Shown in pieces: positions 1-64,000 of a DNA stretch of 64,000 nt. Source of the stretch: an uncultured Clostridia bacterium (GTDB taxonomy: Bacteria; Bacillota; Clostridia; Oscillospirales; Ruminococcaceae); assembly GCA_944386455.1 (NCBI GenBank), contig CALXBC010000001.1:1-64000 (forward strand), written 5' to 3'. The stretch's first letter is position 1, and each line of letters begins with the position of its first letter. The position numbers and the translations under genes were made by a program. The notes under the pieces were generated by a model. It ran no database searches. It saw nothing but the letters and a program-made list of their open reading frames with translations, and was not told the origin of the DNA.

Positions 1-32
1 TTTTACGATTTTTCACTTTTTCCGTAAAAATG

Positions 33-77
33 AAAAAACGCCGGAAACCCTTGATTTTACTGGGTTTTCCGGCGGAG
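33..77 (-). terminator. Rho-independent terminator of tRNA-Arg
   Basis: Read on the minus strand, a GC-rich stem (CGCCGGAAAACCC paired with GGGTTTCCGGCG) is followed directly by a run of T. It lies just downstream of the tRNA 3' end and would end its transcript. Confidence 0.85.
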
Positions 78-81
78 TTTT

Positions 82-158
82 TGGCGTTCCCGAGGTGATT
101 CGAACACCCGACCTACCGCTTAGGAGGCGGTCGCTCTATCCAGCTGAGCTACGGAAAC
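82..158 (-). tRNA. tRNA-Arg, anticodon CCT, with encoded CCA
   Basis: The minus strand folds as a complete cloverleaf. The acceptor stem GTTTCCG pairs with CGGGAAC, the D-arm is GCTC/GAGC, and the anticodon stem ACCGC/GCGGT encloses the loop CTCCTAA, so the anticodon is CCT and reads AGG. The T-loop is TTCGAAT and the discriminator is G, followed by CCA at 82-84. It has its own promoter at 177-205 and a terminator. It is the only intact member of a row of four tRNA-Arg(CCT)-like sequences; the other three are broken. Confidence 0.95.
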
Positions 159-176
159 ATCTTTAAAATCTATTCA

Positions 177-205
177 ATTTTAGTCTTAAACTTACTCAAT
201 GTCAA
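177..205 (-). promoter_or_regulatory. Promoter of the intact tRNA-Arg
   Basis: The minus strand shows TTGACA, a 17-nt spacer and TAAAAT, 19 nt upstream of the mature tRNA 5' end. It lies between the intact tRNA and the first relic, so the intact gene does not depend on the upstream promoter at 663-692. Confidence 0.75.
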
Positions 206-242
206 TCGCCTTTGCCCGAAAGGCGGTCGTTATAACATATTC

Positions 243-281
243 TTAGGAGGCGAACGCTCTATCCTGCTGAGCTACGGGCGC
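243..281 (-). pseudogene. 5' half of a tRNA-Arg(CCT), broken after the anticodon loop
   Basis: The minus strand matches a tRNA-Arg from the 5' end (GCGCCCG acceptor strand, TAGCTCAGC, GATAGAGC) through the anticodon loop CTCCTAA. The homology then stops: the 3' half of the anticodon stem, the T-arm and the acceptor strand are missing. The acceptor strand differs from that of the intact copy, so this is not a recent tandem duplicate. Confidence 0.8.
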
Positions 282-341
282 ATATTATGAAATTTAGGTA
301 AATTAGGCTTCGAGGGCTTATCCCTTACATTTTCCCGAAAA

Positions 342-369
342 GGCACCAAAGGGTACCAAACAGGGTGCC
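342..369. repeat. Short GGYACC repeat cluster between tRNA relics
   Basis: GGCACC and GGTGCC form an inverted pair around a central palindrome GGTACC, in a stretch that codes for nothing recognisable. Such short repeats next to tRNA scars could be arm-type sites of a lost recombinase. That role is inference only. Confidence 0.3.
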
Positions 370-462
370 ATATTGCCGGAAGTCTCGATACAAGGTCGCG
401 AAATCGGCATTTTCCTCGCGTTTTCGCGTGTTCCCTCGCATATCAAGCGGATAGACCAAGAC

Positions 463-502
463 CTTAGGAGGGCGGTGCTCTATCCAGCTGAGCTACTGGG
501 AC
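463..502 (-). pseudogene. 5' half of a second tRNA-Arg(CCT) relic
   Basis: The minus strand has GTCCCAG, the canonical TAGCTCAGCTGGATAGAGC D-arm and an anticodon loop CTCCTAA, and then unrelated sequence. As in the relic at 243-281, the match ends at the anticodon loop. The downstream sequence (TATCCGCTTGATATGCGAGG) has no T-arm. Confidence 0.8.
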
Positions 503-540
503 ATATGAATAAATATTAAGTTTTTATGCATTTCCTCCGC

Positions 541-604
541 TAAATGGATACGAACGATCTACCGCTTAGGAAGCGGTCACTCTGTCCAGCTGAGCTACGG
601 TAAC
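541..604 (-). pseudogene. Degenerate near-full-length tRNA-Arg(CCT) relic
   Basis: The minus strand keeps the acceptor 5' strand GTTACCG, the D-arm and a perfect anticodon arm ACCGC-TTCCTAA-GCGGT. Its T-arm is mismatched (GATCGTTCGTATCCA) and no 3' acceptor strand complementary to GTTACCG follows. It sits next to the promoter at 663-692 and may be the remains of the ancestral host gene. Confidence 0.7.
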
Positions 605-662
605 ATAATTATTGCCGCTCTCATCATCCTGCCAAGCGTCAGCTGACAAAAAGACGCCTGTT

Positions 663-692
663 TATTATACAACATTGCATGAAAAAAATCAA
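663..692 (-). promoter_or_regulatory. Promoter upstream of the tRNA relic array
   Basis: The minus strand shows TTGATT, an 18-nt spacer and TATAAT, about 60 nt upstream of the first relic. It still points into the array, as expected if this was the original promoter of the tRNA-Arg locus. Confidence 0.6.
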
Positions 693-769
693 TCCCCTTT
701 CTCAGCCCCGCCGTAAAAGTTTTGTAGGATTACAATACATGCAAGACGGTGTCAGACAGCAAGGCGCAC

Positions 770-798
770 TTGTGTTTTTGGCATGATTGTGGTATACT
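770..798 (+). promoter_or_regulatory. Promoter of hpf
   Basis: TTGTGT, 17 nt and TATACT are preceded by TGG, giving an extended -10. The predicted transcript has a leader of about 80 nt that contains a strong hairpin. Confidence 0.65.
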
Positions 799-827
799 AA
801 CTATTAGAAACCGATCTGGTTTCTGGC

Positions 828-860
828 TGTGGAATTCCCTTTTAAGAGGGAAAATCCACA
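828..860 (+). promoter_or_regulatory. Hairpin in the hpf leader
   Basis: TGTGGA...TCCACA and TCCCT...AGGGA form a nested stem-loop 24 nt before the hpf start codon. There is no T-run after it, so it is more likely an mRNA-stability or translational element than a terminator. Confidence 0.5.
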
Positions 861-883
861 AATTTTCTGAAAGGATGGTCATT

Positions 884-1390
884 ATGAACGTCGTTTTTGT
901 GGGGAAAAAAGTCACTTTGACAGAAGACTTTAAACAGAAAGCAGAAAAGAAGCTTCAGAAAATTGAAAAACTGATTCAGGAGCCTGCCGTAAACATTGTG
1001 GTTTCCACAGTCAGAGAGCAGGCTACAGTCGAACTTACGATAAAGAGCGGCGGCTTTATGTTTCGCGCGGAGAAGACCGCACTGGATAAAATGGACGCCC
1101 TGGAAGAAGGCGTTGACACCATCATCCGCCAGATTCGCAAGAACAAGACGCGGCTGGAAAAACGACTGACCCAGGGAATCGCAGAATTCCCGCCTGAAGA
1201 GGAAGAAAACTTTGAGGTTGTAAAATATAAAAAATTTGTACTCAAGCCAATGACGGTAGAAGAGGCGATTTTACAGATGAATCTGCTGGGACATACGTTT
1301 TTTATGTATCGGGATGCCCAGACGGACGGAATCAATGTGGTATACCGCCGAAAAGACGGTGACTATGCCGTACTGGAGCCGGAAATCTAA
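884..1390 (+). CDS. hpf: Long-form ribosome hibernation promoting factor
   Basis: This 168-aa protein has the two parts of long HPF. The N-terminal domain (about 1-100, starting MNVVFVGKKVTLTEDFK) binds the decoding centre of the 30S subunit. The C-terminal domain (about 110-168, KKFVLKPMTVEEAILQMNLL...) is known to dimerise 70S ribosomes into inactive 100S particles. The frame is open upstream to 749, but the ATG at 884 follows an AAAGGA site at the right distance and matches the family N-terminus. The promoter and the leader hairpin are immediately upstream. Family assignment is secure. Confidence 0.95.
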   Translation: MNVVFVGKKVTLTEDFKQKAEKKLQKIEKLIQEPAVNIVVSTVREQATVELTIKSGGFMFRAEKTALDKMDALEEGVDTIIRQIRKNKTRLEKRLTQGIAEFPPEEEENFEVVKYKKFVLKPMTVEEAILQMNLLGHTFFMYRDAQTDGINVVYRRKDGDYAVLEPEI

Positions 1391-1468
1391 ACGCAACTTG
1401 GGTGATCAACGAACAGCGCCTTGCGTAGCGCAAGTATCAGCGCTGCGGAAAGGACTGCGTCTATTTTT

Positions 1469-2581
1469 ATGAACAAGCTGAAATATCTGTGCCCTTGTCT
1501 GTTTGGGCTGGAAAGTGTTTTAAGCGGGGAAATCAAGAGACTGGGCGGAGAGGACGTTCAGGTGAGTGATGGAAAGGTCACATTTTATGGTGATTTTTCA
1601 TTGCTTGCCCGGGCAAATCTCAATCTTCGAACCGCTGAGCGGGTTCTGGTGGTACTGGGGCATTTTGCGGTTCAGAGCTTTGAAGACCTGTTTCAGGGGG
1701 TAAAAGCTCTGCCGCTGGAAAATTTTATCGGAGAAAAAGATCGTTTCCCGGTCAAGGGCTGGTCGCTCAATTCGAAGCTTGCAAGTGTTCCTGACTGCCA
1801 GGCAATTATAAAAAAAGCTGCAGTGGAGCGTCTGAAAGAAAAATATGGAATCTCGTGGTTTGAGGAATCCGGCAGCTTGTTTCAAATCCAGTTTTCTATC
1901 CTGAAAAACGAGGCCACGGTCATGCTGGATACGACCGGCGCAGGGCTTCATAAGCGGGGTTACCGCCGGGATTCCAACGAGGCGCCGATCAAGGAAACTT
2001 TGGCGGCGGGGATTATCGACCTGGCGCGGGTCAGGCCGGACAGCATTTTTTATGACCCATTCTGTGGCTCCGGTACCTTTTTGATTGAGGCGGCTGCGAA
2101 AGCCCTGAATATTGCGCCGGGGATCAATCGCAGGTTTGCAGCGGAAAAATGGCCGCTGATTCCCCCGGAAATCTGGCAGGAGGAACGCACCCGCTGTTTT
2201 GATCAGGTGCGGCGGGATGCTTCATTTATTGCTTATGGCAGTGATATAGATCCCGCGTGCGTTTCCTTGACTGAAGAAAATGCCAGGAAAGCGGGGGTCG
2301 GTTCCCGCATCAGGCTTAAAAGAGCAGATATCAAAGAATTCTCTTTGCAGTCCGAAGGCGGTATTGTGGTCTGCAATCCGCCTTATGGAGAACGTCTGCT
2401 GGATGTCAAACAGGCGGAGGAGCTGTACCATGTGATGGGAGAACGGTTTGTCAAAGGCAGGGCAAATTATTATATTATTTCGCCGCATGAAAACTTTGAA
2501 CGGATCTTCGGCCGCCCGGCAACCAAACGACGCAAGCTGTATAACGGGATGATTCGCTGTCAGCTGTTTCTGTATTTTTAA
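1469..2581 (+). CDS. THUMP-domain RNA N2-guanine methyltransferase (RlmL/YpsC family)
   Basis: This 370-aa protein belongs to the COG0116 family. The first half (about 1-150) is the ferredoxin-like plus THUMP RNA-binding part. The second half is a Rossmann methyltransferase with a SAM-binding stretch DPFCGSGTFLIEAA (about residue 190) and the catalytic NPPYGERL motif of N2-guanine enzymes (about residue 310). Relatives methylate 23S rRNA G2445. The start at MNKLKYLCPC was preferred over the upstream in-frame codon because GGAAAGGA precedes it and family members begin this way. It lies 78 nt after hpf without a terminator and may be co-transcribed. Confidence 0.88.
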   Translation: MNKLKYLCPCLFGLESVLSGEIKRLGGEDVQVSDGKVTFYGDFSLLARANLNLRTAERVLVVLGHFAVQSFEDLFQGVKALPLENFIGEKDRFPVKGWSLNSKLASVPDCQAIIKKAAVERLKEKYGISWFEESGSLFQIQFSILKNEATVMLDTTGAGLHKRGYRRDSNEAPIKETLAAGIIDLARVRPDSIFYDPFCGSGTFLIEAAAKALNIAPGINRRFAAEKWPLIPPEIWQEERTRCFDQVRRDASFIAYGSDIDPACVSLTEENARKAGVGSRIRLKRADIKEFSLQSEGGIVVCNPPYGERLLDVKQAEELYHVMGERFVKGRANYYIISPHENFERIFGRPATKRRKLYNGMIRCQLFLYF

Positions 2582-2659
2582 AGCTGCTGTCTTCGTTAAT
2601 AAAATGATAGGCGTGACCCTGATTATTGTTAAATGATTGACTGTAAGGAGGGGCTTCCT

Positions 2660-3136
2660 ATGAAACGAAAAAAAGTGGTAATTTCATTATTATTGGCGAC
2701 GATATTTATTGTCATTGCAGTATTGATTGCCAATTTCTACTTTCCTGTCAATTTCCTTTTGGCCGACTTTCCAGATAAGAACAGTTTTGATTTAACGGTT
2801 GAATGTGATGCAGACAGGGTCTATCGTGTTAATGACAGCATTACGATAAAAGCAATCCTGAATAACCGTAATCATCATACATATGCTGCATCACACACAG
2901 GAAAAGCCATTTATTTCGACTTTCGGCTGGAAGGGGATGAAACGGAGATTGCCTATCCTGCTCTTTATGTCGGAGAGACAATCTGGAGCAGTCAGGATAT
3001 CGTCGCTCAGCAAACCTTTCAGCCGGAGCAGCCGGGCACATATTATCTCACAGCGGCTGCGAACTTTACGATTTCTCATAAGGATCAAGGTGAAAACTAT
3101 CAATATGAGGAGAAGATTAAAATCATCGTGGAGTAA
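2660..3136 (+). CDS. Membrane-anchored extracytoplasmic protein, unknown function
   Basis: This 158-aa protein starts at an ATG after a strong AAGGAGGGG site. Residues about 5-27 (VVISLLLATIFIVIAVLIANF) form a single membrane anchor or uncleaved signal. The rest is hydrophilic with alternating beta-like segments (FDLTVECDADRVYRVNDSITI..., GTYYLTAAANFTI) and looks like a single immunoglobulin-like beta-sandwich outside the cell. There is no lipobox. I do not recognise a named family. It follows the methyltransferase by about 80 nt and is followed by a hairpin at 3199-3238. Confidence 0.65.
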   Translation: MKRKKVVISLLLATIFIVIAVLIANFYFPVNFLLADFPDKNSFDLTVECDADRVYRVNDSITIKAILNNRNHHTYAASHTGKAIYFDFRLEGDETEIAYPALYVGETIWSSQDIVAQQTFQPEQPGTYYLTAAANFTISHKDQGENYQYEEKIKIIVE

Positions 3137-3198
3137 AATTTACAAAAAAGGATCGATTCTAGAAATCATTTTCTTTCAAACCAAGCGGCAAAGAGTAT

Positions 3199-3238
3199 GC
3201 CCCCGGCAAACCGTGTTATGATGCGGTTTGCTGGGGGC
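3199..3238. terminator. Hairpin between convergent genes
   Basis: GCCCCCGGCAAACCG pairs with CGGTTTGCTGGGGGC. It lies between the 3' ends of the + strand gene ending at 3136 and the - strand helicase gene ending at 3266. No clear T-run follows on either side, so termination efficiency is uncertain. Confidence 0.5.
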
Positions 3239-3265
3239 AATGCTATAAGAGAAAAATATAGCGTG

Positions 3266-6200
3266 TCAGAACAGGCTGAGCTGTACGCCGTCAGGCCTTG
3301 GTTTTGGAACGGCAACGGGTGCCTGTACCAGCTTGGCTTCGGGAATGTCGGCGAGAAACGGGGATGGCTCAGGAGAAGCCAGAAGCAGCAGCTTGTCTTT
3401 CGCGCGGGTCATCCCCACATAAAACAGACGGCGCTCCTCTTCCGTGTCAGAAGGATGCCGTTCAGATTCGAGGGGCAGAATCCCCTTGCTGACGCCGCAG
3501 AGAAACACAACGGGAAATTCCAGACCCTTCGCACCATGAAGCGTCATCAGAGTCACGGCACCGGATGTATAGCTTTTTCCGTGTCCACATACAAGGTCGG
3601 CTTCCTCGCCACAGGACAGCGCTGTCAGTAAAGCGGGCATGTCCGAATAAAAGACCGCTGTGTTCCGCAGCTTCTGGAGCGGCTCTGTTTCAGAAAGACC
3701 TGCTTTTTGAAAAAAGCGCTCCAGGAGCTTGTGCGGTTTGCCTTTTCCGGAAACAAACTGCGGTGCGAGCCGGAAAAACGGTTCCAGATGTCCGACCTGG
3801 CCGTATGCGGCAGACAACTCTGAAAAGGCTTCTGCGGCCGTTTTATTTTCACAGGCCGTATTCCAGCTTAGGCTGAAGCCGGAAACAAGGTCGTCGGGAC
3901 AGTTCCACAGAGTTTTGAGCGCGGTTTCCAGCGCGGCCATGTCGCCGGGATTGCGAAGAAATCGGAAAAAGCCAATACAGCCACGCACAGCCGGATCCGC
4001 GAGGTAATCGTCCCTGCCGGCTGTCACATATGGTATATTTTCTTTTTTCAGGCACTTTTCAATCAGCGCTGCCTGATGGTGAGTGCGATATAAAACCGCG
4101 ATGTCCGAAAAGCCGCAGGAAACCGTATCCCGTTTTTGAAGCAGGCGGTTCTCCGCGTCCAGCATATCGAGTCCCCCGACCATGCGGTTGATTTCCTTGG
4201 CGATAAAAATCCCTTCGGAAAGCGGTGTTTGGGCTGTCAGCAGATCGACCGACGCTCCTTTTGAACGATGCGGATGCAGAAGCCGTGTTCCGCCGGGATT
4301 TTGGGAAATGACAGGAAGCGCGCAGGCAAGGATTTCGGGGGTGGAACGATAATTTTCTGACAGGCGGATCTGCCGTAAATCAGGATGATCGTTTTTCAGC
4401 CGCTCAAAGCAGCGGGCATCCGCGCCGCGGAAGCCGTAGATCGACTGATCGGGATCCCCGATGACAAAAAGGCTTTTTCCATGTTGGCTCCAGATGCGGA
4501 TCAGTTCATACTGCAGCTGGTTGATGTCTTGAAATTCATCAACCAGCAAATAGGAAAAGCGGCGCTCCTGTTTGGCGGAAGCACGGCAAAGCTCCAATGC
4601 GCGCAGCAGAAGATCGTCAAAGTCGATCAGCCGCCGTTCCGACAATCTGGCGGCATATTTTTGAAAGGCATCTTCAAACAGATCATCCCGCTCGGCAGGC
4701 AGTCCGTTCTTTTTGGCGGAAACTCTTCTCAAAAACTGACTGGTTTTGAGCTTCAGCCCGCATTCCCGCAATACCGATGCCGCAATTTCCTGCAGCAGGA
4801 ATTCGTCAGGCAGGGCGGTTTCGGGCTGCGCCCGGCAGAGCAGCTCATAGCTGATGGAATGGAAGGTCCCTGTTGTAATGCCGCGAGCAGCAGATTTACT
4901 GCCGAGTGCCTGTTCCAGGCGGGCTCTGATTTCATCTGCGGCTCTATTGGTGAACGTAACGGCTGTAATTTGCCCGGGCTTTACCCCTCGGTTCTTGATC
5001 AAGTGGAGGATACGGGAGATCAGAGTCCGTGTCTTTCCCGTCCCTGGGCCTGCTGTTACGGCTATAAAAGGATCAACAGCAGTGGCAGCGGCCTCCTGCT
5101 CCGCGTTCAGCGCGATCGGGACGTCTGTATCCTGAGATTTTTCTTCCGAAACGGATGCAGGAGACTTCACAACCCGCTCGGATGACTTCCCGGCCGATGC
5201 AAGTCCGGTGAACAGGCTGAACTGGCCGTTTAAGCTGTCGATCTCGCTCTGGCTCAACAGATTAATCGTACCGTATTCTCCGTCATAGCCCGGGGCGCGC
5301 TCCACCTTTCCGGCCCGCAGGCGGCGGATTCCCTCCGCAATACAAGGCCCTGCGGCCAGTTCGATCTCATTTGTCGGGATTTGCCGCAGGATATCAAATT
5401 CATTTCCCAGCTGACGGAGCAATTCCTCATAGATTGCGGCTGTTTTTTTGCTGCTTTCCGACAGCCCCGTAGACGCGGCAATGACTTCAGGGAGCGGGAC
5501 CAGGCTTTCATATGGCCTGGCATTTTTCGGGCGGAAGCCATCCGCGCGGTCTGCAAGCTCTTCCACGCGGTGTTCCACTCCGATTGTCAGCTTTTTGCCG
5601 CAGACAGGACAGATTCCGCCGCAGGCAATTGCTTCGGCGGGTTTCAGACACAGATTGCAGCTGCGATGCCCGTCATAGTGATATTTTCCTTCTTCGGGGA
5701 AAAATTCGATCGTCCCGGCGAGACCGGTGCCCTCTTGAATGGCATAATACAGCCCGGAATAGGACAGCTCCGTGTCCAGCAGATTGGCTTCTCTGCCCAG
5801 CTTGGCAGGAGAGTGCGCGTCGGAGTTGGAGACAAGCTGATATCGGTCGAGCTGGGAAACACGCCAGTTCATGGGCGGGTCAGAGGAAAGCCCGGTTTCC
5901 ATGGCGTGAATATAGGGCGTCAGATCTTCAAAGCATTCCTCCACGCTGCTAAAATTGGAAAAAGCGCCGAACATGGAAAAATGCGGTGTCCAGATATGGG
6001 CGGGAATAAAAATGGCTTTTGGACAACTCTCCATTGTGATTTCCAGCAGATCGCGGCTGTCAAGCCCCAGGATCGGACGCCCGTCGGAATGAATGTTGCC
6101 GATGGCTTCCAGTTTGCGGGAGAGTATTTCTGCCGCCTCCAGATCGGGCAGGAGAATCAAATTATGTACTTTGCGTACCTTGTCGTTTTTCTTATAGATA

Positions 6201-6466
6201 CAGCTGATCTCTCCGGAAAGTACAAAGCGGGCCGGCTCGCCCGGTGCTTGCGTACTGCGGCAGTCTTCACGCAGGAGATACAGACCGCTGCCGTCTGGAA
6301 CGAGCTTTTGCGTCAATTCTTCCCGCCAGGCGGGATGGGTAAAGTCTCCTGTTCCAATCAAACGGATCCCCTTTCTGCGCGCCCACAAATCCAGCTGTTC
6401 AGGAATACAGTCTTTGCTGGTGGCTCGGGAATACCGGGAATGGATGTGAAGGTCAGCAATATACAT
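3266..6466 (-). CDS. EndoQ-like PHP nuclease fused to UvrD/Rep-type helicase
   Basis: This single 1066-aa frame holds two enzymes. Residues 1 to about 405 are a PHP phosphoesterase of the TIGR00375/endonuclease Q group: D5-x-H7-x-H9 in MYIADLHIHSRYSRATS, GTGDFTHP, NSDAHSP, and a zinc knuckle C270, C273, C286, C289. Residues about 450-1066 are a superfamily 1A helicase: Walker A AGPGTGKT with K478, VDEFQDIN, GDPDQSIYGFRGA, LSENYRS, TLHGAKGLEFPVVF and RRLFYVGMTRAKDKL. Characterised EndoQ enzymes nick DNA 5' of deaminated bases, and UvrD-type motors unwind from nicks, so a coupled repair machine is plausible (inference). A peptide QFSLF (415-419) sits in the linker and the protein ends QLSLF; both resemble the bacterial sliding-clamp motif. 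Start: ATG after GGAGGA. Confidence 0.88.
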   Translation of the reverse strand: MYIADLHIHSRYSRATSKDCIPEQLDLWARRKGIRLIGTGDFTHPAWREELTQKLVPDGSGLYLLREDCRSTQAPGEPARFVLSGEISCIYKKNDKVRKVHNLILLPDLEAAEILSRKLEAIGNIHSDGRPILGLDSRDLLEITMESCPKAIFIPAHIWTPHFSMFGAFSNFSSVEECFEDLTPYIHAMETGLSSDPPMNWRVSQLDRYQLVSNSDAHSPAKLGREANLLDTELSYSGLYYAIQEGTGLAGTIEFFPEEGKYHYDGHRSCNLCLKPAEAIACGGICPVCGKKLTIGVEHRVEELADRADGFRPKNARPYESLVPLPEVIAASTGLSESSKKTAAIYEELLRQLGNEFDILRQIPTNEIELAAGPCIAEGIRRLRAGKVERAPGYDGEYGTINLLSQSEIDSLNGQFSLFTGLASAGKSSERVVKSPASVSEEKSQDTDVPIALNAEQEAAATAVDPFIAVTAGPGTGKTRTLISRILHLIKNRGVKPGQITAVTFTNRAADEIRARLEQALGSKSAARGITTGTFHSISYELLCRAQPETALPDEFLLQEIAASVLRECGLKLKTSQFLRRVSAKKNGLPAERDDLFEDAFQKYAARLSERRLIDFDDLLLRALELCRASAKQERRFSYLLVDEFQDINQLQYELIRIWSQHGKSLFVIGDPDQSIYGFRGADARCFERLKNDHPDLRQIRLSENYRSTPEILACALPVISQNPGGTRLLHPHRSKGASVDLLTAQTPLSEGIFIAKEINRMVGGLDMLDAENRLLQKRDTVSCGFSDIAVLYRTHHQAALIEKCLKKENIPYVTAGRDDYLADPAVRGCIGFFRFLRNPGDMAALETALKTLWNCPDDLVSGFSLSWNTACENKTAAEAFSELSAAYGQVGHLEPFFRLAPQFVSGKGKPHKLLERFFQKAGLSETEPLQKLRNTAVFYSDMPALLTALSCGEEADLVCGHGKSYTSGAVTLMTLHGAKGLEFPVVFLCGVSKGILPLESERHPSDTEEERRLFYVGMTRAKDKLLLLASPEPSPFLADIPEAKLVQAPVAVPKPRPDGVQLSLF

Positions 6467-6524
6467 AAGGGTTGTCCTCCTGCGGCTGGTTTGCTTTTAT
6501 TATACCGCTTTCGGCAGAAAACGA

Positions 6525-6715
6525 CAAGCTGTTTCGCAGTAAATACTGTGCGAGCGGTCGGCCAGCGATTACAGGGGTCCGCCGTATCTTTTTTTCCAGC
6601 GATAAACATACCGACGGTTGGCTTTGTATCTTATTGCCGCTTTGGTTACTCCATATTTCTTGGAATATTTAATGATTGCCTGACGATACAGCATGGTTTG
6701 TGTTACAGTATTCAT
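6525..6715 (-). pseudogene. Remnant of a DDE transposase (IS3/IS481-like N-terminus)
   Basis: From the ATG at 6715 the minus strand encodes MNTVTQTMLYRQAIIKYSKK..., a helix-turn-helix start with AAIRYKANRRYVYRWKKRYGG as found in IS481/IS3-type transposases. After 48 codons a TAA at 6569-6571 interrupts the frame; the next codons (SLADRS) continue the expected consensus, so the stop replaced a sense codon. Homology fades near 6525 and no catalytic domain follows. It lies directly upstream of the nuclease-helicase gene on the same strand. Confidence 0.75.
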
Positions 6716-6768
6716 GACGAATAGCTGAGCCTCCTGTCAGTTGGTATCAACAACTTAACTGTAACACA
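6699..6768. repeat. Inverted repeat next to the transposase remnant
   Basis: TGTGTTACAGT at 6699-6709 is the exact reverse complement of ACTGTAACACA at 6758-6768. A related CTGTAACAC occurs again near 6796. This is probably the terminal or subterminal repeat region of the decayed insertion sequence. Confidence 0.5.
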
Positions 6769-6852
6769 GGTTCTTCTATTCGCCTTTTTTTTATTTCTGT
6801 AACACTTCTATTGTAATCCTACAATTTTTCTTTGTTTGCATGTCAAAAAGAG

Positions 6853-6881
6853 TTGACAATTGTGAATTTTTTTACTATAAT
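6853..6881 (+). promoter_or_regulatory. Consensus promoter of the alaS T-box transcript
   Basis: Perfect TTGACA, 17-nt spacer and perfect TATAAT. The predicted start lies near 6888, giving a leader of about 285 nt before the alaS ATG. Confidence 0.9.
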
Positions 6882-6899
6882 AAATGTAATTACACAAAA

Positions 6900-7140
6900 T
6901 GGCTGTGAGAAGATCAACCGCCTGTCAACGGACTTTTCAGAGAATGCGCTCATCGGCTGCAAGGCGCTGAGTCCGACCGCGGAAGCCGTCTTTGAGCCGC
7001 GGATGAAACAAATCCGACGCAACGCCTGCGTTAAAGGCTGCAAAAGAGGCACGGCAACGTGCAAGTTGGGTGGTACCGCGGAAACATTCGTCTTCGTCCC
7101 TGCTCTCCCTTTTTGGGATGTGTGGGAGGAAGACTTTTTA
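6900..7140 (+). promoter_or_regulatory. T-box riboswitch controlling alaS
   Basis: The leader contains the T-box core GGGTGGTACCGCG at 7068-7080. Its TGGT bulge fits an uncharged tRNA 3' end with discriminator A, as in tRNA-Ala. A Rho-independent terminator follows: GTCTTC-G-TCCC pairs with GGGA-G-GAAGAC (7090-7134), then a T-run. An AGAGA motif near 6940 fits the base of stem I. By the known mechanism uncharged tRNA-Ala stabilises the antiterminator and allows read-through. The alanine specificity is taken from the gene it controls; I did not fix the specifier codon with certainty. Confidence 0.9.
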
Positions 7141-7173
7141 TTTTGTCAATTTTTGGAGAGGATGATAAGAAAT

Positions 7174-9825
7174 ATGAAATGGACTGGATTAAACGAGCTG
7201 CGGGAAACATTCCTGCGCTTTTATGAATCCAAAGGGCATCTGCGTCTGCCAAGCTATCCGCTGATCCCACAGGGAGACAAAAGCCTTCTGCTGATCAATT
7301 CAGGCATGGCACCGATGAAAAAGTTCTTTCTGGGACAGGAAACGCCGCCCCGCAAACGGGTGACCACCTGCCAGAAATGCATTCGCACCCCTGATATTGA
7401 ACGGGTCGGCAAAACAGCCCGCCACGGCACTTATTTCGAGATGCTGGGCAACTTTTCGTTCGGCGACTACTTTAAGCATGAAGCAACTGCCTGGGCATGG
7501 GAGTTCATTACAAAGGTGCTGGAGCTGCCGGTTGACCGTCTGTGGGTTTCCATTTATCAGGACGATGATGAGGCCTTTGACATCTGGACCAAAGAGGTTG
7601 GCGTTGCACCGGAACGGATCGTCCGTCTGGGCAAGGAAGACAACTTTTGGGAAATCGGCTCCGGTCCCTGCGGTCCCTGCTCCGAGATTTATTTTGACCG
7701 CGGTGAAGAATATGGCTGCGGCAGACCGGACTGCGGCGTCGGATGTGAATGCGACCGGTTTGTTGAATTCTGGAATCTGGTATTTTCTCAGTATAATTCT
7801 GACGGAAACGGACACTACGAGCCAATGGAGCATCCGAACATCGACACCGGAATGGGGCTGGAACGGCTCGCCTGTATTATGCAGCAGGTGGATAACCTTT
7901 TTGAAGTGGACACTGTGCAGAATATCATGAAGCATATCAGCAAAATCGCCGGTGTTGCATATAAAAAGGACGCAAAAGCAGATGTTTCTCTGCGGGTCAT
8001 CACCGACCATATCCGCAGCACCACCTTTATGATAGCGGACGGCGTAACCCCGTCCAACGAGGGCCGCGGCTATGTTCTACGCCGTCTGCTCCGCCGCGCT
8101 GCCCGTCACGGACGCCTGCTCGGCGTGACCGATGCTTTCCTGTACCAGGTGGTCGATACGGTCGTCAAGGAGAACGAGACCGCTTATCCTGAACTTTTGC
8201 AGAAAAAAGAATTTATTAAACGTGTCATCAAAACAGAAGAGGAAAACTTCAACAACACGATCGGCAAAGGAATGGAACTGCTTAACCAGCTGATCGACAA
8301 GATTGAAGGCAGCGAGTCCGGCCATGGTCTCCTGCCCGGCGATCAGGTATTCAAGCTCTATGACACCTTTGGCTTCCCGGTCGATTTGACCAAAGAGATT
8401 CTCGCCGAGCGTAACATTGAACTGGATGAAAGCGGTTTCTCTGAGCTGATGGAGCAGCAAAAAGAACGGGCACGCGCAGCGCGTTCCAAGGTGGGCTGGT
8501 CTGATGACAACGAATATATGCTCACTGACGCGGATTTTACATTTGTAGGCTATGATACGCTGGAGGCAGAAGGCGAGGTCGTAGCGCTCGGCATCGGCGG
8601 CGAACGGGTTGAGGAAGCGTCCGAGGGAGACGAAATTGCGATTTCTCTTGACCGGACACCGTTTTACGCAGAAAGCGGCGGACAGCTCGGTGATTCGGGA
8701 ACGATGAAAAACAAATTCTGCGAAATCGAAATTTATGACTGCAAAAAAACAAATACTGGACAGTTCATCCATCTCGGAAAGGTCATCAGCGGTTCCATTG
8801 CACAAGGCCAGACCGTCACCGCCATAGTCAACCGCGAACAGCGGGAAGCGACCATGCGCAATCACACCTGTGCGCATCTGTTGCAAAAAGCGCTGCGGGA
8901 CACGCTGGGCGACCATGTTCATCAGGCCGGCCAGCAGGTGGATGCTGTCCGTCTTCGGTTTGACTTTTCTCACTTCAACGCCATGACACCCGAAGAACTG
9001 ACCAAGGTAGAACAGATTGTCAACCAGAAAATTCTTGCCGCGCTGCCTGTATCCATTGCCGAAAAAAGCATTGATGAAGCCAAGTCACTCGGTGCAATGG
9101 CCCTGTTTGGGGAAAAATACGGCGACGTCGTCCGTGTGGTGGATATCGGCGGATATTCGCTGGAGCTCTGCGGCGGAACCCATGTGGACAACACTGCCAA
9201 GATCGGCCTGTTTAAGATTATCAGCGAAGCCTCTGTCGCATCCGGCGTCCGCCGGATCGAGGCTGTGACCGGCACAGGGGTACTGGAGCTGATGAATGAG
9301 ACAAATGCTCTGCTCAACCGTCTCTCCGGCGTGTTCAAGGTTACAAACCCAACCGAGCTGATTTCCAAAGGCGAAGCAGTCCAGCATGAGCTGAAAGCCA
9401 AGGAGCAGGAGCTGAACGCACTGAACACAGAAATCGCAGAAATGCAGCTCAGACTTTTAGATGAATCTTCCATCTGGGTCAATGATGTACGAGTAGTCTC
9501 TGTTACCTTCAATGCCATCAAGCCGGACACCCTCCGCGCCATGGGCGACAAGATCAAAGAAAAAGCGCCCAGAATGGTGGCGGTTATCGCCAGCATTACG
9601 GACGGAAAGGGCACCATGCTTGCTGTCTGCGGGAAAGAGGCTGTTGCCAAGGGAGCAAACGCCGGAACCATTATCCGTGAAATTGCGGCTTTAGCCGGCG
9701 GCAAAGGAGGCGGACGGCCTGACAGCGCAATGGCCGGCATACCCGAAATTTTTAAGATTGACGAAGCACTGGCGCAGCTGCCTTCGGTCGTCCAGAAGCT
9801 CACCGAAAAAAATGTCAGGGCATGA
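7174..9825 (+). CDS. alaS: Alanyl-tRNA synthetase
   Basis: At 883 aa the protein has normal length. The class II catalytic domain is at the N-terminus (LRETFLRFYESKGHLRLPSYPLIP, motif 2 region RVTTCQKCIRTPDIE, GMGLERLA). The editing domain carries the zinc ligands HTCAH (about 565) and CGGTH (about 667). The C-terminal domain includes the glycine-rich GGKGGGRPD segment. The frame is open back to 6832, but that extension lies inside the T-box leader; the ATG at 7174 follows GGAGAGGA. Expression is set by the upstream T-box. Confidence 0.97.
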   Translation: MKWTGLNELRETFLRFYESKGHLRLPSYPLIPQGDKSLLLINSGMAPMKKFFLGQETPPRKRVTTCQKCIRTPDIERVGKTARHGTYFEMLGNFSFGDYFKHEATAWAWEFITKVLELPVDRLWVSIYQDDDEAFDIWTKEVGVAPERIVRLGKEDNFWEIGSGPCGPCSEIYFDRGEEYGCGRPDCGVGCECDRFVEFWNLVFSQYNSDGNGHYEPMEHPNIDTGMGLERLACIMQQVDNLFEVDTVQNIMKHISKIAGVAYKKDAKADVSLRVITDHIRSTTFMIADGVTPSNEGRGYVLRRLLRRAARHGRLLGVTDAFLYQVVDTVVKENETAYPELLQKKEFIKRVIKTEEENFNNTIGKGMELLNQLIDKIEGSESGHGLLPGDQVFKLYDTFGFPVDLTKEILAERNIELDESGFSELMEQQKERARAARSKVGWSDDNEYMLTDADFTFVGYDTLEAEGEVVALGIGGERVEEASEGDEIAISLDRTPFYAESGGQLGDSGTMKNKFCEIEIYDCKKTNTGQFIHLGKVISGSIAQGQTVTAIVNREQREATMRNHTCAHLLQKALRDTLGDHVHQAGQQVDAVRLRFDFSHFNAMTPEELTKVEQIVNQKILAALPVSIAEKSIDEAKSLGAMALFGEKYGDVVRVVDIGGYSLELCGGTHVDNTAKIGLFKIISEASVASGVRRIEAVTGTGVLELMNETNALLNRLSGVFKVTNPTELISKGEAVQHELKAKEQELNALNTEIAEMQLRLLDESSIWVNDVRVVSVTFNAIKPDTLRAMGDKIKEKAPRMVAVIASITDGKGTMLAVCGKEAVAKGANAGTIIREIAALAGGKGGGRPDSAMAGIPEIFKIDEALAQLPSVVQKLTEKNVRA

Positions 9826-9893
9826 CAGTATGGACATTCTACCGCTTTATTTTCATTTTTCAAACTATCTGATAGAGAAAGGACGGATTTCTG

Positions 9894-10232
9894 ATGGATT
9901 GTCTGTTTTGCAGTATTATTGAAGGGAAAATCCCGAGCAAAAAACTATATGAAGACGATAAGATTCTGGCATTTTATGATATCCAGCCGCAGGCTCCCAT
10001 TCATTTTCTCGTAATTCCCAAAGAGCATCTGGACGGAGCAGACTGCATCACCCAAGCAAATGCTGAAATCGTAAGCTATATCTTTTCAAAGATCCCCGCT
10101 CTTGCAAAAGAGGCAGGAATGACCAATGGATACCGTGTGGTCACCAATGTGCTGGAGGACGGCGGACAAAGCGTGCGTCATCTGCATTTTCATGTACTGG
10201 GCGGCGGCAAACTCAATGTCGTGTTCGGTTAA
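9894..10232 (+). CDS. HIT-family purine nucleoside phosphoramidase (HinT-like)
   Basis: This 112-aa protein starts MDCLFCSIIEGKIPSKKLYEDD and ends with the histidine triad HLHFHVLGGGK. Both are typical of the HinT branch, which hydrolyses AMP-lysine and aminoacyl-AMP-type phosphoramidates. It lies 68 nt after alaS with no terminator between, so co-transcription with alaS is likely; removal of aminoacyl-adenylates would fit that neighbourhood (inference). Confidence 0.9.
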   Translation: MDCLFCSIIEGKIPSKKLYEDDKILAFYDIQPQAPIHFLVIPKEHLDGADCITQANAEIVSYIFSKIPALAKEAGMTNGYRVVTNVLEDGGQSVRHLHFHVLGGGKLNVVFG

Positions 10233-10260
10233 GCAAACACAGAAAGGAACGATAATTATC

Positions 10261-10800
10261 ATGAATGACTGCTATACGATGACGATCGCGGGTCTTGAAC
10301 GGCATTTGCCGCTCTGCCCCGTGAATAAGCATCTGGATATCGCTGCATTTGTCATGTTTTCAGACGTGGAGCTGACCATCGCATGTGCGGCGGAGCTGAT
10401 CAAAAAATGCCCAAAGCCCGAGGTCATTGTAACAGCGGAGTCCAAGGGCATTCCGCTGGCTTATGAAATGGCGCGTCAGCTGGGTATCCGGTATATTGTG
10501 GCCAGAAAATCGACAAAGCTGTATATGAAAAACCCCATTGCTGTTAATGTCAAATCCATCACCACTACAGCGCTTCAGACTCTTTATTTAGACAGCAATG
10601 AGGCGGAATATCTGAAAGGGAAAAACGTGCTGATCGCAGACGATGTCATTAGTACAGGAGAATCTCTGAACGCGCTGGACAAGCTGGTGAAAGAATCCGG
10701 CGGCAGTATCGTCGGACAGTGTGCCGTCCTCGCAGAAGGAGACGCGGCCGACCGCGACGACATCATCTTTTTAGAGCGTCTGCCCGTCTTCCCAAAATAA
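10261..10800 (+). CDS. Phosphoribosyltransferase of the adenine/xanthine type
   Basis: This 179-aa type I phosphoribosyltransferase has the PRPP loop VLIADDVISTGES (about residues 122-134) and the upstream VTAESKGIPLAYEMAR segment of Apt/Xpt-like enzymes. It should convert a purine base plus PRPP to the nucleotide, but the sequence does not settle which base. The start follows AAAGGAACG and lies 28 nt after the HIT gene, so the two genes are probably one operon. Confidence 0.8.
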   Translation: MNDCYTMTIAGLERHLPLCPVNKHLDIAAFVMFSDVELTIACAAELIKKCPKPEVIVTAESKGIPLAYEMARQLGIRYIVARKSTKLYMKNPIAVNVKSITTTALQTLYLDSNEAEYLKGKNVLIADDVISTGESLNALDKLVKESGGSIVGQCAVLAEGDAADRDDIIFLERLPVFPK

Positions 10801-10846
10801 ACTGAGCAACGCGTATAATTTTATTGGGAAAGGACAGGGACCAATC

Positions 10847-13045
10847 ATGGCGAACATCGGCTCCAAGCGGCTGACTCGTCCGGTCGCCGCGATCGGATTC
10901 ACTTTCATGCTGGTTCTGCTGACAGCCAACTATCTTCCTGTCCTTTTTTCCGCCGTTTTCTTTATTGCCTGTCTGATTTTTACAATCATCGCCGCAGCGG
11001 TCAAGCCGCTGCGCAGCCAGAGACTGCTCCTGATTCTGGTGACGTCGGGGCTTGCCTTTGGCTGTTTCTTTTTGTATACCCGTTTTAACTATCTTCCCGC
11101 GCTGAAGCTGGACGGCGAAAAAATTTCCGTCAGCGCAACTGTGACGGACATCGGTACGTCCCGCTCGGGAAAATCTGTTCTGACCGTTCGGCTCGACCGG
11201 AGCATTGTACAAACTCCCATCCCCGTCAAGGCCAACATCTATTTGGATGAACCCGGCGATATTCTGCCTGCCGACCGTATCAGCGGCATGGTATCCTTTT
11301 ATCTGCCGTCGGAAGAATACGGCACTTCATCACCTGTCCAAAGCACAAAAGCAGATGGCATTTATCTTTATGGCAGCGCAGTCACCACCGGTCTTACAGT
11401 CACCAGAACTGACGGCTTTCATCTGTCTCTCTTTTTTCACAATCTGCGCAATTCCCTGTATGAAAAAGCGGACGCGCTGTTTCAAGACAAGGATGAGGCT
11501 GCAATTTTTCGGGGGATGGTGCTGGGAGACAACAGCGGAATCAACAGCAGGGATTATCGTAATTTCGTCCGCACTGGAATTTTGCATGTTATGGTTGTAT
11601 CAGGGTTTCATCTCGTACTGCTGACCCAGTCCGTCATGCGCACGCTGAAGCTTCTGCGTGTCCGGCGGAAAGCACGCTATCTGATCGGGATGGCCGCGGT
11701 TCTCTTTCTGATGGCAGTCACCGGATTCACACCCTCGATCAACCGGGCGGGTATCATGCTGCTGCTTTGCTATTCTGCCAAGCTTTTTGACAGGGAGTCG
11801 GATTCTCTGACAACGATTGGTCTGACCGGACTGCTGATGACGCTGTTTTCTCCGTTTCTGGTTACTGATCTGAGTTTTCAGCTCACCTATCTGTCCACCC
11901 TCGGCATCATTCTGCTGTCCCGCAGAATGGCGGATGCTGCGGCACATCGGCTAAAGTGCCAGAACAAGCTGCTGCTTTGGGTGCTGGACATGGGATGTGT
12001 CACACTTTCAGCCCTTCTGTTTACTCTGCCGGTCACCGCTTTTTATTTCAAAGGCATTTCCCTTCTGTCTCTGATATTCAATCTGATTTTGTCCCCCGTT
12101 TTTACCCTGATTCTTGTCTTGGGACTGTGTGCATCCATCTTCGCGTTTCTCCCGTTTCTGTCCGTGGCGGCGCAGGTGCTGTCCGCTGTTCTCTCTGTTT
12201 TAATCGAAGGCGTGTCATGGCTGGTAGATGCCGGCGCCAAAATTCCCTATTCCTATCTGCCGCTTGGCTATCGGTTTGTATATTTCTGGATACTTGCGTC
12301 CATTCTTTTATTAGTATTTGTCGCGGTCAAATGCAGCTTCCGCCATCGGTACCCCATTGCGCTGCTTCTCAGTCTGCTGACACTGGGCGGCGCTGTTCTG
12401 ACCCACATGCTGGCAAACCGGGATATTCTGACCGTCGCATCCTGTACCCAGGGAGAGGATACCGCAGTTGTATTCGCCTATCGGGACAAGATGTTGATTT
12501 TGGACTGCAACAGTCTGGCGCTTCAGCTGACCGAAGAAACCATGCTGCATAAAATCCCGTTTGTTCTCACGGGCGAAAATCTTGCCGAACTGGCCGAATA
12601 CGCAGACTATTGTCAGATTGACACGGTTTGCACCGACAGCATCGTTCCGGATGGCACAATCTCCTGCCGCCAGGTGTGTGAACCGTCGGATGCAGAATTC
12701 TCCTTTACCATGCCCCTACGGATGCGGATGAAAGTCAGGGACGGAAATGTCTATTGCGCTGTCTCTTACGGAAACGTCAACCTGATTTACGGCAGCTATG
12801 ATGATACACTGGAGTCAATGTATGAGGAATGCAAAGAAAATATTTACATTTTAGTAAAGGATTGCAATTCGGTATTTGAAAAACCGGTAAAATATGTTAT
12901 AATGTTGAGCAGTGCCCAAACCAAAATCAAACAGAACAACCCCGGTGTCACTTTTATAGACGGAAGCCGGCAGGGCATAACACCGGTCAGAGTCCGTCCG
13001 AACGGCAGTATCAAAAGCAAAGGAGCAGGTCAATGGCTGTACTGA
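10847..13045 (+). CDS. comEC: ComEC/Rec2-like DNA-uptake channel protein
   Basis: This 732-aa polytopic protein has an N-terminal pair of membrane helices, a soluble OB-like region (SVSATVTDIGTSRSGKS...), and the Competence domain with GMVLGDNSG...GILHVMVVSGFHLVLL followed by many helices. In naturally competent bacteria ComEC forms the channel that takes single-stranded DNA across the membrane. The C-terminal part (about 520-700) keeps beta-lactamase-fold strands (EDTAVVFAYRDKMLILDCN) but has no HxHxDH metal motif, so a nuclease role for that domain is unlikely here. It overlaps holA by 13 nt, a conserved neighbour pair. Confidence 0.85.
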   Translation: MANIGSKRLTRPVAAIGFTFMLVLLTANYLPVLFSAVFFIACLIFTIIAAAVKPLRSQRLLLILVTSGLAFGCFFLYTRFNYLPALKLDGEKISVSATVTDIGTSRSGKSVLTVRLDRSIVQTPIPVKANIYLDEPGDILPADRISGMVSFYLPSEEYGTSSPVQSTKADGIYLYGSAVTTGLTVTRTDGFHLSLFFHNLRNSLYEKADALFQDKDEAAIFRGMVLGDNSGINSRDYRNFVRTGILHVMVVSGFHLVLLTQSVMRTLKLLRVRRKARYLIGMAAVLFLMAVTGFTPSINRAGIMLLLCYSAKLFDRESDSLTTIGLTGLLMTLFSPFLVTDLSFQLTYLSTLGIILLSRRMADAAAHRLKCQNKLLLWVLDMGCVTLSALLFTLPVTAFYFKGISLLSLIFNLILSPVFTLILVLGLCASIFAFLPFLSVAAQVLSAVLSVLIEGVSWLVDAGAKIPYSYLPLGYRFVYFWILASILLLVFVAVKCSFRHRYPIALLLSLLTLGGAVLTHMLANRDILTVASCTQGEDTAVVFAYRDKMLILDCNSLALQLTEETMLHKIPFVLTGENLAELAEYADYCQIDTVCTDSIVPDGTISCRQVCEPSDAEFSFTMPLRMRMKVRDGNVYCAVSYGNVNLIYGSYDDTLESMYEECKENIYILVKDCNSVFEKPVKYVIMLSSAQTKIKQNNPGVTFIDGSRQGITPVRVRPNGSIKSKGAGQWLY

Positions 13046-14070
13046 GCAATGCAGAATTGTCCAAAAGTCTGCGTCAGGGAGAGCTTTTCCCCGTCTATTT
13101 TCTATATGGAGAAGAGACCTGGCAGATGGAAAAGTGCCTTGCCGCTATCATCAAAAAAACAGTTGGACGAGACAGCTCCTGCTTCAACCTTCAGCAGTTC
13201 GATGGCAGCCGCGCATCAATTGCTGAAATTCTGGATGCGGCGGAGGCCTATCCCGTCATGGCAAACAAAAAATGCGTCACGGTCGGCGACTTGAATATCG
13301 AAAAGCTGGCAGACAAGGATTATAACCTGCTCAAGGAATTGATAAAGGATCCGCCGGAAACGACTGTGCTTGTGCTGTATCATTTCTCACTGGAAATCAA
13401 TCCCAAAAAATCAAATAAATATAAGACCCTGATCGGCCTGATCGAAAAAAGCGGCTGTGTTGGAAATTTTGATTTTCTTACCCACGCACAGCTGGAAAAG
13501 CTGCTGGTTGAGACCGCAGCCAAGTCGGGCTGCACGCTTTCCGGATACCTGGCCGGCTACCTCATTGACCGGTGTGGAGACAGCCTGGCGGTTCTGATGA
13601 CAGAAATTGAAAAGCTTTGCTGTTTCACGGATGACGGCGGGGAAATTTCAAAAGAAGCGGTCGATGCACTGACTGCAAAATCCATGGATGCATCTGCTTT
13701 TGACCTGTCGAAGGCCATCTTAAAGCAGGAATACGGCCGAGCATTCCATATTTTGTCGGAGCTGTTCGACCAACAGCTGGAGCCGCTGGCGATCCTGGGT
13801 GCGCTGAATGTGTCCTTTGCCGCGATCTATAAGTCGGCTGCTGCTCGAACAGAGCAGGTGCAGATGAGTACGGTCATTGCAGACTTTGGATATAAAGGAC
13901 GGGAATTCCAGATCAGGAATGCATTTCGGGACTGCTCTTCCTTTTCCATCAGACAAATCAGGCAGTGCATTGCGATTCTTGCCGAAGCTGACAGAAAGCT
14001 GAAGTCTTCCCGCATTGATCAGCAAACTCTGCTGGAATTTACACTGACGCAGATGATGGCTCTCAAATAA
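13033..14070 (+). CDS. holA: DNA polymerase III delta subunit (clamp-loader arm)
   Basis: This 345-aa protein has the HolA N-terminus (ELFPVYFLYGEETWQMEKCLAAI), the central LIDRCGDSLAVLMTEIEKLCCF region and the C-terminal helical RQIRQCIAILAEADRKLKSSRIDQQTLLE... collar domain. HolA opens the beta clamp during loading. The start overlaps the end of comEC, implying translational coupling. Confidence 0.92.
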   Translation: MAVLSNAELSKSLRQGELFPVYFLYGEETWQMEKCLAAIIKKTVGRDSSCFNLQQFDGSRASIAEILDAAEAYPVMANKKCVTVGDLNIEKLADKDYNLLKELIKDPPETTVLVLYHFSLEINPKKSNKYKTLIGLIEKSGCVGNFDFLTHAQLEKLLVETAAKSGCTLSGYLAGYLIDRCGDSLAVLMTEIEKLCCFTDDGGEISKEAVDALTAKSMDASAFDLSKAILKQEYGRAFHILSELFDQQLEPLAILGALNVSFAAIYKSAAARTEQVQMSTVIADFGYKGREFQIRNAFRDCSSFSIRQIRQCIAILAEADRKLKSSRIDQQTLLEFTLTQMMALK

Positions 14071-14096
14071 AAGTAAGTGAAAGGAACCGAACATTC

Positions 14097-14702
14097 GTGA
14101 TCTCACTGAAACAATGTGTCATTGTGGAAGGAAAATACGACAAGCAGCGGCTGGAACAGCTGGTTGATGCGGTCATCATCCAAACAGACGGCTTTCGTAT
14201 TTTTAAAGACAGGGAAAAACGGCTGCTGATCCGGTCATTGGCAGAAAAGAACGGTCTGCTGATTCTAACCGATTCCGACAGTGCCGGCTTTATCATCCGG
14301 AATCATATTAAAAGCTTTGTCCCTGCCTCACTTATCACTAACGTCTATATTCCTCAGCTTATTGGAAAGGAAAAACGAAAAACCGTTCCATCTAAAGAAG
14401 GACTGCTTGGCGTGGAGGGAATGGATGACGCTGTATTGCTGGATGCGCTTCACAGAGCCGGAGTTGCTGCAGGTGCTGCTGATTCGGCCGGACGAAGAAA
14501 AGTGACAAAGCTCGATCTTTATGAAAAGGGCTTCAGCGGCAGCCAAAACAGTGCCAAATACAGACAAGTCCTGTTAAAAAGGCTGGGGGTTCCCTCTTAT
14601 ATGACAGCCAATGCCCTGCTGGAAGTCATCAACTCAGCCATGGACTTTGACAGCTTTGAGACCCTTACAAAAGAAATCACCGCTAATATCGATTCATTTT
14701 GA
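14097..14702 (+). CDS. rnmV: Ribonuclease M5-like Toprim protein
   Basis: This 201-aa protein has an N-terminal Toprim domain with the acidic motifs VEGKYDKQRLE (residues 9-19) and LTDSDSAG (about residue 60). A DUF4093-type C-terminus follows (KLDLYEKGFSGSQNSAKYRQVLLKRLG). RNase M5 matures the ends of 5S rRNA. The start is a GTG after GTGAAAGGAA, 26 nt after holA. The usual partner ksgA is not next to it here. Confidence 0.85.
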   Translation: MISLKQCVIVEGKYDKQRLEQLVDAVIIQTDGFRIFKDREKRLLIRSLAEKNGLLILTDSDSAGFIIRNHIKSFVPASLITNVYIPQLIGKEKRKTVPSKEGLLGVEGMDDAVLLDALHRAGVAAGAADSAGRRKVTKLDLYEKGFSGSQNSAKYRQVLLKRLGVPSYMTANALLEVINSAMDFDSFETLTKEITANIDSF

Positions 14703-14744
14703 GAAAGGAGCGCTTTTCATTCGAGGAAAAGCAATGACCCGGTT

Positions 14745-16151
14745 ATGGTATTTTCCAGTTTGACGTTTTTATACGTTTTTTTACCAATTGTATTAGTGTT
14801 TTATTATATCGCCCCGATGAAGGGAAAAAATATCATTATCCTGATATCGGGCATCGTATTTTTCGCGTGGGGTGAACCGGTCTATGTTCTGCTTATGTTG
14901 TTTACCACGGTGGTTGATTATACGGCCGGCATGCTGATTACCAAATTTGATGACAAACCAAAAATGAGAACGCTATTTATGATCCTTGCGGTCTGCATCA
15001 ATCTGGGGTTGCTTGCTGTATTCAAATACAGTTCCTTTCTCATACAGAACATTAACAATCTGTTCGGCACGCAAATTTATGACCCACAGCTGCCGCTGCC
15101 GATCGGAATCTCGTTTTATACTTTTCAAAGCATGTCCTATACCATCGATCTTTATATGCGCAATATTAAGGTTCAGCGAAATATCGTCAGTTATATCTCC
15201 TATGTTTCGCTGTTCCCCCAAATTGTGGCCGGGCCTATTGTCCGCTACCAGGATATCGCAAACGAAATCGACAGCCGTACCATCACAACGTCAAAGGTCT
15301 CTCAGGGAATTGGTATTTTCCTGCTGGGTCTTGGAAAAAAAGTCCTGCTGGCCAATAACATCGGGATGCTGTGGACGACCGTTAAAGGTATGGAAATGTC
15401 TGAAATTTCAACACTGACCGCATGGCTCGGGATTCTTGCCTTTACTTTTCAGATTTATTTTGACTTTTCGGGCTATTCTGACATGGCGGTCGGATTGGGA
15501 AAAATGCTCGGCTTTGAATTTCCCCAAAACTTCAACTATCCCTATCTGTCACGAAGTATCAGCGAGTTTTGGCGGCGCTGGCATATTACACTGGGGACAT
15601 GGTTCCGCTGCTATGTTTATATCCCGCTTGGCGGCAACCGCCATGGAAAGCTCAAAACCCTGCGCAACCTGCTGATTGTCTGGTTCCTCACCGGACTCTG
15701 GCATGGTGCCAGCTGGAACTTTATCATCTGGGGACTGTATTTCGGCATCATCATTATTATCGAGCGTGTTTTCCTGGGAAAATATCTGGAAAAGCTTCCC
15801 GCAGTTCTTAGCACCGCCTATTCCTTTCTGCTGGTTGTGATTGGCTGGGTCATCTTTGAAACAGAAAGCATCCCCCGTATCTTCTCTTATCTGAAGGCCA
15901 TGTTTTTTGGCGCATCTGCCGGTTTGGCGGATTCTCAGTCCCTGTATTTTCTGGCATCCTATGGGATTATGTTTCTTATCTGCATCATTGCCTCAACGGA
16001 CTATCCCAAAAAGCTGGCGGAGCGCCTGCACAACCGCCATCCCAAACTGGTAGGCGGGATTTCGCCGATCTATCAGCTTGCATTGATGGTCGCTTCGACC
16101 GCTTATTTAGTATTTGCAACTTATAATCCGTTTTTGTATTTCAGATTCTAA
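14745..16151 (+). CDS. MBOAT-family polysaccharide O-acetyltransferase (AlgI-like)
   Basis: This 468-aa polytopic protein begins MVFSSLTFLYVFLPIVL, as AlgI/DltB-like MBOAT proteins do. It has the conserved cores LPIGISFYTFQSMSYTID, SEFWRRWHITLGTWFRCYVYIPLGG and the catalytic-histidine segment LTGLWHGASWNF. Such proteins pass acyl groups across the membrane for O-acetylation of cell-surface polysaccharide. It is followed 18 nt later by a DHHW/AlgX-like gene, the usual partner. The target polymer is unknown. Confidence 0.9.
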   Translation: MVFSSLTFLYVFLPIVLVFYYIAPMKGKNIIILISGIVFFAWGEPVYVLLMLFTTVVDYTAGMLITKFDDKPKMRTLFMILAVCINLGLLAVFKYSSFLIQNINNLFGTQIYDPQLPLPIGISFYTFQSMSYTIDLYMRNIKVQRNIVSYISYVSLFPQIVAGPIVRYQDIANEIDSRTITTSKVSQGIGIFLLGLGKKVLLANNIGMLWTTVKGMEMSEISTLTAWLGILAFTFQIYFDFSGYSDMAVGLGKMLGFEFPQNFNYPYLSRSISEFWRRWHITLGTWFRCYVYIPLGGNRHGKLKTLRNLLIVWFLTGLWHGASWNFIIWGLYFGIIIIIERVFLGKYLEKLPAVLSTAYSFLLVVIGWVIFETESIPRIFSYLKAMFFGASAGLADSQSLYFLASYGIMFLICIIASTDYPKKLAERLHNRHPKLVGGISPIYQLALMVASTAYLVFATYNPFLYFRF

Positions 16152-16169
16152 TAAGGAGGAAACAGTAAA

Positions 16170-17303
16170 ATGAAACCCAACAAACCCAAAGCTAACATTA
16201 TCATTTTTTTCGTCCTGCTGCTTCTCCTGCCGATCGTTACAATCATCCTTCCCAAAAAAGAATTTTCTGAAAATGAAAATAGGTATTTAGAAGAATTTCC
16301 CAAACCAACGCTTTCTTCCATCAAGGATAAAAGCTTTATGAGCAATTTTGAATCCTTTTTTTCCGATCATTTTGTTTTTCGGGAAGGATGGATCCAACTC
16401 AAAAATCAAATGGAGCTGGCTATCAATAAAAAAGAAATCAATGGCGTCTATTTGACCAAGGATCGTTTGATCGAGCATCAAACGATCAGCGACAACGGGC
16501 TGGCCGTGGAAAACATGGAAGCAATCAATGCCTTCACTAAAAAATACGGTCTGTCCAGCTCCCTGATGATCGTTCCGTCCGCTGAGGGGATTTATACTGA
16601 TGATTTGCCTGCAAACGCCCCGCATCTTAACCAAAAAGCGATCATTGAACAGATTTACGCCAAAGCAGCAAAGGAAGTCAGCTGCATTGACGTCTTTACC
16701 CCGCTTCTTTCTGCTAAAAAGCAATATATCTACTACAATACGGATCATCATTGGACCAGTCTGGGCGCGTATAATGGCTATTTTTCGTCGGCGTCAGCGC
16801 TCGGCTTTTCTGCGCTTGGCCTCGATAAGTTCAATGTGGAACATGCAAGCCATTCCTTTCAGGGAACGCTTTATTCCAAAACCTTATATAATGGCATAGA
16901 GCCTGACACCATCGACCTTTATCATTTGTCCACAAATGATCCTTCTGTAACCGTTACCGTAAAATCGGGCAGCAAGCAAACCGAATACAGCAGTATCTTT
17001 TTCCGTGACTATCTGGATAAAAAAGATAAATACTGCACTTATATGGGGCAGAACGAACCGTTTGTATCGGTCAAAACAAAGGCGGGCAACGGGAAAAAGC
17101 TGTTGATTGTCAAGGATTCCTACGCCCATTCCATGATTCAGTTTTATATGCATCATTACAGCGAAATCGCCATGATTGACCTGCGGTATTTTACCAGTCT
17201 GGATCAGTATATCGATATCGATGATTATGATCAGGTCCTGTTTGTTTACAGTTTTGCCAGCATGACCGGGGACACCAACATTAAAAAGCTCGCCCGGTTT
17301 TAA
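16170..17303 (+). CDS. DHHW-family (AlgJ/AlgX-like) membrane-anchored acetylation protein
   Basis: This 377-aa protein has an N-terminal membrane anchor (IIIFFVLLLLLPIVTIIL) and an extracytoplasmic SGNH-like domain. It shows FVFREGW near residue 70, the signature TDHHWTSLGAYNGY near residue 190, and a late VKDSYAHSM block as in AlgJ/AlgX. It follows an AAGGAGG site right after the MBOAT gene. The pair would transfer acetyl groups to an exported polymer. Assignment is by motif and context. Confidence 0.85.
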   Translation: MKPNKPKANIIIFFVLLLLLPIVTIILPKKEFSENENRYLEEFPKPTLSSIKDKSFMSNFESFFSDHFVFREGWIQLKNQMELAINKKEINGVYLTKDRLIEHQTISDNGLAVENMEAINAFTKKYGLSSSLMIVPSAEGIYTDDLPANAPHLNQKAIIEQIYAKAAKEVSCIDVFTPLLSAKKQYIYYNTDHHWTSLGAYNGYFSSASALGFSALGLDKFNVEHASHSFQGTLYSKTLYNGIEPDTIDLYHLSTNDPSVTVTVKSGSKQTEYSSIFFRDYLDKKDKYCTYMGQNEPFVSVKTKAGNGKKLLIVKDSYAHSMIQFYMHHYSEIAMIDLRYFTSLDQYIDIDDYDQVLFVYSFASMTGDTNIKKLARF

Positions 17304-17336
17304 AAAACTTATTTCAAAGAAAGAAGACTGATTCCA

Positions 17337-18443
17337 ATGAAACGCGTCATTTCCCTTTTGATGTCAGCTATCCTTTTATCTGCCCTCCTGTCCGGCTGCG
17401 GCGATGAATCCCCTGTTCCGGACGGCGGCGAAAGTACTGCTTCAAACGGTTCTGCCGGCAGTAACGTCTCATCCGAAGCACCAAAGCCGGACAGTAATCT
17501 CAATCCCCTGACAGGTGAATACAACCTCAAAGACAGAGCGGTCGGAAAACGTCCGGTTTCTGTTGTTGTTAACAATATCAAACAAGCCTGGCCGCAGTAT
17601 GGTCTGACATCTGCCGATCTTTGCTATGAAATGGTAACGGAAGGCGGCATCACCCGGATTTTAGCCGTTTTTGCCGATTATCAGTCCATGCCAAAGGTAG
17701 GGTCTGTTCGTTCCGCGCGTCATCAGTTTACGGACTGCAGCATTCCGCTTGATACCATCTTTGTCCACATCGGTGGTAGCAAACCGGGCTATGCGGCACT
17801 GGAAGACCGTGATGTCACCCATATTGACGGCATCAATTATTTTTCTGCTTTTATGCGGGATGAGCAAATCAAAAAGCAAAAAGGACAGGAGCACAGCAAT
17901 TTCACAAGCGGCGAGCTGGTTGCAAAAGCAATTGAAAAAAAAGGAATCAAAACCGACGGAAAAAGCGACCCCGGATTTTCCTTTAGCACCAATGGTGAGG
18001 TCAAGGGCAGCGATACGGCAATCAACGTGACTGTTCCCTTTTCCGGCTATGCAACCGCATATTTTGACTATGATGAGGCCAGCGGAAAGTATCTGAAGAG
18101 CGAAAAGCTTGGCTCCGGTTCCTCCAAACAAAAACAGATCGACCAGAACAATAATCAGCAAATCGCCGTGACCAATGTTTTTGTTCTTTATGCAGATGTG
18201 CATAAATACGATGACCCTCAGTTTGTCAACACATCTAACTGGACGGATATCGACTTTTCCAAGGGAGGAAGCGGATATTATATTTCCGGCGGCACAAAAA
18301 CAGATTTCACCTGGAGCAAGAGCAATTATGCCAATCCTTTCCGCTTTACCAAGGCAGATGGGACTGAACTTCTGGTAAATCCCGGCAACAGCTGGGTCTG
18401 CATTACCTCTGAAAGCGAAAAAAGCGATACTGTCATAAAATAG
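17337..18443 (+). CDS. DUF3048 (YerB-like) lipoprotein
   Basis: This 368-aa lipoprotein has a signal peptide ending in the lipobox LLSGC and a Ser/Gly-rich linker. A DUF3048 N-terminal domain follows (NPLTGEYNLKDRAVGKRPVSVVVNN, WPQYGLTSADLCYEMVTEGGITRILAVF, VGSVRSARHQF), then the C-terminal DUF3048 domain (FRFTKADGTELLVNPGNSWVCI). The biochemical role is not established. It follows the O-acetylation pair by about 30 nt, and its terminator region carries the structured repeat at 18479-18725. Confidence 0.85.
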   Translation: MKRVISLLMSAILLSALLSGCGDESPVPDGGESTASNGSAGSNVSSEAPKPDSNLNPLTGEYNLKDRAVGKRPVSVVVNNIKQAWPQYGLTSADLCYEMVTEGGITRILAVFADYQSMPKVGSVRSARHQFTDCSIPLDTIFVHIGGSKPGYAALEDRDVTHIDGINYFSAFMRDEQIKKQKGQEHSNFTSGELVAKAIEKKGIKTDGKSDPGFSFSTNGEVKGSDTAINVTVPFSGYATAYFDYDEASGKYLKSEKLGSGSSKQKQIDQNNNQQIAVTNVFVLYADVHKYDDPQFVNTSNWTDIDFSKGGSGYYISGGTKTDFTWSKSNYANPFRFTKADGTELLVNPGNSWVCITSESEKSDTVIK

Positions 18444-18478
18444 CAGAAAAACAGCAGAATACTTCCAATGCACAAGGG

Positions 18479-18725
18479 AATGCTTTTCATGTGATAACAC
18501 ATGAAAAGCATTTGAATGTGTCGATTTTTCGACACATTCTATAAGAGGGGGCGTCCCCCTCTTATAATATCACCCCAACAAACCGCTGTAAAGCGGTTTG
18601 TCGAGGTCGCAACCGATGCACATGTCCTCGGTTGCTCCATTTAAAAGAGGATTTTCTTGAATGCTCTGCCTTTTGGGAACTTGTCTGAATGCTTTTCATG
18701 TGATAACACATGAAAAGCATTTTTT
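18479..18725 (+). repeat. Structured repeat (copy A) between duplicated terminator hairpins
   Basis: The 34-nt palindrome AATGCTTTTCATGTG... occurs at 18479-18512 and again, identical, at 18688-18721. Only the right copy has the T-run of a terminator. Between them lies a body of about 174 nt made of consecutive hairpins: GAATGTGTCGA/TCGACACATTC, ATAAGAGGGGG/CCCCCTCTTAT, ACAAACCGC/GCGGTTTGT and GCAACCGA/TCGGTTGC. The same body recurs at 20115-20290 with compensatory changes. This fills the gene-free stretch after the DUF3048 gene. I do not recognise it as a named family. Confidence 0.8.
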
Positions 18726-18780
18726 ATTGCCCGGAAATCCCGTGATGGGCCGGAGCTTATGTTTGGAGGTCTTGTTCATC

Positions 18781-19227
18781 ATGGCAAAAGCAGTCAAGTA
18801 TTTTTCAAAGGGACTGTCTCTGTTTTTAATTGGGGGAGCCGGCTATATTCTAATCGAAAATATTTGGAGAGGTTATTCCCATATCACGATGTTTTTTGCC
18901 GGCGGCCTGTCCTTTCTCTGTATCGAAATTATGGACGTCCGTCTCGGAAAAACCGTCGGAACCTTTTCCAAATGTATTTTGGGGTCAACTATTATTACAA
19001 CAATCGAATTTATTTTCGGCTGTATTTTCAATCTGTATTATAAAATGAACGTTTGGGATTATTCCCACCTGCCCTTCAATCTGTTTGGACAGATTTCTCT
19101 GTTGTTCAGCGTACTCTGGGGACTGCTGACCTATCCTGTACTGGGAGTCGGTAAAATGGTCCGAAAGCTGCTGTTCCGTGAGTCTGAAAAAAAAATACGG
19201 CCTGCATTTCGCACCTATCACTTTTAA
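18781..19227 (+). CDS. CmpB-like putative ABC-transporter-type membrane protein
   Basis: This 148-aa protein has about four hydrophobic segments (GLSLFLIGGAGYILIENI, ITMFFAGGLSFLCIEI, STIITTIEFIFGCIFNLYYK, ISLLFSVLWGLLTYPVLG) with WDYSHLPFN in the third loop, as in the PF06541 group (putative ABC transporter type IV/CmpB). The function is not known. The frame is open upstream through the repeat, but the ATG at 18781 follows a TTGGAGG site and gives the family N-terminus. Confidence 0.75.
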   Translation: MAKAVKYFSKGLSLFLIGGAGYILIENIWRGYSHITMFFAGGLSFLCIEIMDVRLGKTVGTFSKCILGSTIITTIEFIFGCIFNLYYKMNVWDYSHLPFNLFGQISLLFSVLWGLLTYPVLGVGKMVRKLLFRESEKKIRPAFRTYHF

Positions 19228-19309
19228 TCAAATCTCCTGCATAAAATTTCCTGAAACCGCATAATTTTCAATAGAGATAACTATTTCAACAGTGGAAAGA
19301 GGGAAATTT

Positions 19310-20080
19310 ATGCATACCTTTATCATATCGGGGAAAAAACTGCTGATTGCCGCTTCTTCCTGTCTGGCAGCTGTTCTGGTGGCCGTAGGCGCGGGATTGC
19401 TGATTGCGGGAAAGGCAGCTCCCACATCTGCGCAGCCAAAAAAAGTGCCGATCTATTCCGTCAAAACAGAAGAGAAAAAAATCGCACTGACCTTTGATGC
19501 GGCATGGGGCAACTCAGATACAGACCGCCTGATTGAAATCTTAAAAAAGCACAATGCCAAAGCCACCTTTTTTGCTACAGGGGAATGGGTGGACAAATAT
19601 CCGGATGATGTAAAGAGACTGGCTGCAGCCGGACATGATATCCAAAATCATTCGGATAAACATCCGCATGTAGCCAAAATCAGCGCCAAAGATGTCATCA
19701 AGGATGCCAAAAACTGTGACGACAAAATCGAGGCTTTGACCGGGAAACGTCCCACTCTTTACCGCGCACCATACGGCGAATACAGCAATGAAATGCTGGA
19801 AGCCCTGGAAAAAGAAGGCATGCAGGTCATTCAGTGGAACGTAGACAGCAGAGACTGGAAGCGCCCTTCTGTTGAAACGATGGTTTCTTCCGTTACAAAA
19901 GCGGTAACTCCCGGGAGCATCCTGCTGTTCCATAATGATGTTCCCAATACGCCCGCCGCGCTGGATGCGATTCTCACCCAACTGGATAAAAACGGATACC
20001 AGTACATGCTGGTCAGCGATTTGATATTGAAAGACAACTATACCATTGACAGCAACGGCGTACAGTCTGCCAAACCATAA
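19310..20080 (+). CDS. Polysaccharide deacetylase, PdaB-like
   Basis: This 256-aa protein has an N-terminal membrane or signal helix (LLIAASSCLAAVLVAVGAGLL) and a NodB-type deacetylase domain. Motif 1 is LTFDAAWGN (the PdaB variant of TFDDG), the metal motif is HSDKHPH, and motif 3 is YRAPYGEYS; late motifs are VDSRDW and LLFHND. PdaB-type enzymes act on peptidoglycan during sporulation, which suggests a spore-forming lineage (inference). GAAAGAGGG precedes the chosen ATG. Its terminator region carries repeat copy B. Confidence 0.88.
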   Translation: MHTFIISGKKLLIAASSCLAAVLVAVGAGLLIAGKAAPTSAQPKKVPIYSVKTEEKKIALTFDAAWGNSDTDRLIEILKKHNAKATFFATGEWVDKYPDDVKRLAAAGHDIQNHSDKHPHVAKISAKDVIKDAKNCDDKIEALTGKRPTLYRAPYGEYSNEMLEALEKEGMQVIQWNVDSRDWKRPSVETMVSSVTKAVTPGSILLFHNDVPNTPAALDAILTQLDKNGYQYMLVSDLILKDNYTIDSNGVQSAKP

Positions 20081-20086
20081 CAAAAA

Positions 20087-20324
20087 ATATCCCTTTGCAA
20101 ATGCAAAGGGATATGAGCGTGTCGAAAAAATCGACACGCTCTATAAGGGGGGCGTCCCCCTCTTATAATATCACCCCCAACAAACCGCGTTGCGACGCGG
20201 TTTGTCGAAGTCGCAACCGATGCGCATGTCCTCGGTTGCTCCATTTCAAAGGGGATTTTCTCTAAAATGTCCCCCTTTTTCGACAGACTGAAATATCCCT
20301 TTGCTTCTGTAAAGGGATATTTTA
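20087..20324. repeat. Structured repeat (copy B) between duplicated terminator hairpins
   Basis: ATATCCCTTTGC.../GCAAAGGGATAT at 20087-20114 and a near-copy with a different loop at 20293-20320 flank a body of 176 nt homologous to copy A. The left stem has an A-run before it and the right stem a T-run after it, as if one bidirectional terminator had been split. Stems differ from copy A in a paired way (GAGCGTGTCGA with TCGACACGCTC; ACAAACCGCG with CGCGGTTTGT). TGTCGAAAAA near the left end is the reverse complement of TTTTTCGACA near the right end. It lies between convergent genes. Confidence 0.8.
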
Positions 20325-20339
20325 TTGTTCTTAATCAAA

Positions 20340-21734
20340 TCAATATTCTGCTGAACCAGTGGTGCGTGGGAACGGGATTGCATCCCTGATATTGGAAATT
20401 CCCGTGATATACATGATCAGCCGTTCAAAACCAAGGCCGTATCCCGCATGCTTGGTACCGCCAAATCTGCGCAGATCAAGATACCAGGAATAATCTTCTT
20501 CCTTCAGACCCAGCTCATGGATGCGGTTGGTCAGCACATCCAGCCTTTCCTCACGCTGGCTGCCGCCAATGATTTCCCCAACGCCCGGCACCAGCAAATC
20601 CATAGCAGCAACTGTTTTTCCGTCGTCGTTCAGCCGCATATAAAATGCCTTGATTTCTTTTGGGTAGTCAATGACAAACAAGGGCTTTTGGAAAACCTGT
20701 TCTGTCAGGAAACGCTCATGCTCAGTCTGCAGATCACAGCCCCAGTATACCGGGTAGCTGAACCGGTCCTTATGCTTCTCCAAAATCTCAATTGCCTCTG
20801 TGTAAGTAACCTTTCCAAATTCTGCCTGAACAAGACCGTTAAGCCGCTCGATTAATCCTTTGTCAAAAAAGCTGTTGAAAAACTGCATATCGTCCGGACA
20901 GGTCTTCAATACATAGGAGATGACATATTTGATCATCCGCGCAGCAAGCTCCATATCATCCTGAAGATCGGCAAATGCAATCTCAGGCTCAATCATCCAG
21001 AACTCTGCGGCGTGGCGGGCCGTATTGGACTTTTCTGCACGAAATGTCGGACCAAAGGTGTAGGTTTTGCCAAAGGCCATGGTCATGCACTCTGCTTCCA
21101 ACTGGCCGGAAACCGTAAGACTGGTAGGCTTGCCAAAAAAGTCCTGGCTGTAATCAATTGTTCCGTCCTCGGCACGCGGCGGGTCGGCAGGATCAATGGT
21201 TGTGACCCGAAACATTTCTCCTGCTCCCTCGCAGTCACTTCCAGTGATAATTGGCGTGTGTGCATATATAAAGCCGTTTTCATGAAAAAACTGGTGAATC
21301 GCAAATGCCGCGGCAGAACGAACGCGAAATACTGCACTGAACGTATTTGTACGCGGTCTGAGATGCGCAATGCTGCGCAAAAACTCCAAAGAATGTTTCT
21401 TTTTTTGGAGCGGATAATCCGGCGAGGACGCCCCTTCTAAAATGACACTGTCCGCATGGATTTCGAGCGGCTGCTTCGCCTGTGGAGTCAGCAGCACGCT
21501 TCCGGTCACGATGACGGCGGAACCAACATTGTATTTTACTACATCCTTGAATTCGGCTACCTTGTTTTCTTCCAGCACCACTTGTAAATTTCGGAAACAG
21601 CTCCCGTCATTCAACTCAATAAATCCAAGCGCCTTGGAATCTCGAATCGTCTTTACCCAACCGCAGACCGTTACCGTCTGACCCGCATACTGTGCTGCAT
21701 CGGCATACAGCGCAGCAATCTCCAGTCTTTTCAC
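20340..21734 (-). CDS. asnS: Asparaginyl-tRNA synthetase
   Basis: This 464-aa class IIb synthetase has an N-terminal OB-fold anticodon domain ([25 protein letters not shown]) and a catalytic domain with [46 protein letters not shown] (motif 2) and [15 protein letters not shown] (motif 3). The start is a GTG after GGAGG; the longer frame to 21869 would read through the preceding gene's stop region and the promoter. Its promoter (21771-21799) overlaps the stop codon of the symporter gene. Confidence 0.95.
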
Positions 21735-21770
21735 TGATCGTCCCTCCAAAAATAAATTCTTTAAACATAT

Positions 21771-21799
21771 ATTATACACGAAATCCGGCAGTTTAACAA
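21771..21799 (-). promoter_or_regulatory. Promoter of asnS
   Basis: The minus strand shows TTGTTA, 17 nt and TATAAT. The -35 element shares bases with the TGT TAA end of the upstream symporter gene. Confidence 0.7.
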
Positions 21800-23217
21800 C
21801 TCTTTTCTTTTGTTTTCTTCTGTTTTTTTTCTGAGCGGCTGCCGAAATCAGCATACAGCTTGGAAACAATACCGCTCAGCGCCAGCACTCCCAATAGATT
21901 GGGGATCACCATCAGACCGTTGAACATATCCGCCATGCTCCAAACCAATTCTACCTTCAGCAGAGAACCAAGCACTATAAAACAGACTACCAGCGCCGCA
22001 TAAATTTTTACTGCCTTTTCCCCAAATAAATACCGAATATTCTGTTCTCCAAAAAAATACCAGCCAACAATGGTCGAAAAAGCAAAAAACAACAGACAGA
22101 CTGCAATGAATATCCCGCCAAAGCCTCCAAAAACCTGAGAAAACGCCGCCTGGGTGAGTTCGATTCCGTCGAGCCCGTTGTCAAACAGCCCGCTGGTGAT
22201 TATCACCAGTGCCGTCAGCGTCAGTACCACAAAAGTGTCCAGAAAGACACTGATCATTGCAATTGAACCCTGTTCACAGGGATGCTTGACTTTTGCCAAG
22301 GCATGCGCATGCGGTGTGGAGCCCATACCGGCCTCATTGGAAAAAAGTCCGCGGGCCACACCGTAACGGATAGCCTCCTTGATTCCAAACCCGACCGCAC
22401 CGCCAAGCACTGCCTGCGGCTGAAACGCTCCTCTGAATATCATCCAGAACGCACTGCCGATCCTATCCCAGTGAAACGCCAGCACTACCACGCAGCCGCC
22501 GATGTACAAAAGTGCCATAAGGGGAACGATCTTTTCCGTAAAAGCTGCGATCCGCTTTACTCCCCCCAAAAAGACAAATCCCGCAACCGCCGCCAAAACG
22601 ACACCGGTAATCAGCTTAACAAGCGTCCCGTTCTCCGGCGTTCCAAGCAGAGACTCAAATGCAGCCGAAATGGAGTTTGACTGCACCATATTACCCATAA
22701 ATCCGAGCGCGATGATAATCAGCACCGCAAAAATTCCTGCCAACACCCTGCCGAATCTGCCGCGGAACGCTGCCTGGATATAATAAACAGGTCCGCCTGT
22801 GATTTTGCCGTTCTGCTCCTTTTTGAACTTCTGTGCAAGCGTTGCCTCTGCAAAGATCGTTGCCATGCCCAAAAATGCAGAAAGCCACATCCAGAAGATT
22901 GCGCCAGGGCCGCCCATCACGATCGCCGTTGCAGCACCCGCCAAATTTCCCGTTCCAATCTGGGCTGCGACCGCCGTCGTAAAGGACTGGAAAGATGACA
23001 TCCCGCCGGCACCCGCCTTTTCCCCGTTGAAACGGCACTTTTTAAACATCTCGCAAAGGCTTTTCCAAAAGCGGGTCACCTGCACAAATTTCAGGCGGAA
23101 AGTAAAATAGATTCCTGTCCCGCAAAGCAGAATCAGCAGCAAAAAATCCCATAAAAAAGAATTGATCCAGTTTACAAAACTACCCAGATATTCTTCTAAT
23201 ATTTGTAAAACGTCCAA
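21793..23217 (-). CDS. Sodium:alanine/glycine symporter (AGCS family)
   Basis: This 474-aa protein of about 11 membrane helices carries the AGCS signature [54 protein letters not shown] and [21 protein letters not shown]. It imports alanine or glycine with sodium. The first codon is TTG (LEU-type start) after GGAGAG; no ATG fits. It lies just upstream of asnS but asnS has its own promoter. Confidence 0.93.
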
Positions 23218-23348
23218 ATGAATCTCTCCAATGATGTTTGTACAGACAGAATGAGACTGTCAAAAAATATCATATCATAAAACGCCCTGTCCTGTACAGC
23301 CATATGGAAAATTTCAGCAGTTTGTCCAAGTTTGAGCGTCAAACCATT

Positions 23349-24032
23349 TTATTTTCCGGACAGCGACTCGATCTCCTGCTCCAGCACAAGAAGAGCGATA
23401 CGGTATTGTACTTCCTTTTCCGCAAGCTCCTGCTCCAGCGCCTTCTGCTGCAAAAGCAGGCTGTCCCGTTCCTTCTCCAGCTGTTCCAGTTCCTGTTTGC
23501 CTTTTTCAATCGCTTCCTTCAGCCGGTCGATCTCCGCAGGATAAGCCTCTCCAGCAGACAGAATCAGCTCTGCCAATTCTTCTTCATCCGATTCTATCTG
23601 TTCCTGTATCAGCTTGATACTTTCTGTATACTCCCTGATTTTTTGCTCCAGTTGTTGGGATTCTGCATCATATTTCAGCTGACAGGCTTTCCATTCCGCT
23701 TCAACAGAGGCATACGCTTCCTTTTTCTCCTTCAATAACAGACTATTGCCGGCAGCAGCGGATTCTGTCTTGGATGAGGTCTCTGGACGGTTCTCTTCCC
23801 TGTGAGAGGAAGAAGGATCATGGATCGAGCTGGATGCAGACTGGGGAGGCTCCGTCAAGCCGGATGAAGTCTGTGTTTCCTGCATAGATGCGGTCATCGC
23901 AGACTGTTCAGATGAAACTGCCGCATCTGAACTGGACAGCACCATAAAGGTCATTTGTCCTTCCCGGGCACAGCCAGCACAAAGAAACAGCAATGAAAAT
24001 ATCAGAACAGCAATTGTTCGTTTCACTGGCAT
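23349..24032 (-). CDS. Coiled-coil lipoprotein, unknown function
   Basis: This 227-aa protein has a signal peptide with lipobox LLFLCAGC, a Ser/Thr-rich low-complexity linker (about 30-100) and a long heptad-type coiled coil (about 110-225, rich in Glu, Lys, Gln and Leu: EIDRLKEAIEKGKQELEQLEKERD...). It should sit on the outer face of the membrane. It follows the degenerate P-type ATPase gene by 61 nt, so the two may act together. The start is the MPVKRT codon after GGGAGAAAT; the longer frame runs into the upstream gene. Confidence 0.7.
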   Translation of the reverse strand: MPVKRTIAVLIFSLLFLCAGCAREGQMTFMVLSSSDAAVSSEQSAMTASMQETQTSSGLTEPPQSASSSIHDPSSSHREENRPETSSKTESAAAGNSLLLKEKKEAYASVEAEWKACQLKYDAESQQLEQKIREYTESIKLIQEQIESDEEELAELILSAGEAYPAEIDRLKEAIEKGKQELEQLEKERDSLLLQQKALEQELAEKEVQYRIALLVLEQEIESLSGK

Positions 24033-24093
24033 TTCTCCCTTTTGTCTGTATGAAAACAGAGATACAGAAAAAATCCTGCATCTCTGTATCTCT

Positions 24094-26385
24094 TTATAAA
24101 GCGCGAAACTTTTGCACCAACCATGCGACTGCAAACCACAGCAGCTGATAGGCAATCAGAAACAGCACCGTGATTTTCGCCATTCCACCCAGGAAAAACA
24201 AAGCCGCAATCATTCCGACTCCAATGATAACAGATGCCAGCGTTACAACCAGTCCAAGCATGATTCTGGTTTTCAGCCGTTTGGCAACTGTCAGCGTCCT
24301 TACATAGGAATAAAATTTTCCGTTATTGGCCAAAAAGCCCTCCGCCCGCTCCACGGGAGCATGAGCCTCATCATACGGCTTATGGAGCCGCGATGGAATG
24401 ACCCGGAACAATGCAGGCTCGACCTGGAACACCTCGGCCAGCTTTTCCTTTGTCAATATGGCATCCACGGTTTTGACAATCAGAAACACGTCGTTTTTCT
24501 CCAGCCGCTCCAAAGCTGCCGCAACCGACTGCGCCGCCCGCAGACTGACGATAAACACTGCTGTCAGCTCACCGGATGCAGATAGATAAATGATATTATT
24601 ATTATGCTCTCCACAATACCGTTTCTCATAGTCCTTTGAAGGAACGTCTATTCCATGATTGAGCATCAGGTCACGCGACCCGATCAGCACCCGCTTATTA
24701 TCGACCCAGCCTGAGATTCCCATAGAATCCTCATATACAATCGTGTCGACCTCTTTCAACAGTTCAGGTTTCCCCTGAATGACCTGCATGAAAACATCGC
24801 TTAAAATGCTGTTTGCCTTGACCAGAATACTTGCCGCATCCAGAATCGCGTCGTCTATCCGTCCGTTTTTAAAGGTTTTGATTCCATGCAGCACCACCGA
24901 CCCCGCAGGAAACAGGTCGCTTCCCTCTGCAGTCGCCGAATTGATATCGCAGAACTCATCCGCGGCAGGATATCCTATGATCATGCCACCGTGTTTATGG
25001 ACGGATTTTACCGCTTTGAGAACCGGAAGATTGACAGTAAAAAGACCGAACAGCGAAGAGGAAACTGCCAAAACACCAACTACCGCCGTTAACGTGACAT
25101 AAGCGTTTTTTGTCACAGCATATCCGCCGACCGCCAAAGCTGCTGCTGCAAGAAACACAAACCGTGCCAGCCACTTGCAGACGGAATCATAGATATCTTC
25201 CTGAAAGGACATATCCAGAAATCCCGTTAAAAACCCTGTCTTTCGGTTTGTCACCGTAACAGGAAGATTTGTCAGGACGCCCTTGGTCAGATCGTTTGCC
25301 AAATGCTCATCCGCAATCACTTCGGTAGCATATTTATCACAGTCAGCTGTCACATATTTGAAGTTGAGCATAGTCCGTTTCACGATCAGCATCTTTCCCA
25401 TACAATTGAACAGCAGTCCGGTGACAGCTGCAAAAGAGTACAGCTGAACGCCCTGGGTCCCAATCGCTTCAGGAAACAGCAGGAAAACCACGCACTCCAC
25501 GGCAGATGCCAAAACAGCCAGCGCAGGCAGGGAGTCCCCGTCTGCTTTCAGCTTGCAGAAATTCAAAAGCCCGCCCAGCACGGTCGTGTGGGAAACAATA
25601 GCCGCCACCAGCAGAATAATCAGGGAAACCAAGGAATAAAACATCGGATTTTCACCGGCCCGCAGAAGATGCGGCAGCGGCAGCACCGAGAATACATTGG
25701 CTAGAACAGGATATAGATTTAGGATAAATAGGATCAAAAGCAAAACAAACCGGATCGAAATGCTGGCAGAAAGCTCCTTTAAATCCTCCAAAACGGACGG
25801 AGCGTCTGCCATTGATTCAAACTCATCCGACACCTTGTCCCCATCTTCTTCATCGTCAGTGTCCGCGTCAGCATCGTCGACTTCTTCCTCTTCTCCAAGC
25901 AACACAAAATCCTTGATTTTCTTTTTTCGGTTTTCCCGCAGTTTAAGATAGACTTCCTCATCCGGGACAGGCCCGGTGCTGCCCGAAGGATGATAGGTGT
26001 ATTCTGTCGGTTCGTCTGGTTGCACCTGTGGCTTCTGTGATTCCTCTTCCGGGTCGGTAAAATAACGCCGTTCCATCTTCCGCATCATTGGCGGGAGCTC
26101 ACCCGTTTCGTTCTGCAGCGCCGTGGGACGCATATCCGGCTGCTTCACAGAGGGAGCGGCCGGCGGATCCTCAGGAATTTGAATCTGAAACGGCTGTTCT
26201 TCCTTTGACTGAACCGCGGCCGGAACGGGACTGCCCGTCTCTTTTTTGGCGGCCTGCTCCTTTAAAATTTCCTCAATGAGCTGATCCGCGTCGGTTTTTG
26301 GCGCGTCGCTCCCGCCGCCTGTATGATGCTGCCTGACTTCATTTAAAATATCATCCACTGAGAATTGATCATCAAACCGATCCAT
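24094..26385 (-). CDS. Degenerate P-type ATPase-like membrane protein lacking catalytic motifs
   Basis: This 763-aa protein has a disordered acidic N-terminus (about 1-200, with the DADADTDDEEDGD stretch) followed by membrane helices. Next comes a region that aligns in order with heavy-metal P-type ATPases. Where the family has CPC it has SSSLFGLFTVNLP. Where the family has DKTGT it has IKTFK (I502). The ILDAASILVKANS and VLIGSRDLMLNHGID segments match the family nucleotide-binding domain, but neither TGD nor GDGxND is present. It should not form the phospho-aspartate and probably does not pump ions. It overlaps rlmB by 14 nt. The start follows GGAGG. Family placement is my reading, not a search. 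Confidence 0.65.
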   Translation of the reverse strand: MDRFDDQFSVDDILNEVRQHHTGGGSDAPKTDADQLIEEILKEQAAKKETGSPVPAAVQSKEEQPFQIQIPEDPPAAPSVKQPDMRPTALQNETGELPPMMRKMERRYFTDPEEESQKPQVQPDEPTEYTYHPSGSTGPVPDEEVYLKLRENRKKKIKDFVLLGEEEEVDDADADTDDEEDGDKVSDEFESMADAPSVLEDLKELSASISIRFVLLLILFILNLYPVLANVFSVLPLPHLLRAGENPMFYSLVSLIILLVAAIVSHTTVLGGLLNFCKLKADGDSLPALAVLASAVECVVFLLFPEAIGTQGVQLYSFAAVTGLLFNCMGKMLIVKRTMLNFKYVTADCDKYATEVIADEHLANDLTKGVLTNLPVTVTNRKTGFLTGFLDMSFQEDIYDSVCKWLARFVFLAAAALAVGGYAVTKNAYVTLTAVVGVLAVSSSLFGLFTVNLPVLKAVKSVHKHGGMIIGYPAADEFCDINSATAEGSDLFPAGSVVLHGIKTFKNGRIDDAILDAASILVKANSILSDVFMQVIQGKPELLKEVDTIVYEDSMGISGWVDNKRVLIGSRDLMLNHGIDVPSKDYEKRYCGEHNNNIIYLSASGELTAVFIVSLRAAQSVAAALERLEKNDVFLIVKTVDAILTKEKLAEVFQVEPALFRVIPSRLHKPYDEAHAPVERAEGFLANNGKFYSYVRTLTVAKRLKTRIMLGLVVTLASVIIGVGMIAALFFLGGMAKITVLFLIAYQLLWFAVAWLVQKFRAL

Positions 26386-27169
26386 GACAACCTCCGTTCT
26401 GTTTTGCAGCCAGTCCCATCCGCTGGCGTGTGATCTCATACATCAAAATACCGCCCGCCACAGAGGCGTTGAGTGAGGTGATTTTTCCCCGCATCGGCAG
26501 CGAGACAAAGAAATCGCATTTTTCCCGCACCAGTCTGCCAAGACCGTTTCCTTCCGACCCGATCACCAATGCTACCCCGCCGCTGTAATCAAGGGTGCAC
26601 CAGGGTTCCCCATCCATATCGGCTGCATAAATCCAAATATTTTTCTTTTTCAGTTCTTCCATAACCGATGGCAGATTGGCAACCCGTGCTACCGGGATAT
26701 GACTGACCGCTCCGGCAGATGTCTTGTACACAATGCTGGTCAGCGATGCACTCCGCCGTTTTGGAATAATAACGCCATGTGCCCCTGCAGTCTCCGCTGT
26801 TCGGATCAGCGCTCCCAGATTGTGCGGATCCTCGATCTCATCCGCAATCACCAGAAACGGCGGCTCCTTTCTATCTTTCGCTCGGGCAAGGATATCAGAA
26901 ACATCTGCATATGCTTCACAGCAAAGCAGAGCGGCAACTCCCTGATGAGCAGCCCCGCCGCTTAACGAATCCAGCTTTTGCGGACTGACCTCCTTGATCA
27001 CCACACCCGCAGAACGGGCAAGCGCCGCAATCTTACTGACGATTCCCTGCCGCTCGCCTTTGGCGATGTAAAGCGTGTCAATCTCCTTGCCTGATTTGAA
27101 TGCCTCTAAAACCGGATTTCGCCCGATGACAACCTGCATCTGTTCCGTTTTTTCGCGCTCCAATGCCAT
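26372..27169 (-). CDS. rlmB: SpoU-family 23S rRNA Gm2251-type 2'-O-methyltransferase
   Basis: This 265-aa protein has an N-terminal substrate-binding domain (VIGRNPVLEAFKSGKEIDTLYIAKG) and a SPOUT domain with motif 1 DEIEDPHNLGALIRTAETAGAHGVI, motif 2 LVIGSEGNGLGRLVRE and motif 3 LPMRGKITSLNASVAGGILMYE. The closest known role is methylation of G2251 in 23S rRNA. The downstream gene starts within its last codons, which implies translational coupling to the degenerate ATPase. Confidence 0.92.
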   Translation of the reverse strand: MALEREKTEQMQVVIGRNPVLEAFKSGKEIDTLYIAKGERQGIVSKIAALARSAGVVIKEVSPQKLDSLSGGAAHQGVAALLCCEAYADVSDILARAKDRKEPPFLVIADEIEDPHNLGALIRTAETAGAHGVIIPKRRSASLTSIVYKTSAGAVSHIPVARVANLPSVMEELKKKNIWIYAADMDGEPWCTLDYSGGVALVIGSEGNGLGRLVREKCDFFVSLPMRGKITSLNASVAGGILMYEITRQRMGLAAKQNGGCHGSV

Positions 27170-27202
27170 CTGTGTGCTTCCATCCTCTCTGTAATTGCTG
27201 TA

Positions 27203-27406
27203 TCAAAGCTGTTTTGCCAATATCATTTCATATGGTTCCGGTGCCAGTAAAAATCCGCACCGCAGCCAGCCGGTCAGCCGCCCGTCCTCAATGGCAGCAA
27301 AAAGCTGCTTGTCATTTGCCTTTCTGCAAGCTGTTTCTCTCGTGATCCATGGATCGTGCAGAAGAATTGCTTCCACATCTTGAGGAAGCGCAATTCGAAT
27401 CAACAT
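27203..27406 (-). pseudogene. Truncated GNAT acetyltransferase (N-terminal part only)
   Basis: The 67 codons start MLIRIALPQDVEAILLHDPWITRE, a typical GNAT opening, after a good GGAGG site. They stop at 27203, before the acetyl-CoA-binding motif (R/Q-x-x-G-x-G/A). GNAT proteins are usually about 150 aa. No continuation is visible downstream in any frame before rlmB. Either it is a pseudogene or a shortened protein; the intact ribosome binding site leaves translation possible. Confidence 0.6.
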
Positions 27407-27535
27407 CGGCACCTCCGGTCGGCAGCGGACTGTTCCCAAATCCACGCTTGGTTGTATGACACCCATATTGTTTTTATTATAGCACAAACTCATCCAAAAA
27501 AATACTGGAAATGTAAAATTTGTCAAAAAAAGTTG

Positions 27536-28228
27536 TTATTCTTCAGCAGATATCGCTTTTCCAAAAGCGCCAAGCATCCGGCCAAGCGCCTGTACACTTT
27601 CTGCAATCCCGTCCGGATGACACTTGTCCAGTTCTTCACGGCTGCCATAGCCATATAAAACACCAATGCATTCCAGCCCGCATGCCCGTGCTCCCAGTAC
27701 ATCATGCTTCCTGTCCCCGATCATGACGGCGTCATCCAAAACCGGAACCGGAAATTGCCGGAGTACATAGGAAATAACGTCGTCCTTACGAACCCGACTA
27801 TGGTCCAGCGTACTCCCGCCAATAAAGTCAAAGAAGCGGTAAAGCCCAAAATGCTTTAAAATCCGAACCGCAAAAATTTCGGGCTTTGAAGTCGCCAGCA
27901 GCAGCTTTCTGCCCTGTCCCCTCAGCTGCGCAAGCAGCGCAGGAATGCCGTTATATACGCTGTTTTCAAACATTCCTGTTTTTTGAAAACGCTCGCGGTA
28001 CCAAACAACAGCCTGATCGGCCTGTGCTTCACTGAGACGGCCATATTGCAGGAAAGAATCCCGAAGCGGCGGCCCCACAAATGAGACCAGCTGCTGCGGA
28101 TCCTCCACCTGAATTCCCAGCTGTGCCAGCGCATACTGTGCAGAACGCGTGATACCGTCCTTTGAATCCGTCAGCGTTCCATCCAGATCGAACAGCAGGT
28201 ACTGTTTTTGTGAAAAATCCCGCGTCAT
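27536..28228 (-). CDS. HAD-superfamily phosphatase (phosphoglycolate phosphatase-like)
   Basis: This 230-aa protein has HAD motif I DLDGTLTDS near residue 12, a C1 cap with FVGPPLRDSF, motif II LLATSKPE, a downstream Lys in RVRKDDVI and motif IV MIGDRKHDVLGA. It resembles PpaX/GpH-type phosphatases; the substrate cannot be read from the sequence. The start MTRDFSQ follows GGAGAAGGG. Confidence 0.85.
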   Translation of the reverse strand: MTRDFSQKQYLLFDLDGTLTDSKDGITRSAQYALAQLGIQVEDPQQLVSFVGPPLRDSFLQYGRLSEAQADQAVVWYRERFQKTGMFENSVYNGIPALLAQLRGQGRKLLLATSKPEIFAVRILKHFGLYRFFDFIGGSTLDHSRVRKDDVISYVLRQFPVPVLDDAVMIGDRKHDVLGARACGLECIGVLYGYGSREELDKCHPDGIAESVQALGRMLGAFGKAISAEE

Positions 28229-28301
28229 AATACCCTTCTCCTTTGCCAATATAAAACAAGCGTGCCGCCGGATCACCCCATGCGTCACGCCTGTATCACT
28301 T

Positions 28302-29234
28302 TTATTTGCTGAACATTTTCATTTTAAACAGGATCAGCGCCACGATCACAACCACGACAATCGAAATAACAACCGGGAACCAAAATTGTTCGATCGGGAT
28401 CCCTTCTACATTCATACCATAGAAGCTGGAAATAATCGTCGGGATAGACATCAAAATCGTGACCGCCGCAAGCACCTTCATGACAATGTTGAGATTGTTG
28501 GAGATGATAGAGGCAAAGGCATCCATCGTACCCGACAGAATGCTGGAATAAATATTGGACATTTCGATTGCCTGCTTGACCTCAATCAAAACATCCTCCA
28601 GCAGGTCCTGATCCTCTTCATACAGCTTGATTACCCGGCCGCGCAGCAGCTTTTCCAGCGTGACCTCGTTCGATTTCAGGGAAGTGGAAAAATAGACCAG
28701 CGACTTCTCCAGCCCCAAAAGCTGGATCAATTCCTTGTTTCTCATGGACTTGTGAAGCTGGACCTCCACCATGTTGGAGATTTTATCAATTTGCTTCAGA
28801 TACTGCAGATAACGGGTCGCAATCCGCAGCAGAATCGAAAAAATAAAGCGGTTTTTCAAATGAGTCTGGATATTACGGACCATTCCATCCGCAACCTCTT
28901 TGAGTACAGAGCACTCAGACAGACAGATGGTAACAATAAACGTGTCCTTGATGATAATACCAAACGGCATCGTGGTATATAAAATGGTGTTCTGTGACTC
29001 TGTTGTCGCCTTTGGGGTGTCGATAATCATCAACACCTGATCGTCCTCGCTCTCGATACGGGAAGACTCCTCTTCATCCAATGAAGAACGCACAAATCCG
29101 GAATCCAGCTTCAGATCCTCGATCAGATAGCGGATTTCCTCCTCATCGGGGCTGACCACATTGACCCAGCAGCCGTCCTGAAGGGAATCAATGCGGCATA
29201 TTTTGTTATCGATTGTCTTATAGAAATTCAGCAT
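28302..29234 (-). CDS. corA: CorA-family divalent cation channel
   Basis: This 310-aa protein has a large N-terminal cytosolic funnel and a long helix (about 150-250). Two C-terminal membrane helices follow, the first ending in YGMNVEGIP, the GMN selectivity motif. CorA proteins import Mg2+ (some export Zn2+ or Co2+). The start follows GAGAGGAAAAAGG. It has a 5' leader of about 200 nt with a short ORF and a possible long-range pairing, which suggests leader-based control. Confidence 0.9.
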   Translation of the reverse strand: MLNFYKTIDNKICRIDSLQDGCWVNVVSPDEEEIRYLIEDLKLDSGFVRSSLDEEESSRIESEDDQVLMIIDTPKATTESQNTILYTTMPFGIIIKDTFIVTICLSECSVLKEVADGMVRNIQTHLKNRFIFSILLRIATRYLQYLKQIDKISNMVEVQLHKSMRNKELIQLLGLEKSLVYFSTSLKSNEVTLEKLLRGRVIKLYEEDQDLLEDVLIEVKQAIEMSNIYSSILSGTMDAFASIISNNLNIVMKVLAAVTILMSIPTIISSFYGMNVEGIPIEQFWFPVVISIVVVVIVALILFKMKMFSK

Positions 29235-29310
29235 GCCTTTTTCCTCTCTTTCACGCATAATGATATTGGGGCTCAAAATCCGTTATGCGGAAAACAGGAG
29301 AATCGCATGC

Positions 29311-29397
29311 TCAGCAGCAGCAAAAAACAAGGACGGCGCCGCCAGTCCCATTTAAACCAGCATAACAGATCTTCGTACTCCCAGGGTCTGGATTCAC
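29311..29397 (-). CDS. Short leader ORF upstream of corA (28 aa)
   Basis: The minus strand shows an AGGAGGTG site followed 5 nt later by a GTG-started ORF of 28 codons: MNPDPGSTKICYAGLNGTGG, then AVLVFCCC and TGA. It lies between the corA promoter and the corA start. GTTATGC inside the ORF is complementary to GCATAAC about 75 nt downstream. The strong ribosome site argues that it is translated; a regulatory leader-peptide role is inference. Confidence 0.5.
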   Translation of the reverse strand: MNPDPGSTKICYAGLNGTGGAVLVFCCC

Positions 29398-29444
29398 AAC
29401 GCCACCTCCTGACAAAATTACCTGTTTTGTACTCATACGCATTT

Positions 29445-29472
29445 ATTATAGCACAAAAAAGATACTTTTCAA
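29445..29472 (-). promoter_or_regulatory. Promoter of the corA leader
   Basis: The minus strand shows TTGAAA, 16 nt and TATAAT, about 50 nt before the leader ORF. Confidence 0.65.
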
Positions 29473-29602
29473 CCCATAAAAACCGATTTTATTAAAATGA
29501 GCCTCAATTTTTGTATGTATTCTTGCTTTTACCTATTTTTTCGCAGTTTTTTGCAGTATTTTTTCAATATTCTAATATGAATGAAAAAATAGATCAGCCC
29601 AC

Positions 29603-29666
29603 TTGACAAATCAGAACGATCAGCATATAATATAAACAGATGAATAAGTGTTCATATGTTTATATT
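29603..29666 (+). promoter_or_regulatory. Promoter and ArsR/CadC-type operator of the metal-efflux operon
   Basis: TTGACA at 29603 and TATAAT at 29626 have a 17-nt spacer. A long palindrome at 29629-29666 overlaps the -10 and start region: AATATAAACA and TGTTTATATT as outer arms, and ATGAA/TTCAT as the inner arms. The inner ATGAATAAGTGTTCAT is like the SmtB/CadC binding site. Repression of the operon by its own first product is expected. Confidence 0.8.
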
Positions 29667-29691
29667 ATATGCTATAGAGAGGATGGTTACA

Positions 29692-30054
29692 ATGCCCACA
29701 AAAGAACTGCTTTGCGAGGAAAACTGCATCCATACAGAACTCCTTGCAAAAAGCAAACAAAACATCCCGGATGACGATACCCTGATTACCCTTTCCGATC
29801 TGTTCAAGGTACTGGGCGATATGACGCGCGTCAAAATTCTGTCTGCGCTGCTGAAAAATGAACTGTGCGTCTGCGACCTGTCCGAAATCATCGGAATGGG
29901 GCAGTCCGCCGTTTCTCACCAGCTCCGTGTTCTGCGGGCTTCCAAAATCGTGAAGTTCCGCCGTGACGGAAAAAGCATTTTTTACAGCATTGACGACGAC
30001 CATGTTCGGCAGCTGTTTGAAATTGCCCTCAGTCATATCAGAGAGGAATCATAA
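29692..30054 (+). CDS. cadC: ArsR/SmtB-family metal-responsive repressor (CadC-like)
   Basis: This 120-aa winged-helix protein has FKVLGDMTRVKILSAL, the metal-site helix ELCVCDLSE (the CxC of CadC), the DNA-reading helix GMGQSAVSHQLRVLRASKIV and N-terminal cysteines (CEENC) that complete a CadC-type thiolate site. It should sense Cd/Pb/Zn. The start at MPTKEL follows AGAGAGG. The operator is immediately upstream, and cadA follows after 32 nt. Confidence 0.9.
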   Translation: MPTKELLCEENCIHTELLAKSKQNIPDDDTLITLSDLFKVLGDMTRVKILSALLKNELCVCDLSEIIGMGQSAVSHQLRVLRASKIVKFRRDGKSIFYSIDDDHVRQLFEIALSHIREES

Positions 30055-30086
30055 CAGACGAGTCTGAGCAAGAAAGGATTTTTCAG

Positions 30087-32213
30087 ATGAAAATTTTTTA
30101 TGTCGATGGTCTGGACTGTGCGCACTGCGCAATGAAAATAGAAGAAAAACTCAATACGTTGCCCGGAATCAACGGTGCTGCCCTCAACTTCGCAACCGGG
30201 GAGCTGAGAATCCAGTCCAATCTGGATGACACGCAGCTGACTGAACAGATACAAACCATATTAAAGCAGCTGGAGCCGGATGCAGTTTTGCGGACACAAC
30301 AGCTCGTTTCGCATCAGCATGGGAACAGCCATAACAGCTGTGACTGCAGTGATTCCTGCGAGGAAAAAAGAAACAAAAAACACCAACTGATGCCACGTCT
30401 TCCGCTTTTATTGCTCGGAACTGCTGTTCTGCTTTTGATCCCTGCTCTGATGCTAAAGGGAAGCATTGCATCCGCTGTCCTGTTCTTTCTGTCCGGTCTC
30501 GCAGCAGGCTATCAGGTCTTTTGGAAGGGCTTGAAAAAGCTGCGTACCCTGACGCTGGATGAAAACATTCTGCTTTTGATCGCCTTTATTGCCGCTTTTC
30601 TGATCGGGGAATATTTTGAGGCCTGTCTGGTTGTCATCCTGTTTTCAGTCGGAGAGCTGCTCGAAGATCATGCGGTTGAACGTTCCAAGAAAAGCATCGA
30701 AGCGTTGACCCAAATCCGGCCGGAAACCGCTGGTGTACTGCGTGACGGCAAGATTTACGAGCTTCCCTGTGAAGATGTTCAAATCGGCGACACGATCGTG
30801 GTCAAACCAGGCGAACGAATTCCACTTGACTGCGTGGTATTGTCCGGGAACTCCCAAACTGACAACGCCGCCATTACCGGGGAAAGCGTACCTGTCCCCG
30901 CAGCGGAAGGTTCGGCACTTTCTTCCGGCGGCATCAATCTTTCCTCTGCGCTGACCTGCCGTGTGACGCACAGCTTTGTAGATTCCACCGCCAGCCGCAT
31001 CATTGAAATGGTCAAGGATTCTGCTGCCAAAAAAGGGAATGCAGAGGCTTTTATCTCACGTTTTGCCAAAATCTATACGCCCATTGTGATTATCATTGCG
31101 CTCCTGCTGGCGGTTGTTCCGCCCTTGGCAGGACTTGGAAGCTACTCTCAGTGGGTTTATACCGCCTTGGTTCTGCTGGTTGCCGCCTGTCCCTGCGCGA
31201 TCGTCATTTCCGTGCCGCTTACCTTCTTTTCCTGTATTGGAGCAGCCTCCAGGCGCGGCGTACTGATCAAAGGCGGAAAATATGTGGAAGCGCTCGCGCA
31301 GTCGGATGCCATTGCCTTTGACAAGACCGGGACTCTGACCACCGGTCAGCTGACAGTGGACAAAATCACGCCGGCTGATGAAAGTATCAGCCGTGATGCG
31401 CTTTTGATGCTGGCAGCAGCCTGCGAACGGTATTCCACGCATCCCATTGCCAAAGCAGTCCTTGAGGCAGTCCCGGAAGAAAAGCTCGCCGGACTGGATA
31501 TATCAGACAGCACAGAAATACGCGGGATGGGAACCTCTGCCGTCATCAACGGGGTGAAATATCTGTGCGGTGCGGGACGAATGATGGAAAAGGCTGGACT
31601 GTCTTTGGACGGGCTCCCCGAAGCCAATATTTATGTAGCGGATCCGGTGCAAAAGAGAGTCCTTGGCGCAATCTCCGTCAAAGACACGCTCCGGCCGGAA
31701 AGCAAAAGTACACTGGCACAGCTGAAACAGCTCGGCATCAAAACGGTCATGCTGTTGTCAGGCGACCGGAAAGAAGCAGTCGAAGCGTGCGCAAAAGAGC
31801 TTAAAATCGAATGCCGTGCCGAGCTGCTGCCGGAAAACAAGGTCACAGCCGTCGAACAGCTGAAAACGGAACACAAAAAAACCGCCTTTGTCGGAGACGG
31901 CATCAATGACGCTCCGGTTTTGGCAGCGGCCGATGTCGGCATCGCCATGGGACTTGGCTCCGACTCTGCGATTGAAGCTGCCGACATGGTGCTGGTTTCA
32001 GGAAACCTGTCTTCTCTGCCCGGCGGGATCCGTCTGGCCAAAAAGGCAATGCGAATCATCTATTTCAACGTTGTTTTTGCACTGCTGGCCAAATTAGCGG
32101 TTTTTGTCCTTGCTCTGTTCGGCCTGGGACAGATGTGGATGGCCGTTTTCGCAGACGTAGGAGTATCCATCATTGCAGTATTAAACGCCGCCAGATTGAT
32201 GAAGCAAAAATAA
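30087..32213 (+). CDS. cadA: Cd/Zn/Pb-exporting P1B-type ATPase
   Basis: At 708 aa the protein has an N-terminal HMA domain with CAHC (C11, C14), a short Cys/His-rich linker (HNSCDCSDSCEEK), and an A-domain with TGESVPV. The CPC metal site is at 368-370, the phosphorylation motif DKTGTLT at D412, then STHPIAKAV, MLLSGDRKEA and GDGINDAPVLAAADVGIAMG. All catalytic motifs are intact, unlike the P-type relative at 24094-26385. It exports soft divalent metals under control of cadC. Confidence 0.93.
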   Translation: MKIFYVDGLDCAHCAMKIEEKLNTLPGINGAALNFATGELRIQSNLDDTQLTEQIQTILKQLEPDAVLRTQQLVSHQHGNSHNSCDCSDSCEEKRNKKHQLMPRLPLLLLGTAVLLLIPALMLKGSIASAVLFFLSGLAAGYQVFWKGLKKLRTLTLDENILLLIAFIAAFLIGEYFEACLVVILFSVGELLEDHAVERSKKSIEALTQIRPETAGVLRDGKIYELPCEDVQIGDTIVVKPGERIPLDCVVLSGNSQTDNAAITGESVPVPAAEGSALSSGGINLSSALTCRVTHSFVDSTASRIIEMVKDSAAKKGNAEAFISRFAKIYTPIVIIIALLLAVVPPLAGLGSYSQWVYTALVLLVAACPCAIVISVPLTFFSCIGAASRRGVLIKGGKYVEALAQSDAIAFDKTGTLTTGQLTVDKITPADESISRDALLMLAAACERYSTHPIAKAVLEAVPEEKLAGLDISDSTEIRGMGTSAVINGVKYLCGAGRMMEKAGLSLDGLPEANIYVADPVQKRVLGAISVKDTLRPESKSTLAQLKQLGIKTVMLLSGDRKEAVEACAKELKIECRAELLPENKVTAVEQLKTEHKKTAFVGDGINDAPVLAAADVGIAMGLGSDSAIEAADMVLVSGNLSSLPGGIRLAKKAMRIIYFNVVFALLAKLAVFVLALFGLGQMWMAVFADVGVSIIAVLNAARLMKQK

Positions 32214-32256
32214 TTTTGGAATTTCACTTTTTCGTAAAGACTTTTCTTCATGATTG

Positions 32257-32265
32257 TGTTATACT
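32257..32265 (+). promoter_or_regulatory. Extended -10 promoter of the Nudix gene
   Basis: TGTTATACT (TGn plus TATACT) lies 43 nt before the Nudix ATG. No good -35 is visible, as is common for extended -10 promoters. Confidence 0.45.
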
Positions 32266-32307
32266 ATTATCAATCATTCTAAATTTGAGAGGAGTTTCTA
32301 CGCTGTC

Positions 32308-32721
32308 ATGGAGTATGAAAAATCCTGCGGCGCAGTCGTTTTCCGGAAGTTTCACGGAAATGTTGAAATTCTGCTGATCAAGCATCTCAACGGCGGCTAC
32401 TGGTCTTTTCCAAAAGGCCATGTCGAATCCGGCGAAACCGAGGAACAGACTGCAGAGCGCGAAGTCAAGGAAGAAACAAACATCGACATTATCATCGACA
32501 ACAGCTTTCGTGAAGTCGTGACCTACTCTCCGAAAAAGGATACGATGAAAGATGTCATCTATTTTCTCGCCCGGGCAAAAAATTATGACGCAATGCCCCA
32601 GCCCGGCGAAATCGCGCAGGTGAAATGGGTAGAAATTGATCTGGCTCATTCGGTGCTGACCTATGATAACGACAAACAGCTGGTCAACAAAGCAAAACCC
32701 ATTATCAAAGAAACTGCATAA
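32308..32721 (+). CDS. Nudix hydrolase, Ap4A-hydrolase-like
   Basis: This 137-aa protein begins YEKSCGAVVFRK and has the Nudix box GHVESGETEEQTAEREVKEET (about residues 37-57), preceded by GGYWSFPK. This pattern is typical of bacterial diadenosine-tetraphosphate hydrolases; the substrate is inferred. The start at MEYEKS is chosen over an in-frame extension because GAGAGGAG precedes it and the upstream bases form the promoter. Confidence 0.85.
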   Translation: MEYEKSCGAVVFRKFHGNVEILLIKHLNGGYWSFPKGHVESGETEEQTAEREVKEETNIDIIIDNSFREVVTYSPKKDTMKDVIYFLARAKNYDAMPQPGEIAQVKWVEIDLAHSVLTYDNDKQLVNKAKPIIKETA

Positions 32722-32724
32722 CGC

Positions 32725-32762
32725 AAAAATCCTGTCTGTAACAAATTACAGACAGGATTTTT
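32725..32762. terminator. Bidirectional terminator
   Basis: AAAAATCCTGTCTGTAA pairs with TTACAGACAGGATTTTT. The A-run and T-run flank a stem between the convergent Nudix and alpha/beta hydrolase genes. Confidence 0.9.
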
Positions 32763-32789
32763 CCATTCAGCTGCTTTTGATTGGTGCCG

Positions 32790-33734
32790 TCAACTCTGCA
32801 CAAAGCTTCTTTTTTCTTCCAGCCAATCCAAAATATCCCGGTAAACCTCGTCACGGTTGATTTCATTGAGCATCTCATGGCGTCCACCCGGATAGAGCTT
32901 GATTTTCACATCCTTCACACCCGCGTCGAGCAGACGATCATATACTTTTTTGACTCCCCTGCCGTAATCACCGACCGGATCCATATCTCCAGACAAAAGA
33001 AAGACGGGAACATCTTTGGGCACAGAGTCTGCCCAGCGTGCATCCGATACCATTTTCAGCATGGTCATCAAATCCTTGAAGCCTGCGGCAGTAAACACAA
33101 AGGTGTTCAGCTCATCCTTGTTGTAGGCGTCTACGACCGACACATCCCGCGAAATCCAGTCGTTCGGCGTCCGTATAACCGGATACCGTTTGTTATAGTC
33201 TCCAAACATCATTTTTTTGAGGGTGTTGCTGCGATAGCGCTTTCCACGCACCCGAATCCAAAGGTCTACCACTGCAAGGCCGACATTATTCAGCTGATGA
33301 CCGCCGCTGGTGCCGCTCAAAATAATGCCTGACAGCTTTTTGCCGTACTTCATCAGATACAGCCGCGCAATAAACGATCCCATGCTGTGGCCCAGCAGAA
33401 ATATTTTTCGGCCGGGATATTCCCGTATGGCGATTTTAGTTACTTCGTAGACATCCTCAACCAGATATTCCCAGCCGGATTCGTCTCCAAAATAGCCCAG
33501 GTCATTTTTGCTTTCCACTGACGCGCCGTGTCCCAAATGATCATGGCCGTACACAGCATATCCGTTTTCTGCCAGATAAAGTGCAAAATGCTGATACCGG
33601 TCGATATGCTCACACATTCCGTGGGAAATCTGCACAACCGCCTTGACATGACCGGATGGACGGTATACAAAATAATGAATCCGTGTTTTCCCATTTGAGC
33701 TTAAAAAGCTTTCATCCGTTCTGTTGATTTCCAT
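32790..33734 (-). CDS. Alpha/beta hydrolase, monoacylglycerol/lysophospholipase-like
   Basis: This 314-aa protein has QISHGMCEHIDRY (oxyanion region), GYAVYGHDHLGHGAS, the nucleophile elbow GHSMGS, a catalytic Asp in LLSGDMDPVGDYG and His in GGRHEMLNE. This is the Hydrolase_4 lipase-like group. A strong GGGGAGG lies 25 nt before the chosen ATG with a GGCTG/CAGCC hairpin between them; a TTG 24 nt upstream is an alternative but sits too close to the ribosome site. It follows the GNAT gene on the same strand. Confidence 0.85.
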   Translation of the reverse strand: MEINRTDESFLSSNGKTRIHYFVYRPSGHVKAVVQISHGMCEHIDRYQHFALYLAENGYAVYGHDHLGHGASVESKNDLGYFGDESGWEYLVEDVYEVTKIAIREYPGRKIFLLGHSMGSFIARLYLMKYGKKLSGIILSGTSGGHQLNNVGLAVVDLWIRVRGKRYRSNTLKKMMFGDYNKRYPVIRTPNDWISRDVSVVDAYNKDELNTFVFTAAGFKDLMTMLKMVSDARWADSVPKDVPVFLLSGDMDPVGDYGRGVKKVYDRLLDAGVKDVKIKLYPGGRHEMLNEINRDEVYRDILDWLEEKRSFVQS

Positions 33735-33778
33735 TTCGTTCCGGCTGTGAACAGCCAAACCTCCCCGTTTTTGGTATT

Positions 33779-34228
33779 CTACTTCAAAAGTTTTATCATC
33801 TGGCGGTAATTCAAAAAATCATATCCATGCTTTTGATACAGACGGATCGCACCTTGGTTTGTGTCACACACTTCTAAACGAAGCCCGACGATCCGGTTTC
33901 CGTAATATTGCTCCAGCTGCTCTAAAAAAGAGCCTCCCAGCTTCAGGCCGCGAAACGCAGGGCTGACATAAAGCTCATCAATCAAAGCCAGAAGGCCGCC
34001 TGCCTCGGTACTCCACAAAAAGCTGACCAGACAGTAGCCGGCACGTTCTCCGTCAGAAAGCAGCATAAAGCCATCTGCATGAGGATTGCCATTTAACAGG
34101 CTGTCAAAAGTGTTTTCCATATGGCTCTGCGGAATTGAATGCAGGGCTGCCCCGTTCTCATAAAAATCCTTGCTGTAGGCAAGATAGATTTCTTTATCAT
34201 CTGATTGAAAGCGGCGAAACTTCAGCAT
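33779..34228 (-). CDS. GNAT-family N-acetyltransferase
   Basis: This 149-aa protein has the GNAT fold in order: MLKFRRFQSDDKEIYLAY, a beta-4 strand ALIDELYVSPAFRGLKLGGSFLEQLE (the acetyl-CoA loop is present as RGLKLG) and a final YQKHGYDFLNYRQM. The acceptor is unknown. It precedes the alpha/beta hydrolase gene by 44 nt and is probably co-transcribed. Confidence 0.85.
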   Translation of the reverse strand: MLKFRRFQSDDKEIYLAYSKDFYENGAALHSIPQSHMENTFDSLLNGNPHADGFMLLSDGERAGYCLVSFLWSTEAGGLLALIDELYVSPAFRGLKLGGSFLEQLEQYYGNRIVGLRLEVCDTNQGAIRLYQKHGYDFLNYRQMIKLLK

Positions 34229-34387
34229 AATTTCCTCCCATACATGTATTGCGTTATTTTTGTTTTTATTATAACATAAAAACGGGAAAAAGGATATGGG
34301 GTAAAGTGGAATTTCAAAAATATTAACAACTCGACCTTAAAACCGTTACTTATTTTTTTTGGTTATTACGAAATTCACGAAAAGGTA

Positions 34388-34416
34388 TTGATTCTATCAG
34401 AGAAATATTGTTTAAT
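34388..34416 (+). promoter_or_regulatory. Promoter of trmL
   Basis: TTGATT, 17 nt and TTTAAT. Its -35 covers the only upstream in-frame TTG, which rules that codon out as the translation start. Confidence 0.6.
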
Positions 34417-34474
34417 AGAAAAAGAAACAAATCCGCTGACAAAAACGCCGGTGGTTCTGACAGGAGGTTACAAT

Positions 34475-35005
34475 ACGTCAATATATACAGAAGAACATCA
34501 GCCATCCTATCGGCTCAATATTGTTCTCGTCGAACCACAGATCCCCCAGAACACGGGGAATATTGCCCGTACCTGCGCGGCGACCGGAGCCAGGCTGCAC
34601 ATTGTGAAGCCAATGGGTTTTACCGTAGATGACAAAAAGCTCAAGCGCGCCGGCTTGGATTACTGGCCGCTGCTGGACATTACCTATTATGAAAATACGG
34701 ACGACTTTTTTGAGAAAAACGAGGGGCCGTTTTTTTACTTTACAACAAAGGGCCGCCTGATTTATTCCGATGTTTCCTACCCGGACAACGCCTACCTCGT
34801 GTTCGGCCGTGAGGATGCCGGACTTAAGGAAGAACTGCTGGTCAAAAGCCCTGAGCGTTGTGTCCGTCTGCCGATGATCGACAACGAACACGCCAGAAGT
34901 CTGAATCTGTCCAACACAGTCGCCGTTGCCGCTTATGAAGTGCTGCGGCAATGGGACTATCCCGGTTTAAAAACAAAGGGACAGCTCACAAAATATCATT
35001 GGTAA
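34475..35005 (+). CDS. trmL: tRNA (cytidine/uridine-34) 2'-O-methyltransferase
   Basis: This SPOUT methyltransferase has RLNIVLVEPQIPQNTGNIARTCAAT, LVFGREDAGLKEELL and RLPMIDNEHARSLNLSNTVAVAAYE, the three knot motifs of TrmL, which modifies the wobble base of tRNA-Leu. No ATG, GTG or usable TTG lies at a sensible place. A perfect AGGAGG at 34462-34467 is followed after 7 nt by ACG (34475) in frame, giving 176 aa; the first in-frame ATG lies well inside the fold. I therefore propose an ACG start or a recent ATG-to-ACG change. Confidence 0.8.
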   Translation, partial: TSIYTEEHQPSYRLNIVLVEPQIPQNTGNIARTCAATGARLHIVKPMGFTVDDKKLKRAGLDYWPLLDITYYENTDDFFEKNEGPFFYFTTKGRLIYSDVSYPDNAYLVFGREDAGLKEELLVKSPERCVRLPMIDNEHARSLNLSNTVAVAAYEVLRQWDYPGLKTKGQLTKYHW

Positions 35006-35026
35006 AAGCAAGAAAGGAAGAATAAC

Positions 35027-35905
35027 ATGATCCCGAAAATTAAAATCGTGACCGATTCCGCCTGTGACATCACCAAAGAAGAGGAAGCTTCTTATCAGAT
35101 TGAGGTTCTCTCTTTCCCAATCGCAGTTGAGGATAAAAATTATATGGAACGGGTGGATCTGACCAACGAGGAATTTTACCGTATTCTGGAAAACTGCACC
35201 TCGATTCCCGCGACTGCTCAAATCACCCATATCCGTTTTGAGGAGTTGTATGAACGGGTCTGGAAAGAGGGCTATACCGATCTGATCTATGTTGCGATCA
35301 ACAGCACGGGCTCCAACACCTACAATAATGCGTTGATGGCAAGGGATAACTTCTATCAGGCGCATCCCGAGGCAAAAGAAAGCTTTCACATTCATCCCGT
35401 GGACTCCAAGACCTACACCATCGCCTATGGCTATCCTGTCGTCCAGGCGGCGATCAAGGCTTCAAAGGGAGCAAGCGCGGAGGATATCATTGCCTATCTG
35501 AAGGACTGGTTTGATTCCGTTGAGATTTACTTTGCGCCGTACACGCTGGAATTTGTCAAAAAATCGGGACGGGTCAGCTGTGCCGCCGCCTTTGTCGGCG
35601 AACTGATCGGACTGCGCCCTATCATCAGCATCATTGACGGAAAAACAGAAATCGTCGAAAAAGTCCGCGGGGACAAAAACATCATCCCGACTTTGCTCCG
35701 CCATGCCGCAAAGCAAATGGTTCCGCAGACCGAATACTGTCTGGTCGGCGGTTCTCTGGAAGACCGGTTTGACGAGTTGAAAAAAGAAGCTTCCGCCGCT
35801 TTGAAATACGACGCGGTCAGCGCGGTCCATGTAGGCGCTGCAATTGCCATCAACGCAGGACCAAAGGTCGTCGGGGTTATCGTAAAAGGACAAAAAAGGA
35901 GCTAA
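35027..35905 (+). CDS. DegV-family fatty-acid-binding protein
   Basis: This 292-aa protein starts IKIVTDSACDITKE and has the lipid-site features SIPATAQIT, AINSTGSNTYNNA, VDSKTYTIAYG and GLRPIISIIDGKTE. DegV/FakB-type proteins carry fatty acids to a kinase for phospholipid synthesis; no fakA is in the window. It follows trmL by 21 nt after an AGAAAGGAAG site. Confidence 0.88.
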   Translation: MIPKIKIVTDSACDITKEEEASYQIEVLSFPIAVEDKNYMERVDLTNEEFYRILENCTSIPATAQITHIRFEELYERVWKEGYTDLIYVAINSTGSNTYNNALMARDNFYQAHPEAKESFHIHPVDSKTYTIAYGYPVVQAAIKASKGASAEDIIAYLKDWFDSVEIYFAPYTLEFVKKSGRVSCAAAFVGELIGLRPIISIIDGKTEIVEKVRGDKNIIPTLLRHAAKQMVPQTEYCLVGGSLEDRFDELKKEASAALKYDAVSAVHVGAAIAINAGPKVVGVIVKGQKRS

Positions 35906-36062
35906 GCGTTACCTCCAATTATGAAAATTGATAAAAATTTATCGAACACTTGAAAAAATCCATGTTTTGGTATAAAATAAGGATGCTGACAAATGATAAT
36001 ATTGTCTGCTTCCGTAATGATATGCCGTAAAAACGGCTGAAAATAAGAAAGGATGAGTTCAA

Positions 36063-37253
36063 ATGACCTCATTGAACAAAAAAACGATTGAGGATATTGA
36101 CGTCACCGGCAAAAAGGTTCTGGTAAGATGCGATTTCAACGTACCGCTGGATAACGGCGTCATCACGGATGACAAAAGGATCCGCGAATCCCTCAAAACC
36201 ATTCGGTATCTTGCAGACCATAACGCCAAAGTGATTCTTTGCTCCCATCTTGGCCGTCCGAAGGGCGAATTTAACTTGAAATATTCCCTTGCTCCGGTTG
36301 CCAAACGGCTCTCTGAACTGCTCGGCAAGGATGTTATAATGGCTTCCGACGTGATCGGACCGGATGCAAAGACTAAGGCGGCCGCTTTGAAAGACGGAGA
36401 CGTGATGCTGCTCGAAAACGTCCGTTTCCATAAGGAAGAGGAAAAAAATGATCCCGCGTTTGCAAAGGAACTGGCTTCCCTTGCTGAAATTTATGTCAAT
36501 GATGCATTTGGGACCTCCCACCGTGCCCATGCTTCCACAGCGGGCGTTGCGGATTATCTCCCTGCCGTCTGCGGTTATCTGATTCAGAAAGAGATCACCA
36601 TTATGGGCGGTGCGCTTTCCAACCCCAAGCGTCCGTTTGTCGCGATCCTCGGCGGTGCCAAGGTATCCGATAAAATCGGCGTCATCACCAACCTGCTGGA
36701 TAAGGTCGACACCCTGATTATCGGCGGCGGTATGGCTTATACGTTTAACAAGGCAAGAGGTTTTCAAATCGGTACTTCGCTGGTAGAAGACGACAAGCTG
36801 GAGCTGGCAAAAGACCTGATGAAAAAAGCGGAAGAAAAGGGCGTAAAATTCCTGCTTCCGGTCGACAACAGAGTCGGCGATGAGTTCAAACCGGACTGCA
36901 ATTTTATGGTCGTGGATTCTGACAAGATCCCGGCGGACTATATGGGACTTGATATCGGCCCCAAAACGGAAAAACTGTTTGCTGACGCCATCAAGGGCGC
37001 AGGAACCGTCGTATGGAACGGACCGATGGGCGTTTCCGAATGGGAGAACTTTGCCGGCGGCACTCGTGCGATCGCGACTGCCGTTGCGGAATCCGGCGCC
37101 GTTTCCATCATCGGCGGCGGTGATTCTGCCGCTGCAATCGAAAAGCTCGGCTTTGCAGATAAAATGACCCATATCTCCACCGGCGGCGGTGCTTCTCTAG
37201 AGTTCTTGGAAGGGCTGGAGCTCCCGGGAATCGCGGCTTTGAACGATAAATAG
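36063..37253 (+). CDS. pgk: Phosphoglycerate kinase
   Basis: This full-length 396-aa enzyme has [21 protein letters not shown] at the N-terminus, [33 protein letters not shown] and the C-terminal nucleotide site [13 protein letters not shown] and [13 protein letters not shown]. It makes ATP from 1,3-bisphosphoglycerate. It is the first gene of a pgk-tpiA-gpmI cluster. An extended -10 (TGGTATAAA) near 35965 probably serves as promoter. Confidence 0.97.
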
Positions 37254-37264
37254 GAACTGTCAGC

Positions 37265-37293
37265 TGTCCGTCGCTTCCAAAAGGCGGCGGACA
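37265..37293 (+). other. Intergenic hairpin between pgk and tpiA
   Basis: TGTCCGTCGC pairs with GCGGCGGACA, without a T-run. It is likely an mRNA processing or stability element rather than a terminator. Confidence 0.5.
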
Positions 37294-37327
37294 AATTTAC
37301 ATACTGAAAGAGAAAAGAGGAAATAAA

Positions 37328-38095
37328 ATGAATAAAAATTTGCGTGCTGCTGTCATTGCGGGAAACTGGAAAATGAACAAGACCCGTCCCGAAGCCAAGG
37401 CTTTGGTGGAAGAACTGAAACCGCTTGTAAAGGACGCTGCCTGCGGTGTTGTCGTCTGTGTCCCCTTTACGAATCTGGAAACCGTTCTGGAAGCCGCAAA
37501 GGGCAGCAACATCAAAGTCGGCGCTCAAAACTGCCACTTTGAAAAATCGGGCGCATTTACAGGTGAAATTTCCGCCGATATGCTGGTTGAAATGGGTGTC
37601 GAATATGTTGTGATCGGTCACAGCGAAAGACGTCAGTATTTCGGGGAAACCGATGTTACGGTCAACAAACGCGTCAAAGCCGCTTTGGCTGCGGGTCTGA
37701 ATGTCATTCTCTGTGTTGGCGAAATGCTGGAGGACCGCGAACTGGGCATCACGGACGAACTGGTCGCCATGCAGACCAAGATCGCTCTCAACGGTGTCAG
37801 CAAGGACGAGCTGAAAAAAGTGATTATCGCTTATGAACCTGTTTGGGCGATCGGCACCGGAAAAACTGCAACCGCGGAGCAGGCAAACGAGGTTTGTGCC
37901 ATGATCCGTTCCACTGTTGCCAAGCTGTATGACAAGGCCGCGGCAGATGCACTGACCATCCAATACGGCGGTTCCATGAACGCGAAAAACGCAGACGAAC
38001 TGCTGGCACAGCCTGACGTCGACGGCGGACTGATCGGCGGTGCTTCTTTAAAAGCACCTGACTTTTCCATCATTGTAAACGCTGCAAGCAAATAA
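37328..38095 (+). CDS. tpiA: Triosephosphate isomerase
   Basis: This 255-aa TIM barrel has the substrate Lys in AGNWKMNKT, the catalytic histidine in [13 protein letters not shown], the catalytic Glu in [15 protein letters not shown] and the phosphate-binding YGGSMNAKN and GLIGGASL. It interconverts dihydroxyacetone phosphate and glyceraldehyde 3-phosphate. It lies between pgk and gpmI, with hairpins on both sides. Confidence 0.97.
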
Positions 38096-38106
38096 CTGTG
38101 ACAGCC

Positions 38107-38136
38107 GGCTATATGCTTTTTAAGAAGCATATAGCC
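38107..38136 (+). other. Intergenic hairpin between tpiA and gpmI
   Basis: GGCTATATGCTT pairs with AAGCATATAGCC around a short loop, again without a T-run. This is the same arrangement as between pgk and tpiA. Confidence 0.5.
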
Positions 38137-38179
38137 GTACTGCTGTACGTTCCATTTTCAAACAGAAAGGCTGAATGCT

Positions 38180-39697
38180 ATGAAAAAACCTTTGGCTCTG
38201 ATTATTCTTGACGGCTTTGGCTATAACCCCGACAATTACGGCAACGCGATCACCGCTGCAAACACCCCAAATATCGACGCATTGCTGAAAAAATACCCGC
38301 ATACCCTGATTGGCGCGTCGGGAATGGATGTCGGACTGCCGGACGGACAGATGGGCAACTCCGAGGTTGGCCACACCAACATCGGTGCGGGGCGGATTGT
38401 CTATCAGGAACTGACCAGGATCACCAAGTCGATCCAGGACGGTGACTTTTTCTCAAATGACGCGCTGAAAAAGGCGGTCGAAAACTGCAAAAAGAACCAT
38501 TCTGCGCTGCATCTGATGGGACTGCTTTCCGACGGCGGCGTACACAGTCACAACTCTCACCTGTATGCACTGGTGGAGATGGCGCGGGAAAACGGGCTGA
38601 ATGAAGTTTATATCCACGCCTTCATGGACGGCCGTGATGTTCCCCCCACCTCCGGCAGAGATTATCTCGCCCAGTGTCAGGCAAAGCTTGACGAAATCGG
38701 CGTCGGCAAAATCGCCACCGTATCCGGCCGTTATTATGCCATGGACCGCGACAACCGCTGGGAACGTGTGGAAAAGGCCTACGCTGCCATGGTGTACGGC
38801 GAGGGCAATAAAAACAGCGATCCCGTGAAAACAGCGGAACTGTCCTATGAAAACGGCGTGACCGACGAGTTTATCGTTCCGACTGTCTGCGCAGAAAATG
38901 CGGCGATCAAGGCAAATGACAGTGTTGTTTTCTTCAACTTCCGCCCCGACCGTGCCCGTGAAATCACACGCACGCTGGTGGATGACGCCTTTACCGGCTT
39001 TGAACGGAAAAACGGCCGTTTTCCGCTGTACTTTGTCTGCATGACGCAATACGATGCGACTATGCCAAACGTGGATGTTGCATTTAAGCCTGAAAGCCTT
39101 GACAATACCTTTGGTCAGTATATCAGCGACTGCGGTCTGACCCAGCTCAGAATCGCAGAAACCGAAAAGTACGCACACGTGACCTTTTTCTTTAACGGCG
39201 GTGTGGAAGCACCATTTAAAGGAGAAGACCGTGCGCTGATCAACTCCCCCAAGGTAGCCACCTATGATCTCAAGCCGGAAATGAGCGCTTATGAAGTCAC
39301 TGATGAAGTGGTGGCACGGATCAATTCTGACAAGTATGATGTCATTATCCTCAACTATGCAAACTGCGACATGGTCGGCCACACCGGCGTTTTTGACGCC
39401 GCTAAGGCTGCAGTTGAAGCAGTAGATACCTGCCTTGGCAGGACGATTGATGCAATCCTTGCCAAAGGCGGTGCGGCATTGGTGACCGCCGATCACGGAA
39501 ACGCCGATCAGATGTATGAGCCGGACGGTTCCCCGTTCACCGCTCATACGACCAACCCCGTTCCGCTGATTCTGATCAACGCGGAGGGAACGCTCAGAGA
39601 AGGCGGACGGCTTGCAGATCTCGCCCCGACGATGCTGGATATCCTCGGACTGGAAAAGCCAGCCCAAATGACCGGCCAGAGTTTAATCGTAAAATAA
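38180..39697 (+). CDS. gpmI: 2,3-bisphosphoglycerate-independent phosphoglycerate mutase
   Basis: This 505-aa metalloenzyme of the alkaline phosphatase superfamily has the N-terminal metal motif [25 protein letters not shown] with the phospho-accepting serine, [36 protein letters not shown] and [11 protein letters not shown]. It converts 3- to 2-phosphoglycerate. It starts after CAGAAAGG and ends the glycolytic cluster; gap and eno are absent from the window. Confidence 0.97.
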
Positions 39698-39710
39698 AAT
39701 GCCATGAACA

Positions 39711-39748
39711 GTGAAACAGCCTGCAATGTTTTGTGCAGGCTGTTTCAC
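39711..39748 (+). other. Long hairpin between gpmI and pheA
   Basis: GTGAAACAGCCTGCA pairs perfectly with TGCAGGCTGTTTCAC. No T-run follows; pheA starts 24 nt later, so this may limit read-through or influence pheA expression. Confidence 0.55.
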
Positions 39749-39771
39749 GATACGGGAATGAGGAGATTGGA

Positions 39772-40893
39772 TTGGACTTAAAAGAACTCAGAAATGAAAT
39801 CGACCGGCTGGATACTCAGATCCAGCAGCTGTTTGAAAGACGAATGGATATTGTCAAAGCAGTGGCCGCTTATAAAAAGGAGCATGATCTGCCGGTGCTG
39901 CATGCCGGGCGGGAAAATGAAGTGCTGGACAAAATCGCTGCAGCTTCCCGGCCCGAATATCGGGACGGCAGCCGCGCGCTCTTTACCGCAGTGATGGACA
40001 TCAGCAAATGCAGTCAATCGCAGCTGATTCAAAAGAGCAATCCCTATCTGGAGCAATCCTCTCCCTTTGTTCCTGCTGCTGCGCATACGGTGGCCTGTCA
40101 GGGCGTCCTCGGAGCATATTCTCATATTGCAGCGCGCAGATTGTTTCAGGATGAATGTCTTCACTTTTACCCTCATTTTGAAGATGTGTTTCAGGCCGTC
40201 GTCTCGGGAGATGCGGATTTCGGCGTCCTTCCGGTAGAAAATTCCAATGCAGGTTCAGTAATGGACGTCTATGAATTATTGAAGCGATATAATATCTATA
40301 TAGCCAGACGTGTCAAAATCAAGGTTGAGCATTGCCTTGCCGCTCTGCCCGGCACCAATTTTTCAGAGATACAAGAAGTCTATTCCCATGAGCAGGCAGT
40401 GCGGCAGTGCAGCAGCTTTTTAAAAGAGCATCAGCTCCAAACGCGTATTTATTCCAACACTGCTGCATCTGCAGAGCTGGTGGCACATTCCCGGCCGGAT
40501 GAGCATCTCGGCGTAATCTGCTCCGAGCTGGCAGCCCAGCGCAACGGACTGCGCATCCTGAAACGCGGGATTGCAAATATAGATGAAAATTATACCCGCT
40601 TTATTGTGATATCAAAGACTCCAAGGCACAGTCAGGATGACGATCTGATCTCCATATCCTTTTCCCTGCCTCACACAGTCGGTTCTCTTTATCGGATGCT
40701 GACAAAATTCTATGTTTACAATATCAACATGGAAAAGATTGAATCCATGCCCATCGGCAACAAGAATTTTGATGTGATGTTTTATCTGGATTTCACAGGC
40801 AATCTGACAGAGCAAAATGTGACCGCACTATTAAACGATTTGTCAGCCAGTCTGCCTCAGTTCAAGTATCTTGGTAGTTATAAAGAAATATGA
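39772..40893 (+). CDS. pheA: Bifunctional chorismate mutase / prephenate dehydratase (P-protein)
   Basis: This 373-aa protein has three domains: an AroQ-type chorismate mutase (1 to about 88, LKELRNEIDRLDTQIQQLFERRMDIV), a prephenate dehydratase (about 105-285, GVLGAYSHIAARRLF, LPVENSNAGSV, NYTRFIVIS) and a C-terminal ACT domain (about 295-370, LPHTVGSLYRMLTKFYVYNINMEKIESMPI) for phenylalanine feedback. The start is a TTG, 6 nt after GAGGAG; the frame is open upstream but only through the hairpin at 39711-39748. Confidence 0.92.
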   Translation: MDLKELRNEIDRLDTQIQQLFERRMDIVKAVAAYKKEHDLPVLHAGRENEVLDKIAAASRPEYRDGSRALFTAVMDISKCSQSQLIQKSNPYLEQSSPFVPAAAHTVACQGVLGAYSHIAARRLFQDECLHFYPHFEDVFQAVVSGDADFGVLPVENSNAGSVMDVYELLKRYNIYIARRVKIKVEHCLAALPGTNFSEIQEVYSHEQAVRQCSSFLKEHQLQTRIYSNTAASAELVAHSRPDEHLGVICSELAAQRNGLRILKRGIANIDENYTRFIVISKTPRHSQDDDLISISFSLPHTVGSLYRMLTKFYVYNINMEKIESMPIGNKNFDVMFYLDFTGNLTEQNVTALLNDLSASLPQFKYLGSYKEI

Positions 40894-40924
40894 TTTCTAC
40901 ACAGAACCTTGTAATACAAAGTAA

Positions 40925-40955
40925 GGAGACACAGCTGACAGCTGTGTCTCCTTTT
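40925..40955. terminator. Terminator between pheA and the pentapeptide gene
   Basis: GGAGACACAGCTG pairs with CAGCTGTGTCTCC, followed by TTTT on the plus strand. It lies between convergent genes. Confidence 0.85.
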
Positions 40956-40962
40956 CGTTGTT

Positions 40963-41580
40963 TTATGGGGTATAGACCGCGCCCAGTCCTTCTGCTAAGG
41001 CAACGCATTGCTCCAGTCCGACCTTAGCCTTTTCCCAGTTGACGTCCAGCACTGCGACGCCGGCAAAGTCACTTCCACGCAGATCTGCCCCCCGGAAGCT
41101 CACGTTTGTAAGATTTGCGTCGCAAAAACGGCAGTCTTTGATCACACCCTTTTCCATCCGGCAATTGGTCAGATCCGCTCCTTCAAAGCTGATATCGCAC
41201 AGATCCATCTTGCTGAAATCCAGTTCTCTTAAGTTGGTATATGACCAGTCCCCGCCCTGAATATTCACACAATTGAGATCGGCGTCCCCAAAATCGGAGC
41301 CCGTCATTTTGCATTCCCTCAGATTGCAGGCGAAAAACGTAGCAAAGCGAAACCGGCAATTTAAAAAAGCGCACATATTGAGCTCTGCACCGTTAAAATT
41401 ACAGCCGCCGAGATTACAGCGTTCAAACCTGCATTTGAGCAGTACCGTCCCGGAAAAGCTGGCGCCTGTCAAGTTGCAGTCGATAAACTCGTATTTGCTG
41501 ACAATTTCTTCCTCATCTTCCAGTTCAGAAAAATCAAAATCCTGAAAGCTTTTCTGCTCAAACCTTTTTGTTCCCGTCAT
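40963..41580 (-). CDS. Pentapeptide-repeat protein
   Basis: This 205-aa protein is mostly A(D/N)Lxx-type repeats from about residue 30 to 180 (CNLTGASFSGTVLLKCRFERCNLGG..., ADLTNCRMEKG, ADLRGSDFAG), which form a right-handed quadrilateral beta helix. The N-terminus is acidic (SELEDEEEIVSK). It resembles Qnr/MfpA-like DNA mimics in architecture, but nothing in the sequence shows gyrase protection. Its start overlaps the end of the VTT gene by 23 nt, so the two are translated together. Confidence 0.85.
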   Translation of the reverse strand: MTGTKRFEQKSFQDFDFSELEDEEEIVSKYEFIDCNLTGASFSGTVLLKCRFERCNLGGCNFNGAELNMCAFLNCRFRFATFFACNLRECKMTGSDFGDADLNCVNIQGGDWSYTNLRELDFSKMDLCDISFEGADLTNCRMEKGVIKDCRFCDANLTNVSFRGADLRGSDFAGVAVLDVNWEKAKVGLEQCVALAEGLGAVYTP

Positions 41581-42298
41581 CCTGTTTTTCCTCCGCCCGC
41601 TTATTCAGTCTGGCTGAAATCAGCTTATACCCAATCATGCCAATGACTCCAACCGCCGCAAATATAGCAAAAATCCAAAGAGTGGTTTTGTAATTGCCCT
41701 GAATATACTGATCTCCCGCAATCGTGGAAACCAAGACAGAAGGAATACGCGCCGTCAGAGAGATCAGCAGAAAGCTGCGGGTCGTCATCGGCGTCAGTGC
41801 CGCAAAGTAAGTAAAAACATCCTTCGGCAGACCGGGAATAAAATACAGCAAAAAGGTTATCCCTTCCATTCGTCGGACATTCTCTAAAAAATGAAACTCC
41901 TTCAGTTTTTTCTCACTGGCCAGCTTTTGCACAAGCGGTGTACCAAAGCGTTTGATCAATAAAAACACCAGCAGACTGCCAAGTCCGACGCCGGCCAGAC
42001 AAAGCACAAATCCCCAGAATCCGCCATAGCAGATACCTGCCGTAACCTCTATCGGTTCCGAGGGAATAATAGCAATAAAAACCTGCAGTACCTGTAAAAA
42101 AAGCAAAACAGGGATCCCGAGGATTCCAAACGATTCAATCAAACGTTCCAGACTGCGGATCGTTTCTCTCGATGTCAGCAGATGTTTCAGCTGCGGCGCA
42201 TAACGTACAATCAGGATAACCGCCGCTGCAAGCAGTGCAGCCGCTGCAAGCAGCCGTAAAACCATCTTAAATGTTTCTTTTTTCCCTTGCTTCTTCAT
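41558..42298 (-). CDS. TVP38/TMEM64 (VTT-domain) membrane protein
   Basis: This 246-aa membrane protein has the VTT core GILGIPVLLFLQVLQVFIAIIPSEPIEVTAGICYGG and LLYFIPGLPKDVFTYFAALTPM, including the conserved GLPKD. VTT proteins are thought to be lipid scramblases or transporters. The C-terminus is positively charged and cytosolic. It is translationally coupled to the pentapeptide-repeat gene. Confidence 0.87.
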   Translation of the reverse strand: MKKQGKKETFKMVLRLLAAAALLAAAVILIVRYAPQLKHLLTSRETIRSLERLIESFGILGIPVLLFLQVLQVFIAIIPSEPIEVTAGICYGGFWGFVLCLAGVGLGSLLVFLLIKRFGTPLVQKLASEKKLKEFHFLENVRRMEGITFLLYFIPGLPKDVFTYFAALTPMTTRSFLLISLTARIPSVLVSTIAGDQYIQGNYKTTLWIFAIFAAVGVIGMIGYKLISARLNKRAEEKQDDGNKKV

Positions 42299-42412
42299 AT
42301 CGGTCTACCTTCTCAGCAGAATATCATCTGTAATAAGCTTACGCTGTAAAAGCAAGTTTCTTGTCTGTCAGTTTTATTGTATCAGGTAATTTCTTCCGAT
42401 TCAATCCCTTTT

Positions 42413-43180
42413 TCAAATTTCAAACAGTCTTTTGCAGTTTTCCGTTGCGGCGTCTACCAGCTCCTGGACCGGCACTCCCCTGATCTCTGCGATTTTTGCC
42501 GCAGTAAAGGCGATCATATCCGATGTACAGCGTTTTCCGCGGTAAGGTACGGGCGCCATATAAGGACAATCCGTTTCCAGCAGAATGCGGTCAAAAGGGA
42601 TGATCTTAATCGCTTCCAGTACCTTTTTGACATTCGGAAAGGTCACAAGCCCTGTGAACCCAATATAATATCCCAGATTTAAATAAACCTGCGCCGTCTC
42701 GGCAGAACCGGAGAAGCAATGCACCACACCGCGTGTGTGTGCCCTGCTCAAGATGTCAATGGTGTCCTCCACCGCATCCCGCGAATGGATAATAACCGGC
42801 AGCTTCAATTCTTCTGCAAGCAGCAGCTGCTCTTCAAAAATCCGCTTCTGAGACGGTTTATCGGTGTCATCATAATGATAGTCCAGTCCGATCTCCCCGA
42901 TCGCGATTACCTTTTCACAGCCAGCCAGCTGTTTCAGCCGCTCTAAATATCCCGGCACGGCCGTCCTGCTTTCCTCCGGATGAAGCCCGACGCTGGCGTA
43001 AACAAACGGATATTGCCTTGCGAGAGAAACCGCCTTTTCCGCCGCGGTCAGACTGCATCCGACGTCCAAAATCCCGATCACTCCATTATGATGAAGCTGC
43101 TGAAAAAGTGTATCCCGATCTTCCTCATACCGTTCATCATCATAATGGGCATGCGAGTCAAAAATATTGTTGATTTCCAC
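42413..43180 (-). CDS. TatD-family metal-dependent DNase
   Basis: This 255-aa TIM-barrel hydrolase has FDSHAHYDD (metal ligands), GLHPEES, IGEIGLDYHYD, LPVIIHSRDA, VVHCFSGS and LLETDCPYMAP. TatD enzymes have 3'-5' exonuclease activity linked to DNA repair. The GTG start (VEINNIFDSHAHYDD) follows AGGAGA; the longer frame to 43222 lacks a ribosome site. It follows metG, a common order in Firmicutes. Confidence 0.92.
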   Translation of the reverse strand: MEINNIFDSHAHYDDERYEEDRDTLFQQLHHNGVIGILDVGCSLTAAEKAVSLARQYPFVYASVGLHPEESRTAVPGYLERLKQLAGCEKVIAIGEIGLDYHYDDTDKPSQKRIFEEQLLLAEELKLPVIIHSRDAVEDTIDILSRAHTRGVVHCFSGSAETAQVYLNLGYYIGFTGLVTFPNVKKVLEAIKIIPFDRILLETDCPYMAPVPYRGKRCTSDMIAFTAAKIAEIRGVPVQELVDAATENCKRLFEI

Positions 43181-43348
43181 TGCTTGTTCTTTCTCCTTAA
43201 TCAATAGAAACATTTCAGCCACCCAAAAGGACGGCTGTAAGACATGGTCTCATCATAGACTGACTTCATGCGGAAGCAATAGCTGCAAAACTCATGATAT
43301 AGAGCCAAAACGATAAAATATCCGTCAAAAAGTTCCTGACAGCATTGA

Positions 43349-45280
43349 TTATCGGATTTTGCTTCCCACCGGCACAGAATCGTCCACAAACATGACCTTT
43401 ACCTCATCCTTGCTGCAATCTGCCGCAAGAATCATACCGTTTGATTCCACGCCGCGCAGTTTGACGGGCTTCAGATTCGCCACCAGTATGATTTTTTTGC
43501 CAACCAGGTCTTCAGGCGCGTACCATTTGGAGATACCCGACACGACCTGTCTGCCGCCGCAGCCGTCATCCAGCTGCAATTTCAGCAGCTTATCGGATTT
43601 TTCCACCTTTTCACAGGCCGTTACCTGTGCGACCCGCAGCTGAACCTTGGCAAAGTCGTCGATACCGATCACCGCAGTTCCTTCTGCCTGCTTCTCTTTC
43701 TCAGCCTCTGCCTTGATCTGCGCCGCTTCTTTTTCCAGTTCTGCCAACATCTTCTTTTCATCGATTCGAGCGAACAGCGGCTCCGGTTTTCCGACTGCGC
43801 CCGGCTTCAAGCCGCCAAAGGACGACAGAGAAGCATATGACCGGACGTCTGTATGAAGCTGTGCAAAAATCTTGTCCGCAGTTTCCGGCATGATGGGAGA
43901 GACAAGCACCCCAATAAACCGGATCGCTTCCAACAGATGATAAAGCACATCATTGAGCCGTGCTTTCTTTTCTTCATCCTTTGCCAGTACCCAAGGTGCG
44001 GTATCGTCGATATACTTGTTGCTGGCACGCGCCAGAGACAAAATAGCGTCTGCTGCATCCGCCAGACGGAACTCTTCCATGCTCGCGCTGAACTGCTTTA
44101 CTGTGTTCAGACATGTCTCCCGCAGGTTCGCATCCAGTTCCGTAACAGCACCCGGCAGCTGAATTTCCCCGCCAAAATACTGGTTTGTCATGGAAATCGT
44201 ACGGTTGACCAGATTCCCAAGCGTATTTGCCAAATCAGAATTATAACGCGAAATCAGCGTTTCATAGGTAATGCTTCCGTCCTGGGCATATGGCATCTCG
44301 CTTAACACATAGTAGCGGAGACCGTCCACCGTAAACAGCTTTGCAAGATCCGAGGAATACATCACATTTCCCTTGGATTTACTCATCTTGTCATTGCCAA
44401 ACAGCAGCCACGGATGGCCAAAAATATGCTTTGGCAGTTCCAATCCCAGCGCCATCAACATGATCGGCCAATAGATCGTGTGGAAACGCAGGATATCCTT
44501 GCCAATCACATGTACATCACATGGCCAGTATTTTTGAAACATCTCGCTGCTGCCGTCCGGGTCATAACCGATCGCAGTAATATAATTCAGCAGTGCATCG
44601 ATCCAGACATAAATGACATGCTTGGGATCAAAGTCAACCTTAACGCCCCAGTCGAAGGTGGTACGGGAAACACAGAGATCCTGCAGCCCCGGTTTCAGAA
44701 AGTTGTTGATCATCTCTTTTTTACGGGACTCCGGCTTGATAAAGTCAGGATGCGCTTCAATGTACTCCAGCAAACGGTCCTGATACTTGCTCATCCGGAA
44801 AAAGTATGCTTCCTCTCTGGTCTTTTTCACCGGGCGTCCGCAGTCAGGGCAACAGCCGTCAACAACCTGTGTTTCTGTCCAAAAGGATTCACAGGGCGTG
44901 CAGTACCAGCCCTCATATTCACTTTTATAAATATCTCCCTGTTCATATAGCTTTTTAAAGACCTTCTGCACGACCTTTTCATGATAATCATCGGTCGTGC
45001 GGATAAAATGATCGTTGCTGATATTCAGATTCTGATAATTTTCCTTGATACTGCCGGTGATTCTGTCTGCATATTCCTGCGGTTTGATTCCTTCTTTTTG
45101 TGCTAGTTCCTGGATCTTCTGCCCATGCTCGTCCGTTCCGGTGAGCATGAAAACATCGTCTCCGATCAGTCTATGATACCGTGCGACCGCATCTGTCAGG
45201 ATAATCTCGTAATCGTTGCCCGTATGGGGCTTTCGGGATGCATAGGCGATCGCTGTTGTGATATAAAACTTTTTCGCCAT
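43349..45280 (-). CDS. metG: Methionyl-tRNA synthetase with C-terminal tRNA-binding domain
   Basis: This 643-aa class I synthetase has an N-terminus FYITTAIAYASRKPHTGN (HIGH-equivalent HTGN), a zinc-type insert CTPC...CCPDC, KMSKSKGN near residue 298, the anticodon domain and a C-terminal EMAP/Trbp111-like domain (FAKVQLRVAQVTACEKVEKSDKLLKLQLDDG, about 535-643). A promoter lies at 45360-45388. tatD follows after 168 nt, in which I see no convincing gene. Confidence 0.96.
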   Translation of the reverse strand: MAKKFYITTAIAYASRKPHTGNDYEIILTDAVARYHRLIGDDVFMLTGTDEHGQKIQELAQKEGIKPQEYADRITGSIKENYQNLNISNDHFIRTTDDYHEKVVQKVFKKLYEQGDIYKSEYEGWYCTPCESFWTETQVVDGCCPDCGRPVKKTREEAYFFRMSKYQDRLLEYIEAHPDFIKPESRKKEMINNFLKPGLQDLCVSRTTFDWGVKVDFDPKHVIYVWIDALLNYITAIGYDPDGSSEMFQKYWPCDVHVIGKDILRFHTIYWPIMLMALGLELPKHIFGHPWLLFGNDKMSKSKGNVMYSSDLAKLFTVDGLRYYVLSEMPYAQDGSITYETLISRYNSDLANTLGNLVNRTISMTNQYFGGEIQLPGAVTELDANLRETCLNTVKQFSASMEEFRLADAADAILSLARASNKYIDDTAPWVLAKDEEKKARLNDVLYHLLEAIRFIGVLVSPIMPETADKIFAQLHTDVRSYASLSSFGGLKPGAVGKPEPLFARIDEKKMLAELEKEAAQIKAEAEKEKQAEGTAVIGIDDFAKVQLRVAQVTACEKVEKSDKLLKLQLDDGCGGRQVVSGISKWYAPEDLVGKKIILVANLKPVKLRGVESNGMILAADCSKDEVKVMFVDDSVPVGSKIR

Positions 45281-45359
45281 TCTTTTTCATTTCCTTTCCA
45301 CATGAAGCTGGTAATGATCATCAAGGCAAGCCTTGAAAACAAGTTCTGCTTAATATATT

Positions 45360-45388
45360 ATTATACCAAAACAGGAAATTTAAGTCAA
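45360..45388 (-). promoter_or_regulatory. Promoter of metG
   Basis: The minus strand shows TTGACT, 17 nt and TATAAT, just past the 3' end of the AraC-family gene. Confidence 0.75.
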
Positions 45389-45394
45389 TTCTTT

Positions 45395-46258
45395 TTAAAG
45401 CCTGGGGGTTTTTCGAAACTGCAGCGGAGTCACGCCAACATGTTTTTTAAAAGCTGCAATAAAATTTTTGACATCCGGATATCCTACTATACAAGCGATC
45501 TCGCCTACGCTGGCATTCGATTCCAACAACAGCTTTTTGGCCTGTTTTAGTCTGCATAATGTCAAAAAGGTATACGGCGTATCTCCGGTTACGCACTGAA
45601 AAATGCGGATGAAATAATATTTGCTGAGATTGCAAAGCCCAGCCAGCTCATCAATTGTAATTTTACGACTATAATTTTTCATCATATAAGCAGCGGCATA
45701 CTCGATCCTTGGAAAATGTTCTGCATATCTTTGCTCCGATATGCTGTGCTGGTGATGCTGAATCAATTCTGACAGAATATCATTCATCAGATTGGACAGC
45801 ACAAGCTCTCTGTTTTTATCCATGGATTGTTCCAGTTTCTGCAATTTTTCAAAATAATAATAAAAATCCGGACGGTTTGAAAAATCAAGGACGGACAGCG
45901 CGCCTTCGTTTAAAATGTCTACCATATCCTCTGCACACTTTCCGTCAAAATGTATCCATATAAATTGCCATCTGCCATTTGACGCAGTGGAGTAGTATTG
46001 ATAATTCCGACAATTGATGACCGCAACTCGATGCCTGGAAAGAAGATACTCCCCTTTTCCATACCGCAAAAGCCCTTGACCATCTAAGGTATAAAAAAGC
46101 AGACAGCTTGAAAGTCCGTCACGTTCTGTAAAATACTCAGAGGGGCAATCATATTTTCCAAACTCGGTAACAAAAAACGGGAGTTTCGCTGTTATCTGAC
46201 GGTTAATAATACTGTAACTTTCCATCACACTGTCCGTACCAAAATAATACCGGAGCAT
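45395..46258 (-). CDS. AraC-family transcriptional regulator
   Basis: This 287-aa protein has an N-terminal cupin-like sensing domain (about 1-150, YTLDGQGLLRYGKGEYLLSRHRVAVIN) and a C-terminal pair of helix-turn-helix motifs (about 185-285: ITIDELAGLCNLSKYYFIRIFQ and SVGEIACIVGYPDVKNFIAAFKKHVGVTPLQFRK). It is divergent from the URO-D-like gene at 46448 and is the likely regulator of that gene. It starts after AAGGGG. Confidence 0.88.
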   Translation of the reverse strand: MLRYYFGTDSVMESYSIINRQITAKLPFFVTEFGKYDCPSEYFTERDGLSSCLLFYTLDGQGLLRYGKGEYLLSRHRVAVINCRNYQYYSTASNGRWQFIWIHFDGKCAEDMVDILNEGALSVLDFSNRPDFYYYFEKLQKLEQSMDKNRELVLSNLMNDILSELIQHHQHSISEQRYAEHFPRIEYAAAYMMKNYSRKITIDELAGLCNLSKYYFIRIFQCVTGDTPYTFLTLCRLKQAKKLLLESNASVGEIACIVGYPDVKNFIAAFKKHVGVTPLQFRKTPRL

Positions 46259-46323
46259 AATAATTCCCCTTAAAAAATATCATTCTGAAGCAACTTCCGA
46301 CGAAATTTCCTGTTGATAGTTTT

Positions 46324-46351
46324 ATTATAACTCTTTTTTTGAAAAAAGCAA
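46324..46351 (-). promoter_or_regulatory. Promoter of the AraC-family gene
   Basis: The minus strand shows TTGCTT, 16 nt and TATAAT within the divergent intergenic region. Confidence 0.6.
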
Positions 46352-46381
46352 TATATCAGAATTTTCTTGCTATTTTTGAGG

Positions 46382-46410
46382 TTGTAAAGATGTTTAAAAT
46401 CAAGTAGAAT
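46382..46410 (+). promoter_or_regulatory. Promoter of the URO-D-like gene
   Basis: TTGTAA, 17 nt and TAGAAT, 37 nt before the ATG. It lies about 30 nt from the divergent promoter, so one regulator-binding site could serve both. Confidence 0.6.
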
Positions 46411-46447
46411 AAAATCACCAAAATAAAAATGCGGGGATGGGATTCAA

Positions 46448-47572
46448 ATGAATTTTAGAGAAAATGTAATGGCGGTACTCCATTATGAAAAGCCCGACCA
46501 GTTTCCTGTGGTTTCATTTGGCTATTGGGCGGAAACGCTGCAAAAATGGGAAGAAGAAGGCCATATCACCCATGAGGAGACAGTCGGCTATTGTTCCTAT
46601 GGGGACAATTCTGAGGCAGACCGCTCTATCATGAAAAAGCTTGGCTTTGACTTCAACTGGAACTCTTGTATCGGCTTTGATACCGGACTGCGTCCGAATT
46701 TCGGGCACACTATCCTGGAAGAAAAAGAGGACGGAACGCTTCTTGCCCGCGATGAGCAAGGACTTATCGTTTTGGAGAAGCCCGGAGTTGTGTCGATCCC
46801 CGCGGAAATCGGTACCTCGATGACCGGCAGGGAAGCATGGGAAGAACTGTACCTGCCAAAGCTGAAATGGACGGCAGAGCGGGTCAATACCGAGTATATA
46901 AAAAGCCTGGCAGACGATACCAATCGTGAGATTCCGATAGGTTTGCACTGCGGCTCTTTAATCGGATATATGCGTAATTTACTGGGTGTAGAGCAGCTCA
47001 GCTATCTGTATGCCGATGATGAAGAGCTCTATGCAGAAATCGTGGATACCCTGGCCGGAATTTGCTATCAGGGAGTTAAAACCGCACTGGAAACCGGCGC
47101 TAAATTTGATTATGCCCATTTTTGGGAGGACATCTGTTTTAAAAACGGTCCGCTGGTATCTCCATTTGTGTTTGAAGATTATGTAGCTCCTCATTACAAA
47201 AGAATCACCGATCTGCTGACTAAATACGGTATAGACATTGTGTCCGTTGACTGCGACGGTTGTATCGATACCCTGGTCCCGATCTGGCTGAAAAACGGCG
47301 TAAACACCATGTTCCCGATTGAGGTGGGCACCTGGAATGCCAGTATTGCTCCTTGGCGTGAAAAGTATGGAAAGATGCTGCGCGGCGTCGGCGGTATGAA
47401 TAAGACGCTCTTTGCCCGTGACCGTAAAGCAATTGATGAAGAGGTAGAACGGCTCAAAGGACTGATTAGCCTGGGCGGTTATATCCCCTGCCCTGACCAT
47501 CGGATTGCGCCTGATGCAAAATTCGAATTGGTACAGTATTATTGTGACAAAATGCATCAGCTAAGTTGCTGA
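46448..47572 (+). CDS. URO-D-superfamily protein, MtaA/CmuA-like
   Basis: This 374-aa protein of the uroporphyrinogen decarboxylase superfamily has the catabolic-type features HFWEDICFKNGPLVSPFVFEDY, YGIDIVSVDCDGCIDTLVPIWLKNGVN and a final LGGYIPCPDHRIAPDAKF. These resemble methylcobamide-dependent methyltransferases (MtaA/CmuA group) rather than heme-pathway HemE. The substrate is unknown; no corrinoid protein is in the window. Its divergent AraC neighbour suggests substrate-induced expression. Confidence 0.8.
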   Translation: MNFRENVMAVLHYEKPDQFPVVSFGYWAETLQKWEEEGHITHEETVGYCSYGDNSEADRSIMKKLGFDFNWNSCIGFDTGLRPNFGHTILEEKEDGTLLARDEQGLIVLEKPGVVSIPAEIGTSMTGREAWEELYLPKLKWTAERVNTEYIKSLADDTNREIPIGLHCGSLIGYMRNLLGVEQLSYLYADDEELYAEIVDTLAGICYQGVKTALETGAKFDYAHFWEDICFKNGPLVSPFVFEDYVAPHYKRITDLLTKYGIDIVSVDCDGCIDTLVPIWLKNGVNTMFPIEVGTWNASIAPWREKYGKMLRGVGGMNKTLFARDRKAIDEEVERLKGLISLGGYIPCPDHRIAPDAKFELVQYYCDKMHQLSC

Positions 47573-47613
47573 CTTAATTTGTTGCATACTTCCTGTTGAA
47601 AATCCGATGACTA

Positions 47614-47646
47614 AAGCCAATCGTTGCTAAAACGATTGGCTTTTTT
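47614..47646 (+). terminator. Terminator of the URO-D-like gene
   Basis: AAGCCAATCGTT pairs with AACGATTGGCTT, followed by a T-run on the plus strand. Confidence 0.9.
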
Positions 47647-47651
47647 CTATA

Positions 47652-47689
47652 CAAAAATACCGTTGCTATAAATCAATAGCAACGGTATT
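47652..47689 (-). terminator. Terminator of tuf
   Basis: AATACCGTTGCTATT pairs with its complement; on the minus strand a T-run follows directly, just past the tuf stop codon. Confidence 0.9.
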
Positions 47690-47703
47690 CTGCAAATCAT
47701 AAA

Positions 47704-48903
47704 TTACGCATTGATCTTGGAAACAACACCAGAACCAACGGTACGTCCTCCTTCACGGATAGCGAAACGCAGACCTTCCTCAATAGCGATCGGAGTAATC
47801 AGTTCAACACTGATGGTCACGTTATCGCCAGGCATACACATTTCAACGCCTTCCGGCAGGCTGATAACGCCGGTAACGTCAGTTGTTCTGAAATAGAACT
47901 GCGGACGGTAGTTGTTGAAGAACGGGGTATGACGGCCGCCCTCTTCTTTTTTCAGAATATAAACCTGACCTTCAAATTTGGTGTGTGGATGAATCGTACC
48001 GGGTTTGCAGAGAACCTGTCCACGTTCGATTTCATTTCTCTGAACACCACGAAGCAGAGCGCCGATATTGTCACCAGCTTCTGCATAATCCAGAACCTTA
48101 CGGAACATTTCGATACCGGTAACAACAGTCTTGGATTTTTCATCTTTCAAGCCAACGATCTCAACTTCGTCGCCGGTCTTGAGCTGACCTCTTTCCACTC
48201 TTCCGGTTGCAACGGTTCCGCGTCCAGTGATGGTGAAGACGTCCTCAACAGGCATCAGGAACGGCAGATCTGCTTTTCTTTCCGGAGTTGGGATATAGTT
48301 GTCAACTGCATCCATGAGCTCAAGAATCGGTTTGTAAGCAGGATCATTCAGATCATCCGGAGCTTCCAAAGCCTGAAGAGCAGAACCTTTAATGATCGGA
48401 ATATCGTCACCCGGGAAATCATAGCTGGACAACAGATCGCGGATCTCCATTTCAACCAGTTCCAACAGTTCCGGATCGTCAACCTGGTCTGCTTTGTTCA
48501 TGAAAACAACGATATAAGGAACGCCAACCTGACGGGCAAGCAGAATGTGCTCACGGGTCTGTGCCATCGGTCCGTCGGAAGCAGCAACAACCAGAATCGC
48601 GCCGTCCATCTGAGCAGCACCGGTGATCATGTTCTTAACATAGTCAGCATGTCCGGGGCAGTCAACGTGTGCATAGTGACGATTGTCAGTTTCATACTCA
48701 ACGTGAGCGGTATTGATTGTAATACCACGCTCTCTCTCTTCCGGAGCCTTGTCGATCATATCGTAAGCTTCGTATTTTGCCTGACCCTTCAGTGCCAATG
48801 TTTTGGTGATAGCAGCGGTCAAAGTGGTTTTACCATGGTCAACGTGACCGATGGTACCGATGTTAACATGGGGCTTTGTTCTTTCAAATTTAGCCTTGGC
48901 CAT
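47704..48903 (-). CDS. tuf: Elongation factor Tu
   Basis: This 399-aa GTPase has the P-loop GHVDHGKT, the switch region [33 protein letters not shown] and the complete domains 2 and 3 ending VVSKINA. It delivers aminoacyl-tRNA to the ribosome. It has its own promoter at 48992-49020 downstream of fusA, and a strong terminator. Confidence 0.99.
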
Positions 48904-48991
48904 AGGAATATCCTCCCTTTTTCAATAGAAAATAATATTTTGTTTTATCTACATTTGGAAATCCCAAATATACATAATCAGATTTATTTCC

Positions 48992-49020
48992 ATTCTAGCA
49001 AGAAAATGGAAAAAATGCAA
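48992..49020 (-). promoter_or_regulatory. Separate promoter of tuf
   Basis: The minus strand shows TTGCAT, 17 nt and TAGAAT in the 149-nt gap after fusA. Confidence 0.7.
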
Positions 49021-49052
49021 GTGTTTTTTGCGATTTTACGCAAAAAATTCGT

Positions 49053-51137
49053 TTAGCCGTTGCTCTTGGTTCTGTCGCTGATGATCTTATCTGCGATGGA
49101 TTTTGGAACTTCGATATAGTGACTTGGTTCCATGGTATACTGTCCGCGGCCCTGTGTCTTGGAGCGCAGATCATTGGAGTAACCAAACATCTCAGACAGC
49201 GGAACAAAAGCGTTGATCTGCTGTGCACCGACGCGCGCTTCCATACCCTGAATCTGTCCGCGGCGGGAATTCAGATCGCCGATGACATCACCCATATAAT
49301 CCTCAGGTACGATAACAACTACCTTCATGATCGGCTCCAGTATGACCGGATCGCCTTTTCTCATCGCTTCCTTGAAAGCCATGGAACCGGCAATCTTAAA
49401 TGCCATTTCAGAGGAGTCAACTTCATGATAAGAACCATCATACAGCGTAACCTTCACATCAACAACCGGATACCCGGCAAGCACGCCGCTCTGCATTGCA
49501 CCGCGGATACCGGCATCAACAGCAGGAATATATTCCTTCGGAATTGCACCGCCCACGACCTTATTGATGAACTCATAGCCTTTTCCGCTTTCATTCGGCT
49601 CAACAATGATCTTGACGTGACCGTACTGACCTTTACCGCCGGACTGACGCGCATACTTGTGATCAACATCAGCAGCTTTGCGGATTGTTTCCTTATAAGC
49701 AACCTGCGGAGCTCCGACGTTCGCCTCTACCTTAAACTCACGAAGGAGACGGTCAACAATGATTTCCAGATGCAGCTCACCCATACCTGAAATAATAGTC
49801 TGACCGGTTTCCTCATTGGTATAGGTGCGGAAGGTCGGGTCTTCTTCTGCCAATTTTGCCAGCGCAACACCCATCTTTTCCTGACCGGCTTTGGTTTTGG
49901 GCTCAATCGCCAAACTGATAACCGGCTCCGGGAACACCATGTTTTCCAGAATTACAGGATGCTTGGGATCGCAAAGCGTATCACCGGTGGTGGTGTTCTT
50001 TAAACCAACCGCAGCAGCAATATCACCTGCATAACAGGTTTCAATGTCCTGGCGGTGATTTGCATGCATCTGCAGAATCCGTCCGATTCTCTCATTGTTA
50101 TCCTTGCTGGAATTGTAAACTGACGTTCCGGCATTGATCGTACCGGAGTATACACGGAAGAAGCAAAGCTTTCCGACATATGGGTCAGTTGCAATCTTGA
50201 ACGCCAGAGCAGAGAACGGAGCATCATCAGAAGACGGCCGTGTGACCTCTTCCTCCGTTTCCGGGTCAATGCCCTTGATATCAGGAACATCAGTCGGAGC
50301 AGGCATATAATCCACAATTGCATCCAACAGCATCTGAACGCCCTTATTGCGGTAGGATGTACCACAGGTTACAGGAACCATCTCATTGGCAATCGTTGCT
50401 TTTCTGATTGCCGCCTTGACTTCCTCAACCGTGAGTTCTTCCCCGTCCAGATATTTCATCATCAGCTCTTCATCGGTTTCAGCAACCGCTTCAATCAGAG
50501 CATCATGATATTCCTGTGCTTTTTCTTTCATATCGTCCGGGATCTCAGTAACATCAATTTTTGTTCCCAGATCGTCTTCATAAATTTCAGCGACCATCTG
50601 CACCAGATCAATAATACCAACAAAGGTATCCTCGGCGCCGATCGGCAGCTGAATCGGAACAGCATTACATTTCAAACGATCCTTCATCATGGCAACGACG
50701 TTGTAAAAATCAGCGCCGGTGATGTCCATCTTATTAACGTACGCCATTCTTGGGACATGATAATTGTCAGCCTGTCTCCAAACGGTTTCAGACTGCGGCT
50801 CAACGCCGCCTTTTGCACACAGAACGGTAACGGAACCGTCCAATACACGAAGCGAACGTTCAACCTCAACCGTAAAGTCCACATGTCCCGGAGTGTCGAT
50901 GATATTGATTCTATGGCCTTTCCAGAATGCAGTTGTTGCAGCGGAAGTAATGGTAATACCTCTCTCCTGCTCCTGTGCCATCCAGTCCATTGTCGCGGTA
51001 CCGTCGTGTGTTTCACCAATTTTATGCGTTTTTCCGGTATAGAACAGAATACGCTCAGTGGTGGTCGTCTTACCAGCGTCAATGTGGGCCATTATGCCAA
51101 TATTTCGAGTCAGCGCAAGTGGAATTTCTCTTGGCAT
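49053..51137 (-). CDS. fusA: Elongation factor G
   Basis: This 694-aa translocase has the P-loop [60 protein letters not shown] and the C-terminal domains through [21 protein letters not shown]. It is part of the rpsL-rpsG-fusA-tuf block. A hairpin in the 89-nt gap before it (around 51157-51193) has no obvious terminator T-run. Confidence 0.99.
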
Positions 51138-51226
51138 AAATACCTCCTAATAGAATAAACGGCAAGTTTTTTGGCAGGACGGTTGTCCAGCCAAAAAACC
51201 TGTTGCTTTTACGGATTATCGGAACA

Positions 51227-51697
51227 TTACCATCTGTAATGTGCAAAAGCCTTGTTGGCCTCTGCCATTTTGTGGGTTTCTTCCCGTTTCTTCACGGCGC
51301 CGCCGGTGTTGTTGAGCGCATCCAGCATTTCAGCAGCCAGGCGTTCTTTCATTGTTTTCTCGCCTCTTTGACGGGCATACAATGTCAGCCAGCGTAAGCC
51401 GAGGGTCTCTCTTCTGTCCTGACGGACTTCCAACGGAACCTGATAGGTAGCACCGCCGACACGGCGTGCTTTCACCTCTAATACGGGCATGATATTTTCC
51501 ATAACGTCGTGGAAAACCTCTAACGGTTCTTTTCCAGTCTTCTCTCTTACGATATCGAATGCACCATACACGATCTTCTGTGCAACTCCCTTTTTACCGT
51601 CGAGCATCACATTGTTGATCAGCCGGGTAACAAACTTGGAATTGTACAGCGGGTCCGGCAAAACATCACGTTTTGCAATATTACCTCTTCTTGGCAC
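51227..51697 (-). CDS. rpsG: 30S ribosomal protein S7
   Basis: At 156 aa it has the usual S7 length: [36 protein letters not shown]... to [15 protein letters not shown]. The start is the GTG before CCAAGAAGAGG, 8 nt after AAGGAGGG. An earlier in-frame GTG overlaps that ribosome site and is rejected. S7 nucleates the 30S head. Confidence 0.97.
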
Positions 51698-51872
51698 TTC
51701 GCTTCCCTCCTTCACATCAAAATGAATTCATTGGTACTCGAAAGCGTCAAACTCCCGTGAGCTTCAGGCCGGTGTTTCCAGTCCGAAGCTATTATGCCAA
51801 TATTCAGGCGTTCTATGATAAAACTGCCAAAATAAGGGCAAGATTTTTTCACTCTTATGCGGGATTTTTCCA

Positions 51873-52298
51873 CTATTTCGCAGCACCAGCTTTTGGACGT
51901 TTTGCTCCATACTTGGAACGGGCCTGCATTCTCTTGGCCACACCCTGTGCATCCAGTGTACCACGGATGATGTGGTAACGGGTACCGGGAAGGTCCTTCA
52001 CACGTCCGCCACGGATCAAAACAACGCTGTGCTCCTGCAAATTGTGGCCGATTCCCGGAATATATGCAGTGACCTCGGTGCCGTTGGTTAACTTTACACG
52101 GGCAACCTTTCTCAAAGCAGAGTTCGGCTTTTTCGGCGTCATCGTTCTGACAGCAGTACAAACACCGCGTTTCTGCGGAGAATTCTGTTCGATCGTTGTC
52201 TTTTTCATTGAGTTATAGCTCTTAAGCAAAGCCGGAGCAGTAGACTTTTTCTCGACAACAGCTCTCCCTTTTCTGACCAGCTGGTTAAATGTAGGCAT
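51873..52298 (-). CDS. rpsL: 30S ribosomal protein S12
   Basis: This 141-aa protein begins [12 protein letters not shown] and has [46 protein letters not shown] and YGAKRPK. The streptomycin-related PKKPNSA segment is wild type. It follows an AAGGAGGTG site. A consensus promoter at 52395-52423 starts the str transcript. The L7Ae-like gene often found between rpoC and rpsL is absent. Confidence 0.98.
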
Positions 52299-52394
52299 AT
52301 TGCACCTCCTTTTCCTTTCTTCATATTTTCATGAAATTTATGTCAAGCGGTTTTGCACGCAAAACCGCTCTGACTCATAAACTCACGCCCTATT

Positions 52395-52423
52395 ATTCTA
52401 ACATAGCGCAACAGCGTTGTCAA
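52395..52423 (-). promoter_or_regulatory. Promoter of the rpsL-rpsG-fusA transcript
   Basis: The minus strand shows TTGACA, 17 nt and TAGAAT between rpoC and rpsL. The leader then forms a perfect hairpin AGCGGTTTTGC/GCAAAACCGCT at about 52345-52369. Confidence 0.8.
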
Positions 52424-52452
52424 GGGCGTTCTTGCCTGTCAACAGGAATTTT

Positions 52453-55400
52453 CTAAAAATCTGTCGATAATTCCTTAACAGCAGAAACTGCATCCGCTTT
52501 GGTTGGTACAACCTGTACATCTCCATAACAGGTCATTCCGGTTCCCGCCGGAATCAGCTTGCCGATAATCACGTTTTCTTTCAATCCGAGCAATGGATCG
52601 ACCTTACCCTTGATCGCAGCCTCGGTCAAAACTCTCGTGGTTTCCTGGAACGAAGCAGCAGAGAGGAAGCTGTCAGTTGCAAGAGACGCCTTTGTGATAC
52701 CCAGCATTACCGGAATAAAGGTGGCCTTGGAAAGTCCTTGCTCGCCCGCGTCAATGCGGCTCTGAATTTCCTTGTTTGCGAAAATCACTTCCGAGCGGTC
52801 TACCAACGAGCCCGGCAGCAGGTCTGTGCTGCCCGCCTCATCGATTCTCACCTTCCGCATCATCTGGCGGACAATAACCTCAATATGCTTGTCGTTGATA
52901 TCAACGCCCTGCATCCGGTAAACCTTCTGCACTTCTGAAATCAGATAGTTCTGGACTTCCTGTTCGCCTTTGACCGCAAGAACATCATGCGGATTGATAG
53001 AGCCCTCCGTCAGCGGATCACCGGCTTCTACATGGTCGCCTTCTGCGACCTTCAAGCGGTATCCGTAAGGAATCGCGTACTGTTTTTCCTCACCGTCTTC
53101 TCCCGTGACGATCGCATGGCGTATCCGTTTGATTTCGTCAAAACGGATGGTGCCCGAAATTTCAGTGATGATGGCAGAGCTCTTGGGACGGCGTCCTTCA
53201 AACAGCTCCTCAACACGCGGAAGACCCTGTGTTATGTCTTCTGCGGACGCAATACCACCGGTATGGAAGGTTCTCATCGTCAGCTGCGTGCCAGGCTCAC
53301 CAATTGACTGTGCAGCGATAATACCAACCGCTTCACCGACTGCAACGACCTTGCCGTTTGCCAGGTTGGAGCCATAGCATTTCGCACAGACTCCCTGTTT
53401 TGCATGGCAGGACAGCACCGAACGGATTTTAACCTTTTCAATGCCGGCCGCAAGGATCTTTTTCGCATCGGAATCATCCATCATCTTGTCCTTAGAAATC
53501 AGCACCTCACCAGTGCTTGGATCCAACAGGTCTTCCACCAAATAACGGCCGCAGACACGTTCAGACAACGGCTCGATCATTTCGTTGCCTTCCTTGATGG
53601 AATAGATTTCCAGCCCCTCATCGGTGCCGCAGTCGTTCTGACGGATAATCACATCCTGTGATACATCGACCAGACGGCGGGTCAGATAACCGGAGTCGGC
53701 AGTTCTCAGCGCTGTGTCGGCCAGACCCTTTCTGGCGCCGCGCGAAGAAATAAAGTATTCCAAAATATTAAGACCTTCGCGGTAATTGGCTTTAATCGGG
53801 ATTTCAATCGTAACACCGGCGGTGTTCGCGATCAGTCCGCGCATTCCTGCCAGCTGTTTGATCTGGTTCATGCTGCCGCGCGCACCGGAATCCGCCATCA
53901 TAAAGATCGGATTATATTTGTCAAGGTTATTTGCAAGCGCATCGGATACTGCTTTTGTTGTGTTCTCCCATGTCTTGATTACCAAGTTATGACGCTCGTC
54001 GTTGGAAATCAAACCGCGGCGGAACTGTTTATTGATGCCGCTGATTTCATTTTCAGCCTCCTGCAGCAGCTCCTGCTTCTGCGGCGGAATGACAGCGTCG
54101 CAGACCGCAACCGTAATGGCGCCTTTGGTCGAATATTTAAAGCCTTGTGCCTTAATCCGGTCAAGAACCTCAGCGGTTCTGGCTGTGCCATGCACCTTGA
54201 TGCAGCGGTCAATGATCTGTCCCAGCTGCTTTTTGCCAACCAAAAATGTAACTTCCAGATCCAGCAGATTTTCCGGTTTGCTGCGGTCAACATATCCCAG
54301 ATCCTGCGGGATCGGGTCATTAAAGATCAAACGTCCGACTGTCGCATCAATCAGCTTGGTAATCGTCCGATCTCCGATTGTTTTGGAAACACGCACCTTA
54401 ATGGCAGCATGCAGGGACACGACTCCCTCCTGATATGCCATCAGTGCCTCGTTCACATCGCGGAACACTTTTCCTTCGCCTTTTTCGCCTTCTTTCACAA
54501 GCGTCAGGTAATAGGAGCCCAATACCATATCCTGTGTCGGCACCGTGACAGGACGGCCGTCGGACGGCTTCAGCAGGTTGTTGGCAGCCAGCATCAGAAA
54601 GCGTGCTTCTGCCTGCGCTTCAGCGGAAAGCGGAACGTGAACCGCCATCTGGTCGCCGTCAAAGTCGGCGTTATATGCGGTACAGACGAGCGGATGCAGC
54701 TTTAGTGCACGCCCTTCAACCAGAATCGGTTCAAAGGCCTGAATACCGAGTCTGTGCAGCGTAGGAGCACGGTTAAGCAGCACAGGATGATTCTTAATCA
54801 CGGTTTCCAGCGCATCCCATACTTCCGGCCGTGCGCGTTCTACCATCTTTCTGGCACTCTTGATGTTGTTGGAAACGCCTGTTTCCACCAGCCGCTTCAT
54901 GACAAAGGGCTTAAACAGTTCCAGTGCCATTTCTTTCGGCAGACCGCACTGATACATTTTCAGTTCCGGTCCCACAACAATAACCGAACGGCCGGAATAG
55001 TCTACACGCTTTCCAAGAAGATTCTGACGGAACCGTCCCTGTTTTCCTTTGAGCATATCGGAAAGAGACTTGAGCGGACGGTTATTCGGTCCCGTTACGG
55101 GACGTCCGCGGCGTCCGTTATCAATCAGTGCATCGACTGCTTCCTGCAGCATCCGCTTTTCATTGCGGACAATAATATCGGGAGCATTCAACTCTAAAAG
55201 CCGTTTCAGACGGTTGTTCCGGTTGATCACGCGGCGGTACAGGTCATTGAGATCGGACGTTGCGAAGCGCCCGCCGTCCAGCTGCACCATTGGACGAATA
55301 TCCGGCGGAATGACCGGCACTACGTCCATAATCATCCACTCGGGACGGTTCCCGGAAAGGCGGAATGATTCCACGACTTCCAGCCGTTTCAGAATCCGAA

Positions 55401-56007
55401 CCCGTTTCTGACCGGCAGTGTTCTCCAGTTCATCCTTCAGCTCTTTGCTGAGCTTTTCCAGATCAAGTTCCGCCAAGAGCTCTTTGATCGCTTCTGCGCC
55501 CATGCCGGCCTTAAAATCATCCTCGTATTTTTCCCGCATGTCGGCGTATTCTTTTTCAGACAAAAGCTGTCCTTTTTCCAGCACGGTATTTCCCGGATCT
55601 GTTACAATATATTTTGCAAAATAGAGGACTTCTTCCAGCCTTCTGGGAGAAATATCGAGGATCAGACCCATCCGGGACGGAATCCCTTTAAAGTACCAGA
55701 TATGGGAAACCGGAGCTGCAAGCTCGATATGTCCCATCCGTTCCCGGCGGACCTTTGCACGGGTTACCTCGACGCCGCAGCGATCACAGATTTTCCCCTT
55801 ATAACGCAGTCTTTTATATTTACCACAGTGGCATTCCCAGTCCTTGGTCGGGCCGAAAATCCGTTCGCAGAACAGACCGTCCCGTTCAGGCTTTAACGTC
55901 CGGTAGTTGATCGTTTCCGGCTTCTTCACCTCTCCATAGGACCATTCCCTGATCTGATCCGGGGATGCCAAACCGATTTTAATAGATTCAAATACATTAA
56001 ATTCCAT
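52453..56007 (-). CDS. rpoC: RNA polymerase beta' subunit
   Basis: This 1184-aa subunit starts [19 protein letters not shown] and has the N-terminal zinc site [23 protein letters not shown], the bridge and catalytic [16 protein letters not shown] with the three Mg-binding Asp, the trigger-loop region [16 protein letters not shown] and the second zinc site [13 protein letters not shown]. The frame extends upstream to 56058, but the ATG at 56007 gives the family start after GGAAAGGAATGG. It follows rpoB by 96 nt. Confidence 0.98.
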
Positions 56008-56103
56008 TCTAAATGACCATTCCTTTCCCGCTCCCTGTGCCGCCTCTGTCACCGGCACAAAGCAAATATAAAGATTCAGTCTGCATCATGAAACGGTATC
56101 CCT

Positions 56104-59100
56104 TTAGAATTCTTCGTCGTCATCGTCATCCGAAAACGTATCGTCCAGGTTAAAATCCAAAGGCTCATCGTCAACAGTCTCCAGATCATAATCGTCCAGG
56201 TCCGGTGTGTCCACACCATAGCCGTCCATATCATCCTCGACTTCCACATCAGAGAAGGCATCATCATCAATGTGCCGCAGTCCCATATCGTCGTCATCGT
56301 CAAAGTTCTGCTTCAGATCGATCTCTTCATTGTTCTTGTCCAGCACCTTGACATCCAGTCCCAGAGACTGAAGCTCCTTAATCAGGACCTTAAAGGATTC
56401 CGGAACGCCCGGCTTCGGTACATTCTGGCCTTTTACAATCGCTTCATAGGTCTTGACACGCCCAACCACGTCATCCGACTTGACCGTCAGGATTTCCTGA
56501 AGCGTATAGGCTGCGCCATAGGCTTCCAGTGCCCAGACCTCCATTTCTCCAAAACGCTGGCCGCCAAACTGTGCCTTACCGCCCAAAGGCTGCTGTGTCA
56601 CCAGAGAATAAGGGCCGGTCGAACGGGCGTGGATCTTATCATCCACCAGGTGATGCAGCTTAAGATAATACATATATCCGACCGTGACGGGGTTATCAAA
56701 CGGCTCTCCCGTCCGTCCGTCATACAGAATGGTTTTTCCGTCCTCGCGAAGTCCTGCTTCTTTCAGGCATTCTGCAATATCCTTTTCATTCGCACCGTCA
56801 AATACCGGCGTCATGATTTTCCAGCCAAGCGCTTTTGCAGCATAGCCAAGATGGACTTCCAGGACCTGACCGATATTCATACGGGAAGGAACGCCCAGGG
56901 GGTTTAGTACGATATCGAGAGGAGTTCCGTCCGGCAGGAAGGGCATATCCTCCTGCGGCAGGATACGGGAAACAACACCCTTGTTGCCGTGACGTCCCGC
57001 CATCTTATCGCCGACAGAGATTTTTCTCTTCTGCGCGATATAGCAGCGAACTACCATATTGACGCCGGGGCTGAGTTCTTCACAGTTTTCGCGGGTAAAC
57101 ACCTTGACATCCACAATGATGCCCGATTCACCGTGCGGCACTTTCAGCGAGGTGTCGCGGACTTCTCTCGCCTTTTCCCCGAAAATGGCGCGGAGCAGCC
57201 GTTCCTCTGCGGTCAGCTCGGTTTCACCTTTTGGCGTGACCTTGCCGACCAGGATATCGCCTGCATGGACCTCCGCTCCGATGCGGATAATACCGCGCTC
57301 GTCCAAATCTTTCAGTGCGTCTTCACCAACGTTTGGAATATCACGGGTAATCTCTTCAGAGCCCAGCTTGGTATCCCGCGCTTCCAGCTCGTATTCCTCA
57401 ATATGAATCGACGTATAAACATCGTCCCGCACCAGCTTTTCGTTGAGCAGGACCGCGTCCTCGTAGTTATAGCCTTCCCAGGTCATAAAGCCGACCAATG
57501 CATTCTTTCCGAGCGAAATCTCCCCGTCCGCCGTCGCCGGGCCGTCTGCAATAACCTGTCCTGTTTGGATTTGCTCACCCTTGCTGACGATCGGACGCTG
57601 GTTGACGCAGGTTCCCTGATTGGAACGCTTAAACTTGATCAGCTTGTAGGTATGGCTTTCGCCGGCCTGATCCTTGATTACGATCTTATCTGCACAGACG
57701 CTCTCCACCACGCCGGTGTGTTTGGAAACAACAGCAACGCCGGAATCGACAGCCGCTTTGTATTCCATGCCCGTACCGACGATCGGTGCTTCTGTTTTCA
57801 GCAGCGGCACCGCCTGCTTCTGCATGTTGGAGCCCATCAGCGCACGGTTCGCGTCATCATTTTCCAAAAACGGGATCATTGCTGTCGCAACAGATACAAC
57901 CATCTTCGGAGAAACATCCATAAAGTCAACACGTTCCCGTTCCACCTCAAGGATCTCGTCCCGGAAACGCGCGTTGACCCGCGGACGCGCAAAATGGCCG
58001 TCTTCGGTCAAGGGCTCGTTCGCCTGTGCCACCACATATTCGTCTTCCACATCCGCAGTCATATAGACCACTTCATTGGTCACAACACCGGTCTCCCGGT
58101 CTACTCTGCGGTAAGGAGCCTCGATGAAGCCATACTCATTAATTTTTGCAAAGGATGCCAGATAAGAGATCAAACCGATGTTCGGTCCTTCCGGCGTCTC
58201 GATCGGGCACATCCGCCCATAATGGCTGTAATGAACGTCACGGACTTCAAATCCTGCACGGTCACGGGACAGACCGCCCGGTCCCAAAGCGGACAAACGC
58301 CGTTTATGAGTCAGCTCGCCAAGCGGATTGGTCTGATCCATGAACTGCGAAAGCGGAGAGGAACCGAAAAATTCCTTGATCGCCGCAAACACCGGACGGA
58401 TATTGATCAGCGACTGCGGGGTAACGGAATCCATCTCCTGCGTCTGCAAATTCATCCGTTCCCGAATCACACGTTCCATCCGGGAAAAGCCGATGCGGAA
58501 CTGGTTCTGCAGCAGTTCGCCGACCGAACGGATCCGACGGTTCCCCAAATGGTCAATATCATCGGTGGTTCCAATGCCGTAAGCCAGATTATTGATATAG
58601 TTGATGGACGCAAAAATGTCATCCTTGGTAATATGCTTGGGAACCAACTCGTTCACACGGGATTTCACCTGCTCGGCTACTTCCTCGTCGGTAGAGCAGG
58701 TGTCCAGGATTTCCTTCAGGACGCGAAACCGCACCTTTTCATGAATTCCGGCTTCTTCCTTATCAATCTGGATAAAGTCGTCAATATCGACCATGCCGTT
58801 GGACATGATCTTGATTTCTTTATCCTCCACCATAACAAAAGCGGTGTCTACGCCGGCTCGCTCAATCTCTTTTGCCAGTTCGCGCTTTATTACCTGTCCC
58901 GCTTCTGCCATGACCTCACCGGTCAGCTCATTGACAATCGGCCGGGCAAGGGTCTGTCCGGTCAGCCGCAGAGCAATCCCCAGCTTTTTATTGTATTTAT
59001 AGCGTCCAACCTTGGAAAGATCATAGCGTCTGTCATCAAAAAAGAGATTCTTTAAGTGCGTGACTGCGCTTTCCACCGTCGGCGGCTCACCGGGACGCAG

Positions 59101-59874
59101 CTTGCGGTAGACTTCCAGCAACGCTTCTTCCCCGTTTTTCGTGCTGTCTTTGTTGGTGATGGTCTCCACAATACGCGGATCCTCACCGAACACCTCATAA
59201 ATTTCACTGTCGCTGCCGGACAGGGATGTAAAGGTTCCTTCGCCGTCAAGAATATATTCATCAGTGATCCGAAGCAGGGCGCGGATCAGGACCGTAACCG
59301 GGATCTTACGGTTTTTATCGATTCTCACATAGAAAATATCGTTGGAATCGGTCTCATACTCCAGCCATGCGCCACGGTTGGGGATAATGGTAGAGGTAAA
59401 AAGCTTTTTTCCCGTTTTATCATAGGAATCGTCAAAATAAACGCCCGGGGAACGAACCAGCTGGGAAACAATGACACGCTCCGCGCCATTGATGACAAAG
59501 GTACCGCTTTCGGTCATCAGCGGGAAATCTCCCATATAGATTTCCTGCTCTTTGATCTCCCCGGTCTCCTTATTGAAAAGCCTGGCTTTTACCCGCAAAG
59601 GTGCAGCATAGGTCACATCCCGCTCTTTGCATTCCGCCACATCATACTTGGGCTCATCGTCGATTTTATAATCCACGAAATCCAGCACCAGATTGCCTGT
59701 GTAATCGGTGATTGCAGACATGTCATCAAAAACTTCTTTTAAGCCTTTTTCCACAAACCACTGATAGGAATTCTTCTGCACCTCGATCAGGTTCGGCATT
59801 TCCTGAACCTCATTGATTTTTGCAAAGCTCATACGGATGTTCTTCCCAAGCTGGACCGGCTTGACGTTCACCAT
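56104..59874 (-). CDS. rpoB: RNA polymerase beta subunit with acidic C-terminal tail
   Basis: This 1256-aa subunit has the rifampicin region [47 protein letters not shown] with wild-type-looking residues, plus [19 protein letters not shown] and [11 protein letters not shown]. After the usual C-terminus (LGLDVKVL) it continues for about 75 residues dominated by Asp and Glu, from [15 protein letters not shown] to SDDDDDEEF. rpoB is the first gene of the block; rplL is not upstream. Its promoter is at 60048-60076. Confidence 0.98.
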
Positions 59875-59974
59875 AGGCTTATCACTCCATTTCTATCTAA
59901 TTCACAAACAATATACGACAAAGCAGGGCTGCAAAATACAGTGGCAGTTTCGTCCTTTTTTTCTAAAAACAGTC

Positions 59975-60003
59975 TTGCATTTTGCAAATAGATGTGCTAT
60001 AAT
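59975..60003 (+). promoter_or_regulatory. Plus-strand promoter facing the rpoB promoter
   Basis: TTGCAT, 17 nt and TATAAT. Transcription would start near 60010, run across the rpoB promoter and meet a terminator at 60192-60217. Confidence 0.65.
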
Positions 60004-60009
60004 ACCACT

Positions 60010-60217
60010 AAAGTAAGGCACAAATACCCATTTTGATACATTATATTAGTATATAATATATATGGAAAAAAGTCAATACCAAGATTCTACCGGCATCCTC
60101 GTTTTTTATTGTGCAAAAACACAGTTTTCCCTTTTTTCTTCTTTATTTCGTACGATTGATGAAACAAGTCATCCTCGTCATTTGTATTTTTTGCAAGCAG
60201 AAATCTGCTTGCTTTTT
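60010..60217 (+). ncRNA. Candidate small RNA opposite the rpoB promoter
   Basis: The segment is bounded by the promoter at 59975-60003 and a Rho-independent terminator GCAAGCAG...CTGCTTGC plus T-run at 60192-60217, giving an RNA of about 208 nt. It contains no ORF that ends before the terminator with a ribosome site. It is AU-rich and does not resemble 6S, tmRNA or SRP RNA. Its 5' part is antisense to the start of the rpoB transcript. This covers the gene-free stretch between rpoB and 60312. Confidence 0.4.
60048..60076 (-). promoter_or_regulatory. Promoter of rpoBC
   Basis: The minus strand shows TTGACT, 17 nt and TATACT, about 175 nt before the rpoB ATG. The opposite strand carries another good promoter (59975-60003) inside the rpoB leader. 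Confidence 0.7.
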
Positions 60218-60311
60218 TATTGCAGGATTTGGATACGGCTCGTTATTTCTGCGGGCGGCTTCGCACTGCGGACGTCTGTGGATGCTTCGAATATAAAACA
60301 AGGGGTGTAAC

Positions 60312-60560
60312 ATGTACTGGCTCGATGAAATCAAAATCAGACTGAAAAAGAAAAATCAGGTTTTGTTTGCAAAAAATTCGGAGTTTTTACAGGATTTCGT
60401 CAGGCTGTTTCAGGGGCATGACCATAGAGTGCCGACCTTATGGGCGCTTGATTTTGCCGCCGAATCAATTGCGGCGCTGCAAGAAAAATACCCCCGCGAG
60501 AAAAGACCTGAAGCGGCGCTGGAAGCTGCCCGGGGCTGGGCGGCCTTTATGCTCAAATAG
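60312..60560 (+). CDS. Short Imm5-like putative immunity protein fragment
   Basis: This 82-aa protein contains LWALDFAAESIAALQEKYPREKRPEAALEAARGWAAFML, which resembles one repeat of the helical Imm5-like family of putative immunity proteins. Those proteins are usually about twice this length with two such repeats. Here a TAG follows the first. It starts after AAGGGGTG. No toxin gene is adjacent. It may be a truncated remnant or a minimal version. Confidence 0.55.
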   Translation: MYWLDEIKIRLKKKNQVLFAKNSEFLQDFVRLFQGHDHRVPTLWALDFAAESIAALQEKYPREKRPEAALEAARGWAAFMLK

Positions 60561-60745
60561 ATTTTGCCGTCTGAAAGAAAATCTTTGGTTTTCAAAACTG
60601 GAAAAATGTGTTATACTGGTAGGGCACTATGTATTTACCAATATAAAACAACCGACAACGGTATATTATTTCCATTTTTTTCCTATGCTATTCATAGATG
60701 AATCAAAATTCAGCGGATAAGCCGAAAAAGAGGTGGTATGTAAAA

Positions 60746-62050
60746 TTGGAAGTTTTTCGCATCAAACTGGATAAACGTAAAATAATTCTTTTTCTGAGCG
60801 GCGTCATGTTATTCGGGCTGTTGATCCGCCTGCTGTTCGGTTATTACAAGGTCCATTACTTCGATGTTGACTATTATATTGACTGGTCAAAAAGTGTGGT
60901 AAACGACGGAATTTTTGCTGCCTACCGAAATCTTGGCGACAGGCTTGATTATCCGCCTGTTTTTCTGTTTTTCCTTTATCCTACGGGCTGGATGATGAAC
61001 ACACCTGCGATCTATGATTTTGAACCATATCGCATGCTGGCGCTCAAGATGGTCCAGATCGCGTTTGACGTCGCCGCGATCCCGCTGATTTACATGGTAT
61101 TGCAGAAGCAGAACAAAATTCCGGCACTTCTGGCGGCTTCGGTCTGGGCACTTAACCCTGCTATGATTTTCAACTGCGGCGTCTGGGGACAAACGGATTC
61201 GCTGATGATCTTTTTCCTGCTGCTTTCGTTCTGGCTGCTGGAGCAGGACAAACCGGTGGCGGCTACGGTTGTTTTTGCAATCGCCGGACTGACCAAGTTT
61301 CAATCCCTGTACTTTGCTCCTGTTTTTCTGTTATTTCTTTTTTATAAGCGCAATATAAAAAAATCATTGCCGGCCTTCGGCGCGGGTATCGGCACGGGTA
61401 TTTTGATTTTTCTTCCCTTTATGTTTTACAGCGGCGTCACACTGCCATTTGAAGTCTATCTGGGCGGACTCGGAAAATGGACTAATCTCACCTTTAACGC
61501 CTTCAACTTTTATGCAGCGCTTGGCTGGAACAATATCAGTGACAGCACAGAGCTGTTCCCGGGCTTTCCGGTGGGAGTCATCAGTACGATTCTGCTGATT
61601 GCCTGTGTTGTTATCATCGTACTCCTCTTTTTGAGAGCTCCGTTGAAATGTCCCTGGCTGCTTGCCTTTTTATGTATGAACAGCATTTTTATGTTCGGCG
61701 GCAGAATGCATGAGCGGTATCAGGTGCCGGTTTTGATTTTTCTGCTGATCGCAGCGGCGCGCCATCGTTCCGGCAGACTGTTTGGCGGCTTTCTCGGAAT
61801 TGCCGTTGTCAGCTTTTTCAATCAATTTTTCCTGTTTGATTACATCTGTACCTATCAGCAGACGGCTTGGGCGCCTTATTACAGCACGATCGTTGTGATT
61901 ATTTCAATTGTGAACTTGATTTTATATGCACTGATTCTATATTTCTCTCTTAAAATTATGTTTCAAAAACCATCCGAAACGGCGTCTCCCGCCGCTTTGG
62001 ATCATACTGCCGATATACTCCCGCCGACAGAAAATCCCATTTCGGAATAG
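60746..62050 (+). CDS. GT-C type membrane glycosyltransferase
   Basis: This 434-aa polytopic protein has the acidic loop after the first helix (VHYFDVDYYIDWSKSV, DYPPVFLFFLYP), then NCGVWGQTDSLMIFFLLLSFWLL, AIAGLTKFQSLYFAPVF and GGRMHERYQVPVLIF. These are typical of lipid-linked-sugar-dependent mannosyl/glucosyltransferases of the GT-C fold. The upstream ATG (60698) lacks a ribosome site, while a TTG at 60746 follows AGAGGTGG at 9 nt and is preferred. A TGTTATACT extended -10 lies near 60612. Confidence 0.8.
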   Translation: MEVFRIKLDKRKIILFLSGVMLFGLLIRLLFGYYKVHYFDVDYYIDWSKSVVNDGIFAAYRNLGDRLDYPPVFLFFLYPTGWMMNTPAIYDFEPYRMLALKMVQIAFDVAAIPLIYMVLQKQNKIPALLAASVWALNPAMIFNCGVWGQTDSLMIFFLLLSFWLLEQDKPVAATVVFAIAGLTKFQSLYFAPVFLLFLFYKRNIKKSLPAFGAGIGTGILIFLPFMFYSGVTLPFEVYLGGLGKWTNLTFNAFNFYAALGWNNISDSTELFPGFPVGVISTILLIACVVIIVLLFLRAPLKCPWLLAFLCMNSIFMFGGRMHERYQVPVLIFLLIAAARHRSGRLFGGFLGIAVVSFFNQFFLFDYICTYQQTAWAPYYSTIVVIISIVNLILYALILYFSLKIMFQKPSETASPAALDHTADILPPTENPISE

Positions 62051-62072
62051 GTCCGCAGAAAGGAAGAATCCC

Positions 62073-64000
62073 ATGTTTCATTTGAACAGCGGTTATGCTG
62101 GAATTAAAACCAAAGAACGTTACGGACAGGTCTTTCTCATTGCAATTATTACTGCCGCACTCTTTTTTCTGCCCTTTTTAATCATGGATAACGGCTTGTT
62201 TCTCTTCTACGGGGACTACAATGTCCAGCAGATTCCCTTTTATAAGCTGGCGCATGAGGCAGTTCGAAGCGTGAACATCTTCTGGAGCCATTATACCGAT
62301 CTTGGTGCGAATTTTATCGGGTCCTACAGCTTTTATCTGCTGGGAAGCCCTTTTTTCTGGCTGACCATTCCTTTTCCAAATGCGTGGGTTCCCTATCTCA
62401 TGGCGCCGCTGTTCGTGCTCAAATTCGGCTGCAGTGCCGTCACCGCCTATGCCTATATCCGAAAGTTTACTAAAACAAGTGAAATGGCTCTGCTGGGCGG
62501 GCTCATTTATTCTTTTTGCGGCTTCAATATCTACAACATATTCTTCAATCATTTTCAGGAAGCAGTCGTGTTTTTCCCCCTTCTGCTGATCGGCCTGGAA
62601 GAATTTGTCGTCAATAACCGCCGCGGCGTATTCGCTCTTGCGGTCTGTCTGTGTGCTGTTGTAAACTATTTCTTTTTTGCCGGCGAAGTAATCTTTTTAT
62701 TCATTTATTTCTTTGTCCGCTGTTTGGATAAAGACTTTGAAGCCACACTCAGCAAATTTTTCCTGCTAGCGTTTGAGTCCGTGATCGGTGTTCTCTGCGC
62801 AATGTTTCTGCTGCTTCCGTCTCTGCTTGCGATCATGGGGAACGGCAGGCTGGAAGATATTCTCACCGGCTGGAACTTTCTGCTTTATGGTGATGTGCAG
62901 CGGTATCCGCTCATCTTTGAAAGCTTTTTCCTTCCGCCCGACATTCCGGCACGTCCCAATTTTTTCCCCGACTCCAACGCAAAATGGTCGTCGGTCGCCG
63001 GATATCTGCCACTGTTTAGCTGTGCCGGTGTGATTGCTTTCCTGAAATCGAAAAAAAAGCATTGGGCGTCCCGTATCACCAAGATTTGTATTGTATTTGC
63101 CTTTATCCCCGGGCTGAACGCCATGTTCACCATGTTCAACTACAATTATTATGCCCGCTGGTTTTATATGCCGCTTTTGCTGATGGCCCTGATGACCGTC
63201 CTGTCGTTGGAAAACCGAAAAATCGACCTGCTTGGCGGCATCAAATGGACAGCAGTCTTTATCGCAGTCTTCTCTGTGATCGGCGTCATACCCTCCACAA
63301 TTAAACAGGATGAAAACGCAGTGCACGCCTCGTTAGCCGACAGCCTGCTGGTGTGGGGCGGCATACTGCTGATCTTTGCGGCCATGGCGGTTTTGCTTTC
63401 CACGGTATTGCGGCTGCGGAAAAAAGACGAAAAGGTAAAACGCAATCTTTCCCTCTATACGCTTTTTGTCATTGTGCTTTCTGTAGTCGGAATCCTGCCG
63501 ATCGCATGGTACGCCAAAGAGCATGACAACTTCTCTGACATTTTTCACTTCCTGCCGCCGTTCCCGGAACGCTTTTGGGCATATATCGTCATTGGGATTA
63601 TTGGTTTGGCACTTGGCGTATTTGCCCTTTCCTTCCGAAAAAAGCGTGAAATTTTCTTCAAAGCCGCTGCTCTCGGTGTTTGTTTTATCACTGTTGCGTA
63701 TGCGATCGTATTCATTGCCTTTGGCAAAAGTCATTCCTATACCTATTATGACGTCGTGACCCAGGGGATTGAAGGACGCGAATTGATTAACCTGCCGCAG
63801 GAGGAAGGGGAATTTTACCGCATTGACGTCTATGACGGCATGGACAACTATCCGATGTTCTGGGGATATCCTACCATTCAGGCATTCCACAGCATTGTTC
63901 CCGCCTCTGTTCTGGAATTTTATCCTTCCATTGGGGTGGAGCGCGGCGTCGGTTCCCGGCCGGAACTGAAGTTTTACGGTCTGCGCGGCCTGACCTCGGT
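62073..64000 (+). CDS. YfhO-family membrane glycosyltransferase-like protein, partial
   Basis: The frame is open from the ATG at 62073 (after AAAGGAAG) to the window end, at least 642 codons. Many hydrophobic helices follow an N-terminal luminal loop FYGDYNVQQIPFYKLAHEAVR, then SHYTDLGANFIGSYSFYLLGSPFFWLTIPFP and NYNYYARWFYMPLLLMALM. This is the YfhO pattern (PF09586), whose members help glycosylate lipoteichoic acid. It follows the GT-C gene by 22 nt and is probably in the same operon. The C-terminus lies outside the window. Confidence 0.85.
   Translation, partial: MFHLNSGYAGIKTKERYGQVFLIAIITAALFFLPFLIMDNGLFLFYGDYNVQQIPFYKLAHEAVRSVNIFWSHYTDLGANFIGSYSFYLLGSPFFWLTIPFPNAWVPYLMAPLFVLKFGCSAVTAYAYIRKFTKTSEMALLGGLIYSFCGFNIYNIFFNHFQEAVVFFPLLLIGLEEFVVNNRRGVFALAVCLCAVVNYFFFAGEVIFLFIYFFVRCLDKDFEATLSKFFLLAFESVIGVLCAMFLLLPSLLAIMGNGRLEDILTGWNFLLYGDVQRYPLIFESFFLPPDIPARPNFFPDSNAKWSSVAGYLPLFSCAGVIAFLKSKKKHWASRITKICIVFAFIPGLNAMFTMFNYNYYARWFYMPLLLMALMTVLSLENRKIDLLGGIKWTAVFIAVFSVIGVIPSTIKQDENAVHASLADSLLVWGGILLIFAAMAVLLSTVLRLRKKDEKVKRNLSLYTLFVIVLSVVGILPIAWYAKEHDNFSDIFHFLPPFPERFWAYIVIGIIGLALGVFALSFRKKREIFFKAAALGVCFITVAYAIVFIAFGKSHSYTYYDVVTQGIEGRELINLPQEEGEFYRIDVYDGMDNYPMFWGYPTIQAFHSIVPASVLEFYPSIGVERGVGSRPELKFYGLRGLTS

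Follow-up and report, generated by a model that had tools for sequence, protein, structure and literature searches.

Within the 64,000-nucleotide stretch of DNA that was analysed (the window), two related bodies at 18514-18687 and 20115-20290 are each flanked by a pair of palindromic stems whose sequence is specific to the locus. This arrangement raises the question of what the bodies are, and how each came to be bracketed by a stem of its own. The window is located on contig C1 of a 2.14 Mb host genome (59 contigs, 97.8% complete) whose relatives are Clostridia of the Oscillospirales kind. The first-pass annotation had described two similar bodies with a series of hairpins, flanked by pairs of locus-specific stems; all of these were present, and its coordinates proved to be essentially exact. 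The parts of the two loci are listed below by position in the window.

18479-18513, no strand: locus 1, target terminator stem-loop, left-hand copy (35 bp); identical to 18688-18722, with a single stem at the orthologous site in genome G001
18514-18687, plus strand: element copy 1, 174 bp, gene-less; its ends are delimited by the duplication
18514-18539, plus strand: element 1, left-end palindrome GAATGTGTCG..CGACACATTC with the left inverted-repeat end; compensatory change relative to copy 2
18540-18566, plus strand: element 1, second hairpin TATAAGAGGGGG/CCCCCTCTTATA; four pairs with both-side changes across copies
18578-18601, plus strand: element 1, ACAAACCGC hairpin; one pair is U-A, A-U or C-G across copies
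18609-18635, plus strand: element 1, GCAACCGA hairpin with loop core GCACATGTC; core recurs in elements of other genera
18688-18722, no strand: locus 1, target terminator stem-loop, right-hand copy, then a T-run; 35 bp, identical to the left copy
20085-20114, no strand: locus 2, target terminator stem-loop, left-hand copy, with an A-run before it; 26/30 identical to 20291-20320
20115-20290, plus strand: element copy 2, 176 bp, with convergent genes on either side
20115-20141, plus strand: element 2, left-end palindrome GAGCGTGTCGAAAAAATCGACACGCTC; of the type with 26 exact genome occurrences (reversed control 0)
20142-20167, plus strand: element 2, second hairpin; covariation across copies
20180-20205, plus strand: element 2, ACAAACCGCG hairpin; covariation across copies
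20213-20239, plus strand: element 2, GCAACCGA hairpin with loop core GCGCATGTC; core recurs in elements of other genera
20275-20290, minus strand: element 2, right inverted-repeat end, reading CAGTCTGTCGAAAAAG inwards; the same sequence forms the left end of L171, an autonomous IS1182 element
20291-20320, no strand: locus 2, target terminator stem-loop, right-hand copy, then a T-run; 30 bp, 26/30 identical to the left copy

Mismatches between the locus 2 stem copies are confined to the loop and upper stem, and the A-run (left) and T-run (right) do lie on opposite sides of the element, as had been remarked. The convergent neighbors of element 2 are a deacetylase-like ORF (19292-20080) and a minus-strand ORF (20340-21869). 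Element 1 has a degenerate right end, with TTTTGGGAACTTGTCTG in place of CTTTTTCGACAGACTG. Pattern scans for canonical ends found no further copies in the window.

The doubling of the stems was characterized in 49 curated insertions, comprising 45 candidate non-autonomous transposable elements (MITEs) and 4 autonomous elements, which were accepted on the basis of a visible duplication with no palindrome required. The flanking copies were 20-36 bp long (median 26), and left and right copies were identical in 32 of the 49. Duplications were palindromic (stem score >=6) in 48/49 insertions versus 1.4% of shuffled sequences; the target was thus a hairpin or palindrome in 48 of 49, and the hairpin was found on both sides of the element, not deleted. 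Asymmetric loops recur in the same orientation on both sides (e.g. ACGCGGCAGATGATTTCTGCCGCGT), which identifies the copies as direct target duplications. In a set of 39 duplications trimmed by eye at the element ends, 25 run exactly from one foot of the stem to the other, so that their terminal bases are paired, the outermost pair lies within 2 bases of each duplication end in all 39, and 29 duplications start with A while 34 end with T. Since the end bases pair at the base of the stem, the cuts appear to fall at both of its feet. There are exceptions: the element at C6:25546 sits inside a loop with a duplication of only 6 bp, one on C39 is flanked by a non-palindromic, AT-rich repeat of ~10 bp, and several copies have lost one side of the duplication. 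At C17 ~8881-9090 (L043), the flanking loops are mutually reverse-complementary (AATGAA vs TTCATT), as if one of the palindromes had flipped after insertion.

A site without the element was found for locus 1. In G001, a genome of the same genus, a single contig carries both genes that surround locus 1 in conserved order (68-70% identity), and the space between them holds a single stem-loop terminator that contains GAATGCTT of the window stem. This is an empty site with one terminator, not two. It is the only clean empty site obtained; for locus 2, L071 and L072, no clean empty site was found in G001, where gene order or terminator sequence had changed. The proposal that a mobile, structured element duplicates terminator hairpins is borne out by dozens of locus-specific, whole-stem duplications, by this empty site and by the matching transposase family described below. 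Most of the other copies do carry a duplicated stem, so both observations that the first-pass annotation had named as able to overturn the insertion model came out in its favor.

Searches of the host genome gathered ~34 places with an element, i.e. ~32 outside the window, as a non-exhaustive count. The body sequence of the window elements matches ~10 places, and the left palindrome GAGCGTGTCGA-N-TCGACACGCTC has 26 exact occurrences, compared with 0 for a reversed control pattern; among 147 further genomes of the family, only 3 contain it. Most of the additional host palindromes mark a second body type (TCGAGGGACAAACACAATC...) or longer variants, with ends common to all, and G001 has ~10 window-type and >20 second-type matches. 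In a scan of one genome per species (84,980 species), 50 palindrome stretches were found. A small element (200-520 bp) flanked by a long duplication accompanies 21 of them, all from Clostridia (Acetanaerobacterium, Angelakisella, Candidatus Gemmiger, Candidatus Metaruminococcus and further Clostridia). Palindrome matches in Proteobacteria, Actinobacteria, archaea and other phyla had no long duplication beside them and were dismissed as chance. Viral contigs, plasmids and phages yielded no copies with the pattern and queries used. The gene-less elements are mostly 175-340 bp long and have no ORFs, and the longest open stretches in related elements are mostly <110 codons.

Several host copies deviate from this plan. 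Those at C39:1751, C43:6960 and C31:23920 (L041, L047 and L049) carry an extra ~120 nt inside the ACAAACCGC hairpin that forms hairpins of its own (CAAAAGCGTT..AACGCTTTTG and GGCCG..CGGCC), and stretches related to it occur in other host copies, e.g. at C13:52482 and on C27. At C1:128622 (L067), two elements stand in tandem with a terminator copy between them, the first without a left palindrome. A solitary left palindrome with no visible body at C37:2254 (L211) is perhaps a deletion remnant.

The element ends point to a transposase family. The terminal inverted repeats of the MITEs are GAGCGTGTCGAAAAA at the left and CAGTCTGTCGAAAAAG at the right, read inwards. The right end of element 2 equals the left end of the IS1182 element L171 at 16/16 nt, while the MITE left end matches an IS1182 element end at only 12/15 positions. 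In related genomes, IS1182-family transposases scoring above the NCBIfam cut-off lie inside elements that start with CAGTCTGTCGAAAAAG or CAGCCTGTCGAAAAAGG, which match the MITE right end fully or almost fully. The ends of the IS1182 elements in Oscillospirales read CAG(T/C)CTGTC(G/A)AAAAA (L168, L170, L171, L174 and the Acetanaerobacterium IS), and their transposase gene has ~470-500 codons. Target duplications are of the same kind for these autonomous elements as for the MITEs, namely whole palindromes: 31 bp at L171, 21 bp at L168, 29 bp at L170 and 39 bp at L174, and contig ends of a multicopy IS1182 element of Acetanaerobacterium pair by duplications of 24 and ~20 bp. The first-pass annotation had advised looking for a transposase or reverse transcriptase that co-occurs with the element; an IS1182 family with the same ends and duplication does exist in related genomes, but the 59-contig host assembly (G000) gave no match to an IS1182 or DUF772 transposase. 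G001 has no convincing IS1182 transposase either. The autonomous partner is often missing for old MITEs.

Two IS1182 elements, L173 (G231) and L176 (G031), have a palindrome abutting each end, but not the same one on both sides, as expected if IS copies had recombined with each other. A DUF772 transposase of Acetanaerobacterium (the L075 group) looks unrelated on account of its differing left palindrome, but its flanks show that it belongs to an IS1182 element that uses its targets in the same way. In Angelakisella massiliensis (G164), an IS5-type transposase gene occurs in tandem pairs ~1.39 kb apart at C6:680724, 1792416 and 2836658.

Based on these comparisons, we consider both bodies to be copies of a non-autonomous transposable element of the IS1182 kind that duplicates its target stem and would be moved in trans, and give this reading a probability of roughly 0.85. 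The simplest and most likely account of the window elements is that of IS1182-type MITEs, in view of their lack of ORFs, the CAGTCTGTCGAAAAAG end, and the occurrence of the same end with whole-palindrome duplication in autonomous IS1182 elements. An IS1182 transposase supplied in trans would bind the element ends and join the 3' ends of the element at the feet of a hairpin or palindrome, one to each strand. Gap repair would then copy the stretch between the cuts onto both sides. This stretch is the whole stem-loop, so that the target hairpin would set the length of the duplication. As a terminator is left on each side, the neighboring genes probably keep one, and terminator hairpins are probably a tolerated niche for insertion.

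Could the bodies instead be immobile structured RNA genes or cis-regulators that are bracketed by tandem terminators through chance and were spread by ordinary duplication? Their folding is certainly strong (z of -11.3 and -13.4 against shuffles for the two window regions). In 11 window-type copies from two genomes, 10 of 47 predicted consensus pairs show changes on both sides, and GAAT..ATTC versus GAGC..GCTC in the left hairpin, singled out earlier as a paired compensatory change, is a true double compensation. The hairpin near the right end retains the loop core GCRCATGTC (variants GCACCTGTC and GCGCTTGTC) while its stems differ entirely between genera; it is found at 18609-18635 and 20213-20239, as well as in L120, L121, L124, L128, L137, L140 and L152, and one form of the motif, the only form looked for in the full-length IS elements, occurs once in each of three of them. 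However, the flanking stem is particular to each copy and is duplicated together with its loop, the empty site holds one terminator, the ends match an IS family of the same habit, and Rfam gave no match at gathering scores for the window and six other loci, with sub-threshold scores far below gathering. We therefore regard immobile RNA as very unlikely; the locus-specific duplications and the empty site refute it as a full account, although a functional RNA within a mobile element is possible. A different objection concerns only the functional reading of the body and leaves mobility untouched: the hairpins and compensatory changes may have arisen mostly by palindrome correction during replication (template switching) and not by structural selection. 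Near-perfect palindromes are prone to such correction, and the reverse-complementary flanking loops on C17 fit it. Correction could account for part of the compensatory changes, but by itself it does not explain the conserved loop, whose core stays while the stems change between genera, and we hold it to be a real though minority prospect as their main source.

Two further alternatives accept mobility and differ from the IS1182-type MITE reading in the means of movement. Copying through RNA, which the first-pass annotation had left open, would make the bodies relatives of group IIC introns or other reverse-transcribed elements that home beside terminators. Group IIC introns do insert next to terminator hairpins, which is their likeness to the window elements, but they produce no long target duplication, whereas the window elements have inverted-repeat ends and no intron core: the window and six other loci gave no Rfam match to the group II intron RNA core or any other family. 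Given the long direct duplication, the absence of ORFs, and ends that are the inverted repeats of a DDE-transposase family, spread through RNA can be virtually discounted. The other alternative is that the MITEs are mobile but have another mover, such as the IS5-type element L076 of G001 (C37:2-991), whose right end CAGACTGTGGAAAG resembles the MITE end at 12/14 positions. Its stop codon lies within that end, and the resemblance is probably coincidence. Relatives of this element have other ends, on which ground it was rejected as the mover, and no palindrome duplication was seen at them, whereas IS1182 ends match at 16/16 positions and come with whole-palindrome duplications; a mover of this type is accordingly improbable.

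Relatives of the proposed partner are known to choose similar targets. IS1272 and TnSha1, of the IS1182 family, insert at hairpins, many of which are transcription terminators, with no primary sequence consensus, and they delete or replace the hairpin with no target duplication (PMC4923244, PMC5678879). Hairpin duplication was drawn by Wan et al. only as a hypothetical pathway (b) for IS1272 (Fig 13, PMC5678879). The window-type elements share with these the transposase family of the proposed partner and the preference for hairpins or terminators, but the whole hairpin is duplicated and not lost. They share the end sequence and whole-palindrome duplications (20-39 bp) with the IS1182 elements of Oscillospirales, which carry a transposase gene where the window elements have none and a structured body of their own instead. 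Bacterial MITEs such as the pneumococcal RUP, BOX and SPRITE have been reviewed with no mention of IS1182 (PMC10969869). Like bacterial MITEs in general, the window elements are short, gene-less, intergenic and structured, with inverted-repeat ends and a predicted dependence on a transposase in trans; they differ in taking the size of the duplication from the target hairpin. No description of IS1182-derived MITEs was found in the literature searched, the coverage of which did not extend to some important IS reviews. The choice of palindromes and terminators by IS1182 relatives is thus already known, and gene-less satellites that combine structured bodies with stem-sized target duplications appear to be new.

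In most DDE transposons the target duplication has a fixed length. For IS1182, variable duplication lengths are reportedly listed in ISfinder and, if so, the novelty of the duplication itself is lower. We tentatively suggest, as a combined proposal that we would not yet favor, that the IS1182-type transposase of Oscillospirales reads the shape of its target with structure-templated duplication, and that the GCRCATGTC hairpin of the MITEs is a working signal, e.g. for the transposase or a host factor. Structure-directed target choice can be tested directly here, since the length of the duplication (20-39 bp) varies with that of the target hairpin, and dozens of natural insertions display a pathway that had been only hypothetical for IS1272. 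Doubled terminators offer a simple signature for finding more such elements, and the terminator that remains on each side of a copy suggests how a gene-less satellite may spread with little harm.
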